64,000 bases of DNA from Meiothermus sp. GTDB taxonomy: Bacteria; Deinococcota; Deinococci; Deinococcales; Thermaceae. Positions 1 through 64,000 of the stretch are shown here, one piece after another. A program made the position numbers and the translations under genes. Positions within the stretch are counted from its first letter, which is position 1. Every line of letters starts with the position of its first letter. The stretch covers positions 62,001-126,000 of the forward strand of contig BPIL01000007.1 of the NCBI GenBank assembly GCA_026004095.1. The letters are read 5' to 3'. The notes under the pieces were generated by a model, which searched no databases, had not been told where the DNA came from, and worked only from the letters and a program-made list of their open reading frames with translations.

Positions 1-2103
1 GAGCTGGGTCAGGTCGTTGGAGCCAATCGAAAAGCCGTCGAACAACTCCAAGAACTGCTCGGCCAGAATCGCGTTGGAAGGCACCTCGCACATCATGATC
101 AGTTTGAGGCCGTCCCGACCGCGCTCGAGGCCGTGGGTCTTCAAGATTTCGATTACCGCCCTGGCCTCCCCCACCGTGCGCACGAAAGGTATCATCACCC
201 AGACGTTGGTGAGGCCTTTCTCTTCGCGCACCTCCCGGATAGCCTGGCACTCCAGCGCAAAGGCCTCGGCAAACTCCGGGCTGCGGTAGCGCGCGGCCCC
301 CCGGAAGCCAATCATGGGGTTTTCTTCCTTGGGCTCGTAGCGGCTGCCCCCCAGCAGATGGGCATACTCGTTGGATTTGAAGTCCGACATCCGCACGATG
401 ACCGGATTGGGCGCAAAAGCTGCTGCAATCATGCTGATGCCCTCAGCCAGCTTTTCGCGGTAGAAGTCCACCGGGCTTGGGTAGCCCGCGGTACGCCGGA
501 CAATTTCGGCTTTGAGCTCTTCAGGCTGCTGATCGAATTGCAAAAGCGCTTTGGGGTGGATGCCAATGGTGTTGTTGATAATGAACTCGAGCCGCGCCAG
601 GCCCACCCCGGCATTGGGCAAGCTGGCAAAGCTGAAGGCCCGCTCGGGCGAGGCCACGTTCATCATGATCTTGGTGGGGATGGGCGGCATGTTGTCCAGC
701 TCAATCCGCTTCACCTCGAAACGCGGGGTGCCGGCGTACACCCGGCCGGTATCGCCCTCGGCGCAGGAAACCGTAACCATATCCCCATCGCGCAATACCT
801 CGGTGGCGTTGCCAGTCCCCACCACCGCCGGGATGTTCAGTTCCCGCGCTACGATGGCCGCGTGGCAGGTGCGTCCACCCCGGTTGGTCACGATGGCCGC
901 GGCTTTTTTCATTACCGGCTCCCAGTCGGGGTCGGTCATGTCGGCCACCAGCACGTCACCGGGCTGTACGCGGTTCATCTCACGGGGGTGGTTGATGATG
1001 CGCACCGGGCCCACCCCAATGCGCTGTCCCACCGCCCGGCCCGTCACCAGCACCGGTGCACGCTCGAGCATCTCGAAGCGTTCCAGCACCCGGCCCGAAC
1101 GGCTCTGCACGGTCTCGGGGCGGGCCTGCAGGATGTAGATCTGTCCGTCCAACCCGTCCTTGGCCCACTCGATGTCCATGGGCCGGCCATAGTGCTGCTC
1201 GATCAGGAGGGCTTGTTTGGCCAGTTCTAGCACCTCGGCATCAGACAGCGAGAAGCTGCGGCGCTCCTCTGCGGAAGTCTCCACAGCCTGCACCCCCCGG
1301 CCCTCCGGGGCGTACACCATCTTCTGTAGCTTGGTGCCCAGGGTGCGCTGCAGGATGGTGTTACGCCCCTCGGCCAGGCCTTTCTTATACACATAGAACT
1401 CGTCGGGATTGACCGCACCCTGCACCAGCAGCTCCCCCAGGCCATAGGTCGAGGTGATGAAGATAGCGTCGCGAAAACCCGACTCGGTATCGAGGGTGAA
1501 GGCCACCCCCGAGGCCCCCAGGTCGCTGCGCACCATGCGTTGCACGCCCGCCGAGAGGGCCACCTCCTCGTGGGCGAACCCGTGGTGGACGCGGTAGGCG
1601 ATGGCCCGGTCGTTGTACAGCGAGGCAAAGACTTTCTTGATGTGCTGCAGCACGCTATCTATCCCACGCACATTCAAAAAGGTCTCCTGTTGACCGGCGA
1701 AGCTGGCCTCGGGCAGATCTTCGGCGGTGGCGCTCGAGCGCACCGCAACAGAAAGCCCGCCCTTGGAGGCGGACTCGAGGCGGATATAGGCATCTACAAT
1801 GGCAACCTCCAGGGCCTTGGGTAGCTCGGCGCTCTCTACCCAGCCGCGAATCTCGGCCCCTACCCGCGCCAGCTCATCCACATTGTCAACGTCCAGGCCT
1901 TGCAGGGCCCCGGCAATGCGTTGATCTAGGTGATTATGATGCAAAAACTCACGGAAAGCCGCTGCAGTGGTGGCAAACCCACCCGGCACCCGCACCCCGG
2001 CCTGCGAGAGGTTGGACATCATCTCACCAATGGAGGCATTTTTTCCCCCTACCACCTCGAGGTCTTTCATCCCCAGCGTCTCAAACCAGCGAATGTATGT
2101 CAT
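1..2103 (-). CDS. ppsA: Phosphoenolpyruvate synthase (C-terminus cut by the window edge)
   Basis: Catalyses ATP + pyruvate + water to PEP + AMP + phosphate, the entry step of gluconeogenesis. The frame is open from an ATG at 2103 to the left edge (701 codons; the family is usually near 790), so about 90 residues are missing. The N-terminus holds the KNAS..GEM ATP-grasp region. The swivelling phosphohistidine domain shows GGRTCHAA with the catalytic histidine at about residue 414. The window edge lies in the PEP/pyruvate-binding barrel, at [14 protein letters not shown]. It is divergent from ppsR, which controls this enzyme in other bacteria. Identity is secure; only the end is unseen. Confidence 0.96.
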
Positions 2104-2166
2104 ACGCACACCCCGTTGCAGTCGATGGTAGTTTGTGCGGGGATTGAAATGGAGTAGGCTGTTTTG

Positions 2167-2220
2167 GTGTAGCTATAGCCCGAATTTCGGTGTAGTGAGC
2201 GCTACACACATAAACTACAC
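2167..2220. promoter_or_regulatory. Repeated GTGTAG half-sites in the ppsA/ppsR divergent region
   Basis: The 137-base spacer between the divergent ppsA and ppsR starts holds four copies of GTGTAG: two on the plus strand (2167-2172, 2190-2195) and two inverted (2202-2207, 2215-2220). The inner pair forms an inverted repeat with a 6-base centre. No convincing -35/-10 pair was recognised. A shared operator is an inference from position and repetition only. Confidence 0.35.
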
Positions 2221-2240
2221 TGTTATCTGGGGGGCATGCC

Positions 2241-3056
2241 ATGCAGCGAACGGTGTTTATCGTTTCAGACCATACCGGCCTCACGGCTGAGTCGGTCGCC
2301 AGGAGTCTGCTGGCCCAGTTCGAATCGGTCTCGTTCCGTTATGTAACGCGACCCTTCACCGACACCGAAGAAGCGGTGTACAGCCTGGTGTACGAGATCA
2401 ATTCGACTTTCGAACGCGAGCGGGTGCGGCCCATTGTGTTCTCCACCCTAGCCAATCAGGCGCTGTACAACCAGCTCAAAGCTGCGCCCGCCCTGCATTT
2501 TGACCTTTTTAGCACCTACCTTGGGGCGCTCGAGCGCGAACTCGGCCAGCCCCCCACCGGCCGGGTGGGCCGGCTGCACAGCGTCAACGACAACGGCTAC
2601 TTTACCCGCATCGATGCGGTCGATTTCGCACTGGCTACCGATGACGGCATGGGCGACCGCCACTACCAGATGGCCGACGTGATCCTGCTTGGGGTCAGCC
2701 GGGCCGGCAAAACCCCCACCTGCTTGTTTCTGGGCCTGCAATACGGCTTGCGGGCCTCCAACTACCCCCTGGCCGAGGACGACTTCGAACGCGAGACGCT
2801 GCCCGAGCCGGTCAGGGCCTACAGGGATAAGGTGTTTGGCCTGACCATTGCCCCAGGCCGGCTGCATCAGATTCGCACCCAGCGCAGGCCCAACAGCCGG
2901 TATGCCTCGCTCGAGCAGTGCGAGTACGAGGTGCGCCGGGCTGAGCAGTTATTCAGACGGGTGGGGGTGCCGTACTTCGACACCACCAGCGCCTCCATCG
3001 AAGAAATTGCCACCAACATCGTGCAGAGCGCCGGTCTACAACGCCGCATCGGCTGA
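2241..3056 (+). CDS. ppsR: PEP synthase regulatory protein (kinase/pyrophosphorylase, DUF299)
   Basis: Bifunctional regulator that inactivates PEP synthase by ADP-dependent phosphorylation of a threonine next to the catalytic histidine and reactivates it by phosphate-dependent pyrophosphorylysis. The 271-residue length is normal for the family. The N-terminus (VFIVSDHTG) and the P-loop GVSRAGKT at residues 151-158 are diagnostic. The ATG at 2241 follows a G-rich ribosome site. It is divergent from ppsA, so regulator and target sit back to back. The related PPDK regulator is the alternative, but the neighbour is PEP synthase, not PPDK. Confidence 0.93.
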
Positions 3057-3071
3057 TAGGAGCCGCCTCCT

Positions 3072-4511
3072 CTACGCTTTGACCAGCTCAATGGCCCGCT
3101 CGAGCCTTTTAAGCACCCGCTCCTTGCCCAAAAGGGTCAGGATATCAAACATACCGGGGGTCTCGAGACGCCCCGTAAGGGCCGCCCGCAGCGGCTGCAT
3201 CACCGCGGCGGCCTTGACGCCCCTGGCCTCGGCAAAGGACTTGAGCAGGGGTTCGGTGCTGTCTTGCAGCATATCCGGCAGCCTGGATAGCTGCTCGTAT
3301 AGCTCGGGCAGAAAAGCCGCACCCTCCTGCAGCTTGGCCAGGGCTTTCTCCTGCATGGGGTAGGCCTCGCTGAAAAAGTAGAGGGACTTATCCACGAACT
3401 CCTGCAGGGTCTCGAAGCGGGCCCGCATGGCCTCGAGCACCTGCTTGAGGTAGGTTTCGGAGGGGTAGGCAAGCCCGGCCCGCTCGAGGAAGGGCTTGAC
3501 CCGCTCGGCCAGGTCGTCCAGGGTCAGAACCTCGCGGATGTACTTGCCGTTCATCCATTTGAGCTTGTTCAGGTCGAAGACCGGCCCGCCCAGGCTGATG
3601 CGCTCGAGGCTAAAGTGCTCGATCATGTCTTGCAGGCTGAAAATTTCCCGCCCGTCGGGCATGCTCCAGGCCATGGTGCCCAGGTAGTTGAGCAGGGCCT
3701 CGGGTAAAAAGCCCTGGGCCCGGTAGCTGTCTACGCTGGTGTCCATTTTGCGCTTGGAAAGCTTGGACTTATCGGGGTTGCGCAACAGGGGGGTATGGCA
3801 CCAGACCGGCTCGGCCCAGCCAAAAGCCCGCAAAATCAGGACGTGAAAGGGGGTGCTGGTGATCCACTCCTCGGCCCGGATCACGTGGGTCACACCCATC
3901 AGGTGGTCGTCTACCATGGCCGCCAGGTGGTAGGTAGGGTAGCCATCGGCTTTCAGGATTACCTTGTCGTCCAGGGCGGCATTGTCGAACTCGATAGGGC
4001 CGCGCAGTAAGTCGTGGACGATGGTCTTGCCCTCGAGGGGCACCTTGAGCCGCACCACATGGGGCTCCCCCGCTGCGGCCCGGCGCTCGGCCTCCTCGAC
4101 CGGGTAGTCGCGGTAGCGCCGGTTGTAGCCCTGCTCTTTGTGGCCGGCTCTTTGCGCGGCCTCGCGGGCGGCGGCCAGCTCTTCTGGGGTGTCAAAAGCA
4201 CGATAAGCAGCCCCTTTTTCCAGCAGTATCTGCACGTGCTGCCGGTAGATGTGCAGGCGCTGCGACTGCACATAGGGGCCGTTGGGGCCGCCTTTGATGG
4301 GTGACTCGTCGGGGGAAAGCCCCAGCCAGTCCAGCATCTCCAGGATGCGCTGCTCGGAGGTGGGGTTGTAGCGGGTGCGGTCGGTATCCTCGATGCGAAC
4401 AATAAACTTGCCGCCGTGCTGTTTGGCGAAAACGTAGTTGAACAGGGCCTGGTAGGCCGTCCCCACATGGGGGTCGCCAGTTGGACTGGGTGCAATACGG
4501 GTCACAACCAT
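3072..4511 (-). CDS. gltX: Glutamyl-tRNA synthetase
   Basis: Class I aminoacyl-tRNA synthetase charging tRNA-Glu. The 479-residue protein has the HIGH-type signature PHVGT at residues 14-18 and the KMSKS-type loop KLSKRK; the C-terminal part is the helical anticodon-binding domain. Length fits the Thermus enzyme. The ATG at 4511 lies only 9 bases after a TATAAG -10-like box (4521-4526), so the message may have almost no leader. It converges on ppsR, with 15 bases between the stops. Whether it is discriminating (GluRS only) or also charges tRNA-Gln cannot be judged here. Confidence 0.96.
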   Translation of the reverse strand: MVVTRIAPSPTGDPHVGTAYQALFNYVFAKQHGGKFIVRIEDTDRTRYNPTSEQRILEMLDWLGLSPDESPIKGGPNGPYVQSQRLHIYRQHVQILLEKGAAYRAFDTPEELAAAREAAQRAGHKEQGYNRRYRDYPVEEAERRAAAGEPHVVRLKVPLEGKTIVHDLLRGPIEFDNAALDDKVILKADGYPTYHLAAMVDDHLMGVTHVIRAEEWITSTPFHVLILRAFGWAEPVWCHTPLLRNPDKSKLSKRKMDTSVDSYRAQGFLPEALLNYLGTMAWSMPDGREIFSLQDMIEHFSLERISLGGPVFDLNKLKWMNGKYIREVLTLDDLAERVKPFLERAGLAYPSETYLKQVLEAMRARFETLQEFVDKSLYFFSEAYPMQEKALAKLQEGAAFLPELYEQLSRLPDMLQDSTEPLLKSFAEARGVKAAAVMQPLRAALTGRLETPGMFDILTLLGKERVLKRLERAIELVKA

Positions 4512-4603
4512 AACCGATAGCTTATACCAACTCTGCGCGTGGGTGGCGCGCCAGGTTACCTCTCACAGCCGCCTAAGTGGGGGGTGTTACCCTAAGAAGG
4601 TAA

Positions 4604-5374
4604 ATGGAAGCTGCACTGCAAAAAAGTTCTGGCCCGGTCTCCAGCCCCACCACCCGCCTCGAGGCTGTGGGGCTGGTCAAGCGCTACGGTAGGCGGGAGG
4701 TGGTGCGGGGGGTGAGCCTCGAGCTCTCCCGCGGCGAGATTGTGGCCCTATTTGGCCCCAACGGGGCCGGTAAAACCACCACTTTTTACATGCTGGTCGG
4801 ATTCATCGAACCCAACGCGGGGCAGATCCGCCTGGGTGGGCGGGACGTCTCCCGGCTGCCCATGTACAAGCGGGCCCGGCTGGGGCTGGGCTACCTGCCC
4901 CAGGAGCCCTCGGCCTTTCGCCGCATGACCGCCCTGGAGAACCTGCTGGCGGTGCTGGAGTTTCAGCCCCTTTCCAAAACCGAGCGGGCCCAGCGGGCGG
5001 CCGAGCTGCTCGAGGAGCTGGGCATTGCCCACCTCAAAGATAAGTACGCCTACACCCTTTCGGGCGGCGAGCGGCGGCGGCTGGAAATTGCCCGCGCCCT
5101 CTGCACCAACCCCGATTTCATCCTGCTGGACGAACCCTTCACCGGCGTAGACCCTAAAAACGTCCACGACATCCAGAAGCTCATCTCCGAACTGCGCGAA
5201 CGGCGCGGGGTGGGCATCTTCATCACCGACCACTCGGTGCGGGAGACCCTGGCTATTGCCGACCGCATCTACCTGATGTACGACGGCCAGGTGGCCTTCC
5301 AGGGTTCACCTGAGGAATTCGCTCGAGACGCGGGGGTGCGAACCCACTACCTGGGCGACGAGTACGAACTTTGA
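4604..5374 (+). CDS. lptB: LPS-export-type ABC transporter ATPase (LptB)
   Basis: Cytoplasmic ATPase expected to power LptFG-type transport of envelope lipid or LPS-like molecules to the outer membrane. Walker [10 protein letters not shown] starts at residue 51, the signature is LSGGERRR, and Walker B ends ILLDEPF, followed by a switch histidine in TDHSV. The 256-residue length fits LptB with a slightly extended N-terminus of about 18 residues. A GAAGG ribosome site sits 3 bases before the ATG. No permease gene is adjacent; the DUF3084 gene follows after 27 bases. The assignment rests on LptB-like motifs. The LivF/LivG amino-acid ATPases are the closest alternative. Confidence 0.85.
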
Positions 5375-5401
5375 CCTTTTCACCACCCCCATCCATTCCC
5401 T

Positions 5402-6847
5402 ATGACGTTCTGGGCCATTCTCATCCTCCTGGTGCTGGTGGCTGGTCTGGTCGCCTACGTGGGCGATCTGGTCGCCAAACGGGTGGGTAAGCGCCACTGG
5501 CGTTTTCTGGGCCTGCGCCCCAGAGCCACCGCCACCCTGGTGGCGATTGGAACCGGGGTGCTGATTGCGTTGGGGGCCTTTGGAACCTTCTTCCTGTTGG
5601 TGCGCGACGCCCGCGAAACCATACTGCAGGCCGAAGTGGTACGGCAGGAACGCGACCGACTGCGCACCGAAGTGGAACGACTGGAAAACCGCGCAGCCAG
5701 CATTTTTAGCCAGTACGAGCAGCTCAAGCTCGAGCGCGACGAGTTTGAGAAAAACAACACCCTGCTGGCCCGGCAGCTTGCACAAAACGCCGAACTCCAG
5801 CGCCAAACCCGCCAGGATCTCGAGGATGCCCTGGTCGAACGGGAAAAGCTGCGCCAGGAGGTTGAAAAGCTCCAGGCAGCCAGCAGCGCCCAGCGCGAAG
5901 CCCTCGAGCAGCTCAAGCAGATCCGCCTTCGCCTGTTGCAGGAAAAGGAACAGCTCCAGAAAGAAAAAACGCAGTTGCTGGCCGATCGCACCACCCTGCT
6001 GGCCCAGGCCCGCAGGGCCGAGCAGCAACTACAAGCCTTTGAAAGTGCGAGCCGCGAGGCCAGAACCCGCCTGAAAGCTCTACAGGCCCGCACTGCGGAG
6101 CTCGAGGCCCGCCTGCGCCAGCTCGAGGCTGAAAAGCGCAACCTCGAGGGGGATATCGCCGTGCTGGTGAGCCCTCAAGCCCCAGCCAGTGATGGCAACC
6201 GTCAGCTTGAAGCCCTCCAGCGCGAAAACAGCGAACTCAAGGGCAGCCTCACTGAAGCACAACGCGAGCTGCAACAACTACGCGAACGCAATAAGCTGCT
6301 TGCAGCCAGCCTGGACAAAAGCCTGTATATGAGCCTCCTGGCCGAGGAGGAGGTAGAACCCGGCAGCGAACAGCCTGCCCTGAGCGAGATCAGCCGGCGG
6401 GTGGATAACCGCATCCGCCTGCTTGGACTGCGGGGGGTGGATATACTGATCAAACCCATCCCCACCAGCCTCAAACCAGGGCTTTTGCTGGCCCGCATCC
6501 AGGGCATCGGCACCGATGGGCGGGCGCGGGTGGTGGTCGAGTACCGGGCCCGTGAACAGGCCTTCTCCCAGGGGGATGTGCTGGCCTCCACCTACCTGAT
6601 CCTGCCGACCAGCCAGGCCGAGCTGCGCCGGCGCCTCGATATCCTGAGCCAGAACGCCGAAAACCGGCTCAGCGAGGCAGGCTGGGTGCCCGAAAAACTG
6701 GCCAAGGGGGGGATCGCCCTCGAGGAATTTGTAGTCCTGGCCTCCCAGCTCTCGGGTAGGCGGGGCGGGGCGCGGATTGTGGTGGTGGCGCTGGACAACC
6801 TCTACCCCACCGAGCCGCCCCGGCTGGGCCTCAGGCTGCTGCCGTGA
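5402..6847 (+). CDS. DUF3084 coiled-coil membrane protein
   Basis: 481-residue protein of the DUF3084 family, known mainly from cyanobacteria and Deinococcus-Thermus and without an established function. Two N-terminal membrane helices (about residues 3-22 and 42-63) are followed by a long charged coiled coil (about 70-310, rich in Glu, Gln, Arg and Lys heptads) and a folded C-terminal domain (about 335-480). It starts 27 bases after lptB on the same strand, so co-transcription is likely and an envelope role is possible. No obvious ribosome site precedes the ATG. The coiled coil is what makes other frames look open here. Confidence 0.82.
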   Translation: MTFWAILILLVLVAGLVAYVGDLVAKRVGKRHWRFLGLRPRATATLVAIGTGVLIALGAFGTFFLLVRDARETILQAEVVRQERDRLRTEVERLENRAASIFSQYEQLKLERDEFEKNNTLLARQLAQNAELQRQTRQDLEDALVEREKLRQEVEKLQAASSAQREALEQLKQIRLRLLQEKEQLQKEKTQLLADRTTLLAQARRAEQQLQAFESASREARTRLKALQARTAELEARLRQLEAEKRNLEGDIAVLVSPQAPASDGNRQLEALQRENSELKGSLTEAQRELQQLRERNKLLAASLDKSLYMSLLAEEEVEPGSEQPALSEISRRVDNRIRLLGLRGVDILIKPIPTSLKPGLLLARIQGIGTDGRARVVVEYRAREQAFSQGDVLASTYLILPTSQAELRRRLDILSQNAENRLSEAGWVPEKLAKGGIALEEFVVLASQLSGRRGGARIVVVALDNLYPTEPPRLGLRLLP

Positions 6848-6949
6848 GGCATATTAAGGTTTCTTGAATGGCCCCCCAACGCCCTATCTTGAAGGCTTTG
6901 CTCCGCCTGATCGGGGAAAAGTGTCTTTTACGCCGGTAAGAACCAGCTA

Positions 6950-6978
6950 TTGATAACTCCACACCGGCATATGAGAAT
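6950..6978 (+). promoter_or_regulatory. Probable sigma-70 promoter of the HtrA-type protease gene
   Basis: TTGATA at 6950-6955 and GAGAAT at 6973-6978 are separated by 17 bases. The predicted start of transcription is near 6985, about 12 bases before the ATG at 6997. The -10 box is only moderately good, so the call is tentative. Confidence 0.45.
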
Positions 6979-6996
6979 GTAGAAGGTTTGTTGACG

Positions 6997-8055
6997 ATGC
7001 GCACGGTCATTTTATTGGTTCTGCTAACCCTATCCCAGGCCCTGGCCCAGGCCCCCCGCCTCACCACCCCCGAGGAGGTGGCCCGGGTAGAAGTCATCCG
7101 CCGGGCTTTGCCCGCGGTGGTCAAAATTTCCGGCATTCTGCGCGACCCCCAGACTGGCAACGAAGGCCCCACCAACGGCTCTGGCTTTTTTTATGCTCCC
7201 AGTCGCATCATCACCAACTACCACGTGGTGCAGGATCTGCGCGACATCAGCGTAGAGTTGTTCGATGGACGCTCGTTCCCGGCCCAGGTGTTTGCAGTGG
7301 ACAAGGGCATTGACATCGCCATCCTGACCGTGCAGGGCGTGACCGCCCCGGCCCAGCTTTCCTTCGGCAGCTCACAAAACCTGCCCGTTGGGATGGGGTT
7401 GGTGGTGATTGGAAGCCCCTTCGGGCAGCGCAACCTGGCCTCGTACGGCATTCTGGCCGGTGTTGGCCCCACCTCGGCTGAAAAAAACGACCTCGACCCC
7501 GAGATCGGAGCGGAAATTGGCGACCTGCTCTTTACCGATGCCCGCATCGTGCAGGGCAACTCCGGGGGCCCGGTGCTCGATTTGCAGGGCCGGGTGGTGG
7601 GGGTGGCCAACGCCACCCTGGGCGATCTGAGCGGGGTGGGCGGGGTGGGGGTGGCGATCCCGGGCGACCTGGTGCGGCAGAGCGTGAGCGACCTCGAGCG
7701 CTTCGGCGTTCCCCAGCGCGGCAACCTGGGGGCTACCCTGCTCGACTTAGGGGAGCTTGACCCCATCCTGCTGGGGCGGGTGGGCCTGCTCTCCACCCGT
7801 GGCGCCATGATCGAAAAGGTGCAGCCCGGCAGCCCAGCCGCCCGGGCCGGCCTGCGCCCGGCCCAGCGCGACCCGCGCGGCAAGCTGGTTAGTCTGGGCG
7901 ATATCATCCTGGCTGTGGGTGGCCGCACCATGCGCAACGCCAGCGAGGTCACCCAGACCATCGCCCGCTACCGCCCCGGCGACCGGGTGAACCTGACCAT
8001 CTGGCGCAACGGGCGGCGGCTGGATGTGGCCGTGACCATGATCGCCCGGCGCTAG
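6997..8055 (+). CDS. Secreted HtrA/Deg-type serine protease with PDZ domain
   Basis: Trypsin-fold protease, probably exported and acting in envelope protein quality control. Residues 1-18 form a signal peptide ending in ALAQA. The catalytic triad is visible: His76 (TNYHVV), Asp106 (GIDIAI) and Ser189 (GNSGGP). A PDZ domain fills about residues 255-345. I chose the ATG at 6997 because an AGAAGG ribosome site (6981-6986) lies 10 bases upstream; TTG codons at 6988 and 6991 would be too close to it. With 352 residues and one PDZ domain it resembles DegS/HtrA rather than two-PDZ DegP. It has its own upstream spacer and probable promoter. Confidence 0.9.
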   Translation: MRTVILLVLLTLSQALAQAPRLTTPEEVARVEVIRRALPAVVKISGILRDPQTGNEGPTNGSGFFYAPSRIITNYHVVQDLRDISVELFDGRSFPAQVFAVDKGIDIAILTVQGVTAPAQLSFGSSQNLPVGMGLVVIGSPFGQRNLASYGILAGVGPTSAEKNDLDPEIGAEIGDLLFTDARIVQGNSGGPVLDLQGRVVGVANATLGDLSGVGGVGVAIPGDLVRQSVSDLERFGVPQRGNLGATLLDLGELDPILLGRVGLLSTRGAMIEKVQPGSPAARAGLRPAQRDPRGKLVSLGDIILAVGGRTMRNASEVTQTIARYRPGDRVNLTIWRNGRRLDVAVTMIARR

Positions 8056-8148
8056 TCCACCGTGCCAGCCGCCTGGGCGGGGAAAAAGGCTTCTGCCCCC
8101 GCTTGTCAAGACTTCCGCTTTGGGCTTTTAGCTTTTAGCCTTAAGCGG

Positions 8149-8769
8149 ATGTATATCGCGATTGAAGGGGTCATCGGCGTAGGCAAAACCACCCTGGCCC
8201 GGCTGCTGGCCGAGCGGCTGGGGGCCGAGTGCCTGCTCGAGGTGGTGGAAGAGAACCCTTTTCTGCCGCTTTTCTATCAAGACCCCGTCCGCTACGGCTT
8301 CAAGGTGCAGGTCTTCTTTTTGCTCTCGAGATACAAGCAACTGCTGCCCCTGGCCCAGCCCAGCCTGTTTACCGGTGGGGTGGTGGCCGACTACCTCTTC
8401 GACAAGGACGCCATTTTCGCGGCCATGAACCTCTCCGGGGCCGAGTGGGAGCTATACCACGACCTCTACCGGAGCCTGGCCCCCAAAATCCCCACCCCCG
8501 ACCTGACCATCTACCTGCGGGCACCCCTGCCGGTGATTCTGGAGCGCATCCGCCGACGGGGGCGGGTCTTCGAGAAGCAGATGGAGCCGGAGTACCTGGC
8601 CCGCCTCCACGAGTTCTACGAGCGCCATTTTGCCACCTATCCCCACGCGCTGTGGGTGCTCGAGACCCAGGACTTCAACTTTGCCGAGCTCGAGGCCGAC
8701 CAGGACTGGGTGGTGCGGCAGGTGCAGGAACGGCTCGGCCAGAAACCCGCTACACCATACGCACCCTAG
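8149..8769 (+). CDS. Deoxynucleoside kinase, first of a tandem pair
   Basis: Phosphorylates deoxynucleosides in the salvage pathway, giving dNMPs. 206 residues from the ATG at 8149 (start MYIAIEG); a longer frame to 8062 lacks homologous character and is not used. The P-loop is GVIGVGKTT, and a lid-like RIRRRGRVFE segment is present. Where the second copy has DRTIYED, this one has DYLFDKD, so the usual DRS/DRT arginine is missing, pointing to a different base preference. It is followed 13 bases later by a paralogue. Which purine or pyrimidine each prefers cannot be told by eye. Confidence 0.88.
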   Translation: MYIAIEGVIGVGKTTLARLLAERLGAECLLEVVEENPFLPLFYQDPVRYGFKVQVFFLLSRYKQLLPLAQPSLFTGGVVADYLFDKDAIFAAMNLSGAEWELYHDLYRSLAPKIPTPDLTIYLRAPLPVILERIRRRGRVFEKQMEPEYLARLHEFYERHFATYPHALWVLETQDFNFAELEADQDWVVRQVQERLGQKPATPYAP

Positions 8770-8782
8770 ACGCACAAAACCT

Positions 8783-9403
8783 ATGTACATCGCAATTGCA
8801 GGCAACATCGGTTCCGGTAAATCCACCCTGACCGGGCTGCTGGCCCGGCGCTACGGGCTTTTGCCGGTCTACGAGAGCGTGGACGAAAACCCCTACCTGG
8901 CCGACTTCTACACCGAAATGGGGCGCTGGGCCTTCCACTCCCAGGTATTTTTTCTGGCTCAGCGGCTCCGGCAGCACCTCGAGCAGATCAACCCCGCCCA
9001 GCACGTGGTGCAGGATCGCACCATCTACGAGGACGCCTTTATTTTCGCCCAGAACCTGCGGGTCTCGGGCCATCTCAGCGAGCGCGACTGGCAGACCTAC
9101 CTGGCCCTTTACGAGAGCATCGCACCGGCCCTACGCAAGCCTGATCTGCTCATCTACGTGCGGGCCTCGGTCGAGACCCTGCAGGCCCACATCGCCCGCC
9201 GGGGGCGGGCCTACGAGCAGGGCATCCCCTCTGCCTACCTGGCCTCGCTCAACCGCCTCTACGAGGCCTGGATTGGGGCCTATAACCTCTCGCCGGTGCT
9301 GGTGATTTCCAGTGACAGCCTCAATTACGCCGACGACGAAGAGGCCCGCGAGCTGATGTACCGGATGCTCGAGGCCTACGGTCTGAGCCGGCCGCTGGTC
9401 TAG
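8783..9403 (+). CDS. Deoxynucleoside kinase (dGK/dAK-like), second of a tandem pair
   Basis: 206-residue salvage kinase beginning [15 protein letters not shown], with P-loop GNIGSGKS, the ERS/DRS-type motif DRTIYED (catalytic base and substrate-contact arginine) and a lid segment [12 protein letters not shown]. It matches the short bacterial dAK/dGK family that works as heterologous pairs in some Firmicutes and as tandem genes in Deinococcus. The gene lies 13 bases after its paralogue, so both are surely co-transcribed and may assemble together. Its stop overlaps the stop of the convergent uvrA by 4 bases. Confidence 0.9.
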
Positions 9404-12339
9404 TCGGCTGCCACCCCCACCTTCTGCGCGATCTCGGGGATGCGGGCCAGGAAGGCGCCGGTGGGGCTCTGGGTCTGGGCCACCTCCTCCGGGGTGCCCT
9501 CGGCCACAATCTGGCCGCCCCGCGCGCCGCCCTCGGGCCCCAGGTCGATCACCCAGTCGGCGGTTTTGACCACGTCCATGTTGTGCTCGATCACCACCAC
9601 GGTATTGCCGCCGTCTACCAGGCGGTGTAACACCGCGAGCAGCTTGGCGGTGTCCTCGAAGTGCAGGCCGGTGGTGGGCTCGTCCAGGATGTAGAGGGTG
9701 CGCCCGGTGGAGCGGCGGCCCAGCTCGGTGGAGAGCTTGATGCGCTGGGCCTCGCCGCCCGAGAGGGTGGGCGAGGGCTGGCCCAGCTTCATGTAGCCCA
9801 GGCCCACATCCACCATCAGCTGCAGTTTGCGGGCAATGGTGGGGATGTTCTCGAAAAAGCCCAGGGCTTCCTCCACCGTCATGTCCAGCACATCGGCGAT
9901 GTTTTTGCCCCGGAGTTTGACCTCGAGGGTCTCCTTGTTGTAGCGCTTGCCCTTGCAAACCTCGCACTGCACGTACAGGTCGGGCAGAAAGAGCATCTCG
10001 ATCTTCTTGGTGCCATCGCCGCTGCAGGCCTCGCAGCGCCCACCTTTAACGTTGAAGCTGAAGCGCCCGGCCTCGTAGCCGCGCTTGCGGGCCTCGGGGG
10101 TTTTGGCGAACAGGTCGCGGATCTCGTCGAAGATGCCGGTGTAGGTGGCCGGGTTGGAGCGGGGGGTGCGCCCGATGGGCGACTGGTCAATCTCGATCAC
10201 CTTGTCGAGGTGCTCGAGGCCCTCGAGGCCCTCGAAGCGCCCCGGGATGGTTTTGGCCCGCATCAGGTCGCGGGCCAGCGCCGCGTAGAGGATGTCGTGA
10301 ACAAGGGTGGACTTACCCGAGCCCGAGGGGCCGGTAATGGCCACGAACTTGCCCAGGGGGATGCGCAGGTTCACCCCTTTCAGGTTGTGCTCGCGGGCCC
10401 CCTTGACCACCAGCCACTTCCCGTTGCCCTTGCGCCGGGTCTTGGGAACCGCAATGTGCTTGCTGCCCCGCAGATAGGCCCCGGTCAGGCTCTCGGGGTG
10501 GGCCAGGATGTCCTCGAGCCGGCCCTGGGCCACCACCTCACCCCCATGCACCCCGGCCCCCGGCCCCATGTCCACAATCCAGTCGGCCTCGCGCATGGTC
10601 TCTTCGTCGTGCTCCACCACCAACAAGGTGTTGCCCAGGTCGCGCAGCTTCTTGAGGGTGGACAGCAAGCGCTGGTTGTCGCGGGGGTGTAGGCCAATGG
10701 AAGGCTCGTCCAGCACGTACAGCACCCCGGTCAGGCCGGAGCCCACCTGGGTCGCCAGGCGGATGCGCTGGGCCTCGCCCCCGGAGAGGGTGTTGGCCGA
10801 GCGATCCAGGGTCAGGTAGTCCAGGCCCACATCCTCCAAAAAGCCCAGGCGGCTATGAATCTCGCGCCAGATGGGGGCGGCCACCTGCATCTGGAAATCG
10901 TTCAGGTTGCGGTACTCGGTCGGCTCGGCCAGGCCCTCGAGACGGATGCGGTAGGCCTCGAGCGCTTCCCCCACCTCCACCACCCGGTTCTGGGCCAGCG
11001 CCTCAAAGAACAGCCTGGCCTCGCGCACCGGCAGGTTGGAGACCTCGGCGATGTTAAACCGCCCCACCCGCACCGAGAGCACCTCGCGCTTGTAGCGGGT
11101 ACCCCCGCAGGCCGGGCAGGCCTTGAGGGTCATGTAGGCTTCCAGGGCCTCGCGCAAGCCTTCCGACTCCGTCTCGTTGTAGCGGTTCTCCAGCCAGGGA
11201 ATCACCCCCTCGTAGCTCACCATAAAGCGCATGGTCTCGCGCCCATTGCGCCGGAAGACCACCTCGAAGGGCTCGGGCAGGCCATACAGCACCGCCCGCT
11301 GGGCCTCCGGCGAGAGCTGCTTGAAAGGGGTTTTCATGTCGAAGCCCAGGTGCTCCGAGAGCGCCCGCAGCCGATCCCACAGGTAGCCCTTGCCGTTGTC
11401 GCGGCCCTTGCTCCAGGGGATGATGGCCCCTTCGGCCAGCGAAAGCTCGGGGTTCACAATCAGCTCGGGGTCGAAGACCTGGTTGTAGCCCAGGCCCGAG
11501 CAGTCCGGGCAGGCCCCGTAGGGGGCGTTGAAGGAGAAGAGGCGGGGCTCGAGCTCCTCGAGCACACTCCCGTGCTCCGGGCAGGCGAACTTCTCCGAGA
11601 AAAGCTCCTCGGCGCCGCTGTCGGGGTAGAGCACCCGCATCAGCCCCTCTCCCCGCAACAGCGCCAGCTCCACCGACTCGGCGATGCGCGCGCGCTCCTC
11701 CGGCTTCAAGACCACCCGGTCTACCACCAGGTCAATGTCGTGCTTCTCGTACTTTTCCAGCTTCAGGCCCAGGGCCTCCTCGAGGGTGTAGATCACCCCG
11801 TCTACCCGAACGCGGGCATAGCCCTCTTTCTGGAGTTGCAAGAACTCCTTGCGGTACTCGCCTTTACGCCCCCGCACCAGAGGGGCCATCAGGATGGCCC
11901 GGGTGCCCTCGGGCTGCCGGAAGAGCCGGTCGGTAATCTCCGTGGCCGACTGCCGCTCGATGGGCCGTCCGCAGTGCGGGCAGTAGGCCGTGCCCACACG
12001 GGCGAACAGCAGGCGCAGGTAGTCGTGCACCTCGGTCACGGTGCCCACCGTGGAGCGCGGGTTGTGCGAGGTGGTTTTCTGGTCAATGGAGATGGCCGGT
12101 GAAAGCCCCTCGATGCTCTCCACATCGGGCTTTTCCATCACCCCCAAAAACTGCCGCGCATACGACGACAAGGACTCCACATACCGCCGCTGCCCCTCGG
12201 CGTAAATGGTATCGAAGGCCAGGGTGCTCTTGCCCGAGCCCGAGACCCCCGTAATGACGATGAACTGCCCCCTAGGCAGTTCAACGGTAATGTTCTTCAG
12301 GTTGTGCTCTTTGGCCCCGCGGACGATAATCCTGTCCAT
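9400..12339 (-). CDS. uvrA: Excinuclease ABC subunit A
   Basis: Damage-recognition ATPase of nucleotide excision repair, loading UvrB at DNA lesions. The 979-residue protein has two ABC modules: a Walker A GVSGSGKS at 31-38, a second GPSGSGKS near 650, and two LSGGEAQR signatures. Cysteine pairs for zinc binding are visible, including CEAC...CEVC in the C-terminal half. The ATG at 12339 lies 6 bases from a TATACT -10 box, implying a leaderless or nearly leaderless message. Its 3' end overlaps the convergent kinase gene by 4 bases. Confidence 0.98.
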
Positions 12340-12345
12340 CCGTGG

Positions 12346-12375
12346 AGTATAACACCGCCCCTTGGCTTATGTAAA
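12346..12375 (-). promoter_or_regulatory. uvrA promoter, placed for a leaderless mRNA
   Basis: Read on the minus strand: TTTACA (12370-12375), an 18-base spacer, and TATACT (12346-12351). The -10 box ends 6 bases before the uvrA ATG at 12339, so the transcript should begin at or next to the start codon. No ribosome-binding site is present, which fits. Confidence 0.6.
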
Positions 12376-12415
12376 TAACATAGCCACACGACGTAAATGG
12401 TGTATGATTGAGGTT

Positions 12416-13018
12416 TTATCGCACCCTCAGATCCGCCACCCAGACGATCTCGCAGGCCCCGTTGCCAGTATCGGTGCGAACGGTGGAGGTGCGCCAGGAA
12501 AAGCCCCTGGGGCCGGTGACGTGAACCAGATACCCCCTGATCCAGACCAGGTGACCGGGTTTGAGCCGCTTCAAGCGCAGCTCGATGTTGGGATTACCGG
12601 GAATCAGGTGCATGTTGGCGCTGCTTGCGACAATTTCACCCAGCGGGATGGGGGGTTCGCGGAACCAGGCGTAAAAGTAGAAGCGATCCGCCTGCCAGAT
12701 TTTGAGTTTGCGAAGCACATCGGTATCGGACATGCGGCCCCAGCCCAGGGCCAGATCCACCGGGGAGATGGCCGAGGCCGCATCGTAGCGGTACAGCCGC
12801 CTGGAAAGCACGCGGGCCTCGAGCTCAAAGGAAGCCACCGGCTGAAAGCGATAACCGGGCTTTTCCAGTTGCGGCACATCGGCCGGTGCCAGCGGCTGCT
12901 GGAGGGGGGCGCGGGCCACCAGCACCCCGGGCGGGCGCTCGATGGGCCGGGTTTGCACATAGCGGATCAGCCCAAAAGCGCCCCCAAACAGCAACAAAAT
13001 CAGCCAGAACAGCCGCAC
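12416..13018 (-). CDS. Membrane-anchored protein of unknown function
   Basis: 200 residues starting at a GTG (13018). Residues 2-18 form one hydrophobic segment (signal anchor), so the rest is probably periplasmic. A conserved-looking core contains SPVDLALGWG, RFYFYAW, SANMHLIP and GACEIVWV. I recall a similar uncharacterised family in proteobacteria with the same phrases, but could not check this. It lies 36 bases after dnaB on the same strand and may be co-transcribed. The strong phrases suggest a defined fold with a conserved glycine/tryptophan-rich pocket; no function is proposed. Confidence 0.75.
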   Translation of the reverse strand: MRLFWLILLLFGGAFGLIRYVQTRPIERPPGVLVARAPLQQPLAPADVPQLEKPGYRFQPVASFELEARVLSRRLYRYDAASAISPVDLALGWGRMSDTDVLRKLKIWQADRFYFYAWFREPPIPLGEIVASSANMHLIPGNPNIELRLKRLKPGHLVWIRGYLVHVTGPRGFSWRTSTVRTDTGNGACEIVWVADLRVR

Positions 13019-13054
13019 ATTTGCAGTTTAAGCGGCGGCGGCCTCGAGGCCGGT

Positions 13055-15682
13055 TCAAATTTCGTCCTTAGCCAGGTCGTTGAAGCGCACGTGCTGGGCG
13101 TGGAACTGCAGCTCCACGGTGCCGGTGGGGCCGTTGCGCTGCTTGCCCACGATAATCTCGGCGATACCGGCCTTTTCGGAGTGGGGGTTGTAGTACTCGT
13201 CGCGGTAGATGAACATCACCAGGTCGGCGTCCTGCTCGATGGAGTTGTGCACGATGATGTTGTTGGCTATGAAGTTATGTGGGCCGGGAACCGTAAGGTC
13301 GAAAACCTCCTCCTGGCCCGCGGCCTCGATGGAGCGCACCGTATCCCAGTAAATATCGCTATCGGCCAGGCGCTCGAGCGCCTCCGAGCCCAAAGCGCCC
13401 GCCATGCGCCGGGTGCGTTCACGGCTCAGGTTCTGCCCGAAAAGGGTCGCGCCGGAATAAGCCATCCCCAAAGCCCGGTGCAGCTCGCGATGGCTCATGC
13501 CCGAAACGGCCAGGCTGGCTCTGGCCGGCTGCAGCCACAGCTCGAGCGGTATTACATCGCGGTTGGTATTCTCCTGGCGGCCCGTCAGATAGGCTTCCAC
13601 TGCGGCCAGCGCGCTTTGCTTTGAGCGTCCCACAGCCCCTACCTCCCGCACAAAGCGCAGTAGGTCGGACTGGCCGCTCAGCACCACGTGGAACTGATCC
13701 CGCCCCTTGCCTTTTTGCGGTACACGCTTAAGCCTGGCGTTGATACCCAGATACAGCAGCAGGGTTTGCACATCCTGCGCCAGGCCCTCGCTGCTACTGG
13801 CGTAGTACACAGCAGGGTAATGGTGCAGGGCAACACAGCCATCGGTAGACCACAGATGCCGCAGAAACCGGGCAAGCGCTGGGGCTGGCTGGGCAAACAC
13901 CTGCCTGGGGATGCGTTTTTCATGCGAACGCAAACCCCAGACCCCCAGACCCTCGAGCCACACAGCCACCGGGTTGCGCTTGCCCCAGCCCAGCCGGTGC
14001 GCCGCACTGAGGTAAACCTGCAACCATCCGCGCTCGGACTTAATTTTGGGAGCGATGGATTCGCCAAACACCGCCCTGGCCAGATCAACCACAGTTTGCG
14101 CCAGATCGGGGTCGCGTGTGGTGTACTGCAAGCTGTGCCGGGGCAGGGTACAGCCATCGCCGATGAGGTGGCCCAGCAGGGCCAGCTCCTCATCGCTGAG
14201 GCTCTGTTGCTGGGGCGAAGCCAGCCGCCTTGGCAGGGCCAGGTAATCCCCCACGGTCAGTTCGTCCAGCCGCTTCCAGCCTCGAGCGGTGAGGAACTTG
14301 TGGTTGGCCGTGGCACGAATGCTGCGCCCCAGCCGGGTGGTGAGGGTAAACACCGGCTTCACCCCCGTCGAGAAGGCACGGCTAACCCTGGCAGGCACCA
14401 GCTTTTGTGTGGCCTCGTCTAAAGCCAGGACTGCAAAACCGCTTTTTCCAACCAACCCGCGGATGGGCTGCCTCGAGCCATCCGCCATCTGTACCAGGCT
14501 ATCGCCGGTCAGGCAGCCCGACTCCCTCAGGTCGGAGAGCATGGGCCGCTTGTTGGGGCGCGACTCCACCGCCCGCGAAAGCTGCGAAAGCGCGATCACC
14601 GGCACGTCCAGCTCGCGGGCCAGGCCCTTGAGGCCGCGGGAGATCTGGGCGATCTCCTGCTGGCGGTTCTCGCCCCCGTTCTTACCCCCCCCAGGGCCAG
14701 ACATGAGCTGCAAATAGTCAATCACAATCAGACCCAGCCGGTGCTGGGCATGCAGGCGGCGGGCTCGAGCCCGGAGCTCCATCAGGGTGAGGTCGGAGGT
14801 ATCGTCGATCAGGATGGCCGCCTCAGCAATACGCCCGGCCACGTCCACCAGGCGCGAGAAGTCGCGGTCGGTGAGCTGGCCCTGCCGCAGGCGGTTCATG
14901 TCAATGCGGGCCTCGGAGCAGAGCATCCGGGTGACTAGCTGCACTGCGGGCATCTCCAGCGAGAAGATAGCCACCGCCGCGCCCTCGCCCCGCAGCGCCA
15001 CGTTTTGTGCAATGGTCAGGGCAAAGCTGGTTTTGCCCATGCTGGGACGGGCCGCAATGATGTTCAGCGAACCGCTGGTCAGGCCCCCAATCATGTTGTC
15101 AAGTTCGCGGAAGCCGCTCTTGACCCCGTCAACCTGGCCCTTGTTCTCGTAGAGCATCTGGATGTGCTCGAAGGTTTCGTGCACGAGTTCCTTCATGCTC
15201 TGGAACTCAGAGCGGGCCCCCTGGGTGGAGACCTCGAGCACCTTGCGCCCGGCCGCATCGAGGATGTCCTCGAGGCTTCCCTCCTCGTTGTAGGCCATCT
15301 TCATGGCCTCGCCCGCCGCCGCAATCAGCTTGCGCAGCGTCCATTTCTCGGCCACGATGCGTCCGTAGTAGTCGGCATAGGCGGCGGTAGGGGTCTGTTC
15401 CGAGAGGCCCACCAGGTACGAAAGGCCCCCCACATTCTCGAGCTCCCCGTTCTGGCGCAGCTCCTCCGAGAGCGTTACCAGGTCAACCGGATCACGCCGG
15501 GCCCGCAAGGCCACCATGGCCTCCCAGATTTTGCGGTGGGCTTCCTTGTAAAAAGCATCGGCGGCCAGCAGACCCTCGAGCCGGTCTAACACCTCGCTGT
15601 CCAGCAGCACCGAGCCCAGCACGCTGGCCTCGGCATCCAGGTTATGGGGGGGAACACGGCCCTCGAGCGGTGTGGTTGCCAT
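13055..15682 (-). CDS. dnaB: Replicative DNA helicase DnaB, interrupted by an intein
   Basis: Hexameric helicase of the replication fork. The 875-codon gene encodes exteins of 389 and 62 residues (451 together, normal for DnaB) around a 424-residue intein (residues 390-813). Extein features are the N-terminal DnaG-interacting domain (about 1-150), the Walker A ARPSMGKTS at 211-219, and the motif DYLQLMSGPG. The insertion falls in the conserved LRESG/SIEQDAD motif, the DnaB-b site also used by the Synechocystis DnaB intein. The ATG at 15682 has a good GGAGAG ribosome site. Splicing must occur to make a working helicase. Confidence 0.97.
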   Translation of the reverse strand: MATTPLEGRVPPHNLDAEASVLGSVLLDSEVLDRLEGLLAADAFYKEAHRKIWEAMVALRARRDPVDLVTLSEELRQNGELENVGGLSYLVGLSEQTPTAAYADYYGRIVAEKWTLRKLIAAAGEAMKMAYNEEGSLEDILDAAGRKVLEVSTQGARSEFQSMKELVHETFEHIQMLYENKGQVDGVKSGFRELDNMIGGLTSGSLNIIAARPSMGKTSFALTIAQNVALRGEGAAVAIFSLEMPAVQLVTRMLCSEARIDMNRLRQGQLTDRDFSRLVDVAGRIAEAAILIDDTSDLTLMELRARARRLHAQHRLGLIVIDYLQLMSGPGGGKNGGENRQQEIAQISRGLKGLARELDVPVIALSQLSRAVESRPNKRPMLSDLRESGCLTGDSLVQMADGSRQPIRGLVGKSGFAVLALDEATQKLVPARVSRAFSTGVKPVFTLTTRLGRSIRATANHKFLTARGWKRLDELTVGDYLALPRRLASPQQQSLSDEELALLGHLIGDGCTLPRHSLQYTTRDPDLAQTVVDLARAVFGESIAPKIKSERGWLQVYLSAAHRLGWGKRNPVAVWLEGLGVWGLRSHEKRIPRQVFAQPAPALARFLRHLWSTDGCVALHHYPAVYYASSSEGLAQDVQTLLLYLGINARLKRVPQKGKGRDQFHVVLSGQSDLLRFVREVGAVGRSKQSALAAVEAYLTGRQENTNRDVIPLELWLQPARASLAVSGMSHRELHRALGMAYSGATLFGQNLSRERTRRMAGALGSEALERLADSDIYWDTVRSIEAAGQEEVFDLTVPGPHNFIANNIIVHNSIEQDADLVMFIYRDEYYNPHSEKAGIAEIIVGKQRNGPTGTVELQFHAQHVRFNDLAKDEI
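13244..14515 (-). mobile_element. DnaB intein with LAGLIDADG homing endonuclease
   Basis: Self-splicing element of 424 residues within dnaB. Block A begins CLTGDS with Cys1; block B has the TANH motif; blocks F/G read VFDLTVPGPHNF and IIVHN, followed by the +1 serine. Two LAGLIDADG-type helices, LLGHLIGDG (about intein residues 113-121) and FLRHLWSTDG (about 230), keep their acidic residues, so the homing endonuclease may still be active. Both splice junctions look intact. End sequences resemble the Synechocystis DnaB intein closely, which implies lateral transfer between distant lineages at the same site. Confidence 0.95.
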
Positions 15683-15723
15683 GGCTACTCTCCTAGTCCA
15701 AAAACCCTATTCAGCAAGTCCTT

Positions 15724-15752
15724 ACTCTATTCAATCCCCAAAAGTTTGGCAA
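15724..15752 (-). promoter_or_regulatory. Probable dnaB promoter
   Basis: On the minus strand TTGCCA (15747-15752), 17 bases, then TAGAGT (15724-15729). Its -35 box lies in the left arm of an inverted repeat (15746-15764, TTGGCAA / TTGCCAA arms with a 5-base centre); the right arm carries the -35 of the divergent tRNA promoter. Confidence 0.45.
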
Positions 15753-15757
15753 AGCGC

Positions 15758-15786
15758 TTGCCAAGTCGGCCATGCTCTGCTATATT
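15758..15786 (+). promoter_or_regulatory. Promoter of the tRNA-Asn gene
   Basis: TTGCCA (15758-15763), a 17-base spacer, and TATATT (15781-15786). Transcription would start near 15793, leaving about 17 bases of 5' leader before the mature tRNA at 15810. Confidence 0.7.
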
Positions 15787-15809
15787 CTTACCTGCTAAGA
15801 GCGCTTCGT

Positions 15810-15885
15810 TCCGCGATAGCTCAGTTGGTAGAGCGCTCGACTGTTAATCGAGTGGTCGCAGGTTCGAGCCCTGCTCGCGGAGCCA
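15810..15885 (+). tRNA. tRNA-Asn (GUU), CCA encoded
   Basis: 76-base cloverleaf. The acceptor arms TCCGCGA and TCGCGGA pair perfectly, followed by discriminator G and an encoded CCA. The anticodon stem CTCGA/TCGAG encloses the loop CTGTTAA with anticodon GTT at 15843-15845. The T arm has the usual GGTTCGAGCC form. It is the only tRNA gene in the window, with its own promoter upstream and a strong hairpin terminator immediately downstream. Confidence 0.97.
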
Positions 15886-15886
15886 G

Positions 15887-15914
15887 AAAAACCCAGGATA
15901 ACCTGGGTTTTTTC
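15887..15914 (+). terminator. Rho-independent terminator after tRNA-Asn (probably bidirectional)
   Basis: A 9-10 bp stem (arms AAACCCAGG and CCTGGGTTT, loop ATAA at 15898-15901) is followed by a T run on the plus strand and preceded by an A run. It can therefore also stop the minus-strand transporter operon that ends at 15920. Confidence 0.85.
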
Positions 15915-15919
15915 TTTCG

Positions 15920-16663
15920 TTAAAGCCGCCCCGCCTCGATGATGCTGGACAGAAACTGCTGGGTGCGCTCGTGCTGGGGGTTGGAAAAAATCTGCTCCGG
16001 GGGGCCTTCCTCGTGCACCACCCCACCGTACATAAAGCAGACCTTGCTGGCTACCTCCCTGGCAAAGCCCATCTCATGGGTAGCCAGGATCATGGTCATG
16101 CCCTCGCGGGCCAGCTCGCGCAGCAGGTTGAGCACCTCGGAGACCAGCTCGGGGTCGAGGGCCGAGGTAATCTCGTCCAGAAGCAAAAGCATGGGCTCCA
16201 TGGCCAGCGCCCGCACAATGGCCACACGCTGCTGCTGGCCGCCCGAGAGCTGGTCGGGGTAGGCCTGGGCTTTGTGCTCGAGGCCAATCCGCTTCAGGAG
16301 GGCCAGGGCTTTGGCCTGGGCTTCAGCCTCGGGCATGCGCAGCACCTGGGTGGGGGCCAGGGTGATGTTTTGCAGCACGGTCATATGGGGGAACAGGTTG
16401 AAGCTCTGGAAGACGATCCCTACATCGCGGCGCAGGGCGTTGAGGTCTACCCCCGGCCCGGTGATGCGGTCGCCGTGCAGCCGGATCTCCCCTGCCTGGA
16501 TCTCCTCGAGCCCATTGATACAGCGCAGCAGCGTAGACTTGCCACAGCCCGAAGGCCCAATCAAGCAGACCACCTGGTGCTCCTCCACTGTCAGGTTAAT
16601 GCCGCGCAGCACCTCGTTGGCACCAAAGCGCTTGTGCACGTTGCGGATTTCCAAAAAGCTCAT
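15920..16663 (-). CDS. Polar amino-acid ABC transporter ATP-binding protein (GlnQ/HisP family)
   Basis: ATPase subunit of a polar amino-acid importer. From the ATG at 16663 the product has 247 residues, with Walker A GPSGCGKST, the GlnQ-type Q-loop FQSFNLFPHMTV, signature LSGGQQQR, Walker B LLLDEITSALDPE and a switch His in THEMG. The ATG at 16663 has a GGGAGAAG ribosome site; an ATG at 16684 would add 7 residues without one. It lies 22 bases after the permease stop, so the two form an operon. Substrate (Gln, Glu, Arg, His or similar) cannot be specified, and no periplasmic binding-protein gene is adjacent. Confidence 0.92.
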   Translation of the reverse strand: MSFLEIRNVHKRFGANEVLRGINLTVEEHQVVCLIGPSGCGKSTLLRCINGLEEIQAGEIRLHGDRITGPGVDLNALRRDVGIVFQSFNLFPHMTVLQNITLAPTQVLRMPEAEAQAKALALLKRIGLEHKAQAYPDQLSGGQQQRVAIVRALAMEPMLLLLDEITSALDPELVSEVLNLLRELAREGMTMILATHEMGFAREVASKVCFMYGGVVHEEGPPEQIFSNPQHERTQQFLSSIIEAGRL

Positions 16664-16685
16664 AGGTCTTCTCCCTGGGCCCATG

Positions 16686-17789
16686 CTACGACCCCTGCCG
16701 GAAGCGGGCCCGGTCGCGCTCGACCAGCCGATCCACCAGGCGGGTCTGGGGGATGGTAATCAGGATAAACAGAATCGCCACGGTGGTCACCGCCGACAGG
16801 TTGAAGTCGTTGGAGGCGATGATGCGGGCCTGGTTGAAGGCGTCAATCACCCCCACCACGTTCACCAGGGCGGTGTCTTTCTGCATCCCGATAAGGTTGT
16901 TGAGCAGGGGCGGGATAATGCGCCGCACCGCCTGGGGCACCACCACAAAACGCAGGGTCTGCCCGTAGGACAGGCCCAGGCTGCGGGCCGCAGCCCACTG
17001 GCTGGGGTGGATGCTCTCGAGGCCGGCCCGGTAGACCTCGGCCATATAGGCCCCGTAGGTCAAGGTGAGGGCCAGCACCGCCAGGGCCTCCAGGGGCAGG
17101 TTGCGGAAAAAACCAATGCCGGTGAGGGGCAGACCAAAGCCAATCAGGTAAATCACGATGATGGAGGGCAGGCTCAAAAAAGCGTCGGTGTAGAAGGTCG
17201 CGATAAAACGGATGGGCTGGGCCGGTTTGCCGGGCAGCAGCTTGGCAATGGCCACCACCAGGCCCCAGATGAGGGAAAAAAACCCGGCAAACAGAAAAAT
17301 GACCACATTTACCCAGAAGGCCTGCAAAATAAGGCCAAAGGAGTCGCGGATGAGCTCGAGCTGAAAAAAGGTACGTCCAACCGCCACATTGTTGGCGATA
17401 AAGAACAGCACAAACAGCAAAAACAGTATCAGCGCCCCGGCATAGCCCAGGGTAAACCAGGCCCAGGTGTGGGCTTCCGCGCTGTGCACCCTGGCTGCAA
17501 TCAGGTTTTCGCTCTGCAAAGCCTGCCGGGCCAGACGCGCCTGACCCAGGCCTCGCACCGCCGGCCATAGAAGCCCAGCGGGTAGCAACGTAAACAGCAC
17601 CAGTAAAGCATCGGCCCAGAAGGCCTGGAAGCCGTTGGTCGTCATGGTCTGCTTTACCAGCCACATCACCCAGCCCGTTGCCAGCCACAGGGCCACCGCC
17701 AGGATCAGGGCCAGCAAGGCAAACCCCAGGCCATCCTTGGGAGGGATGGGCTGACGACGTCGCAGCGCTTTTGAGTTTGGTTCGGTCAT
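16686..17789 (-). CDS. Polar amino-acid ABC transporter permease with N-terminal extension
   Basis: Inner-membrane permease of the HisMQ/GlnP family, 367 residues. The C-terminal 215 residues or so are a standard permease domain with the EAA loop (EVYRAGLESIHPSQWAAARS region). The first 150 residues add about three membrane helices, at roughly 22-45, 58-78 and 112-132, linked by hydrophilic segments; ordinary members have 220-250 residues. Such long forms occur as AapM/AapQ-like proteins. It is the first gene of a two-gene operon with the ATPase. The upstream spacer (17790-17884) follows the ribosomal cluster, so some read-through from there is possible. Confidence 0.88.
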   Translation of the reverse strand: MTEPNSKALRRRQPIPPKDGLGFALLALILAVALWLATGWVMWLVKQTMTTNGFQAFWADALLVLFTLLPAGLLWPAVRGLGQARLARQALQSENLIAARVHSAEAHTWAWFTLGYAGALILFLLFVLFFIANNVAVGRTFFQLELIRDSFGLILQAFWVNVVIFLFAGFFSLIWGLVVAIAKLLPGKPAQPIRFIATFYTDAFLSLPSIIVIYLIGFGLPLTGIGFFRNLPLEALAVLALTLTYGAYMAEVYRAGLESIHPSQWAAARSLGLSYGQTLRFVVVPQAVRRIIPPLLNNLIGMQKDTALVNVVGVIDAFNQARIIASNDFNLSAVTTVAILFILITIPQTRLVDRLVERDRARFRQGS

Positions 17790-17814
17790 GGGTAAGTGAT
17801 TTTACACAAAGCCA

Positions 17815-17840
17815 ACACCGGGAGCTTGCACCCCCGGTGT
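17815..17840 (-). terminator. Hairpin after rplQ, probable end of the ribosomal operon
   Basis: Arms ACACCGGG (17815-17822) and CCCGGTGT (17833-17840) make an 8 bp GC-rich stem 45 bases after the rplQ stop. The following bases on the minus strand are only moderately T-rich, so termination may be partial or factor-dependent. Confidence 0.5.
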
Positions 17841-17884
17841 GAGCACGGCACAGGACAGCGCCGGGTTATGCCACAACAATTGGG

Positions 17885-18370
17885 CTATTTCACCAGCTCA
17901 ACCACGGCCAGTTGGGTTCCATCCCCCCGGCGGCGCTCCGCCAATTTGAGCACGCGGGTATAGCCCCCCGGCCGATCCGCATAGCGCGGGGCAATCTCCT
18001 CGAAAAGCTTCTTGACCAGCTTGGGATCGTGCAGGTCACGCAGCACCAGGCGACGCAGGTGGTTGCGCTGGGCATAGGCGGCCAGCTCCTCCGGGGTGGC
18101 CATGCGCTCGCCTTCTTTGAGGGGGCGCACCTGACCTTTTTTGTCCTTGGGTTTGGTAAAACGCACACCCTCGGGTACGGTCAGGGTAGGTGCTTTCTTC
18201 GCCGTGGTGATGAGGCTGTCCATGTAGCCCGCCAGCTCCTTGGCCTTGGGAATGGTGGTCACAATCCGGCCATTCTCCGAGAGCAGCAGGCTTTTAGCCA
18301 GGTTACGGAACAAGGCCACGCGGTGCGAGGAGTTCCGGTTGAGTTTTCTTCCAGCTTTTTGGTGACGCAT
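17885..18370 (-). CDS. rplQ: 50S ribosomal protein L17 with an internal insertion
   Basis: Large-subunit protein near the peptide exit tunnel; last gene of the ribosomal cluster. It has 161 residues, while Thermus L17 has about 118. The start (MRHQKAGRKLNR) and end (GYTRVLKLAERRRGDG) match well. A block of about 44 residues, roughly 59-102, rich in Lys, Pro and Glu, is inserted before HLRRLVLRDL. The frame is continuous, so this looks like a real in-frame insertion rather than an error. Confidence 0.95.
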   Translation of the reverse strand: MRHQKAGRKLNRNSSHRVALFRNLAKSLLLSENGRIVTTIPKAKELAGYMDSLITTAKKAPTLTVPEGVRFTKPKDKKGQVRPLKEGERMATPEELAAYAQRNHLRRLVLRDLHDPKLVKKLFEEIAPRYADRPGGYTRVLKLAERRRGDGTQLAVVELVK

Positions 18371-18437
18371 GAATCTCTCCTTGGCAGAGGTCTCAGGTCT
18401 TGGGTCTGCTCAAACCTGCGACTTGCGACCTGCAACC

Positions 18438-19403
18438 TCAGTCTTTCATTACCAGCCCGTGCTGGGCCAGGCAGTCCTTGATCTCCTGTAGGCTGCGATC
18501 GCCAATACCAGGCACGCGCCTGAGCTCTTTTTCTGACAGGGCTAGCAGGCTCTCCACGCTTTCAATGCCCTCTTCCTTGAGGTTATGCAAAACACGGGTG
18601 GTCAGACCCAGATCATCCAGGGTTAAGCCCACCCCCCGGGATGCCGGCGCAGCAGGCGCAGTGGTTGCCGGTGCAGCAGGTGCGGGTGCAGGGGTACTTT
18701 TGGGTTCAACCCGCATAACCGGCGACTGGTCAAAGTAACCGAGCTGTTCCCGCAGGATGGCTACAGCTTGCTGCAGCGCATCCATGGGCGAGACCGCCCC
18801 GTTGGTCCAGATACGCAGGGTCAGCTTATCCAGGTCGGTGCGCTGACCCAGGCGGGTATCCTCAACCTGGTAGGCCACCCGCCGCACAGGCGAGTACAGA
18901 GCATCCACCGGAATCGAGGAGATACGGTCTTTGATGCCATGCTTTTCAGCCGGCACGTAGCCCACTCCTTCGTCCACACGAATTTCCATCACCAGCTTGC
19001 CCTTTTCCTCCAGGGTAGCGATGTACTGATCGGGGTTAACCACCTCGGCATCGGGGGGGCACTCCAGGTCGCGAGCGTAGATTACCTTGGGGCCGCTGGC
19101 GCGTAGGGTGAGGGTTTTGGGGCCGGTGCCGGGGTTGGCAAAACGCACAACCAGCTCCTTGAGGTTGAGGATGAGCTGAATGGCGTCCTCCTTAACGCCC
19201 GGAATGGTGGAGAACTCGTGTAGAACGTCTTCGATGTAAACGCTGGTAACGGCGGTACCGGGAATCGAGGAGAGCAAAATGCGGCGCAAGGGGTTACCCA
19301 GGGTTACACCGAAACCCCGCTCGAGCGGCTCGAGCACGAACTCGCCATAATTGCCGTCAATGCGGGCGTTAAAAACAGGGGCTTTGGTCTTGGTGGTTTC
19401 CAA
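18438..19403 (-). CDS. rpoA: DNA-directed RNA polymerase alpha subunit
   Basis: Assembly platform of RNA polymerase. 321 residues: the N-terminal dimerisation domain (about 1-230, with GFGVTLGNPLRRILL), an Ala/Pro/Thr-rich linker (about 232-255), and the C-terminal domain with helix-hairpin-helix LSEKELRRVPGIGDRS that contacts DNA and activators. It lies between rpsD and rplQ as in other alpha operons. The linker is low-complexity, as expected for a flexible tether. Confidence 0.98.
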   Translation of the reverse strand: METTKTKAPVFNARIDGNYGEFVLEPLERGFGVTLGNPLRRILLSSIPGTAVTSVYIEDVLHEFSTIPGVKEDAIQLILNLKELVVRFANPGTGPKTLTLRASGPKVIYARDLECPPDAEVVNPDQYIATLEEKGKLVMEIRVDEGVGYVPAEKHGIKDRISSIPVDALYSPVRRVAYQVEDTRLGQRTDLDKLTLRIWTNGAVSPMDALQQAVAILREQLGYFDQSPVMRVEPKSTPAPAPAAPATTAPAAPASRGVGLTLDDLGLTTRVLHNLKEEGIESVESLLALSEKELRRVPGIGDRSLQEIKDCLAQHGLVMKD

Positions 19404-19447
19404 ACTAGAACCTCCTCAGAGGTGCTGACAGCGCGGCGCGCTATAAA

Positions 19448-20066
19448 CTATCGGGAATAGAACTCGATCACGAGCTGCTCATTTACAGGCAACGAGAGCA
19501 TTTCCCGTTCCGGCAGACGCAGGAAGCGCCCGGTCATAGTATCGGCGTTGAATTCCAGCCAAGGGAAGCTCTTGCGGTTCTTGAACCGCTCAACATTTTG
19601 CACGATAAAGTCAATCTTCTTGGCCTTTCTCCGATACCTTGATCTCGTCGCCCGGACGCACGCGGTAGCCAGGAATATTCACCCGCTTGCCATTGACCAG
19701 AATGTGCCCATGCCGTACAAACTGCCGGGCCTGGCGGCGGGTAGAGGCAATACCCATGCGGAAGACCACATTGTCCAGACGGCTCTCGAGCAGCTGCAAA
19801 AACACCGTACCAGTCACGCCCTTCTTGCGGCTGGCCTCCTCGAAGAGGTTGCGGAATTGGGTTTCTGAGACGTCGTAGATGAAGCGCAGTTTTTGCTTCT
19901 CGCGCAAACGCACCGCATAGTCGGAGGGGCGACCCTTGCGCTTCTGGCCGTGCTGGCCCGGCGCATAGGGGCGGCGATCCAGGTACTTTTGAACTTTTTC
20001 GGTCTCGGCGATGTTCACCCCAAGGTGACGCGCCACTTTTACGATTGGCCCTCTATAACGACCCAT
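19448..20066 (-). CDS. rpsD: 30S ribosomal protein S4, frameshifted in this sequence
   Basis: S4 is a primary 16S rRNA-binding protein and in many bacteria represses its own operon. The ATG at 20066 follows a GGAGGAG ribosome site. The first frame reads through the S4 RNA-binding domain but stops at 19611 after about 151 residues. In the neighbouring frame the missing tail (about 60 residues, ending [14 protein letters not shown]) is complete to a TAG at 19448-19450. One extra base in AAA at 19626-19628 explains it: the total is 619 bases, 3n+1. This is a sequence error, a true mutation, or translational +1 frameshifting. Confidence 0.93.
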
Positions 20067-20118
20067 TCTCTTCTCCTCCATCGGTCAGAAACGCGCTTTG
20101 TAGCCATATTCCCAACCG

Positions 20119-20165
20119 GGTTCCCAGGATCTGGGGGGTGAAGCAGGGAACCAAAGTTTCACCCC
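20119..20165 (-). promoter_or_regulatory. Pseudoknot-capable leader before rpsD (candidate S4 autoregulatory site)
   Basis: In the rpsK-rpsD spacer, two perfect inverted repeats interleave. Stem 1 is GGGGTGAA (20158-20165 as read on the mRNA) with TTCACCCC (20135-20142), 8 bp. Stem 2 is GGTTCCC (20146-20152) with GGGAACC (20119-20125), 7 bp. In mRNA order the loops are about 5, 3 and 9 bases, which suits an H-type pseudoknot ending about 40 bases before the rpsD ribosome site. S4-controlled mRNAs in other bacteria also use pseudoknots; the role here is an inference. Confidence 0.55.
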
Positions 20166-20175
20166 AGCAAAACAA

Positions 20176-20577
20176 CTAAACAGCCTTACGAAACTTCTTA
20201 CGGGGACGGCAACCGTTGTGCGGTGTGGGGGTGTCGTCCACAATCGAGCGCACCTGAAGTCCGCTGGCCTGCAGAGCCCGGATGGCTTGTTCACGGCCCG
20301 CCCCGGTTCCCCGTACCACCACTTCAACGCTGCTCATCCCATAGCCCTGGGCCTTCTTTGCAGCATCCATGGCTGCCAGTTGAGCGGCATAGGGCGTGCC
20401 TTTACGGCTGCCTTTGTAGCCAATAACCCCTCCGGACGACCAGGTCACGGGGTGCCCGTCGGTATCGGTGATGGTTACGATGGTGTTGTTGTAAGAGGCG
20501 TGAATAAATGCCTTACCCGTCGTAACCTGGCGCTTGATTTTTTTCTTGCGACTTGTAGCAGACTTTTTCTCGGCCAT
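20176..20577 (-). CDS. rpsK: 30S ribosomal protein S11
   Basis: Platform protein of the small subunit, contacting the mRNA exit channel. 133 residues with a lysine-rich N-terminus, core motif NNTIVTITD, and the typical C-terminus [16 protein letters not shown]. Alpha-operon order rpsM-rpsK-rpsD-rpoA is kept, but the spacers on both sides (151 bases from rpsM and 109 to rpsD) are long and structured. Its ATG (20577) follows a GAGGAGAG ribosome site. Confidence 0.98.
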
Positions 20578-20593
20578 ACTCTCCTCGTGCTCG

Positions 20594-20722
20594 CTCCACC
20601 ATAAATTAGGGGTGGAGGTCTATCAGGAGTCTCAACTGGCGTGTACACGATGCAGGTAATGCATCTGCGTTCCAGCTTTGTTCGACAGCGTCAACATCAA
20701 AACGTTGCCACCCAAGGGCAAC
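20594..20722 (-). promoter_or_regulatory. Structured rpsM-rpsK spacer with three hairpins
   Basis: Three perfect stems lie in this 151-base spacer: GTTGCC/GGCAAC (20704-20722, followed on the mRNA by GTTTTG), GATGCA/TGCATC (20649-20665, 5-base loop), and CTCCACC/GGTGGAG (20594-20617, 10-base loop) just before the rpsK ribosome site. They could act as a weak attenuator, processing site or protein-binding site; no promoter boxes were recognised. Confidence 0.4.
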
Positions 20723-20728
20723 AAACCC

Positions 20729-21109
20729 TTACTTGCGGGGTGCCTTTTTCTTTCCGGCCACGGTTTTGCGCGGGCCTTTGCGGGTGCGGGCGTTGGTACG
20801 GGTGCGCTGTCCACGCACGGGTAGCCCACGGCGGTGGCGGAGCCCCCGGTAACAACCAATGTCCATCAGGCGCTTAATATTGGCCGCCACCTCAGCACGC
20901 AATTCGCCCTCGAGCTTGTAGGTGTTTTCCACAAACTCGCGCAAGCGGGCCACTTCCGCCTCGGTCAGGTCCTTGACCCGGGTCGCCGGATCAACGTTGG
21001 TGGCTGCCAGGGCTTCTTTCGCGCGAGCAGGGCCCACCCCATAGATGTAGGTCAGAGCAACATCCACGCGCTTATTACGGGGGATTTCTACACCAGAAAT
21101 ACGAGCCAT
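20729..21109 (-). CDS. rpsM: 30S ribosomal protein S13
   Basis: Head protein of the small subunit, bridging to the large subunit and touching the P-site tRNA. 126 residues beginning [15 protein letters not shown], with [15 protein letters not shown] and a basic C-terminal tail ending KKKAPRK, as in Thermus. It follows rpmJ by 26 bases. Confidence 0.98.
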
Positions 21110-21135
21110 TCATTCACCTCCTTTCCAGTCTTCCA

Positions 21136-21249
21136 TCAGCCTTGACGCTGCTTGTGGGTGGGGTCTTCACAAATCACATAGACGCGACCGTGGCGCTTGA
21201 TCACCTTGCACTTGTCGCACATTTTCTTGACTGAGGTACGCACTTTCAT
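21136..21249 (-). CDS. rpmJ: 50S ribosomal protein L36, zinc-binding form
   Basis: Very small large-subunit protein: 37 residues from the ATG at 21249 to TGA at 21136. It begins [11 protein letters not shown] and holds Cys11, Cys14, Cys27 and His32, the zinc ligands of the C+ form. It sits between infA and rpsM, its usual place. Confidence 0.95.
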
Positions 21250-21300
21250 GGTTTCTCCTTAAGAAAAATGGGGATGGGCCTTGCGCGCTGGCCGGATGGA

Positions 21301-21519
21301 TCACTTCCTGTACACAATCCGGCCCCGGCTGGGATCGTAAGGGGTAATCTCGACCACCACCCGGTCACCGGGCAGTATACGGATGTAATTCATCCGCATC
21401 TTGCCGGAGATGTAGCAGAGGATCTCGGGGCCGTTATCGAGCTGCACCCGGAAAGTGGTATTGGGTAAAGCCTCGCTGATGACGCCTTCGGCACGAATTG
21501 TATCTTTTTCCTTGGCCAA
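21301..21519 (-). CDS. infA: Translation initiation factor IF-1
   Basis: OB-fold factor binding the ribosomal A site during initiation. The product is 72 residues, the family length, when started at TTG 21519, which has a strong AGGAGGAG ribosome site. The open frame extends to 21666, but that extension overlaps map and is not IF-1-like. Core motifs are [27 protein letters not shown] and [11 protein letters not shown]. It lies between map and rpmJ as in many bacteria. The TTG start probably limits its expression relative to ribosomal proteins. Confidence 0.96.
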
Positions 21520-21545
21520 GCCTCTCCTCCTAGCGCGAATCCTGG

Positions 21546-22337
21546 CTACCGTTCTACCGGCACGGCTTTCTGGCTCCCCGTCAGAAGGCGAGGGCCAGAA
21601 TCGGTAATCAGCACCGTGTTTTCGTAGTGGGCCGCCAGGTTGCCTTTTCCAACCGTGGCCGTCCAACCATCCGCCAATATTACCATCTTGGCAGGGTATA
21701 AAGCAACCATTGGCTCAAAAGCCAGGGTCATGCCGGGCCGGAGCTTGGGGCCTTTGCCGGGCTCACCGTAGTTGGGCACCTGGGGGTCTTCGTGCAATTC
21801 ACGGCCCACGCCGTGCCCCACCATCTCCCGGATGCACCAAAGCCCGTGCTGTCGCTCGACAAAATCCTGCACGGCCGCCGCCACATCGCCAATGCGCCGG
21901 CCAGGCTGCAACAACTTAAAGCCCACCCAGAAGGCCTCCTCGGTCACGCGCATCAGGCGTTCAGCCTCGGGCGAGACCTTACCAATGGCGTATGTGCGGG
22001 CCATATCGGTGGTGTAACCCTCGTAGGTGAACAGGAAGTCGATCTTCAAGAGTTCGCCTTCCCGTAAAGGGCGCTTGGAAGGAAAACCGTGCACCACCAC
22101 ATCGTCAATGGACATGCAGGTGGCGCTGGGAAAAGGCACGGTACCGCCCGCACGGTAACCGATTTGCGGGGCCTGGCCTCCTGCTTTTTGAATCGCCCGC
22201 AGGATGATCTGGTCAAGCTCGAGGGTGCTTACCCCGGGGCGAATGTGGGGCTCCACCTCGGCAAAGATGGCGGTGTGAAGTTGACCCGTTTTGGTCATCT
22301 TCTCGATTTCCCAGGGCGACTTGATGTGAATGGCCAT
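21546..22337 (-). CDS. map: Methionine aminopeptidase, type I
   Basis: Removes the initiator methionine from nascent proteins. 263 residues with the pita-bread metal ligands visible: Asp in [18 protein letters not shown], His in [14 protein letters not shown], Glu in LAFEPMVAL and the final Glu in HYENTVLIT. The lack of a zinc-finger N-terminus makes it type Ia. It lies between adk and infA in the spc operon. Confidence 0.97.
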
Positions 22338-22370
22338 GGCTCAGCTCACTACAAACTACCCATCCGCGGC

Positions 22371-22946
22371 TCAGGAGACCCCCAAACCCAGGGCCTTTTG
22401 AATGGCTTGGTACACCTCGTCCACCTTGCCCAAGCCGTTGATTTCTTTGAGGTGGCCGGTCTTTTTGTAGTAGTCCACCAGGGGCTGGGTTTTCTGGCGG
22501 TATTCCACCATCCGGGCCCGGATGGTGTGTTCATTGTCGTCCGAGCGGCCCTCTTCCAGGGCCCGTCCCAGCAGCCGGCGAACCAGTTCTTCTTCGGGGG
22601 CAGTCACCAGCAGCACACCCAGCAGGCGGATCTGGCGCTCGGAAAGCAAGCGGTCGAGTGCCTCTGCCTGGGCCAGCGTGCGCGGGAAGCCATCGAAAAT
22701 AACCTTGGGATCGGGCATCTCAGCCAGTTCCTGGCCGATTAGTCCCAGAATAATTTCGTCGGGCACCAGCTTACCCGCTTCCATTAGAGGTTTGGCTTGC
22801 TGGCCCAGTTCGGTGCCTCGTGCCACGTGGCTGCGGAGGATGTCACCGGTGGAAAGTTGCCGAAAACCCAGCTCGAGGGCCAGGCGCTTGGCCTGGGTGC
22901 CTTTGCCTGCCCCCGGGGGGCCCAAGAAGATTACCGCCTCTGCCAC
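22371..22946 (-). CDS. adk: Adenylate kinase
   Basis: Interconverts ATP + AMP and 2 ADP. 191 residues, the short form: P-loop GPPGAGKGT near residue 9, FDGFPRT AMP-site motif, and a short lid (GRALEEGRSDDNEHT) without zinc cysteines. It lies 11 bases after secY, the usual spc-operon order secY-adk-map-infA. Confidence 0.97.
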   Translation of the reverse strand: MAEAVIFLGPPGAGKGTQAKRLALELGFRQLSTGDILRSHVARGTELGQQAKPLMEAGKLVPDEIILGLIGQELAEMPDPKVIFDGFPRTLAQAEALDRLLSERQIRLLGVLLVTAPEEELVRRLLGRALEEGRSDDNEHTIRARMVEYRQKTQPLVDYYKKTGHLKEINGLGKVDEVYQAIQKALGLGVS

Positions 22947-22957
22947 CTCCGACCTCC

Positions 22958-24280
22958 TTAACGGGTGCGGCCCCGCAAACGCCCTTTGGACAAAAAGCCC
23001 TCGTAGTTGCGCATCTGTAACTGGGCCTCAATCTGGCGCAGGGTATCCAGCGCGACCCCCACCACAATCAACAGGCTGATGCCTGAGAAATGGAAGGCCA
23101 GGGTGGTCACACCGGTTACGTTCTGCATAATGGTGGGTAAAGCCGCTACGATCCCCAAAAAGATAGCCCCCCAAAGGGTCAAACGGGAGACGATGTGCTC
23201 GAGGAACTTCACAGTGGGCTCGCCGGGGCGGATACCAGGGATAAACCCACCGTACTCACGCAGGTTTTCGGAGATGCGGCGCGGGTCGAACTGTACCGCA
23301 GTGTAAACGTAGGTAAACCCGATGATCAGCAGCACCTCAATCAGCAAGCCAGGGAAACGGTTGGGCGTGAAAAAGTTGGCGATACCCTGCGCTAGCGTGG
23401 ATTCGGGAAACACCCCGGTAATAAAGAGGGGAAGCTGCAGCAAGGCCGCGGCAAAGATAATGGGGATGACCCCGGCAGCGTTGAGCTTGATGGGGATGTA
23501 GGTGGCTTGCCCACCAAACATCTTGCGGCCAACCTGCTTCCGTGCATACTGCACAGGGATGCGACGCTCGGCCTGCTGAACCGCAGCCATAACCCCAAAA
23601 GCCAGCACAATAAAGGCCAGGAAGATCAAAAGGGCGATCAGGTTGACCTCACCGGTGCGCACCAGGCCAAAGGTACGGCCCAGTTGCGGCAGCCAGGCCG
23701 CCACAATGCCGGCGAAGATCACCATGCTGGTGCCGTTGCCAATCCCATACTCGGTGATGCGCTCAGCCATCCAGAGCAGCAGAGCAATGCCGGCCACCTG
23801 GGTCACCACCACCACAAAATAGAAGAAGAAACCCGGTTCCCAGCCAGGGAGCAGGAAGGCCCCGTTGTTTGAGCCCAAAAAGGCGGTAGCCAGGAACAAC
23901 CCCTGCACCGCCCCCAGTGCGATGCCCGCAATACGGGTGTACTGCGTGATGATGCGGCGGCCTTCTTCGCCCTCCTTTTGCAGCTTTTCCAGGGCGGGAA
24001 TAACCGTAACCAAAAGCTGCATGATGATGGCGGCTGTGATATAGGGCATGATACCCAGGGCGAAAATAGAGAACTGTTCGAAGTTACCCCCGGAAAACAG
24101 GTTGACCAGCCCCAACGCACTGCCCGCCTGGGTACCTAAAAACTCGCGGATTTTACCAATATCCACCCCAGGGGTCGGGATGAACGTGCCCAGCCGATAC
24201 AACGCCAGCACCAACAGCGTAAACAAAATGCGCTTACGCAGTTCAGGGATGATGATGGCGGAGCGGAAGGCCGCAAGCAT
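22958..24280 (-). CDS. secY: Protein translocase channel SecY
   Basis: Pore of the Sec translocon in the cytoplasmic membrane. 440 residues with ten hydrophobic helices. It begins MLAAFRSAIIIPELRKRI and shows the typical VYTAVQFDPRRISENL and YGGFIPGIRPG cytoplasmic-loop motifs. The stop codon of rplO lies 1 base before its start, implying translational coupling. SecE/SecG are not in this window. Confidence 0.98.
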   Translation of the reverse strand: MLAAFRSAIIIPELRKRILFTLLVLALYRLGTFIPTPGVDIGKIREFLGTQAGSALGLVNLFSGGNFEQFSIFALGIMPYITAAIIMQLLVTVIPALEKLQKEGEEGRRIITQYTRIAGIALGAVQGLFLATAFLGSNNGAFLLPGWEPGFFFYFVVVVTQVAGIALLLWMAERITEYGIGNGTSMVIFAGIVAAWLPQLGRTFGLVRTGEVNLIALLIFLAFIVLAFGVMAAVQQAERRIPVQYARKQVGRKMFGGQATYIPIKLNAAGVIPIIFAAALLQLPLFITGVFPESTLAQGIANFFTPNRFPGLLIEVLLIIGFTYVYTAVQFDPRRISENLREYGGFIPGIRPGEPTVKFLEHIVSRLTLWGAIFLGIVAALPTIMQNVTGVTTLAFHFSGISLLIVVGVALDTLRQIEAQLQMRNYEGFLSKGRLRGRTR

Positions 24281-24281
24281 C

Positions 24282-24743
24282 TTAGGCCCCCTCGATCACA
24301 ATGGCTTCCCCACCCGCCGCTTTGAGTTTTTCCACAGCAGCCTGGGAAAATTTGTGAGCCCGCACCTTCACTCCATTGGCATCACCTAGAGCCAGCACCT
24401 TCACCGGGTAGCCAGGGCGCACCAGGCCGGCCTGAACCAGGGCCTCCGGGCCCACCTCGCCTGAAGCAAAGTGCTTGGCGATAGCACCCACATTGACCAC
24501 CTGGTACTCCACTCGCTTGAGTTCCCCGTGGGAAGCGCCTTTCATGCCCCGTTTAGGCAAACGCATAATCAGGGTGGAGCGCCCACCTTCAAAACGCGCC
24601 GGGTTCTTCACGCCGCCGGAACGGGATTTCTGACCTTTGTGGCCCCGCCCAGCCGTCTTGCCGTGGCCGGAGCCGGGGCCCCGACCCACACGTTTGCGCT
24701 GCTTGTTGGCCCCTTGGTTGGGACGAATATCGGTAAGTTTCAT
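24282..24743 (-). CDS. rplO: 50S ribosomal protein L15
   Basis: Late-assembly large-subunit protein. 153 residues: an unstructured Gly/Arg/Lys N-terminus ([18 protein letters not shown]) followed by the globular domain. Its ATG overlaps the rpmD stop by 4 bases, so translation is coupled. Confidence 0.98.
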
Positions 24744-24916
24744 TCCAGCACCTCCACCAGGTGGGCCACCTTGCGAATTTGACCGCGCGTTGCAGGGTTA
24801 TCCTGTATCTCGCGCACGCGGTTCATCTTGGTCAAGCCCAGTACCTTGAGGGCCACCTTTTGATCCTTGGGATAGCCGATGGGGCTCTTGACCAAACGCA
24901 CCTTCAGGGTTGCCAT
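24740..24916 (-). CDS. rpmD: 50S ribosomal protein L30
   Basis: 58-residue large-subunit protein from ATG 24916 to TGA 24740. It begins [20 protein letters not shown] and has the core [20 protein letters not shown]. It overlaps the rpsE stop (TGATG) on one side and the rplO start on the other, the tightest coupling in the cluster. Confidence 0.96.
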
Positions 24917-25404
24917 CAGACCACCTCCTCGGATTTGGCCGGGCTTTTGCGCAACCGCTTCACATCATCCCAGGTCTGGAGCTGACGCAGCGCCTCCATG
25001 GTGGCATAAGCGATGTTTACCGGGTTGCGGGAGCCCAGCTCCTTGGTAAGGATATCGGTAATGCCAGCCAGCTCGAGGATGGCGCGCGGCACCTGGCCCG
25101 CGATAACCCCCGTACCTGGCGCTGCGGGGCGCAGCAGGATGGTGGAAGAACCCCAGGTCACACTGATTTCGTGGGGAATGGTGCCGTTTTGCAAGGGCAC
25201 CTCGATCATATCGCGCTTGGCGTAGTTGTTGGCCTTCTGGACAGCCATGGGCACTTCTTTGGCTTTACCCAGGCCCAGGCCCACCCGGCCCTGCCGGTCG
25301 CCCACAGCCACCAGCGCTCCGAAGCGGAAGCGGCGTCCTCCTTGGTAGGTTTTGGAGGTACGGCGCACCAGGATCATCTTTTCTTCAAAATCGGTTTCAG
25401 GCAT
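24916..25404 (-). CDS. rpsE: 30S ribosomal protein S5
   Basis: Small-subunit protein important for decoding accuracy. 162 residues from ATG 25404 ([10 protein letters not shown], as in Thermus). A TTG two codons upstream is possible but a GAGG ribosome site fits the ATG. Motifs include [22 protein letters not shown] and APGTGVIAG. The 86-base spacer before it is longer than elsewhere in the spc block. Confidence 0.98.
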
Positions 25405-25434
25405 ATGCAACCTCGCTCGAGGCAGAAGATGGGC

Positions 25435-25490
25435 AACCTGCGGCTCTGGCTCTGTTTGACAGGTTAGGCTTCAGGCTGCCGATCTTCGGC
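25435..25490 (-). promoter_or_regulatory. Hairpins in the rplR-rpsE spacer
   Basis: Two inverted repeats: GCCGA/TCGGC (25478-25490), directly after the rplR stop, and AACCTG/CAGGTT (25435-25465). No T run follows, so processing or mRNA stability is likelier than termination. Confidence 0.3.
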
Positions 25491-25829
25491 TTAGAACTCC
25501 AACCCACCCTCACGGGCTCCTTCGGCTAGGGCTTTCACACGCCCATGGTATTTGAACGCACCCCGGTCGAATACTACCTGGGATATGCCCTTGGCTTTAG
25601 CGGCCTCCGCAATGGCCAGGCCCACCTTTCTGGCCACCTCGGTCTTGTTGCCCGAAAGCTTGAGGGATTTGCTCGAGGTAGCCACCAGGGTGTGTCCTTT
25701 GCTATCGTCAATGATTTGAGCGTAAATGTGCTGCAAGCTGCGGTGTACGCTCAAGCGCAGGCGCCCGGAGGCTTTTACAGCGTTGCGAACCCGAAACTTG
25801 CGGCGATCTTTAGTGGTCAAACGGGCCAC
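25491..25829 (-). CDS. rplR: 50S ribosomal protein L18
   Basis: 5S rRNA-binding protein of the central protuberance. 112 residues beginning [16 protein letters not shown], with [16 protein letters not shown] and a C-terminus [23 protein letters not shown] cut short in the usual bacterial way. It follows rplF by 14 bases. Confidence 0.98.
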
Positions 25830-25843
25830 AGTATCTCCTTCCT

Positions 25844-26383
25844 CTACTTGCCAGCGGTCTTACCAGGCTTGGTCTTGACTACCTCATCGGCATAGCGGAT
25901 GCCCTTGGCATGGTAAGCATCGGGCGGCCGCACAGCCCGCACATTGGCCGCCACCTGGCCCACAAGCTGCTTATCGATGCCAATTACCCGGATCCTGGTC
26001 GGCTCAGGCACCTCAAAGGTAATGCCGTTGGGCGGGGTAACGATGTCTTTATGACTGTGGCCCACGGTGAGCTCGAGGTTCTTACCCTGCATGGCTGCAC
26101 GGTAACCAGTACCACTAATCAGCATCTCTTTAACGAAGCCCACCGAAACACCCTGAACCGCATTGGCAATCAGGGTGCGGGTCAGGCCGTGCAGGCTTTT
26201 GTGGGTACGGCTGTCCGAAGGACGGCTAACCGTAACCGTGCCCCCCTCGCTCTTGATGATCAAGTCGGGGTGTACGGGTACGGTCAACTCGCCTTTGGCT
26301 CCCTTGACTTTGACCAAACCCGGGGCTACTTCCACGGTCACACCCTTGGGCAGGGTGATGGGTTGTTTTCCGATGCGGCTCAT
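25844..26383 (-). CDS. rplF: 50S ribosomal protein L6
   Basis: Large-subunit protein near the factor-binding site. 179 residues from ATG 26383 ([15 protein letters not shown]). The start overlaps the rpsH stop (TAATG). The C-terminal RNA-binding motif appears as [19 protein letters not shown] two codons upstream lies inside rpsH and is not needed. Confidence 0.98.
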
Positions 26384-26778
26384 TACCACACCTCACAAAT
26401 TACTTCCCCGCCAACGCCCAGCTTGCGGGCTTCACGGTCGGGCAGCAGGCCTTTGGAGGTTGAGACGATCGCCAGTCCCAGGCCACGGCGCACGTTGGGC
26501 ACGTTCTCGGCGGTCACGTACACCCGGCGCCCCGGACGGCTCACCCGGCGGATGTGCTTGATGACCTGTTCCCGGCGGGGGCCATACTTGAGGGTAAGAC
26601 GGAGAAAAGGCTTACCCCCTACCTCAATGCGCTCCATCCCCTTGAGAAAACCTTCCTTCACAAGGATGCTGGCGATCTGCTCCTTGAACTTGGAGGCAGG
26701 CACATCCACGCTCTCCTTGTAAACCCGGACTCCGTTACGAATCCGGGTCAGCATATCAGCGATCGGATCACTAAGCAT
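26383..26778 (-). CDS. rpsH: 30S ribosomal protein S8
   Basis: Primary 16S rRNA-binding protein and the usual translational repressor of spc operons. 131 residues from ATG 26778 ([16 protein letters not shown]), which follows an AAGGAG ribosome site. The open frame runs 26 codons further upstream but that part is not S8-like. The C-terminal signature reads [21 protein letters not shown] long structured spacer precedes it. Confidence 0.97.
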
Positions 26779-26838
26779 TACTGCATCTCCTTCTTCTGGG
26801 GTGGCTCCGCCTAATCTGGAGGTTTGCAGAGCCCGGTC

Positions 26839-26926
26839 TTGGCTAAAACAAGCCAACCTGCCAGCTCAGAACATCCACAGAGAACACCCTCGGTTTGGCC
26901 TTGCGGTATCGGCGAAAGCTCGCCGA
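26839..26926 (-). promoter_or_regulatory. Hairpins in the long rpsN-rpsH spacer
   Basis: This 163-base gap inside the spc block holds TCGGCGA/TCGCCGA (26909-26926, 7 bp, 4-base loop) and TTGGCT/AGCCAA (26839-26856, 6 bp). In E. coli, S8 represses by binding this operon's mRNA, although at a different place (rplE start). A regulatory or processing role is only inferred. Confidence 0.35.
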
Positions 26927-26941
26927 CCTACAAAGCAACCT

Positions 26942-27211
26942 TTACCAGCTAGCTTTCTTGACACCGGGTAGCTGACCCTTATGGGCCATCTCACGGAACT
27001 GAAGGCGCGAAAGACCAAAGTAGCGCATATAGGCCTTGGAGCGACCCGTTACCGCACAGCGGTTCTTGTGGCGGGTGGGGCTGGCATCGCGCGGCAGTTC
27101 AGCCAGCGCGGCATAGTCACCTGCTGCTTTGAGGGCGGCCCGCTTGGCGGCGTACTTGGCAATGGTCTTGAGTTTGCGCTTCATCTTCTCGACTTGTGAT
27201 TTTTTAGCCAT
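26942..27211 (-). CDS. rpsN: 30S ribosomal protein S14, long cysteine-poor form
   Basis: Head protein of the small subunit. 89 residues ending [18 protein letters not shown]. Thermus carries the 61-residue zinc form with four cysteines; here only one cysteine remains (RCAVTGRSK), so this is the zinc-free C- form. Its position between rplE and rpsH is the normal one, so the gene appears to have been replaced or converted in place. Confidence 0.96.
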
Positions 27212-27268
27212 GGTTTCACCTCCTTTCTGGTTCAGCCAAGCAACTCTACGATAATAGCAAACAAGGCA

Positions 27269-27817
27269 TTACTTACGGAACGGGAACCCAAGCAGCTCGA
27301 GCAGGGCTTTGGCTTCCTCATCGGTCTTGGCCGTGGTAACCACCGCGATATCCATACCGCGCACGGCATCCACCATATCGTAGGTGATCTCGGGGAAGAT
27401 GGACTGCTCCCGGAGACCCAGGTTGTAATTCCCACGGCCATCAAAAGCACCAGGGTTGACGCCGCGGAAGTCGCGGATGCGGGGCAGGGCAATGTGAATT
27501 AGCTTCTCAGCAAAGATCCACATGCGATCACCGCGCAGCGTAACCCGCAAACCAATGGGCATGCCCTGACGCAATTTGAAGTTCGAGATCGACTTTTTGG
27601 CACGGGTGATGGCCGGTTGCTGTCCCGTAATAGCGGCCAGCTCTTTACCAGCTTTTTCTAGAATTCGACTATCTTCCTTGGCCTCGCCCAGACCTTGGTT
27701 GACCACGATTTTCACCAGGCGGGGCACCGCCATGATGTTGTCGTAGCCAAAGCGCTTCATCAGCTCAGGGCGAATTTCTTCCAGATAACGTTTCTTGAGG
27801 GCAACTTCCAGTGGCAT
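27269..27817 (-). CDS. rplE: 50S ribosomal protein L5
   Basis: 5S rRNA-binding protein contacting the P-site tRNA. 182 residues, with [35 protein letters not shown] and the [23 protein letters not shown] tail typical of bacterial L5. It follows rplX by 11 bases. Confidence 0.98.
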
Positions 27818-27828
27818 CTACAACCCCC

Positions 27829-28158
27829 TTATTTGGTATCCAGCACGCCATCGCACTTGGCGCAGGCGCGCACCTTGGTACCGTCCGGTAGCACCTTCTT
27901 GCGAATGCGGGTCGGCTTCTCGCAGCTCGGACAAATCGGCATGACCTTAGAGGCATGGATGGGCGCCTCGGTCTCGATAAAGCCCCCCTGGGGGTTGCGG
28001 GGGTTGGGCCGCACTGCACGTTTGATGAGGTTTAGTCCCTCAACCACTACCAGCCCCTCTTTGGGCATCACAGCCTTGACTTTTCCGGTTTCACCGCGAA
28101 GCCCTTCCTTACCGGAAAGGACAATCACCGTGTCCCCTTTCTTAACATGTACTTTCAT
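27829..28158 (-). CDS. rplX: 50S ribosomal protein L24 with zinc-finger tail
   Basis: Assembly-initiator protein of the large subunit. 109 residues: a KOW domain ([21 protein letters not shown]) and a C-terminal four-cysteine finger, CPSC...CAKC, as in Thermus L24. The ATG is preceded by a GGAGG ribosome site and a 200-base spacer that separates it from rplN. Confidence 0.97.
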
Positions 28159-28257
28159 TTAATTCCTCCGATTTTGCTTTAGGGCCGGAACCGCTAATTT
28201 CTCGACACCAAATGCCAAGTTTAGCAGAAACCGCCCCAAAAAGCATCCTGTTCAAGC

Positions 28258-28336
28258 GCCTGCCAAAGGCAGGCTGGGTGCGGGACGAGGAACCCAGGAA
28301 GCCCCCCGTGTATCGGAACAACTTGCCTACGGCAAG
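28258..28336 (-). promoter_or_regulatory. Hairpins in the long rplN-rplX spacer
   Basis: The 200-base gap between rplN and rplX, normally only a few bases, holds GCCTGCC/GGCAGGC (28258-28274, 3-base loop) and CTTGCC/GGCAAG (28322-28336). Further down the mRNA is an extended -10-like TGCTAAACT without a clear -35, so an internal promoter is possible but unproven. Confidence 0.35.
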
Positions 28337-28358
28337 AACCCGCAAACCCATTCAAGGC

Positions 28359-28727
28359 TTAGAGTACCTCGGGGGCTAGTGAAACAATCTTCATGAAGCC
28401 GCGCTCGCGCAGCTCGCGAGCCACCGGCCCAAAAACACGGGTGCCTCGAGGCTCATTCTGCTGGTTAATGATCACCGCGGCGTTGGTGTCGAAGCGAATA
28501 GAAGAACCGTCCTGCCGGCGGATCTCCTTGGCCGTACGCACCACCACCGCCTTGACCACATCACCTTCCTTGACCATGCCCCGGGGGATGGCTTCCTTGA
28601 CCGAGGCCACAATTATATCGCCCACACTGGCGTACTTGCGGTAGTGACCGCCCATCACCCGGATACAGGCAATCTTACGAGCACCGGTATTATCGGCGAC
28701 TTCCAGTACGGTTTCTTGCTGTATCAC
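28359..28727 (-). CDS. rplN: 50S ribosomal protein L14
   Basis: Intersubunit-bridge protein of the large subunit. 122 residues beginning [18 protein letters not shown], with [21 protein letters not shown] at the end. Its start overlaps the rpsQ stop by 4 bases. Confidence 0.98.
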
Positions 28728-29017
28728 GCTTTACCACGCTCCTTGCGCAAGAGGTAGCGCTCGACAAGATCCATGCGACCTTCCTCAATGCGCCCAACCA
28801 CCACGAACTTCTTTTTTTTGGAGATGGGGGTGGCTTCCCGGATCTCCACAACATCCCCTAGTTTGTACTGATCATTTTCATCGTGGGCAAGGTATTTCTT
28901 GGACTGCTTGATCACCTTGCCATACAGCGGGTGCTGCATCTGGCGCTCGACCAGAACCGTAACGGTCTTCTGCGCCTTATCGCTCACCACCACGCCGGTA
29001 AGAACTTTTTTAGGCAT
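28724..29017 (-). CDS. rpsQ: 30S ribosomal protein S17
   Basis: Primary 16S rRNA-binding OB-fold protein. 97 residues: [33 protein letters not shown] and [16 protein letters not shown]. The tail of about 12 residues after the core resembles Thermus S17. Confidence 0.98.
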
Positions 29018-29031
29018 TGCGCACTCCTCTC

Positions 29032-29256
29032 TCAGGCTTTCTTGGCGCGGGGCGCTTGTTCTTTGACCTTTTCGCCCAGCACAGTCATCATGCGGGCAAT
29101 TTCCCGCCTGGCTTCCGAAACCCGATGGTTTTTATCTAGCTGGCCGATGCTAGCCTGAAAGCGCAACTCCATTAGCTCCTTTTTGGTGTCCTGGATGCGC
29201 TTTTGCAGCTCGGCCACCGAAAGTTTACGCAGCTCACTGGGCTTCGTCGTAGGCAT
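29032..29256 (-). CDS. rpmC: 50S ribosomal protein L29
   Basis: Small helical protein at the tunnel exit. 74 residues; core [21 protein letters not shown]. The start overlaps the end of rplP by 23 bases in another frame, as seen in Thermus. The C-terminus ends in a basic APRAKKA tail. Confidence 0.96.
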
Positions 29257-29659
29257 CGCGTCTCACCACCTTGGTCTTGATAGGCAGCTTATGGCCGGCC
29301 AGGCGCAGGGCCTCGCGGGCCTGTTCTTCTGTCACGCCGGACACCTCGAACATGACGCGCCCTGGCTTTACCACAGCCACATACCCTTCCACGTTCCCTT
29401 TACCTTTACCCATCCGCACTTCCAGCGGCTTTTTGGTGTAGGGCTTGTCCGGGAAGATGCGGATGAAAATTTTGCCGCCACGGCGGAAGTGGCGCACCAT
29501 GGCCACACGGGCCGCCTCGATCTGCTGGCTGGTAACCCAGGAGGGCTCCATCGCCACCAAACCCCAGTCGCCAAAGGCCACGTAGTCACCGCCCTTGGTC
29601 GTACCCCGCATACGACCCCGATGGGCCTTGCGGTATTTCATACGCTTGGGCATCAGCAT
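29234..29659 (-). CDS. rplP: 50S ribosomal protein L16
   Basis: Large-subunit protein near the A-site tRNA elbow. 141 residues beginning [16 protein letters not shown], with [22 protein letters not shown] and the [14 protein letters not shown] end, nearly identical to the Thermus protein. Confidence 0.98.
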
Positions 29660-29661
29660 GC

Positions 29662-30423
29662 TTATTCGCCCCCTTCTTTACCCGTCGCCCCCGCCTTGCG
29701 AACCGCCGAGCGGCGACGAGGCTTACCATCCTGGTCGCGTTTTGGCGCTGCTGGACGAGCTGCTGGCGCAGCGCCCGGCACCACCTTCTTACCACCGATC
29801 ACTTCACCCATGAAAACATAGGCCTTGACCCCAAGCGAGCCGTAGGTAGTCTCGGCCCTGGCCGTGCCATAGTCGATATTGGCCCGCAGGGTGTGCAGGG
29901 GAACCCGCCCCTCGGCAGCCCATTCGACCCGGGCCTGCTCGGCCCCTCCAATACGGCCCGAGACCACGATTTTGGCTCCCAGTGCCCCTGACTCGCGCAC
30001 CCGCTGCACCGCTTGCTTAATGCTGCGGCGTACCGCGAAGCGGCGTTCGATCTGTTCAGCCACACGCTGGGCCACCAGAGGTGCAGAGAGGTTCGGGTTT
30101 CCCACCTCCTGTACGTTGAGGGCCACGGTCTTACCAGGGAACTTGCTTTGCAAGGTTTCGCGCAGGCGCTTGATGGTCTCGCCCCCGCGGCCAATCACCA
30201 CACCGGGCTTGGCCGCATAAACCATTACGGTAACGTTATCGGCGGCGCGTTCGATGTCGATGCGGGCCAGGCCAGCCTGGTACAGCTCTTTCTCGATAAG
30301 GGCACGGATTAGACGATCTTCTTCCAGGGTTTTAGCGTAGGCCTTTTTGCCAGCGTACCAGCGCGATTCAAAATCGCGGGTGATACCCAGGCGCAGCCCC
30401 ACGGGATTGATCTTGTTACCCAT
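29662..30423 (-). CDS. rpsC: 30S ribosomal protein S3
   Basis: Lines the mRNA entry channel. 253 residues: [13 protein letters not shown], a KH domain ([18 protein letters not shown]), the C-terminal S3 domain, and a basic Ala/Pro/Arg-rich tail about 14 residues longer than in Thermus. Its first 8 bases overlap rplV. Confidence 0.98.
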
Positions 30424-30913
30424 TTTTCTCCCCCACGATGATGGTAATGTGGCTGGTACGCTTCTTGATCATGTTGGCACTACCGCGGGCTCGAGGCAGC
30501 ACCCGCTTAATGGCCGGGCCCTCGTCCACATAGGCCGCCTTGACATAGATCTGGTCTTCGATCATGTTTTTGCGGTCGTCGTTCATACCGTTGGCCGCAG
30601 CCGACTCGAGCACCTTGGCTACCACTTCCGAAGCCCGGTGTGGGGTGTATTTGAGGATGGCCCGGGCCTCCTCGAGCTTCTTACCCCGGATCAGGTCTAC
30701 CACCAGGCGCACTTTTCGCGGCGACATGCGGACGTAGCGGGCCGTGGCCATAGCATAGGTGTGGGGCTTCTCTTCCTTGAGGGCCTCCGCACGTTTGCGC
30801 AACGAGAGCTTGGCGTAGCGCTGCAAGCCCGCCGAACCGGGGTAGTGCACATCGCGCAGGTCTTTGCGGATATCGCTGCGCTCGCCTTTCTTAAGACGTT
30901 TTCTAGCTTCCAT
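30416..30913 (-). CDS. rplV: 50S ribosomal protein L22 with N-terminal extension
   Basis: Lines the peptide exit tunnel; its loop is a macrolide-resistance hotspot. 165 residues, whereas Thermus L22 has 113. The core starts near residue 54 ([16 protein letters not shown]) and ends [14 protein letters not shown]. The first 52 or so residues are basic and lysine-rich. An internal ATG at residue 55 could give a normal-sized protein, but the spacing to rpsS (11 bases) favours the long form. Confidence 0.94.
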
Positions 30914-30923
30914 TCTCCACCCC

Positions 30924-31202
30924 TTACTTCTTGGCGGTCTTGGCCTCTTTGCTGTGGCCGCGGTAGGTACGGGTAGGCGAGAACTCGCCCAGCTTGTGCC
31001 CGACCATCTGCTCGGTTATATAAACCGGCACGTGCTGCTTGCCGTTGTAAACCGCCAGGGTATGGCCGATCATCTCGGGCACAATGGTGCTCCGACGGCT
31101 CCAGGTCTTGATCACCCGCTTTTCGCCTTTGGCGTTCATCGCCTCGACTTTTTCCAGCAGGTGGCTTTCCACAAAAACTCCTTTTTTCAAGCTACGTGGC
31201 AT
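30924..31202 (-). CDS. rpsS: 30S ribosomal protein S19
   Basis: Head protein near the A-site finger. 92 residues: [40 protein letters not shown] and [16 protein letters not shown]. It follows rplB by 9 bases. Confidence 0.98.
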
Positions 31203-31211
31203 AGTTCACCT

Positions 31212-32039
31212 CTACTTGCGACGAGACACGATGAGTGCGCTCGAGGGCTTCTTCTTCTTGCGGGTCTTGAGACCTTTGGCCTGCTGGCCCCAGGGCGAGA
31301 CTGGCGGACGGCCCCGCGGCGCGCGGCCTTCACCACCACCGTGCGGGTGGTCTACCGGGTTCATGGCGGTACCGCGCACATGGCCCTTGCGGCCCAGGTG
31401 GCGCTTGCGGCCGGCTTTACCCAGCACGATGTTCTTGTGATCGGCGTTGGATACCACCCCAATGGTGGCATAGCACTCACCGTGCACTTTGCGCAGCTCA
31501 CCGGAGGGCAGGCGCAAAATCACGTAATCACCTTCACGGCCCTGCACCTGCACGCTGGTGCCGGCGCTGCGGGCCATCTTGGCGCCCTTACCGGGCTCGA
31601 GCTCCACCGCGTGAATCACCGTACCCACCGGAATAAAGCGCAGCGGCAGGGCATTGCCCACCGAGATGGGCGCTTCGGGGCCGCTGGTGACGATGGTATC
31701 GACCTTCAGGGCATCGGGGGCCAGGATATAGCGCTTTTCACCGTCGCGGTAGAACAGCAGAGCAATCCGGGCGGTGCGGTTGGGGTCGTACTCGATGGCC
31801 GCTACCCGGGCAGGAATACCGGCTTTATCCCGCCGACGGAAGTCGATGATGCGGTAGAGCTGCTTGTGCCCACCGGAGATGAACCGGCTGGTGATGCGGC
31901 CTTGGTTGTTGCGCCCCCCGGTTTTTTTCATCGGGGCGGTGAGGCTCTTCTCAGGGCGCTTTTTGGTCAGCTCAGAGAAGTCGGCCACCGTCATAAAGCG
32001 GCGCGATGGGGTATAGGGTCTGAATTTCTTTACTGCCAT
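31212..32039 (-). CDS. rplB: 50S ribosomal protein L2
   Basis: Core large-subunit protein needed for peptidyl transferase activity. 275 residues, with the conserved [13 protein letters not shown] loop holding the critical histidine. It is separated from rplW by an atypical 186-base spacer. Confidence 0.98.
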
Positions 32040-32155
32040 TTTGCTCTTCCTCTCACTTGATACGGGCTAACCGAGTCGCCCTGATGCCAAGTGGATTTTT
32101 GCCCCGTCATCGTCCAGCGCCGTGAGATGCGCATGTACGCTCGGTCTCGAGGCGG

Positions 32156-32178
32156 TTGGAGGGCATCACCTACTCCAA
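32156..32178 (-). promoter_or_regulatory. Hairpin in the long rplW-rplB spacer
   Basis: The 186-base gap (32040-32225) is unusual because rplW and rplB normally nearly touch. It holds an inverted repeat TTGGAG/CTCCAA with an 11-base loop. No convincing promoter, ORF or T-rich terminator was found in it. Confidence 0.3.
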
Positions 32179-32225
32179 AGCTTTGCCCCCCTCGATCAAA
32201 ACCCTTGCAGTCGGAACAAACCAGA

Positions 32226-32516
32226 TCAGATCAGTCCTTCCAGGGCTTCAATCTTCTGTCCAGGTGCCACCGTCACGATGGCCTTCTTGCGGTCGGGGCG
32301 CTTACCCATAAAGCGACCCAGGCGCTTGTGCTTACCCAGCACGTTCTGGGTATTAACCCGCACCACCTTGACCTTGAAGGCGGCCTCCACAGCATTGGCA
32401 ATCTCGGTCTTGTTGGCCTTGGGGTGCACCCAGAAGGTGTAGACCCCATCAGCGAACCGGCCGTACGCCTTCTCCGACAAAACAGGTTGAATGATCACAT
32501 CATGGGGCGTTTTCAT
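32226..32516 (-). CDS. rplW: 50S ribosomal protein L23
   Basis: Tunnel-exit protein that docks trigger factor and SRP. 96 residues: [37 protein letters not shown] and [19 protein letters not shown]. It follows rplD with a one-base overlap. Confidence 0.97.
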
Positions 32517-33136
32517 CAGGCCTCACCCCCTTCGCTCTGACCCAGTCTGGATTGCACACCAGGCCAGGCCGAAGCCTCCATTACCAAGGCCTCCTGGCGC
32601 ATGATGTCGTAAACGTTGAGTCCTTCAGGGGCCAGCACCCGCACCTTGGGTAGGTTGCGGGCCGCACGGGCTACTTTTTCATCGCTGGTGACCAGCAGGA
32701 TGGAAGGGCCCTCGAGGTTGTGGGCTTTGAGCCAGGCCACAAACTCTCTGGTTTTGCCGTTCACACCCTTGAAGTCTTCCACCAGAAAGAACTTACCCTC
32801 CTTGGCGCGGTCGGCCAGGGCCATCGCAAGACCCAGCTTGCGCACCTTCTTGGGCAGGGTGTAGCTGTAGTCGCGGGGCTGCGGCCCAAAAACCGTACCA
32901 CCCCCCACGAAGATGGGGGCGCCGTAGTCACCGTGGCGGGCCCGGCCGGTGTGTTTTTGCGCGTACATTTTTTTGGTGGTGAAGTTCACCATGCCGCGGG
33001 TTTTGGTGGCCGCGGTACCCCGGCGGCGCGAGGCCAGTTGCCAGCGCAACACCTCGTAAAGCACGTGGCTCTTCACTTTTTCGGGAAGCGCCGCTTCCAC
33101 AGTCTTGTTGCTTCCGAGCACCGGAAGGTTGTACAT
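32516..33136 (-). CDS. rplD: 50S ribosomal protein L4
   Basis: Large-subunit protein lining the exit tunnel. 206 residues from ATG 33136, which follows GGGAGG by 6 bases and overlaps the rplC stop; a GTG one codon earlier is possible. Motifs include RRRGTAATKTRGMVNFTTKK and GRARHGDYGAPIFVGGG. Confidence 0.97.
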   Translation of the reverse strand: MYNLPVLGSNKTVEAALPEKVKSHVLYEVLRWQLASRRRGTAATKTRGMVNFTTKKMYAQKHTGRARHGDYGAPIFVGGGTVFGPQPRDYSYTLPKKVRKLGLAMALADRAKEGKFFLVEDFKGVNGKTREFVAWLKAHNLEGPSILLVTSDEKVARAARNLPKVRVLAPEGLNVYDIMRQEALVMEASAWPGVQSRLGQSEGGEA

Positions 33137-33780
33137 CACTTACCTCCCTTTCCGGCCTTAACGGCGGGCACCTTACTGGTCTGGCGCACCACCACCAGGC
33201 TGCCGTTGGCCCCCGGCACCGAACCCTTGACCAGAATCAGGTTTTCGTTCTCGAGCACATCCACGACCTCGAGGCCCTGGATCGTCACCCGCTCGTTGCC
33301 CCAGCGCCCGGCCATCTTCTTACCCTTAAAAACCCGGCCTGGGGTCTTGCGGTTACCGATCGAACCCCCGTGGCGGTGAATCTTGTGAGCACCGTGCGAG
33401 TCGTTACCACCGGCAAAGTTCCACTTCTTCATCACGCCGGTAAAGCCGTGGCCCTTAGAGGTGCCGGTTACATCCACCACTTCCCCTACGTTGAAAATAC
33501 TCACCGTCACGGTGTCGCCCTCGGGGTTGAAGCCGCGCAGCTCGCGCAGGTACTTCACGGGCTCCACGCCCGCCTTGGCAAAATGGCCCTTGGCCGGCTT
33601 GTTGACCCGCTGCGGCTTCTGGCTCTGGAAGCCGAGCTGCACCGCTTCATACCCATCTTTCTCGATGGTTTTACGCTGTACCACCGGGCAGGGGCCGGCC
33701 AGGATTACCGTTACAGGCACAGCCTTATCGCCCTTCCAGATCTGGGTCATGCCCACTTTAGTCCCAAGAATGCCCTTCAT
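33136..33780 (-). CDS. rplC: 50S ribosomal protein L3
   Basis: Early-assembly protein reaching towards the peptidyl transferase centre. 214 residues: [33 protein letters not shown] and [23 protein letters not shown]. Its start overlaps the rpsJ stop by one base. Confidence 0.98.
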
Positions 33781-34094
33781 TAGCGGCCTCCTAGCATCTT
33801 GAGCTCAATCTCGACACCGGTGGGCAGGTCGAGGTTGCGCAACCCCTCGATGGTCTTGGGGGTGGGATCGGAAATATCCACCAGTCGGTTATGGGTGCGC
33901 AGTTCAAAATGTTCTCGGCTGTCTTTGTGCTTAAAGGGGCTCCGCAGCACGGTAAAACGACGGATACGGGTTGGCAGCGGCACCGGGCCGGAAACCTGCG
34001 CCCCGCTGCGGCGGGCCGTCTCCACGATCTTGGCCGCCGAAGCATCCAGGCTCTTGTGGTCGAAGCCCCGAAGTTTGATGCGAATCTTTGGCAT
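33780..34094 (-). CDS. rpsJ: 30S ribosomal protein S10
   Basis: Head protein, also NusE in transcription antitermination. 104 residues: [48 protein letters not shown]. It follows tuf by only 12 bases, so there is no room for the long S10 leader that L4 controls in E. coli. Confidence 0.98.
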
Positions 34095-34106
34095 TCAGGG
34101 CCTCCC

Positions 34107-35324
<1,218 letters not shown>

Positions 35325-35352
35325 AGCAGTTTCACTCCTTCTGCAGTAATCA

Positions 35353-35383
35353 GGGGCTGGGGCTCAACCTGTGCCCCAACCCC
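35353..35383 (-). promoter_or_regulatory. Strong hairpin in the fusA-tuf spacer
   Basis: An 11 bp stem with one G-U pair (GGGGTTGGGGC with GCCCCAGCCCC on the mRNA) and a 9-base loop fills the spacer between fusA and tuf. It has no following T run. It may be an mRNA-processing site or may protect a separately accumulating tuf message. Confidence 0.5.
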
Positions 35384-35389
35384 GGTTGT

Positions 35390-37483
<2,094 letters not shown>

Positions 37484-37485
37484 AC

Positions 37486-37956
37486 TTACCACCGGTAGTG
37501 GGCGTAGGCTCGGTTGGCTTCGGCCATACGCTCAACATCTTCTTTCTTTTTGACCGCTCCACCCTTACCTTCGGCGGCTTCCAGCAGCTCGGCTGCCAGG
37601 CGCTGGTGGGCTTCGCGTTCGCCCCGGCTGTTAAAGGCGTTCACAATCCAGCGAATGGCCAGGGTCTGCTGACGACGGGGCGATACCTCGACGGGCACCT
37701 GGTAGTTGGCCCCACCCACCCGGCGGCTGCGCACTTCCACACGGGGGCGCACATTGTCCAGGGCCGCCTTAAACACCTTGAGGGGCTCCTGCCCGCTTTT
37801 CTCCTGGATAATCTCACAGGCCTGTCTAAAGATGCGAGCAGCCAGGTTCTTCTTGCCATCGCGCATCATCCGGTTGATGAAGGCGGTGACCACCACGTCG
37901 CCGTACAGGTGGTCGGGCTCGAGTTGGCGAATTTCTGCTTGTCTTCTCCGCGACAT
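37486..37956 (-). CDS. rpsG: 30S ribosomal protein S7
   Basis: Primary binder of the 16S 3' domain and the translational repressor of str operons in other bacteria. 156 residues: [42 protein letters not shown] and the [13 protein letters not shown] end. It follows rpsL by 47 bases. Confidence 0.98.
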
Positions 37957-38003
37957 ACTTCAAACCTCACTCATGCCGCCCTAGAGGGCTGCACGTGGAA
38001 GAG

Positions 38004-38420
38004 TTACTTCTTGCCCTTGGCCGCCGCGCCTTTAGCATCGGCTTTGGGCCGCTTGGTGCCGTACTTGGAGCGGCTCTTCTTGCGATCCTTCACGCCCTGG
38101 GTGTCGTAGATGCCGCGCACAATGTGGTAGCGCACACCCGGCAGGTCTTTCACACGGCCCCCGCGGATCAGCACCACCGAGTGCTCTTGCAGGTTGTGGC
38201 CTTCGCCAGGAATGTAGGCGGTGACTTCGTACTGGCTCGAGAGCCGCACCTTGGCCACCTTGCGCAAGGCCGAGTTGGGCTTCTTGGGGGTTACGGTGCG
38301 CACCACGGTGCAGACCCCCTTGCGGAAGGGGCTTCCTTTGAGGGCAGGCACCTTGCTCTTCTTGACCACCGGCGTACGGCCCTTACGGAGGAGTTGGTTG
38401 ATGGTTGGCAGTGTAATCAC
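38004..38420 (-). CDS. rpsL: 30S ribosomal protein S12
   Basis: Decoding-centre protein and streptomycin target; first gene of the whole cluster. 138 residues with [17 protein letters not shown] and [17 protein letters not shown] holding the lysines mutated in resistant strains, both wild type here. The predicted start is GTG 38420, close behind AAAGGA; a CTG three codons later would give a standard LPTINQL start. A basic Ala/Lys tail ends the protein. Confidence 0.97.
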
Positions 38421-38456
38421 ATCCTTTCGTTTAACTCGATTTCTTCAAAAACCGAA

Positions 38457-38504
38457 AACCCCACACGGAGTTCTGCGTACTTGCGCTGCGCTCGGTGCGG
38501 GGTT
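38457..38504 (-). promoter_or_regulatory. Attenuator-like hairpin in the rpsL leader
   Basis: On the mRNA a 10 bp stem (AACCCCGCAC with GTGTGGGGTT, one G-U pair, 28-base loop) is followed directly by TTCGGTTTTT, 37 bases before the rpsL start. That is the form of an intrinsic terminator. A second stem, GCCTCAGG/CCTGAGGC (38603-38629), lies near the 5' end of the leader. Conditional termination of the ribosomal operon is inferred. Confidence 0.5.
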
Positions 38505-38643
38505 CCCGTCGAGAAGCGAACCAGGCCAGCAGCCCGTGTTTCGCCCCTAGATTCTCAAGAATCGCCGTGCGCGACGGTCTTCCCGTGAGCGCAACCGATG
38601 TTGCCTCAGGGCCGGGGCTGGCCTGAGGCGACGCAACCCTAGA

Positions 38644-38672
38644 AGTATATACGGGCGCAAAAAGTTAATCAA
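38644..38672 (-). promoter_or_regulatory. Main promoter of the ribosomal protein cluster
   Basis: On the minus strand TTGATT (38667-38672), exactly 17 bases, and TATACT (38644-38649). Transcription should start near 38637, giving a leader of about 215 bases before rpsL. It is among the best-matching promoters in the window. The remaining part of this 360-base gap, 38673-38780, holds no gene or signal I can support. Confidence 0.75.
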
Positions 38673-38780
38673 GGGGCAGAATACGGCTTGGGGAGCGGCT
38701 ACAAGGAGGGTGCTGCCGCGCTCGATCGTGAGCGTAGCAAAAGCTGGGGGAGCGTGCGGTCTGCCCTGGAAGAGTGGGGC

Positions 38781-39398
38781 TCAACGCAGCAGCCAGCGCA
38801 CGTCCTCTACCACCCGTTCGGTTTCGGCGGCTTTGCCGTTGCCATATATCAGCCGCAGTTGTCCTTTGGGATCAAGCGCGAAAACCGTGGCGGTATGGTC
38901 TACGTTGTACTCGGTAGCCGACTTGATCTGGGATTTTTGATAAAACACCCCGTAGCGTTTGGCCACCTCGGCGATCTGCTCGGGGGTTCCAGTCAGCCCG
39001 ATAAAGCTGGGGCTGAAGAAGGTAACATAATCCCTTAGCTTTTCCAGGGTGTCCCGCTCGGGATCTACCGAGATGAGCAGAACCTGCACCCGCGCCTGCT
39101 CGGCGGGGGTCAGGGCTTTGTAGACCTTGCTGAGCTCGAGCAAGGTGGTGGGGCAGACATCCGGGCAGTTCACAAAGCCAAAGAAGATCAGAACCACCTT
39201 ACCCTGAAAATCGGAAAGGCTTTTACGCGAGCCGTCGTGGGCGGTGAGGGTAAACTGGTTGGCTTCTGGTGGGCGGGCGTTCAACAGGCGGGTTCCATAG
39301 GGCTGGTAGGTATCGCGCGACAAAAAGAAGGCAACCACGGCCAAAATCAAAGGCAAACTTACCAACAGTGTGATCCAAGCGGCTCGACGCGGCTTCAT
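38781..39398 (-). CDS. SCO1/SenC-type copper chaperone
   Basis: Membrane-anchored thioredoxin-fold protein delivering copper to the CuA centre of cytochrome oxidase. 205 residues: one N-terminal helix (8-26), the copper motif CPDVC (Cys78, Cys82) and the third ligand His168 in NVDHT. Single gene, divergent from a small membrane-protein gene; no oxidase genes nearby. The protein-disulfide branch of the family is an alternative, but the spaced Cys and the His favour copper handling. Confidence 0.92.
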   Translation of the reverse strand: MKPRRAAWITLLVSLPLILAVVAFFLSRDTYQPYGTRLLNARPPEANQFTLTAHDGSRKSLSDFQGKVVLIFFGFVNCPDVCPTTLLELSKVYKALTPAEQARVQVLLISVDPERDTLEKLRDYVTFFSPSFIGLTGTPEQIAEVAKRYGVFYQKSQIKSATEYNVDHTATVFALDPKGQLRLIYGNGKAAETERVVEDVRWLLR

Positions 39399-39544
39399 CT
39401 GTACCCCTAGAAAAACCGTTGGGCCATAGGCCCCTCATCACCGTAAACAACGCAGCATGGGCAAATGTCCCTGAGGAGATAGCATAGCCCAGGGCAAGCT
39501 ACTTTACAATAGCCTTTGGGCTTTATGGCATGATGTAAGTTACC

Positions 39545-40021
39545 ATGAGGGCAGAACCTCCTGCATTTTCCAATGCCCTACTGCGATGGGCTGCTGCTTT
39601 GTTGATGGCTCCCTTCTTTTTGCAATTGCTCGGTTTTGGCAACACCTTTCTGGGAGGGGGGTTGTGCGGCGAGCTATTTGGCAACGAGACACCCCTGGGG
39701 CTTCAGGGGGCAGGGTTCTGGTACGCCCTGTTGTTCATGATGTTGCTGGGGCTTCAGCTAATGTATGGGGGGTTTTTGCTGCTGGCCCGTTTACTCGAGA
39801 TGCCCGCCGGCATGGAGCGCGGAGCTTACCAAGGGGGGATCTGGCTGGCAGGCCTGATAATCCTGCTGTTCATACTGACCCGTAGTACCGGTCTCCCCTA
39901 CCCCAGCCCCCAGGGTCTGGCACTGGGCGATACCGCGCCGGTGGATCTGCTGAGCCTGCTTCTGGTCGGATGTTCGGGGGTGGGTGGTTTGCTGCTGTGG
40001 CGATTGCTCAAAAAGGCATAG
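39545..40021 (+). CDS. Small integral membrane protein of unknown function
   Basis: 158 residues with four predicted helices (about 11-31, 56-80, 97-111, 132-153) and few charged residues. No family is recognised. It lies 32 bases before mazG on the same strand and may be co-transcribed. The hydrophobic pattern and normal codon use support it as a real gene. Confidence 0.7.
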   Translation: MRAEPPAFSNALLRWAAALLMAPFFLQLLGFGNTFLGGGLCGELFGNETPLGLQGAGFWYALLFMMLLGLQLMYGGFLLLARLLEMPAGMERGAYQGGIWLAGLIILLFILTRSTGLPYPSPQGLALGDTAPVDLLSLLLVGCSGVGGLLLWRLLKKA

Positions 40022-40053
40022 TCGGCTAGGCAAAACCCGCTAGGCTATAGAGC

Positions 40054-40644
40054 ATGGAGCGTTTACTAGAGGTCATGCGTCGTCTGCGCGGCCCGGAGGG
40101 CTGTCCCTGGGACAAAGAGCAAACCCACCTGAGCCTACGACCCTACCTGCTCGAGGAGGCCGCCGAAGCCGTGGATGCCATAGGTCGGGGCAACCCCCAG
40201 GAGATGGCCGAGGAGCTCGGGGATGTGCTCTTGCAGGTGGCCTTTCATTCGGTGATTGCCGAGCAAGAGGGCAGTTTTGCTTATCCCGAAGTGGAGCAGC
40301 ACATCGTGGATAAGCTCATCCGCCGTCACCCTCACGTGTTTGGTGATGTGAAGGCCGATACCCCCGAGGCCGTTACTGCCAACTGGAAGGCCATTAAGGC
40401 CCAGGAGGGCAAAACCGCCCAGTCCATTTGCGATCAGGTGCCGAAAAGCCTGGGGGCTTTGGCCCGGGCCGCCGAAATTCAGAAAAAGATGGGGTACACC
40501 TTCCCCGGGAAAGACCAGCTAATAGGGGCCATCGAAGAGGGCCGCCTGGCCGAGGCGCTGTGGCTGATGGTGGCCTGGTGCCGAGAGGAAAAAATCAATC
40601 CGGAGATTCTGCTGCGCGAGCGATGCGAGGAAAGCTGTTCCTAA
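40054..40644 (+). CDS. mazG: MazG-type nucleoside triphosphate pyrophosphohydrolase
   Basis: Hydrolyses NTPs or dNTPs to the monophosphate and PPi, cleaning the nucleotide pool. 196 residues with the all-alpha MazG fold: GPEGCPWDKEQTH, the metal-binding EExxE motif (LEEAAEAVD) and EELGDVLLQV, then a partial second repeat (KVPKSLGAL-type region). Full two-domain MazG is about 260 residues; this is the shorter form. It is followed by a Nudix gene, another nucleotide-cleaning enzyme, 42 bases on. Confidence 0.92.
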   Translation: MERLLEVMRRLRGPEGCPWDKEQTHLSLRPYLLEEAAEAVDAIGRGNPQEMAEELGDVLLQVAFHSVIAEQEGSFAYPEVEQHIVDKLIRRHPHVFGDVKADTPEAVTANWKAIKAQEGKTAQSICDQVPKSLGALARAAEIQKKMGYTFPGKDQLIGAIEEGRLAEALWLMVAWCREEKINPEILLRERCEESCS

Positions 40645-40686
40645 AAGGTCAGATGCCACAAACCACAGCGCCAACCTGGTTCACCC

Positions 40687-41289
40687 ATGAAATCGGACTT
40701 GCTCAAGGCCATCGTTGCCCGCCCTCCTGAAGCGCTCTCGAGGCCGGAGGGCTTCGTGGACGCCGCCGTGCTGCTGCCGGTCTGGGAAGGGCAACTGCTG
40801 TTTACCGTGCGCAGCGCCCACCTCCCCCACCACGCCGCACAGATTAGCTTTCCCGGGGGCCGCTTTGACGATGGCGAGAGTGCAGAGCAGGCTGCCTTGC
40901 GCGAGGCCTGGGAAGAGGTGGGGCTGAACCCGGAGCACGTGGAAATCCTGGGACGCCTCAACCCCACCCTCTCCCCTTTTGGGTATCGGGTTTTTCCCTT
41001 GCTGGGCCGGATCACCCAGGAACCTCAGCTTACCCCCAATCCCACAGAAGTAGACGCACTGCTCTGGGTACCCATCGAGGAGCTGCTGGCCGCCCCCGCT
41101 TACGCTGAAGAACGCACACCCCCACCAGGCAACCGCTTTCCCAACGGCCTGGGCGGGGAGTTCTCCGAGATGGAAGGCCCGCTGCGGCGCAAGGTCTGGC
41201 ATTATCCTTGGCGGGGCTACGACATCTGGGGTGTGACCGGGAACATTGTGCACGACTTCCTCGAGCGCATCCGGGCAGTGCGCCTGTAG
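40687..41289 (+). CDS. Nudix hydrolase, CoA pyrophosphatase type
   Basis: 200 residues with a complete Nudix box at 57-80 (GGRFDDGE then REAWEEVGL). Just upstream is the NuCoA-type signature, [20 protein letters not shown], of enzymes that cut coenzyme A at its pyrophosphate. It belongs to the NudL/YeaB group. The gene follows mazG and converges on the paaX-type gene, with 9 bases between the stops. Substrate is inferred from the signature only. Confidence 0.88.
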
Positions 41290-41298
41290 GGCCCATCT

Positions 41299-42078
41299 TT
41301 AGTCTGCGGCCACCAAACCCTGCTCAAACACCGGGCGGGCCTGCCGGGAAAGCTGGTTGTACAGTTCCAGGAATTGCGCCTTGGCCTGCTGCCCCAAAAA
41401 GCCCGGCGGGGTGAGCTCGGGCGGTAGGCCGGGGTCCAAGAAAAGGTTCTTGCGGGCCTGGTGAATCATGTGGGTCAGGCGCACAAAGGCCTCCTCGGCG
41501 CTTTGGGCCCTTGGTGGCTTCTGGGCCAGAAAAGCCCGGTAGCGGGTCTGGGCTGCCTTCAGGTTGAAGGATTTTTCGATGAGCTCGAGGGGGGGTGTGC
41601 TGGAAAAACGCTCGGCCTGGAACAGCTCGACATAGTTTTGCAGGCCGTAAAAGCCCACCAGGTCGCGGGCGGCCTCGAGCGAGCCGTTGGGGCTGATCCA
41701 CACACCCGGCGCCGGCGTACCGAAGCCCAGCAGAATCAACTCGTTACGAAAGCGATCCCGCACGGTGCGCTTGGTTTCCGGCACGGCATAGACCAAAATG
41801 CGCCACTTGCCATCCCACGGCGCACCATAGCTATACAGGCGCTCCCGCACCTTCTCGACCTGCCAGGACACCCTGGGCGAAAGCCGATAGTAAGCCCGCC
41901 GCCCCTCTTTTTCGGGGATAATCCAGCCCCGTTTGACGCTGCGCGAAACCGCAGCCCGCACCGCGGGCTCGCTGAAATTCAACAGTTCCATCCAGCGGAT
42001 CAAATCCCCCACCCAGGCCCGGTTTTCGGGGTACAGATACTCCATATAAAGCGTAAACAAGTAAGAGCGCGCCCGCAT
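41299..42078 (-). CDS. PaaX-family transcriptional regulator
   Basis: 259 residues: an N-terminal winged helix (about 1-70, RAAVSRSVKRGWIIPEKEGRR) and the PaaX middle and C-terminal domains (WRILVYAVPETKRTVRDRFR). Classical PaaX represses phenylacetate degradation and responds to phenylacetyl-CoA. No paa genes are in the window, so its targets lie elsewhere or differ. The ATG is 11 bases downstream of a -10 box, suggesting a leaderless message. Confidence 0.9.
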   Translation of the reverse strand: MRARSYLFTLYMEYLYPENRAWVGDLIRWMELLNFSEPAVRAAVSRSVKRGWIIPEKEGRRAYYRLSPRVSWQVEKVRERLYSYGAPWDGKWRILVYAVPETKRTVRDRFRNELILLGFGTPAPGVWISPNGSLEAARDLVGFYGLQNYVELFQAERFSSTPPLELIEKSFNLKAAQTRYRAFLAQKPPRAQSAEEAFVRLTHMIHQARKNLFLDPGLPPELTPPGFLGQQAKAQFLELYNQLSRQARPVFEQGLVAAD

Positions 42079-42089
42079 TGAGGTTCAGT

Positions 42090-42117
42090 ATAATACGGGT
42101 TTTCGCATCTTCAGCAA
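42090..42117 (-). promoter_or_regulatory. Promoter of the PaaX-type gene, near-leaderless
   Basis: On the minus strand TTGCTG (42112-42117), 16 bases, TATTAT (42090-42095), then 11 bases to the ATG at 42078. The transcript would have only about 5 leader bases. The overlapping TATACT offers an alternative -10. Confidence 0.5.
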
Positions 42118-42138
42118 AAAAGCGTTGGTATAGGACGA

Positions 42139-43491
42139 TTAATCAGAGGCCGCTGGCCGGGCCTCGAGGCGAAACCACCGCCCACTTCGATAACGCCACA
42201 AAAACATGCTCACCCGCACCGTCTCCTCGCCCAGCAGCCGCCCCAGAAATATGCCCCACAGTCCCAAACCCAACGGAAACGCCAGCAGCCAGGCCAGGGG
42301 CAAACCCACCACAAACACTGTCACAAAATCGGAGAACAGTAAAAAACGGGTGTCCCCCCCGCTGGCCAGGGTGCCAAAAAAGATGAAGTTGGACACCTTA
42401 ACCGGCTGGAACAGCGCGTTGAGCAGCACGGCCCAGAAAGCCCATTCCCGCACCTGCGGGGTGGTGTTGGGGTAGAGCACCGGCAGGAGAAAAGCGAACA
42501 GGGCAAAAATAAAGCCAAAGATGGCGGCCGAAGCCAGCCCAATCTGCCAGATTTGGCGCGAGACTGCCCAGACGCCGGGGGGGTCGGCCCGCCCAATGGA
42601 CTGGGCCACCAGCACGGTAGCTGCGTAATGCAGGCCCGCCGAGGCGGTGATGAAGACCATCTCGAGGTTGCTCACAATCTGAAACACCGCCAGCTCCTGG
42701 GTGCCCAGGCGCTCGAACAGCAGCGCAAACAAAAACACCCCGCCGCTGAATACCACCTCGGTGATGAACAGCGGCAACACCAGCGGCACCGCCTCGCCGA
42801 ACAAGTCCCGTCCCTGTCCAAGGCTGGGCCAGGCCCAGCGCAACCCCCAGCGGCTTCCAATGAGCAGCCAGAGCAGCAGCAGGGCCCGGACACCCTGGGC
42901 CACCAAGGCCGCCAGGGCCGCGCCCACCACCCCCATTCCCAGGGGATACACCAGCAGCCAGGACAGCAGGGGTATCAGGGCAATGGCCGGAATCGTTACA
43001 ATCATCGGTATGCGCGCCCTGCCGATACTGCGAAAGGCCGCACTGCTCACCACGCTCAGGGTAATGAGGGGTAGGGAAAGCGCCACCAGTGAAAGGTACG
43101 GGCCGCCAATCGCAGTAATTTCCGGATCAGCTCCGACCAGTCTCAAAAAAGGCACCGCTCCCAGCCCCAGCGGTAGAGCCAGCGCAAGGGCTATCAGCGC
43201 AGAAAATCCAATGAAAAAACTCACGATGCGCCGCACCGCGGCCTCGTCGCCCCGCCCCCGGGCCCGGCTGGCCAGAATGGCGCACCCCGCACCCAGGGTA
43301 TTGAGGCACAGAATACCGATGAAAAGAACGTTATTAGCCAGCCCTACCGCGGCAATGGTGGCGGTGCCCAGGGTTCCCACAATCACCTGATTGACGAAGC
43401 CAAGGGCTAGCTGAACGGTGGACTCGAGGCTCACCGGCAGGGCAATTCTGAATATTTCGCGCTGGGTATCCGCAGTCACAAAGGCCAGCAT
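42139..43491 (-). CDS. MATE-family multidrug/toxin exporter
   Basis: Twelve-helix Na+- or H+-driven efflux pump, about 450 residues from ATG 43491 (MLAFVTADTQREIFRIALPVS). A TTG at 43539 would add 16 residues but has no ribosome site, and the ATG site is also weak, so the start is uncertain. The family pattern of two homologous six-helix halves is clear. Its start region faces the divergent aminotransferase gene; the spacer is only 68 bases. Confidence 0.88.
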   Translation of the reverse strand: MLAFVTADTQREIFRIALPVSLESTVQLALGFVNQVIVGTLGTATIAAVGLANNVLFIGILCLNTLGAGCAILASRARGRGDEAAVRRIVSFFIGFSALIALALALPLGLGAVPFLRLVGADPEITAIGGPYLSLVALSLPLITLSVVSSAAFRSIGRARIPMIVTIPAIALIPLLSWLLVYPLGMGVVGAALAALVAQGVRALLLLWLLIGSRWGLRWAWPSLGQGRDLFGEAVPLVLPLFITEVVFSGGVFLFALLFERLGTQELAVFQIVSNLEMVFITASAGLHYAATVLVAQSIGRADPPGVWAVSRQIWQIGLASAAIFGFIFALFAFLLPVLYPNTTPQVREWAFWAVLLNALFQPVKVSNFIFFGTLASGGDTRFLLFSDFVTVFVVGLPLAWLLAFPLGLGLWGIFLGRLLGEETVRVSMFLWRYRSGRWFRLEARPAASD

Positions 43492-43559
43492 ACTACGCAG
43501 CAGGAAGGTGGCCGCGCTTGACCCACAACCGCCCAGCAAAAGGTAGAATCGGGGGCATT

Positions 43560-44915
43560 ATGAACCCCCTTGTGTTGAACACCAAGCAGCTCATCGAGCA
43601 GGATATCGCCCATCACCTGCACCCCGTCACCAACCTGCACCGCCACAAGCAACAAGGCCCGCTGGTGCTGGTCGAGGGGAAGGGTTCTAAGGTGCGTGAC
43701 AGCGAGGGCAGGTGGTACATTGACGGCTTCGCCGGTCTCTGGAACGTGAACGTGGGCTACGGGCGCCAGGAACTGGTGGAGGCCGCCCGGCGGCAGATGA
43801 CCCAACTGGCCTTTCAGCCTACTTTTTTTGGGCTGGCCACCCCCCCGGTCATCGAGCTGGCCGCCAAGATGCACCAGCTTCTGCCGCACCACTCCCATTT
43901 CCAGTTCACCTCGGGCGGGGCCGAGTCCAACGAGACCGCCATCAAGATTGCCCGCTACTACTGGGCCCTGTCGGGCCAGCCCCAAAAAACCAAGATCATC
44001 TCGCGGCGCATGGCCTACCACGGGATCGCCATGGGGGCGCTGGCCGCCACCGGCGTACCGGCCTACCACGCCGATTTCGGGCCGCTGCCGCCGGGGTTCT
44101 TGTACCTGAGCGCGCCGCTGGCCTACCGCAACAATCCGGGGCTTTCGGAGGCCGGGTTTGTAGCCATGCTGGCCCAGGAGCTCGAGGACTTAATCCTTCG
44201 GGAAGGCCCCGAGACCATCGCAGCTTTTATCGGGGAACCGGTGCAGGGGGCGGGGGGCGTGGTGCCACCCCCCGAGGGCTACTGGCAGGCCATCGTCCCC
44301 ATTCTGAAGAAGTACGAGATTCTGCTGATTGCCGACGAGGTGATTACCGGCTTTGGCCGCACCGGCGAGATGTTCGCCCAGACCACCTACGGCTTCCAAG
44401 CCGACATCACCAGCTTTGCCAAGGGCATCACCTCGGGGTATGTGCCGCTGGGCGGGGTGGGCATCAGCCCGCAAATTTTCGAGCGCATCTCGGCCCCCGA
44501 CCGCATGTTCATGCATGGTTTCACCTACTCAGGCCATCCGGTGGCCTGTGCGGTGGCCCTGGCCAACATCGAGATTATCGAGCGCGAACAGCTTTGGATT
44601 AATGCCCAAAAGCGGGGTGAGCAGCTTTTGCGGCAGCTCCAGGCGCTCGAGGCCCACCCCCATGTGGGCAACGTGCGCGGTAAGGGTCTGATGGCCCTGG
44701 TCGAGGTGGTGGAGGACAAAGCCAGCAAAAAGACCTTTGACCCAGCCAAAGGCATTGGGGGGCGGCTAATGCAGGTCAGCCGGGCAAAGGGCGTGATCGT
44801 GCGCTGCAACGATACCGGCTTTGCCATTGCCCCACCCCTGGTCATTACCGAGCAAGAGATCGACGAGCTGGTAAACGCCCTGGCCGAGACCCTGGACGAA
44901 GTCCTGGGTGCCTGA
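43560..44915 (+). CDS. Class III pyridoxal-phosphate aminotransferase
   Basis: 451 residues from ATG 43560. Domain features: the N-terminal GFAGLWNVNVGYG, FTSGGAESNETAIK phosphate-binding region, LIADEVITGFGRTG with the PLP-binding Asp, and the Schiff-base Lys288 in SFAKGITSGYVPLGG. It falls in the subgroup of omega-amino acid:pyruvate, taurine or polyamine transaminases rather than ornithine transaminases. No pathway partners are adjacent, so the substrate stays open. Divergent from the MATE exporter. Confidence 0.9.
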   Translation: MNPLVLNTKQLIEQDIAHHLHPVTNLHRHKQQGPLVLVEGKGSKVRDSEGRWYIDGFAGLWNVNVGYGRQELVEAARRQMTQLAFQPTFFGLATPPVIELAAKMHQLLPHHSHFQFTSGGAESNETAIKIARYYWALSGQPQKTKIISRRMAYHGIAMGALAATGVPAYHADFGPLPPGFLYLSAPLAYRNNPGLSEAGFVAMLAQELEDLILREGPETIAAFIGEPVQGAGGVVPPPEGYWQAIVPILKKYEILLIADEVITGFGRTGEMFAQTTYGFQADITSFAKGITSGYVPLGGVGISPQIFERISAPDRMFMHGFTYSGHPVACAVALANIEIIEREQLWINAQKRGEQLLRQLQALEAHPHVGNVRGKGLMALVEVVEDKASKKTFDPAKGIGGRLMQVSRAKGVIVRCNDTGFAIAPPLVITEQEIDELVNALAETLDEVLGA

Positions 44916-44951
44916 AAGACATCTCGTAGGAGGAGCACTCTGAAACCAGCA

Positions 44952-46163
44952 TCAAACCGGTTCGGTAGCAGGCAGGTCGGTTAAAACACACCCCTGCAGC
45001 AGCCGGAGCATCTCCCCTACAAGGTACAAAGAGCCTGTCACCAGAACCGGCCAGCCATCCTGCCGAGCTATTTGGACAGCGTCCTGGAGGGCCTCGAGCG
45101 GATCTTCGAAGTAGGGCGCTGGATAGGCCTGCGAGAGTTCCTCCGCCCGCAAAGCGCCTTTGGCCGCATAGGTATAGCGCACGCTTTTGGCTTTGGGCAG
45201 CAGGGTGTGCAGGATGCTGCGGTAGTCCTTGCGGGGAAAGGCCCCAAACACCAGATGGAAGCCCTCGAACTCCTCCACCAGGGCCCTGGCCGCAGGGGGG
45301 TTGTGGGCCCCATCCAGCACCACCGGGAGGCCCTGGTAGGTAAGCGGCTGCATACGGCCTGGATGCTGGGCGGTGGACAGACCGGTGGCGATCACGCCGT
45401 CGCTGTAGCCCAGCAAACGCAACGCCGCCGCAGCCAGACGGGCGTTGTGCTCCTGAAAACGGCCCCGCAAAGAGGGAGGGGCTGGCAGCTCGAAGAGCGA
45501 ACTGCCCTCGCTCAGCACATACAGCGGCGCGGCCCGCTCGGCGGCGATGGCGCGGATGACCTCCAGCCCAACCCCCTCGGCCCCGGTCACCACCGGAACC
45601 CCTGTGCGAATGGCCCCTGCTTTGTCCCTGGCCACCCCCTCGAGCGTACCCCCCAGGGTCTCCAGGTGGTCTTCACCGATGTTGGTCAGCACCGTGACCC
45701 GCACCCCAGGAAGCACGTTGGTGGCATCCAGCGCCCCGCCCACCCCCGCCTCCACCGCGGCCAGCTCCACACCCTGCTGGGCAAAATGCTGAAAAGCCAG
45801 GGCCGTGGTGAGGTCGAAAAAGGCCACCGGTTCACGGAACGACTGGCCCCGGGCCCACTCCACAAAACGCAGCACCTCCGCCTCGGGGATCGGGCCCAGA
45901 TGGGTGCGGATGCGCTCGCGAAAGTCCAGCAGGTGGGGGCTGGTGGTGGCCCCATAGCGCCGGCCGGCCGCTTTGAAGGCCGCCTCGAGGTAGGCCACCA
46001 CGCTGCCTTTGCCGTTGGTTCCAATCACATGCACCGCAGAGAACCCGGCCTCGGGATGACCCAGGCGTTCCAGCAGTTCTTGAATCCGCGACAGGCCCCG
46101 CGGCGCCCCGGCGCGGCTTTGGGCAAACAACCATTCCACCGCTTCTAGGTAGGTCACGAGCAT
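44952..46163 (-). CDS. folC: Dihydrofolate/folylpolyglutamate synthase
   Basis: Adds glutamate to dihydropteroate or folates. 403 residues of the Mur-ligase fold: P-loop GTNGKGS at 48-54, SPHLLDFRERI, the EAGVGGALDATNV omega-loop region and the ligand helix VLDGAHNPPAA. It converges on the aminotransferase gene. FolC in Thermus is of similar length. Confidence 0.94.
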   Translation of the reverse strand: MLVTYLEAVEWLFAQSRAGAPRGLSRIQELLERLGHPEAGFSAVHVIGTNGKGSVVAYLEAAFKAAGRRYGATTSPHLLDFRERIRTHLGPIPEAEVLRFVEWARGQSFREPVAFFDLTTALAFQHFAQQGVELAAVEAGVGGALDATNVLPGVRVTVLTNIGEDHLETLGGTLEGVARDKAGAIRTGVPVVTGAEGVGLEVIRAIAAERAAPLYVLSEGSSLFELPAPPSLRGRFQEHNARLAAAALRLLGYSDGVIATGLSTAQHPGRMQPLTYQGLPVVLDGAHNPPAARALVEEFEGFHLVFGAFPRKDYRSILHTLLPKAKSVRYTYAAKGALRAEELSQAYPAPYFEDPLEALQDAVQIARQDGWPVLVTGSLYLVGEMLRLLQGCVLTDLPATEPV

Positions 46164-46228
46164 CAGTCTAGCGGGGTGCTCCCTTCAAGGGTAGGGTGCT
46201 TGCTCAGTCCGTACCGGATAATGGGGTC

Positions 46229-46777
46229 ATGGAAATGCTGCGCGCCCGGATGGAACTCGAGCTCAGCCAAGCCCTGCTGCACACCTGGATCAGCCGCCAG
46301 CTTGAGCGGGTGGATCTGCCGGTTCGGCTGCTGCGCTTTCCGCTGGGCCGCCTCCAGCACGGCCAGCTTCGGCATTTTGAGCTGTGCGAAAACCACTGCC
46401 AGGCCGAGCTTGGGTTTGCCAGCGGCCCAGCCTTGCGCCTCAGGGTGCGGGCGCTGGACTTCCAGCCCGGATCGCAAACCTGGCGGCTACAGATCGAACA
46501 ACTGCATTTTTCAGGGTTTCGGGGAGGGCCGGTGCTCAACCTGTTACCGGGCAAGGTGCTGGAGATGGTCGCCCAGCAGGCCAACCAGCGGCTACCCGGT
46601 CTGCTGGCGGTGCACAACAACCTGGGGCTCGAGCTTCGCCTGGAGCCGTTGCTGCAAAAAATCCTCCAGGAAGCACCACTCCAGACCATGGGCCTGGCCA
46701 AGAACCCCAGCGCACGAATCGAGCACCTCGAGCTGGCGCAAAACCTCTTGCGGCTCACCCTGCGGGCCAGCGGCTGA
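46229..46777 (+). CDS. Conserved-looking protein of unknown function
   Basis: 182 residues from ATG 46229; a GTG at 46196 would add 11 residues. It is soluble, leucine- and glutamine-rich, with repeating amphipathic beta/alpha stretches and no signal peptide. The Leu/Val pattern in RVRALDFQ and LRLEPLLQKILQEAP hints at a lipid-binding fold of the DUF2993 kind, but this is only an impression. It lies between the divergent folC (66 bases) and the convergent VWA gene. Confidence 0.65.
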   Translation: MEMLRARMELELSQALLHTWISRQLERVDLPVRLLRFPLGRLQHGQLRHFELCENHCQAELGFASGPALRLRVRALDFQPGSQTWRLQIEQLHFSGFRGGPVLNLLPGKVLEMVAQQANQRLPGLLAVHNNLGLELRLEPLLQKILQEAPLQTMGLAKNPSARIEHLELAQNLLRLTLRASG

Positions 46778-46791
46778 GTCGGGCCGTCTGG

Positions 46792-47733
46792 TTAGACAAC
46801 CTGGCGCCGCAGGTTGGAAAGTAGCAGGCTCGAGGCCAGCAGCACCCCGGCCAGCAGCCCGAACACGCCGCTAATTTCGGTGCGCTGGGGCTTCCAGCCC
46901 ACCATCCGGCCCAGGTTGCGGTAGGCCTGCCGCAGGGCCTCCGTCGAGCCTGCGGCGTAGTACTGCCCCCCGGTGGCCTCGGCGATGGCCCGCAGGGTTT
47001 CTTCGTCGAACTGCATCCAGTAACCGCCCCAGTACTGGTCGGGGTCATCGGGATTGCTGCGGCGGCCCAGCCCGATGGTGTGCACCACCACCCCCATATC
47101 CTTGGCAAAGGGGGCGACCTCCATCGGGTCTACACCGCTGTTGGTTCGACCGTCCGAGAGCAGCACCACCGTGGAGGGGCCCAGGGGCTTGCCGTTTTCG
47201 TCTTTGGGGATGGCCCTGAGGCTCTCCAGCAAACCATCGCCAATGGCCGTTCGGCGGGCCATCTGTAACAGTTCGATCTGGTCTATCACCCGCTGGTGGT
47301 CGGTGGTGGGCTCCACCTCCAGGGTGGCGTAGCCCGCGAAGCTCACCAGCCCCACCTTGATCCCATCGGGCAGCGACCGCACAAAGTTTTTGGCTTCCTG
47401 TTTGGCCGCCTCGAAGCGGGTGGGCTGGATGTCCTGGGCCCGCATCGAGAGGCTGATATCAATGGTCACGATGACGGTGGCCGTGGGGTCGGGCACTGGC
47501 AGCATAGCTTGCGGACGGGCCAGCGCGGCAATGGCCAGGGCCAGGGCCAGGCCGTATAGCACAGCACTCAGGTGGCGCTTCCAGCGAGGCTCGGACAAGC
47601 GGGCCAACTGGGCCAGGCTGGGGTAGAGCACGTGGCCGCTCGAGCGCCCTTCCTGCACCCTGCGCTGGTAGGCCCAGGCCAGCAGCGGCAGCAACAGGAG
47701 CAACAACAGCAGCAGCGGAAACTCAAACCCCAC
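46792..47733 (-). CDS. Membrane-anchored VWA-domain protein (BatA-like)
   Basis: 313 residues starting at GTG 47733 behind GAGGGG. Two N-terminal helices (about 4-21 and 58-76), then a von Willebrand A domain with a complete MIDAS: DISLS near residue 92, the threonine in RRTAIGDG, and the aspartate in LSDGRTN; one C-terminal helix (about 285-306). This is the BatA/BatB layout linked to stress tolerance in other bacteria. The usual MoxR ATPase and DUF58 partners are not adjacent, so it stands alone here. Confidence 0.88.
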   Translation of the reverse strand: MGFEFPLLLLLLLLLPLLAWAYQRRVQEGRSSGHVLYPSLAQLARLSEPRWKRHLSAVLYGLALALAIAALARPQAMLPVPDPTATVIVTIDISLSMRAQDIQPTRFEAAKQEAKNFVRSLPDGIKVGLVSFAGYATLEVEPTTDHQRVIDQIELLQMARRTAIGDGLLESLRAIPKDENGKPLGPSTVVLLSDGRTNSGVDPMEVAPFAKDMGVVVHTIGLGRRSNPDDPDQYWGGYWMQFDEETLRAIAEATGGQYYAAGSTEALRQAYRNLGRMVGWKPQRTEISGVFGLLAGVLLASSLLLSNLRRQVV

Positions 47734-47868
47734 GGTTCACCCCTCGAGCAGCGCTTCGGGAAATAAACTACTCCTCGAGTTTGCCGGCTAATGCCCTGCC
47801 AGATGGTAGGCCCATTTACGGTTGATCTTCAAAAAATTTACACAAACCAACAGACGCGGAGGCTCCCA

Positions 47869-49344
47869 TTACCCATGGGCCAGCGCCGGCTGGACTTCTG
47901 CTTGAGGCTGAGCCGGGGCGTCCAACAAGTAGGCCACCACATCCCGCGCGCTGTACTCGGTGCCAAACCGACGCACAAAGCGACCGATGCGCTCGAGGTC
48001 GTCGCCGCTTGTTACCAGGGGCAGCTCGCGGTCGCCGTTTTTCTGTAGCTGCCCCATCCCCACCGCCGCCAAAAGGGCGTTGCACAGGCACTTGCGCCCC
48101 TCGGTGTGGGCGGCTTCACCCCCTTTAGCCAGGTACTGCTCGATGGGCTCGGAAGCGCAGCGGAAACCGATTCTGCCCTCGGGCGTCTGGTAGGCTTCCC
48201 GCAGGTAGCCCAGGTCGCAAACCCGCACCCGGCGCTGGTAGACCTCCGGCTGGGAGAGGGTGCCTTCCACCTCGGCCACCTTGAAGGGAAAGCCGGTGGG
48301 CGAGGCCTTGGGGTCGGTAAAGACCCTGACCTCCCCCCGGGCGGCCTGCTCGAGGATGCCCCGTTTGAGGTTGGCCTCGAAGCCCGACTCCTGGCTGTAG
48401 GCGAACAGCGTCCCTACCTGAATACCGGCGGCCCCTCGTGCAAGGGCTTCTTGCAAGGCCTCGGGCGAGCCGGTGCCCCCTGCCAGCCAGAAGGGCAGGC
48501 CCAGGGCTTTGATCTGCTCGAGATCCACCACATCCCGCTCGCCGTACACCGGCTGCCCGCGCTCGTCAAACACCGGGGCACCCCTGGGCGGGGCGTTGTG
48601 CCCGCCGGCGGTGGGGCCCTCGATCACGAAACCTTGAATGGTGCCCGTTACCTTGCGGGCCAGCAGGGTCGCCAGCGAGTTGGAGGCGATGATCGGCAAA
48701 AAATGGGGGCGCTTGAGGGTTTGCGCGCCGCCCAGCACCTCGCGTGGGTCGAAGTGGAGCCGGGGGGCCTCGGCACCCGTCCAGCCGGTTACGTCAATTT
48801 TGAGCGAGGCGGTCTCGCCGGCGGCCAGTTTATCGAGGGCTTCGGGAATCTCGCGGGGAATGCCGGCCCCCATCAACACGTAGTCCACCCCGGCCAGCAT
48901 GGCCCCATACAGCGTGCCCAGGGTGGGCAGTTGCAGCTTGGTCAGCAGGTTGATGCCCACCAGGCCCGAATGCCCTTCCTTGGCCAGAAACACCTCCACA
49001 TAGCCCCCCAGCACATGCATGATCTGCGAGGCTGTATCACCCAGCCGGCTGGGCATGGGCAGGCGCAGGTAGGGCTGGCCTTTGTGGCCTTCGGGCCGGA
49101 AGTATTTTTCCAGCACCGGCTTAACCCAGTGCTGCACAGGAAAGGAAGCCAGCGCGCGGCGCATCAGCCCGCCGGGGTCGCCATCCTGCAACCGCCGCAC
49201 CAGCACGGTGTCCATGGCAGTTCCAGAAACCACCCCCAGTTGCCCCAGCATCGAAACTGTTTTAGCCAGGCGCCAGTTGGAAACGGAAACGCCCATCCCG
49301 CCCTGGATGATGCGCGGTAGAGCTACAGCAGCAACACTTTGCAC
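47869..49344 (-). CDS. Nitronate monooxygenase-like FMN protein (long PfaD-type form)
   Basis: 491 residues from GTG 49344, 9 bases after GGAGG. TIM-barrel FMN fold: PRIIQGGMGVSVSNW at the start, FVIEGPTAGGHNAPP with the family histidine, and the phosphate-binding LAGGTGSPEALQEALARGAAGIQVGT segment. Simple nitronate monooxygenases have about 330-370 residues; the C-terminal 130 or so here include five cysteines (VCDLGY, FRCASE, KCLC region) as in the PfaD-like group. The true substrate is unknown. Confidence 0.82.
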   Translation of the reverse strand: MQSVAAVALPRIIQGGMGVSVSNWRLAKTVSMLGQLGVVSGTAMDTVLVRRLQDGDPGGLMRRALASFPVQHWVKPVLEKYFRPEGHKGQPYLRLPMPSRLGDTASQIMHVLGGYVEVFLAKEGHSGLVGINLLTKLQLPTLGTLYGAMLAGVDYVLMGAGIPREIPEALDKLAAGETASLKIDVTGWTGAEAPRLHFDPREVLGGAQTLKRPHFLPIIASNSLATLLARKVTGTIQGFVIEGPTAGGHNAPPRGAPVFDERGQPVYGERDVVDLEQIKALGLPFWLAGGTGSPEALQEALARGAAGIQVGTLFAYSQESGFEANLKRGILEQAARGEVRVFTDPKASPTGFPFKVAEVEGTLSQPEVYQRRVRVCDLGYLREAYQTPEGRIGFRCASEPIEQYLAKGGEAAHTEGRKCLCNALLAAVGMGQLQKNGDRELPLVTSGDDLERIGRFVRRFGTEYSARDVVAYLLDAPAQPQAEVQPALAHG

Positions 49345-49506
49345 GTCAACAAACCTCCATTAGAGCACCTCGAGACAACGACAAGATGGCCGATTGTACG
49401 GTATACGCAGGTGAGAACTACAGGCCCAGGTTCAAAAGCCGCCCGATCTGTACTGGGTACAAAACCATAGCCACGGGCCTGCGCACGATGGTGTAATGGA
49501 GTCTGT

Positions 49507-50172
49507 ATGAGCCTCGAGGCCCTCTACACCCAGCTCACGGCCTGCCGGGCCTGCCCCCGGCTGGTGGCCTGGCGGGAGCAGGTCGGGCGGGAAAAACGCG
49601 CGGCATTCCGCAACACCCCGTACTGGGCCAAACCCGTGCCGGGCTTTGGCGACCCCAGGGCCCGGATTTTGATCTTTGGGCTGGCCCCCGGCGCCCACGG
49701 CTCCAACCGCACCGGGCGGCCTTTTACCGGCGATGCCTCGGGTGATTTTCTGTACCCCGCCCTCTACCAGGCTGGGCTGGCCAGCCAGCCCACCTCGAGC
49801 CATCCGGGCGATGGGCTCAGGCTCGAGGGGGTCTACATCACCGCGGCGGTGCGCTGCGCCCCACCCCAAAACAAGCCCACCCCGCTCGAACTCCGCACCT
49901 GCGCAGACTGGACAGCCCAGGAACTGGCCCTCTTACCCCACCTCCGGGTCTACCTGGCCCTGGGCCAGATCGCCCACCAGGCCCTGCTGGCATACCACGG
50001 CCTGCCCAGGGCCCCCCACCCCTTCCGGCACGGCAGCGAGTATCAAGTGGGGGAGCGGGTTCTGCTCAGCTCCTACCACGTGAGCCGCCAGAACACCCAG
50101 ACCGGTAAGCTAACCAGGCCGATGTTCAAGGCCATCCTCGAGCGGGCCAAGGCGCTGGCCGAGATCGGGTAA
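49507..50172 (+). CDS. udgB: Uracil-DNA glycosylase, family 5 (UDGb)
   Basis: Excises uracil and deaminated purines from DNA. 221 residues. Motif 1 is GLAPGAHGSNRTG (58-70), which lacks the usual catalytic Asp/Asn, the mark of family 5. Motif 2 is HVSRQNTQTG with His191. Cys13, Cys16, Cys117 and Cys132 form the 4Fe-4S site. It matches the Thermus UDGB type. Spontaneous deamination is faster in thermophiles, which fits its presence here. Single gene with its own upstream spacer. Confidence 0.95.
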   Translation: MSLEALYTQLTACRACPRLVAWREQVGREKRAAFRNTPYWAKPVPGFGDPRARILIFGLAPGAHGSNRTGRPFTGDASGDFLYPALYQAGLASQPTSSHPGDGLRLEGVYITAAVRCAPPQNKPTPLELRTCADWTAQELALLPHLRVYLALGQIAHQALLAYHGLPRAPHPFRHGSEYQVGERVLLSSYHVSRQNTQTGKLTRPMFKAILERAKALAEIG

Positions 50173-50198
50173 AAAGTGGTGCCCCTGCGAAAGACCGG

Positions 50199-50849
50199 CT
50201 AGCTTTCTACCTGCTTGCTGTACAAGAAATCGTAGAGCAAAGCCGCCAACCCAGCCCCCACCAGCGGGCCCACCCAGTAGACCCAGTGGGCTGCCCACTC
50301 CCCACCGATGATGGCCGGGCCCAGTACCCGCGCCGGATTCATGGCCGCCCCAGAGATGGCCCCACCGGCCAGGATGCCCATGGTGACGGCCAGGCCGATC
50401 GCCAGTCCGGCAAAGCTAAAGTTATTGAAGACCGCCGAACCAAAGATAACCGAGACCAGGAAAAAAGTCAGGAATATCTCCATCATGAGGGCCTGGATGG
50501 CGGTGTGGTTCGCCCCCGGGGTCGGGGTTCCGTCGGCCACCGCGCCTCCACCGTACAAAGCCCCTATGAAGAAGGCCGCGAGCAGCCCTCCCAGCAACTG
50601 GGCCACCCAGTAGCCCAGCGCGCCCAGTGGGGCCATGCGCCCGGTAAGGAGCATGGCAAAGGTTACGGCGGGGTTAAAGTGCGCCCCCGAAACAGCCCGC
50701 AGCGCCACCACCGAAAGGCCTACAGCCAGGCCCGGGGCCAGGGCCACCACCATCCAGTCATCCCCCTGGGTGGCCGCAATAGCCCCAACCGCCACAAAAC
50801 ACATGGCAAACACCCCTAAAAACTCTGCCACAAGGGCGCGCAAGTTCAT
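50199..50849 (-). CDS. MIP-family aquaporin/glycerol channel
   Basis: 216 residues from ATG 50849 (GGGAGG ribosome site); the open frame runs on upstream but that part overlaps other genes. Six helices and two NPA loops (HFNPAVT at 59-61 and AAMNPAR at 171-173, with the filter arginine 174). In helix 5 the position usually held by His in AqpZ seems to be a small or aliphatic residue (TMGILAGG), more like archaeal AqpM, which passes some glycerol or CO2. Substrate is therefore open. Confidence 0.92.
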   Translation of the reverse strand: MNLRALVAEFLGVFAMCFVAVGAIAATQGDDWMVVALAPGLAVGLSVVALRAVSGAHFNPAVTFAMLLTGRMAPLGALGYWVAQLLGGLLAAFFIGALYGGGAVADGTPTPGANHTAIQALMMEIFLTFFLVSVIFGSAVFNNFSFAGLAIGLAVTMGILAGGAISGAAMNPARVLGPAIIGGEWAAHWVYWVGPLVGAGLAALLYDFLYSKQVES

Positions 50850-50945
50850 GTTTTCCTCCCGCTCATACGTTACCCCAGCCCGCCAACTTCTCACAATTGG
50901 CCGAATTTGACAATCAAGCTGGGCTTGTGTGCGTAGGATAAATCC

Positions 50946-51403
50946 GTGTGGTTGCGGCTTAAGCGTTTGTATAAAGCCTTCGTCCCAGCCCAGGCCCAGC
51001 CGGACGACGCCTGGGCGCTGGCCGAGCTGAGCCTCGAGGAGGCCCCCCTGTACAAAGCCATGGACGCGCGCGACCGCGAGCACGCCGTGCGGGTAGCCAA
51101 AAGGCTGCTGGAGCGCTACCCGGACGCCCCCAGCTATGCCGTGCGGGCCGCCCTGCTGCACGACTGCGGCAAAGCCCTGCGGCCCTACCGTCCTCTGGAA
51201 CGCATCCTGACCGGGCTCATAAGCCTGGATGTGCCGATTGAGCCGCTGCACCAGGGGTGGCGGGGGGCCTGGCAGATTCGCCAGCACCACCCCGAGTACG
51301 GGGCTATGCGCATCCTCGAGCCCCAGGTGGCCCAGATTGTGCGGGAGCACCACCAGCCGGTGAGCCTGTGGGCTAAGCGGTTACACGAAGTAGACGAAGA
51401 GTT

Positions 51404-51407
<4 letters not shown>
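50946..51407 (+). CDS. Small HD-domain phosphohydrolase-like protein
   Basis: 153 residues from GTG 50946. HD metal site: EHAVRV, LLHDCGK and paired histidines QHHPEYGA and EHHQPV. Single-domain HD proteins of this size often hydrolyse nucleotides or phosphate esters, but the substrate is unknown. Its stop overlaps that of the convergent P5CDH gene by 4 bases. A perfect TTGACA lies upstream (50907-50912) without a properly spaced -10. Confidence 0.85.
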
Positions 51408-52951
<1,544 letters not shown>

Positions 52952-53010
52952 ACTTGCTCCTTTCAGTTAGGTTACAATAGGGCGTTCGCGATACCCGGGA
53001 TTGAACATAC

Positions 53011-53934
53011 CTACCCCTGGATCAGGCTGCGCGCCACGAACAAAAGGTTCTCGGGGCGCTCGGCGATGCGGCGCGAGAAATAGGGATACCAGTCGGTGCC
53101 GTAGGGCACGTAGGCCCGCACGGTATAGCCCTCGGCGGCCAGCTTTTTCTGCTCGTCGCGGCGCACCCCATAAAGCAGTTGAAACTCGAAGCGATCCGGC
53201 CCGATGCCCATCTGTGCCGTCCAGCGTTTCATCTCCTGGATGATCCGGGGGTCGTGGCTGGCGATGGCCGTGTAGAGGCCGTTTTCCAGGGCTTTCTTGC
53301 ACAGCAGCACAAACTGGGCGTCCACCAGGCGCTTATCCTGGAAGGCCACCTCGGGGGGTTCTTTGTAGGCGCCCTTCACGATGCGCACCGGCGCTTTAAG
53401 GGGTATCAGGGCCTGCAGGTCTTGCTCGGTGCGCTTCAGGTAGCTTTGCAGCACCACCCCCACGTTTTCGAAGCCGGCCTCGCGCAACCGCCGGTACATC
53501 CGCAGTGTGGCGTCTACACGGGGGCTGTCCTCCATGTCCATGCGCACAAAGCAGCCGTGCTGCCGGGCCTCGCTCAGAATCTCCACCATTAACGAAAAAG
53601 CCAGGTCTTCGGAGATATCCAGACCTAGCTGGGTGAGCTTGAGGGCCACATAGCGGGGGTAAGGTCGTTCGCCCAACGCCTGCACCAGCCGGATAATCTC
53701 ACGCTGGAACTGCCGGGCCTGGGCCTCGGAGGTGACCATCTCGCCCAGCAGATCCAGGATGGCGTGAATCCGGTCGCGCTCGAGGGCCTCTACTACCTGG
53801 AGGGCCTCCTCGAGGGTATCCCCGGCGATGAAGCGGCGGGCAAAGTTGCGGCCACGGGTGAGCACCAGTTGCTTGATGCTGGGATTCTGGGCAACGGCCA
53901 GCACAAACGAGCGGTAGCTTTGGTTGAAATCCAT
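53011..53934 (-). CDS. Proline dehydrogenase (monofunctional)
   Basis: FAD enzyme oxidising proline to P5C at the membrane. 307 residues, matching the monofunctional Thermus PRODH. Motifs: [47 protein letters not shown] and the substrate-binding [20 protein letters not shown]. It lies 10 bases after the GntR gene and upstream of P5CDH, so regulator and both enzymes are one unit. Confidence 0.96.
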
Positions 53935-53944
53935 AGGGGCTCCT

Positions 53945-54604
53945 CTACTGCCAGGCCTGGGCCTGGAGGCTCTGCATCACCAGGTCGCGAAAGTGGCGCA
54001 CATGGGCCCGGGCGGCCTCGGCGGCCTCGGCTGGGTTGCGGGCCTTGAGCGCCGACAAAATGGCCTGGTGCTGCTGGCGGGTTTTGGGGTGCTGGGAAAG
54101 GGTTTGCTGAAACGAACGGACGAGGGTGAGGCTTGAGCGCAGGTCGGCGTAGATGCGGGCCAGGGTTTTGTTGTGGGCCGCTTCGATCAGGGCGGTGTGA
54201 AAGTCGAAGTCCACCTGCATCTGCTGGGCATAGGCTTCCTTGGGCAGGGCCTCCAGCACCTGAAGCAGCCGCTCCAGCCGATCCAGTTCGGCCTCGGTGG
54301 CGTTTTGCGCCGCCAGGGCCGCCGCCTCGCCCTCGAGCAGGGCCCGCACATCGTAGACCTCGCGCACCTCCTCGGCCGAGAGCACCCGCACCCGCGCCCC
54401 TTTGCCCGGCAGCAGCTCCACCAGCCCCTCCTGGGCCAGGCGCTGCAAGGCCTCGCGCACCGGGGTGCGGCTGATGCCCAGTTCCTGCGCCAGCCCCGGC
54501 TCGGAGATGCGCGCCCCGGGCAGCAGGGAACCCGTCAGGATGGCCCCCCGCAGGTGGCTGTAGGCGGCTTCCCGCACCGAGTGGGGTCGCTGAAACTGGG
54601 CCAT
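53945..54604 (-). CDS. GntR-family regulator (FCD type), likely controlling proline catabolism
   Basis: 219 residues: winged helix (about 10-75, [24 protein letters not shown]) and the helical FCD ligand-binding domain with its metal-ligand pattern ([14 protein letters not shown]...). First gene of the operon with PRODH and P5CDH. A perfect palindrome typical of GntR operators lies over its own -10 box, so autoregulation and control of the operon are likely. Effector (proline, P5C, glutamate or another acid) is unknown. The ATG is 11 bases past the -10 box: a near-leaderless start. Confidence 0.93.
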
Positions 54605-54608
54605 AAAC

Positions 54609-54623
54609 TGTATACAGTATACA
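54609..54623. promoter_or_regulatory. Palindromic GntR-type operator
   Basis: TGTATAC-A-GTATACA, a perfect 7-base inverted repeat around one base, ends 4 bases before the gntR start codon and covers the -10 box. FCD-type GntR proteins bind sites of the form TNGTNNNACNA or GTATAC; this fits. Bound protein would block the promoter. Confidence 0.7.
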
Positions 54624-54644
54624 TTACAGAACCCCCTGGGTCAA
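54616..54644 (-). promoter_or_regulatory. Promoter of the gntR-PRODH-P5CDH operon
   Basis: On the minus strand TTGACC (54639-54644), exactly 17 bases, TATACT (54616-54621). The start of transcription would fall near 54609, about 5 bases before the ATG at 54604. Confidence 0.75.
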
Positions 54645-54646
54645 AC

Positions 54647-54672
54647 AAAAAAGGGCGGCCCGCAGGCCGCCC
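54647..54672 (-). terminator. Rho-independent terminator of metK
   Basis: On the mRNA an 8 bp stem (GGGCGGCC with GGCCGCCC, 4-base loop) is followed by six T. It lies 18 bases after the metK stop and separates it from the proline operon promoter. Confidence 0.88.
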
Positions 54673-54689
54673 AGAGCAGTTAAAGAGCG

Positions 54690-55865
<1,176 letters not shown>

Positions 55866-55909
55866 CTTAGTCCTCCTTATAGCAGCGGCCAGGCCGCGTC
55901 AACCGAAAG

Positions 55910-55918
55910 AGTATAGCA
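55910..55918 (-). promoter_or_regulatory. Extended -10 promoter of metK
   Basis: TGCTATACT on the minus strand (TG one base before TATACT, 55910-55915) is an extended -10 element; no good -35 is visible 17 bases upstream. Transcription would start near 55903. Confidence 0.45.
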
Positions 55919-55945
55919 CCCCACTCTTCCGTTCGACGAAAAAGG

Positions 55946-58537
55946 TCAGGCCGAACCCACCCGGCTGGCGATCAGCTCGATAAAAGCCTCCACAACGGCC
56001 GCATCGAGGGTCTGCCCCGCCTGCCGCCGCAGCTCGCACAGTGCGTCCTCACAGCACCAGGCGGCTTTATAGGGCCGGGGGTGAATCAGGGCATCGTAGA
56101 CATCCACCACAGCAAACAAGCGGGCCTCGAGGGGAATTTCCTCGCGGGTCAGACCAAAGGGATAACCGGAGCCGTCCACGCGTTCGTGGTGGTAACGCAC
56201 GATATTCCGGGCCGTCTGCGACAAGAAGCCCAGGTGCTCCAGCATGCCAAAGCCAATATCGCAGTGGCTTTGCATGATGCGCCACTCGGCATCGCTGAGG
56301 GTTCCAGGCTTGAGCAGAATTGAGTCGGGGATGGCCAGCTTGCCCAGGTCGTGCAGGTAAGCCCCCATGCGCAACCCCTCGAGGTCGGGGAAGCCCAGGC
56401 GCTGCCCCAGGGCCACGGTCAGGGCCACCACCCGGTCGGTGTGGCCTTTGGTCTCGAGGTCGCGCAGCTCCAGGCCCAGGCCCAGGGCCCGCAAGGCATC
56501 CTCGCGGGTGCGGGTAATCTCCTCGAGGTGGGCTGCCCGTTCCAGGGCTCGCTCGAGCCGCCGGGCCACCGCCTCCAAAAGCGCCAGGTGCTCCTCAAAG
56601 ATGTGGGCCTTGTGGTCGAAGCTGGCCAGGGTGAGGGCCCCATACGGCTCATCTCGTAAAAACAAAGGGGCGGTCAACAGGGTTCTTAACTTGTAAACCT
56701 TCAGCTCCGGCCAGGCCCCTTCCCAGTCCTGGTAGTCCTCGATGCGCTGCACCTTACCGCTGGCCAGGGCCTTACCCATAAACCCCTGGCCCAGGGTAAC
56801 GGGCAGTTTGGAGAAGTGCTGTAAGCGCCCCTCCCCGGCCCGCTCATGCCCCAAAACCAGCCGCATCCAACCCCGGCCCTGGCTTGCATCCTGCAGTTCC
56901 AGGCGAAAAAAGCCACCGGCAGAAAGCCCCGTAAGATCGATCAGCGTCTCCAGGGCCCGCTGGGCCATACGGGTGGGTTCGTCCAGGGTCTCGAGGTCGG
57001 AGGACATCTGCACCAGCCTGCGGTAGCGCTCGGCCTCTCGGTTGGCCCGCTCGAGGGCCTGCAAGCGTGAAAGCAACACCCCAGCCACCTTAGCCAGCGC
57101 CTCCAGCGCATAGCGATCCTGGGGGTGTATCTGCCCACCCGCCCCGGCCGTATCCACCGAGAGCACACCCACCAACCGGCCTTCAGGATCGCCCAGGGGC
57201 ACCCCCAGGTAGGCCGCCGGAACCCGCTGGCCCGAAGCATACACAGCCTTGGGATCACCGGAGGCATCCGGTAAATACAGGGGGCTGCGCTGCTCCATCA
57301 CCCGCCAGGCCAGCCCTTCATTCCGCTTGATTCGGATACCTGCCGCCTTTTCGGCCGCATAGCCCGCCGCTGCCACCACCTCGAGCACATCTGCTTTGGG
57401 CCGGTACAGCGTGACCAGGCTGGTGGAAGCCCCGGTCTGCTCCAGGGCCTCCCGCACGATAAGCTGTAGCAGTTCTTCGGTGGTTTGCGCGGCTGTCAGG
57501 CGCTGGCTGGCCCGGGTCAGACGCTGCAGCCGAGCCAGCTCGCGCTGCTGGGCCGCCTGCGCCTGCAAGCGGGCCAGCACCTGGCCGGCCCCACGGCCGA
57601 AGGCCTCGAGCACCGGCATATCCTCCGCTTCGAAGGGGGTCTCCGCGTAGGCCACCACCACCCCGAAGCCCTCCCCCTGGGCATCCTGGAGGGGGATAAA
57701 AGCGGCGTACTCCTGAGACCTGGCCGGCACCGCGAATTTGGGGCCGGCATCCTCGAGGCGCAACATCTGCACCCGGCGCTCCTCGAGGGCCGCCCAGGAG
57801 ATCCCCTGGCCTTTGGGAAGCGAGAAGCCTAGCGCTTCCTTCCAGTTGATGGCGGCCTGCACCCTTAACTCGTTGCCCTCCCGACGCAGCGCCACTGCGC
57901 GCTCCGCTCCCAGGATTTCCATTACCAGGCGGGGCAGGGCCTGCCAGAGCAGGTTCACCTCGTGAAAAGCAGACAGCACCTCCAGCACCCGGGCCAGGCG
58001 TTCTTCGCGCTCGAGGCGGGCCTGGGTATTCTGACGCTCTTTGAGGATTTGCAAAACGACGCCCAGACTAAGCGCCAGCTCCCGGGCCAGCGATACCGCC
58101 TCCGGCGGAAAGGGGGTGGCCTCGCGGCGATCCAGGTTGATCCAGGCCTCTACCCTGTTCTGCAGGGGAACGGGAATCTTGAGCAACCAGCACATGCCCT
58201 GCAAGGTCTGGCGATCCCGTGGCAACAAGCCGCTCCGCTCGGCCTGAATCCGAACAGCTCGAGGCCAGCCCGATAAGGCCTCCTCCAGGCTGCCCCCATA
58301 CCAGCGAAGCTCATCTTGCAGGTTCAGGGTATACCCGGGCAGGGGCATATCGTGGCCTCGCATAGCCACAAAGCGGTAGGCGTTTTCCTGGCGCAGCAAA
58401 ACCGAACCGGCCTGGGCCCCCGGGATCAGGCGCATGGCCCCCTCGAGAGCGGCCTTGAGCAAATCCTCCAGGGTGGGGCATCCAACCAGCTCACGCAGTA
58501 GGGCCAGCATGCCCTGATACGAACCGCCCATCCTCAC
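55946..58537 (-). CDS. Multi-GAF HD-GYP domain protein (putative c-di-GMP phosphodiesterase)
   Basis: 863 residues from GTG 58537, or 861 from ATG 58531. Several GAF-type sensor domains fill about residues 10-660 (repeats near 10-150, 180-320, 335-490 and 515-655), joined by coiled-coil linkers. The HD-GYP domain (about 690-863) has HDLGK (His729-Asp730), HHE at about 783-785 and DGSGYP, so the metal site looks complete. No GGDEF domain is present. HD-GYP proteins degrade cyclic di-GMP; the signals sensed by the GAF domains are unknown. Confidence 0.9.
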   Translation of the reverse strand: MRMGGSYQGMLALLRELVGCPTLEDLLKAALEGAMRLIPGAQAGSVLLRQENAYRFVAMRGHDMPLPGYTLNLQDELRWYGGSLEEALSGWPRAVRIQAERSGLLPRDRQTLQGMCWLLKIPVPLQNRVEAWINLDRREATPFPPEAVSLARELALSLGVVLQILKERQNTQARLEREERLARVLEVLSAFHEVNLLWQALPRLVMEILGAERAVALRREGNELRVQAAINWKEALGFSLPKGQGISWAALEERRVQMLRLEDAGPKFAVPARSQEYAAFIPLQDAQGEGFGVVVAYAETPFEAEDMPVLEAFGRGAGQVLARLQAQAAQQRELARLQRLTRASQRLTAAQTTEELLQLIVREALEQTGASTSLVTLYRPKADVLEVVAAAGYAAEKAAGIRIKRNEGLAWRVMEQRSPLYLPDASGDPKAVYASGQRVPAAYLGVPLGDPEGRLVGVLSVDTAGAGGQIHPQDRYALEALAKVAGVLLSRLQALERANREAERYRRLVQMSSDLETLDEPTRMAQRALETLIDLTGLSAGGFFRLELQDASQGRGWMRLVLGHERAGEGRLQHFSKLPVTLGQGFMGKALASGKVQRIEDYQDWEGAWPELKVYKLRTLLTAPLFLRDEPYGALTLASFDHKAHIFEEHLALLEAVARRLERALERAAHLEEITRTREDALRALGLGLELRDLETKGHTDRVVALTVALGQRLGFPDLEGLRMGAYLHDLGKLAIPDSILLKPGTLSDAEWRIMQSHCDIGFGMLEHLGFLSQTARNIVRYHHERVDGSGYPFGLTREEIPLEARLFAVVDVYDALIHPRPYKAAWCCEDALCELRRQAGQTLDAAVVEAFIELIASRVGSA

Positions 58538-58560
58538 ACCAGCCTAGGGCCATATTCAAC

Positions 58561-58576
58561 TTACACCAGTTTACAC
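58561..58576 (-). repeat. 10-base-phased TTACAC direct repeat upstream of the HD-GYP gene
   Basis: TTACAC occurs at 58561-58566 and 58571-58576, exactly one helical turn apart, 24-39 bases upstream of the HD-GYP start. Such phased direct repeats are typical of OmpR-type response-regulator sites; no such regulator gene is nearby. Confidence 0.35.
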
Positions 58577-58628
58577 ATCACAAGCCCGCTCCCTCTGGCT
58601 TTGGTACGGCAGGCGGGTGTGTCTTTTC

Positions 58629-59879
58629 TCAGCGCTGCAGATTCGGCGCCTCGTCCAGGCGGTACTGCCACTCAGCCTCAAAGCTGCGCCCCCAGGGGAA
58701 TCTCAAACCCTCCGGCCGAAGCAGCCCCAGCCCCAGGCGCGGCATGGGTTCGGCTTGCAGGCGCTCAAAAACGTAGCGAGCGGCTTCCTCGGTGAGGGGT
58801 TCGGGAAACCGGGCGCGCACCCACGGGCGCCCGATCTCCCCCCAGAGGTACTCGAGGTAGGCCTGGGCCAGCGCCTGGGCGCGCCGCTCCTGGCACCAAT
58901 CCACAGGGTTTCCGGCCCGCTGGCACAAAGGCGCGGCGAACAGCCCCCCCTGAGCCAGCGCCGCACCCAGGTTGTTGCCAGGGGTTCCCCAGGAAGCATA
59001 CGAGGCCAGTTCTGGGTAGAGACCCAGGGCCATCAGGTAGCGAACCAGCGAGGCATCGCCCCGGTTAACCCGGGCGATATCAGCCAGCGCGACCGGCGCT
59101 TCACGCAAGCCCTGCAACACCGTCAAAACACCCCGCCGGGGGTCACCGCCGCTGTACACCACCAGCACCAGATCGGGCCGGCTTTCCACAGCAACCGCCC
59201 CTGCCGAAGCCAGCAGGCGCGAAACGGTTTCTTGCAAGGGAATCCCCTCGTAGCGGGTGATCTGCTGAGCCGCCTGGGGCTGGTCGTAGAGCACCCGCAC
59301 CCGCACCCCTGGATTCAAGGCTCGTAACAACAACACCTGCCCCGCCTCGTCAGCCCCAGGCCGGGTGGGTATGGGTAGGGTGGCGGCTTCGGCCACCGCC
59401 GGTGAGCCCGGCAAGGCATCGTCCCAGGGCGCTTCGACGTATGCAAAACCACCCCCCAGACTGCGCAGCAGATCCAGGTTGCGCGTCCGGTGGGCGGCGT
59501 CGGGGTGGCGCGGAATCACCCCAAAAGCCAGCACCCGCCCACCCGTGCGGGCCTGCCAGCGGTGCAGGGCCTCGAGGCGGCGCTGAGCCTCCTCCAGCGG
59601 GAGGGCCGAACTGCGACTCTGCACCAGGCCGCCATACACCAGGGCATCCAGGCTGGCCACCAGGGTATGGCCGGTCTGTTCCTGCAACCAGCCCCAGAGC
59701 GCCTCCGAGCTCACCCCCTGGCGCCCCTGGTAGAGCGCTCGAGGTGGGCAGCGCACCACCTGCCAGGTGCAGGGCGACCAGTTGGGGGGTCGGTCGTCAA
59801 GGGGTAGATAGAGGGTTCCACCCGGAAAAGCCCAGCCAAGCGATACAAGAACAAAAGCAAGCAGCGAGGCCCATCGCAT
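58629..59879 (-). CDS. DUF4127 family exported protein
   Basis: 416 residues from ATG 59879 (MRWASLLAFVLVSLGWAFPGG), a signal peptide cleaved near residue 18. The DUF4127 signatures are visible: LPLDDRPPNW at the N-terminus and YASWGTPGNNLGAALAQG later. The family occurs in Firmicutes and Deinococcus-Thermus and has no proven activity; a conserved Asp/His-rich face (FGVIPRHPDAAH) suggests a metal-dependent hydrolase. The frame extends to 59993 but without a signal peptide or ribosome site. Downstream of the 5'-nucleotidase gene, same strand, 143 bases apart. Confidence 0.85.
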   Translation of the reverse strand: MRWASLLAFVLVSLGWAFPGGTLYLPLDDRPPNWSPCTWQVVRCPPRALYQGRQGVSSEALWGWLQEQTGHTLVASLDALVYGGLVQSRSSALPLEEAQRRLEALHRWQARTGGRVLAFGVIPRHPDAAHRTRNLDLLRSLGGGFAYVEAPWDDALPGSPAVAEAATLPIPTRPGADEAGQVLLLRALNPGVRVRVLYDQPQAAQQITRYEGIPLQETVSRLLASAGAVAVESRPDLVLVVYSGGDPRRGVLTVLQGLREAPVALADIARVNRGDASLVRYLMALGLYPELASYASWGTPGNNLGAALAQGGLFAAPLCQRAGNPVDWCQERRAQALAQAYLEYLWGEIGRPWVRARFPEPLTEEAARYVFERLQAEPMPRLGLGLLRPEGLRFPWGRSFEAEWQYRLDEAPNLQR

Positions 59880-60022
59880 CAGGCTATGGTAAGGCAGGTT
59901 GGTGAGGAAAATAGCAGGGGCCAGATAACTGCCCCCGTCAATGACCCAAACACGCCGGTGAAGGGCGGGCTGGGGTGGATGGCCTCCCCTCACCCCAGCA
60001 CCCTAACCCTGGATTTTAGGTA

Positions 60023-61690
60023 CTAGACCCCCACCCGCAGAAAGCGATCGCTGTAGAAGGGGCCCTCCCAGCGCTGGCTGCGCGGCTCGTTGAGGATGGT
60101 GATGCGGTTTTCCAGGCGCGGCTCCCAGGAAGGCTGGGTACGCAGGTACTCGATGAGCACCTCGGCATCGCCAAAACCCGTGTCCACCCGGAGCCCCCTA
60201 GCGTCCCGCAAGACAGCGAAACCGTCTCCCCCATTGGCAATAAAGTTGTTGGTGACAACCCGGTAGGTGGCGTTGGGATCGAGCGGCTGGAAGCCTGTGG
60301 GGGTCTGCACCTGAACCTGGGTCACCCGGCTGCCCGCCGGACGCGATAGATCGAAGGTGTAGCGAATGCCAGCCACCCCCGACAGGAAGCGGCCTGCAAT
60401 CTGCTCCCACTGGGAAACGCCGTTTTCTAGCGCGGCCAGAACCTCGCTGCCCTTGAGCTCGAGCACCACCAAGGTGTTGCCAAAGGGCAGTACCTCGTTG
60501 ACCTGCCCGACGGTGATGTTGCCCGCCGGGATGGTGGTGCGGATGCCCCCCCCGTTCTGCAGGGCGATGGTGGTACCGGCCTGGCGGGTTTTCCAGAGCA
60601 TGGCATCGGCAATCAGGTTAGCCAGGTTGGTTTCGCGGCGGCGTACATCGTTGCGCTCACCATTGAGCGTAACAGCAGCCCTGGAGATCACCTGGGCCCG
60701 CAAGGCTGCGATGGGCATACCGTAAGCCGTAATAGCGTCCAGGGCAAAGCGATCCTCAGGAAGGTTGGCGGTCAGGGGAATCACCTGGCCTTGGTGAGCC
60801 ACCAGTTCGCCCCGCTCATCGAAGGTGACCTGCAGGCGGCCCACCACCTTGGCCCACTCCCAGGCCTGCACGATCAGCACATCTTTGTTTTCAGGGTTTT
60901 TCACAATGGTGGGGTAGGGCCCCCCAGGGCGCAGCTCGGGGAAGGGGGTCTGCCCCAACAGGGTGTGGCTGTGGCCGCCCACAATCACCTGTACCCCCGT
61001 CACCCTGCGGGCCAGCTCCTGGTCTTGCAGGTAGCCCAGGTGCGAAAGCACCACAATGTATTTCACGCCCCTAGCCAACAGTTCCACCACGGCCTGTTGG
61101 GTGGCCGCTACCGGATCGGTAAAGCGAACGTTGGGCCCTGGGCTGGACATGATGGGGGTATCGGGGGTGGTCAGTCCGATGATACCCACCGGCTGCCCTC
61201 CCACGCTCACCACCGCGTAGGGCTTGATGCGCCCGGCCAGCTTGGGCTCCCTCGAGACGTCGGTGTTGGCCGAGACCACCGGGAAGCGCACCCCGTTCAA
61301 AAAGTTCGCCAGCCCATCTGGCCCCAGGTTGTACTCGTGGTTACCAGGCGCCATGGCCCGGATACCCATGCGGTGCAAAAAGAAGCGGTCGGCCAGCCCC
61401 TGGTACTGGTTGAAGTAGAGGGTTCCCTGGAACACATCGCCCGCATGCAAAAACAGGGGGTTGGTTGCGGTTGCGCGCAGGCGGTCAAACAGCGAGATCA
61501 CCCGCGCAAACCCCCCCAGGCGCTGGTCTCGCTGTCCACCTAGGGTAAGGCCACCCGTGGGCTCGAGGTGGGCGTGGGTATCGTTGATGTGAACGATGGT
61601 CATGGTGAAGCTGCCACCCTGGGCCCGGGTTAGCCCAGCCAGTGCTGCTCCACCCACCAAACCCGCTTTGAGTACTTCTCTACGACGCAT
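60023..61690 (-). CDS. Tat-exported 5'-nucleotidase/metallophosphatase (UshA family)
   Basis: Releases phosphate from nucleotides outside the cytoplasm. 555 residues from ATG 61690 (AGGAGG ribosome site). The N-terminus RRREVLKAGLVGGAALAG is a twin-arginine signal. Metal site: HINDTHAH (Asp37, His39), PGNHEYN, LSHLGY and GGHSHTLL. The C-terminal nucleotidase domain has GERNDVRRRETNLANLIAD, ALQNGGGIR and NGGDGFAV with substrate-stacking residues. Folding before export is implied by Tat use. Substrate could be AMP, UMP-sugars or cyclic nucleotides. Confidence 0.93.
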   Translation of the reverse strand: MRRREVLKAGLVGGAALAGLTRAQGGSFTMTIVHINDTHAHLEPTGGLTLGGQRDQRLGGFARVISLFDRLRATATNPLFLHAGDVFQGTLYFNQYQGLADRFFLHRMGIRAMAPGNHEYNLGPDGLANFLNGVRFPVVSANTDVSREPKLAGRIKPYAVVSVGGQPVGIIGLTTPDTPIMSSPGPNVRFTDPVAATQQAVVELLARGVKYIVVLSHLGYLQDQELARRVTGVQVIVGGHSHTLLGQTPFPELRPGGPYPTIVKNPENKDVLIVQAWEWAKVVGRLQVTFDERGELVAHQGQVIPLTANLPEDRFALDAITAYGMPIAALRAQVISRAAVTLNGERNDVRRRETNLANLIADAMLWKTRQAGTTIALQNGGGIRTTIPAGNITVGQVNEVLPFGNTLVVLELKGSEVLAALENGVSQWEQIAGRFLSGVAGIRYTFDLSRPAGSRVTQVQVQTPTGFQPLDPNATYRVVTNNFIANGGDGFAVLRDARGLRVDTGFGDAEVLIEYLRTQPSWEPRLENRITILNEPRSQRWEGPFYSDRFLRVGV

Positions 61691-61705
61691 GGTTCCTCCT
61701 CGCAA

Positions 61706-62055
61706 TGTTGCAAGGCTATTTTATACCGATGCCAGGTCAGTACTACGTCATTACTTCGTAGCGTGAAAGCGAGACAAAAACGGCTTGCTCAGTTTACAGC
61801 AGCGGGGCTCGAGGTTTTTTACATGCTGCCGGATGTGCGGGTTGACTGGAACCATCCCCAATCCATCCGACCCATCCCCTCTCGTGCCGGCAGCGGCTCG
61901 TTGAAAAACGAGGCTCCACGCAGCCGAGCCTTCCCAGACATCACTGCAAAAACCCCCACTCCGGCAGGGTGAGCTGTATGTCATGAATCCAAAGGGCAGG
62001 TCAACCTGTAGCCTGCACACACCGACCTCAGAAAAAGCTTGGCTACACTGCGTTT
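61706..62055. other. 350-base spacer between divergent genes
   Basis: Holds the 5'-nucleotidase leader with a -10-like TATAAA on the minus strand just upstream of its ribosome site, an inverted repeat CTACG/CGTAG, and a stable-looking hairpin CTCGTT-GAAA-AACGAG (61897-61912) with a GNRA loop. At the right end TACACT (62044-62049) lies 6 bases before the ATG at 62056, again suggesting a leaderless start. Short open frames here do not look coding. Confidence 0.5.
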
Positions 62056-63159
62056 ATGCGACAGATTGTTTGCTTTACCCTGTTGTGGTTCGGCCTGGCT
62101 TCTGCGCAATCTATTAACCTGGTTCCAATCGCCAACAACCTGAACCGCCCGCTGTTCCTCACCTATTCCCCGGATGGCACCGGACGGCTTTTTATCCTCG
62201 AGCAGGGCGGCACCATCCGCATCTGGCAGAACGGGCGGCTGCGCGCAGAACCGTTCCTGGATATAAGCGACCTGGTTTCCTGTTGCGGTGAACGGGGTCT
62301 CCTAGGACTGGCCTTCCATCCCAATTTCCGCCAGAACAATTGGTTCTTTATCAACTACACCAACCGCAACGGCGATACCGTCGTTGCCCGCTACCGCGCC
62401 AACGGCAACCGCGCCGAGACAGGCTCCGCTCAGATCTTGCTTACCATTGAGCAGCCCTATGCCAACCACAACGGTGGCATGATTGCCTTTGGCCCGGACG
62501 GCATGCTGTACATCGGTATGGGCGATGGGGGCGCGGCCGGCGACCCCCTCAATGCCGGCCAGCGGCTCGACACTTTGCTGGGCAAGATCCTGCGCATTGA
62601 TGTGAATCGTAGCGAGGGCAACCGGGCCTATGCCATCCCCGCCGACAACCCCGTCCTGGCCGGCCGCCGCAGCGAAATCTGGTCGTATGGCTGGCGCAAC
62701 CCCTGGCGGTTCAGCTTCGATCGTCAGACCGGCGATCTGTGGGTCGCAGACGTCGGGCAGAACGCCGTGGAGGAGGTGCACTTTCAACCTGCCAACAGCA
62801 AAGGCGGCGAGAACTACGGCTGGCGCATTATGGAGGGGAATCGGTGCTTCAACCCCCCGCAAAACTGCAACCGCAACGGCTTGGTAATGCCCGTGCTGAC
62901 CTACACCCACGACCAGGGCCGCTCCATCACCGGGGGCTATCGCTACCGCGGCAACGCCATGCCGGCCTTTCGTGGGGCCTACTTTTACGCCGACTACGTA
63001 AGCGGTCGCATCTGGGCTGCCACCCCTCAGGGCAGCGGCTGGCAGAGCCGGGAGGTGCTTAAAACCGATCTAAACATCAGTTCTTTTGGCGAGGATGCTG
63101 AGGGTGAGCTGTATGTGGTAGATCACCGCGGTACGATCTATCGAATGACCCAGCGCTAA
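62056..63159 (+). CDS. Secreted PQQ-dependent sugar dehydrogenase-like protein (YliI/GDH-B family)
   Basis: 367 residues: signal peptide 1-18 (cut after ASAQ), then a six-bladed beta-propeller. Signatures of the soluble glucose/aldose sugar dehydrogenase family: ERGLLGLAFHPNF, the catalytic-His segment YANHNGGMIAFGPDGMLYIGMGDGG, GNRAYAIPADNP, YGWRNPWRFSFD and YFYADYVSGRIWA. Homologues in thermophiles oxidise aldoses with PQQ. The family also contains sorbosone dehydrogenase-like members with unproven activity. Its last codon runs into the A-rich side of the next gene's terminator. Confidence 0.9.
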   Translation: MRQIVCFTLLWFGLASAQSINLVPIANNLNRPLFLTYSPDGTGRLFILEQGGTIRIWQNGRLRAEPFLDISDLVSCCGERGLLGLAFHPNFRQNNWFFINYTNRNGDTVVARYRANGNRAETGSAQILLTIEQPYANHNGGMIAFGPDGMLYIGMGDGGAAGDPLNAGQRLDTLLGKILRIDVNRSEGNRAYAIPADNPVLAGRRSEIWSYGWRNPWRFSFDRQTGDLWVADVGQNAVEEVHFQPANSKGGENYGWRIMEGNRCFNPPQNCNRNGLVMPVLTYTHDQGRSITGGYRYRGNAMPAFRGAYFYADYVSGRIWAATPQGSGWQSREVLKTDLNISSFGEDAEGELYVVDHRGTIYRMTQR

Positions 63160-63182
63160 AAAAAGCCTCCCGCAAGGGAGGC
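63158..63182 (-). terminator. Rho-independent terminator of the barrel-protein gene
   Basis: On the minus strand a 7 bp stem (GCCTCCC with GGGAGGC, 4-base loop) is followed by seven T that overlap the stop codon of the convergent dehydrogenase gene. It lies 20 bases after the stop at 63203. Confidence 0.85.
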
Positions 63183-63202
63183 CAACTGGCTTCATAACAG
63201 GC

Positions 63203-63952
63203 TCAGGGCAGGTAGTTGCCGGGCGTACCCAGGGTCTCGGGTTTTTCCGTCCACTCGCCCGCAATGCCCAGCTTCCAGGCCCCCGCCGCACCACTGGGGT
63301 TGGTGTAGCCCCCGTAGACCCCCAGCCGCAGCCCACGCAAAATGCTGTAGTACAGCGAAGCGGTCACGTCGTAGCCCAGGCTCAGGCCAAAGGGATAGCG
63401 AAGGCCCCCCTCCAGGTAGGCGTTGAGGTCGCGCGTGAGTTCCAGCTTCAAACCGGCATAGGCATTGGCCGCAGCATTCAGCGAAAGCGAAGGCACAACC
63501 ACCAAAGTGGCCTCCAGGCCTGCGCCCCCATACAGCGCCGCCGCGTTAGCAATGCGCTGGGTAATGAAAATTTCTGCGCCCGCATCAAAGTCGAAGCTAA
63601 ACGGGCCGGGCAGAATAACCTGGTTGGAACCCAGCCGAACAGCCCCTTCCACATAGCCGCTGCTGGACTCGTTCAGCTTGGCAACCCCCACCAGCCCGGC
63701 CCGGCTGGCTAGCACAAACTGTCCGGCGAAAAACCCCGGACGCAAGCTGGCTCCAGCCACGACGTTATCCGACAGGTTGAAGGTGTAGTTGAGTGCGGTA
63801 CCCCGGTAGCTACGGTAAGGGGTTGTGAACTGCCCGCCCACCAGGCCAACCTCGGGCAGAAATTGCAGGTTGCCTGTGACGGAAAAACCATCAGCCAAGA
63901 CCACCCCACCGACACCCAACGAAGTCATCACTGCCATCAAGATTTTTTTCAT
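63203..63952 (-). CDS. Probable outer-membrane beta-barrel protein
   Basis: 249 residues from ATG 63952, behind GGAGG. A signal peptide (MKKILMAVMTSLGVGGVVLA) is followed by alternating hydrophobic and polar short strands with many Gly, Ala, Tyr and Leu, ending in an aromatic-rich pattern (LYYSILRGLRLGVYGGYTN): the look of an 8-10-stranded barrel. No cysteine is present. No family name can be given. It converges on the dehydrogenase gene and has its own terminator. Confidence 0.7.
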   Translation of the reverse strand: MKKILMAVMTSLGVGGVVLADGFSVTGNLQFLPEVGLVGGQFTTPYRSYRGTALNYTFNLSDNVVAGASLRPGFFAGQFVLASRAGLVGVAKLNESSSGYVEGAVRLGSNQVILPGPFSFDFDAGAEIFITQRIANAAALYGGAGLEATLVVVPSLSLNAAANAYAGLKLELTRDLNAYLEGGLRYPFGLSLGYDVTASLYYSILRGLRLGVYGGYTNPSGAAGAWKLGIAGEWTEKPETLGTPGNYLP

Positions 63953-64000
63953 ACCGATTCCTCCGGTCAAAGCGCTACAAACGGCCCAATCATAGGGGCT

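Follow-up and report, generated by a model that had tools for sequence, protein, structure and literature searches.

A pseudoknot before rpsD in Meiothermus as a candidate translational operator for ribosomal protein S4

Ribosomal protein S4 is an established regulator of the E. coli alpha operon and of B. subtilis rpsD (PMC10931766), and for Bacteroidia and Flavobacteria, predictions place S4 leaders immediately before rpsD (PMC7247131). The Bacillus rpsD leader is free of pseudoknots (PMC10931766); a GUAA in it mimics 16S rRNA (PMC7247131). Pseudoknots are found in the leaders of another ribosomal protein, S15, in E. coli and in mycobacteria, the mycobacterial one lying upstream of the start site (PMC10931766).

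The element described here lies in the rpsK-rpsD spacer of a Meiothermus genome, within a stretch of 64,000 nucleotides (hereafter, the window). Like the E. coli Alpha_RBS (RF00140), it is an alpha-operon pseudoknot by a ribosome binding site with S4 as the proposed ligand; however, the E. coli knot takes in the ribosome binding site of rpsM, which lies two genes upstream, whereas the Meiothermus element is a simple H-type knot between rpsK and rpsD, before the rpsD Shine-Dalgarno (SD) sequence, and does not include the rpsM site. It shares with the S4-controlled B. subtilis leader the location directly before rpsD, but Bacillus rpsD stands alone, whereas the Meiothermus gene is inside the alpha operon and its leader has a pseudoknot and no GUAA (the core reads GAA[A/C]CTT). 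The predicted S4 leaders of Bacteroidia and Flavobacteria (PMC7247131) are similar in preceding rpsD-rpoA-rplQ, in being confined to one lineage and in showing no rRNA imitation, although, to judge by the text of that paper, they are hairpins rather than a pseudoknot plus a hairpin. The S15 leaders (E. coli, mycobacteria, T. thermophilus) are likewise compact mRNA structures for ribosomal protein autoregulation, but they serve another gene and protein, and we saw no sequence relation to them. No Rfam family matched the element at E values up to 10 in the window, which excludes a known Rfam RNA as its identity, and nothing relevant was found in the relatives; with the same cutoff, the Alpha_RBS covariance model also found nothing. 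Nor did we find an earlier description in the literature searched (supplements and subscription journals were outside the search). The element is a new structural class within a known kind of regulator.

Architecture of the element

Read on the minus strand, the mRNA of the spacer is GGGGTGAA-ACTTT-GGTTCCC-TGC-TTCACCCC-CCAGATCCT-GGGAACC (20119-20165). A sequence-only reading of the window had proposed that two perfect inverted repeats of 8 and 7 bp interleave here, with loop lengths that fit an H-type pseudoknot, about 40 bases before the rpsD ribosome site. All of this agrees with what we found: the window copy has an S1 of 8 bp, an L1 of 5 nt, an S2 of 7 bp, an L2 of 3 nt and an L3 of 9 nt, and 39 nt separate the end of S2 from the SD sequence GGAGGAG. 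The geometry is kept in all 20 genomes that carry the element (S1 8 bp, S2 7-9 bp, L1 5-6 nt, L2 3 nt, L3 7-9 nt). The features, in the order in which they are transcribed, are:

20176..20577, minus strand: rpsK (S11); 10 nt lie between its stop codon and the pseudoknot
20158..20165, minus strand: 5' arm of S1, GGGGTGAA, read from the sequence; covaries with 20135-20142 (U-A, C-G and A-U replacements in relatives)
20153..20157, minus strand: loop L1, ACTTT, 5-6 nt among relatives, with [A/C]CTT invariant
20146..20152, minus strand: 5' arm of S2, GGTTCCC, identical in 20/20 genomes
20143..20145, minus strand: loop L2, TGC, 3 nt in every carrier
20135..20142, minus strand: 3' arm of S1, TTCACCCC, the covarying partner of 20158-20165
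20126..20134, minus strand: loop L3, CCAGATCCT, 7-9 nt, variable in sequence
20119..20125, minus strand: 3' arm of S2, GGGAACC, identical in 20/20 genomes
20082..20118, minus strand: hairpin P3 (arms 20109-20118 and 20082-20091), adjoining S2 without a gap and bridging pseudoknot and SD
20073..20079, minus strand: rpsD SD sequence GGAGGAG, read from the sequence; predicted to be unpaired in most main-clade members
19611..20066, minus strand: rpsD (S4), start codon 20064-20066; the window copy is frameshifted near the C-terminus

The rpsD frameshift falls near codon 147 (window 19611-19640) and leaves an ORF of 156 aa, compared with open frames of about 206 aa in relatives; because S4 is an essential protein, it is likely a sequencing or assembly error. 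Elsewhere in the window (13055-15682, minus strand), an ORF of 875 aa for a replicative, DnaB-like helicase carries an apparent intein-like insert (...SGCLTGDSLVQMADG ... NIIVHNS...).

When both strands of the 64 kb were searched for H-type pseudoknots with 8- and 7-bp stems, this site alone was returned, against a mean of 0.13 matches per strand in 30 dinucleotide-shuffled windows, and none of 5000 shuffled spacers contained such a knot, which excludes chance repeats as its origin. A rough energy sum at 37 C gave about -24 kcal/mol for the pseudoknot vs. -16.5 for the best nested fold, a figure that is indicative only since the pseudoknot penalty is a textbook constant. Nested folding of the whole spacer was unremarkable (z = -0.20), as expected from a program that cannot form pseudoknots.

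The P3 hairpin (CGG...CCG), which the sequence-only reading did not mention, is present in 16/16 main-clade Meiothermus. Its span varies from 18 to 88 nt, first to last base, while the distance from its end to the ATG is always 14-16 nt. Pairs 5 (UG/CG/AU/GC) and 7 (GC/CG/AU) covary. Four divergent members (L017, L018, L021 and L022) lack this P3. The knot is just 22-23 nt from the ATG in L017 and L018, where the ACCC end of S2 could pair with GGGT just after the ATG, beside TGTA/TACA around the SD; judging from these complementarities, a competing fold that hides the start site is possible. L021 and L022 have other predicted hairpins before rpsD, one of which, the 5-bp GAGAC-ATAGGAG-GTCTC, has the SD within its loop and in L021 is preceded by a strong hairpin, CGAGGATTTATCCGCGGATAAACCTCG.

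Distribution and covariation

We located the S4 gene in 61 genomes of the order and read the rpsK-rpsD spacer in each. The element was present in 18/18 genomes of Meiothermus, the genus of the window, and in 2/2 of g4, a sister genus, and in each case it lies between rpsK and rpsD. Named carriers include M. taiwanensis, M. granaticius, M. rufus, M. luteus and M. hypogaeus. Among the same 61 genomes it was absent from genera g2, g3 and g5 (Thermus-like and others) and from all other families sampled. Spacers without it are usually short (23 nt in g2, about 16-20 nt in g3 and g5). We infer that g4 is Allomeiothermus, g2 Calidithermus, g5 Thermus and family f4 the Marinithermus/Oceanithermus family. 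A covariance model, built from the same sequences that it then found, gave 20 strong matches over 111 genomes of the phylum (60-78 bits), all before rpsD; the next match reached 25.5 bits, and beyond the strong sites scores drop to chance level. With a single strong site per genome, a repeated mobile element is excluded. In a pattern scan over about 85,000 species, which fixed the S2 sequence so that members with a different S2 would escape, S1 occurred at the right spacing only in Meiothermus and one Thermaceae bin; a match in Lachnospiraceae proved to be a single long hairpin and not the knot, and the remaining matches had no S1. The description of the element as lineage-specific holds, with its range now given as Meiothermus and one sister genus.

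On a quick tree of the S13, S11, S4 and RpoA proteins, which does not fix the branching order of Meiothermus (g1), g2 and g4, the carriers require two changes, so that a single origin is also conceivable. The history would be either one gain before the g1/g4 split or a gain before all three genera followed by loss in g2.

Main-clade copies of the element share 96% identity, compared with 68% at rpsD third codon positions. In S1, GGGGTGAA/TTCACCCC is replaced by GGGGCGAA/TTCGCCCT, GTGATGAA/TTCATCAC(T) or GTGGCGAA/TTCGCCAT, all fully paired; that is, three pairs are altered on both sides, with 100% pairing in the 20 genomes. Under a phylogeny-aware null, which replayed the inferred changes along the protein tree and placed them randomly inside each arm, 0/20,000 runs matched the observed pairing. 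The same null gave 0/20,000 for P3, whose arms were structure-aligned and hence biased toward pairing. S2 behaves differently: its core, GGTTCCC/GGGAACC, is found in 20/20 genomes and its seven pairs never vary, outer pairs lengthen it in divergent lineages, and one outer pair, at columns 27/46, has changes on either side (GC, AU, UG) and is mostly unpaired. Being invariant, S2 has no covariation support, and its pairing is suggested instead by the strict conservation of two complementary strands. By the sequence-only reading, stems that were not conserved, or did not covary, in related genomes would have spoken against the element; instead, the knot is kept in 20/20 carriers, only before rpsD, and S1 covaries, S2 being invariant. 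Taken together, we regard the structure as almost certainly real and conserved, and it is likely a regulatory leader.

Ligand and mode of action

We favor the hypothesis that the S1/S2 pseudoknot and the abutting P3 form a cis-acting leader that serves as the translational operator of rpsD. By default, the SD would be open and S4 made; free S4 exceeding the capacity of 16S rRNA would bind the pseudoknot, at the invariant S2 and the CTT loop L1, and the bound protein would obstruct or trap 30S subunits at the SD next to it. Less rpsD would then be translated, and perhaps less of the downstream rpoA-rplQ as well. P3 may act as a fold-out spacer that brings the pseudoknot beside the SD regardless of its own length. 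A bound repressor protein would fit the fixed position relative to the SD and an SD left open by default, and the L1 CTT, S2 and L2 are conserved more strictly than base pairing requires, which points to a protein that recognises them. The most likely candidate is S4, since it controls the E. coli alpha operon and Bacillus rpsD and is predicted to act before rpsD in Bacteroidota; by this analogy, S4 is probably the ligand and rpsD translation its target, and the repression and its mechanism are inferred likewise. Counting against the S4-operator reading, Thermus-like genomes manage without the knot.

S4 binds the 5' domain of 16S rRNA. The best match of the element to the first 560 nt of 16S (GGGGTG-AAACTT vs. 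GGGGTGTAAACTT) did not stand out from shuffles (174/500), and a 16S change in the sister genus is not followed by the element, so that mimicry near the 16S GUAA region was rejected; a 13-nt match at 16S 948-961 was rejected as well, lying outside the 5' domain. Gene order never varies, and synteny therefore cannot single out a ligand. That is, neither rRNA mimicry nor synteny proves the ligand.

It is unlikely, but deserves consideration, that the element is a genuine leader of the ribosomal protein type with S11, RpoA, L17 or another cellular factor as its ligand, S4 acting elsewhere (e.g., at an older rpsK leader). The invariant gene order is compatible with this alternative, as is a different conserved element before rpsK that also occurs in genomes lacking the pseudoknot (below). 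However, we know of no established leader responsive to S11 or RpoA, S4 repeatedly regulates this operon in other phyla, and the knot is fixed directly before rpsD.

Of similarly low probability, if not slightly lower, is a structural element without a ligand that protects an mRNA end, sets a fixed rate of rpsD translation or couples rpsD to rpsK translation. Coupling is conceivable: S1 would be opened by a ribosome that terminates on rpsK about 10 nt before it, and the rpsK stop does lie 10-15 nt upstream of S1 in many Meiothermus; the constant distance from P3 to the SD also fits. Nevertheless, the spacing from the rpsK stop varies, with roughly 60-110 nt inserted in the sister genus, and the sequence conservation of L1, S2 and L2 past pairing needs suggests protein recognition instead.

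A transcription attenuator would account for strong stems between two cistrons but is very improbable, since no T run follows S2 or P3, P3 runs straight into the SD and a terminator scan reported no intrinsic terminator in the rpsK-rpsD spacer. Least probable of all is a signal that stimulates frameshifting or stop-codon read-through where rpsK ends: the 10 nt between stop and knot in the window come near the spacing of known signals of this kind, but across carriers neither the spacing (about 10 to over 100 nt) nor the stop codon (TAG, TGA, TAA) is kept.

A separate conserved element before rpsK

A further conserved motif, GCCAGNNGAKACTCC, lies in the rpsM-rpsK spacer, ahead of an SD and ATGGCC. 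The candidate rpsK leader to which it belongs (window 20578-20728, minus strand) is conserved as GCCAGNNGA[T/G]ACTCC, then SD and ATGGCC. The motif occurs in nearly all genomes of f1 (Thermaceae) and all of f4, pseudoknot-free ones included, usually as one copy before rpsK; in families f2, f3 and f5 it is absent or without an rpsK site. In Thermus-like genomes, ATACTC/GAGTAT and GGCC/GGCC pairing covers the rpsK start codon. No Rfam family matched this element, which is unrelated to the pseudoknot and older.

The Meiothermus rpsK leader is enlarged upstream by a conserved AAAGCTGGAACGTAGATGC...GCATCGTGTACACGCCAG, able to form a long stem (window 20600-20680, minus strand), and has a CTCCACC...GGTGGAG hairpin just before the rpsK SD. 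A terminator-like hairpin, GTTGCC...GGCAAC then GTTTT, lies just after the rpsM stop (window 20703-20724, minus strand) and is not kept in all relatives.

With a separate conserved element in the same operon, the assignment of S4 to the knot is less certain than the sequence-only reading held: S4 could act at the rpsK element, with a different ligand for the knot, or there could be two operators in the operon. We tentatively entertain, at somewhat less than even chances, that the Meiothermus alpha operon has two unrelated operators, namely an older hairpin at the rpsK start, shared by Thermaceae and the neighbouring family, and a younger rpsD pseudoknot-plus-hairpin gained in one branch. If so, the operon would have been caught while gaining or relocating its S4 operator.

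In conclusion, the element provides a compact S4-leader candidate, clear-cut in its occurrence across sister genera, in a thermophile near Thermus, a genus with known 30S structures. S4 regulation has arisen separately in several phyla. Should S4 bind the pseudoknot, it would be another independent RNA fold recognising the same protein, and the rpsK element nearby would let operator turnover be followed within one operon.
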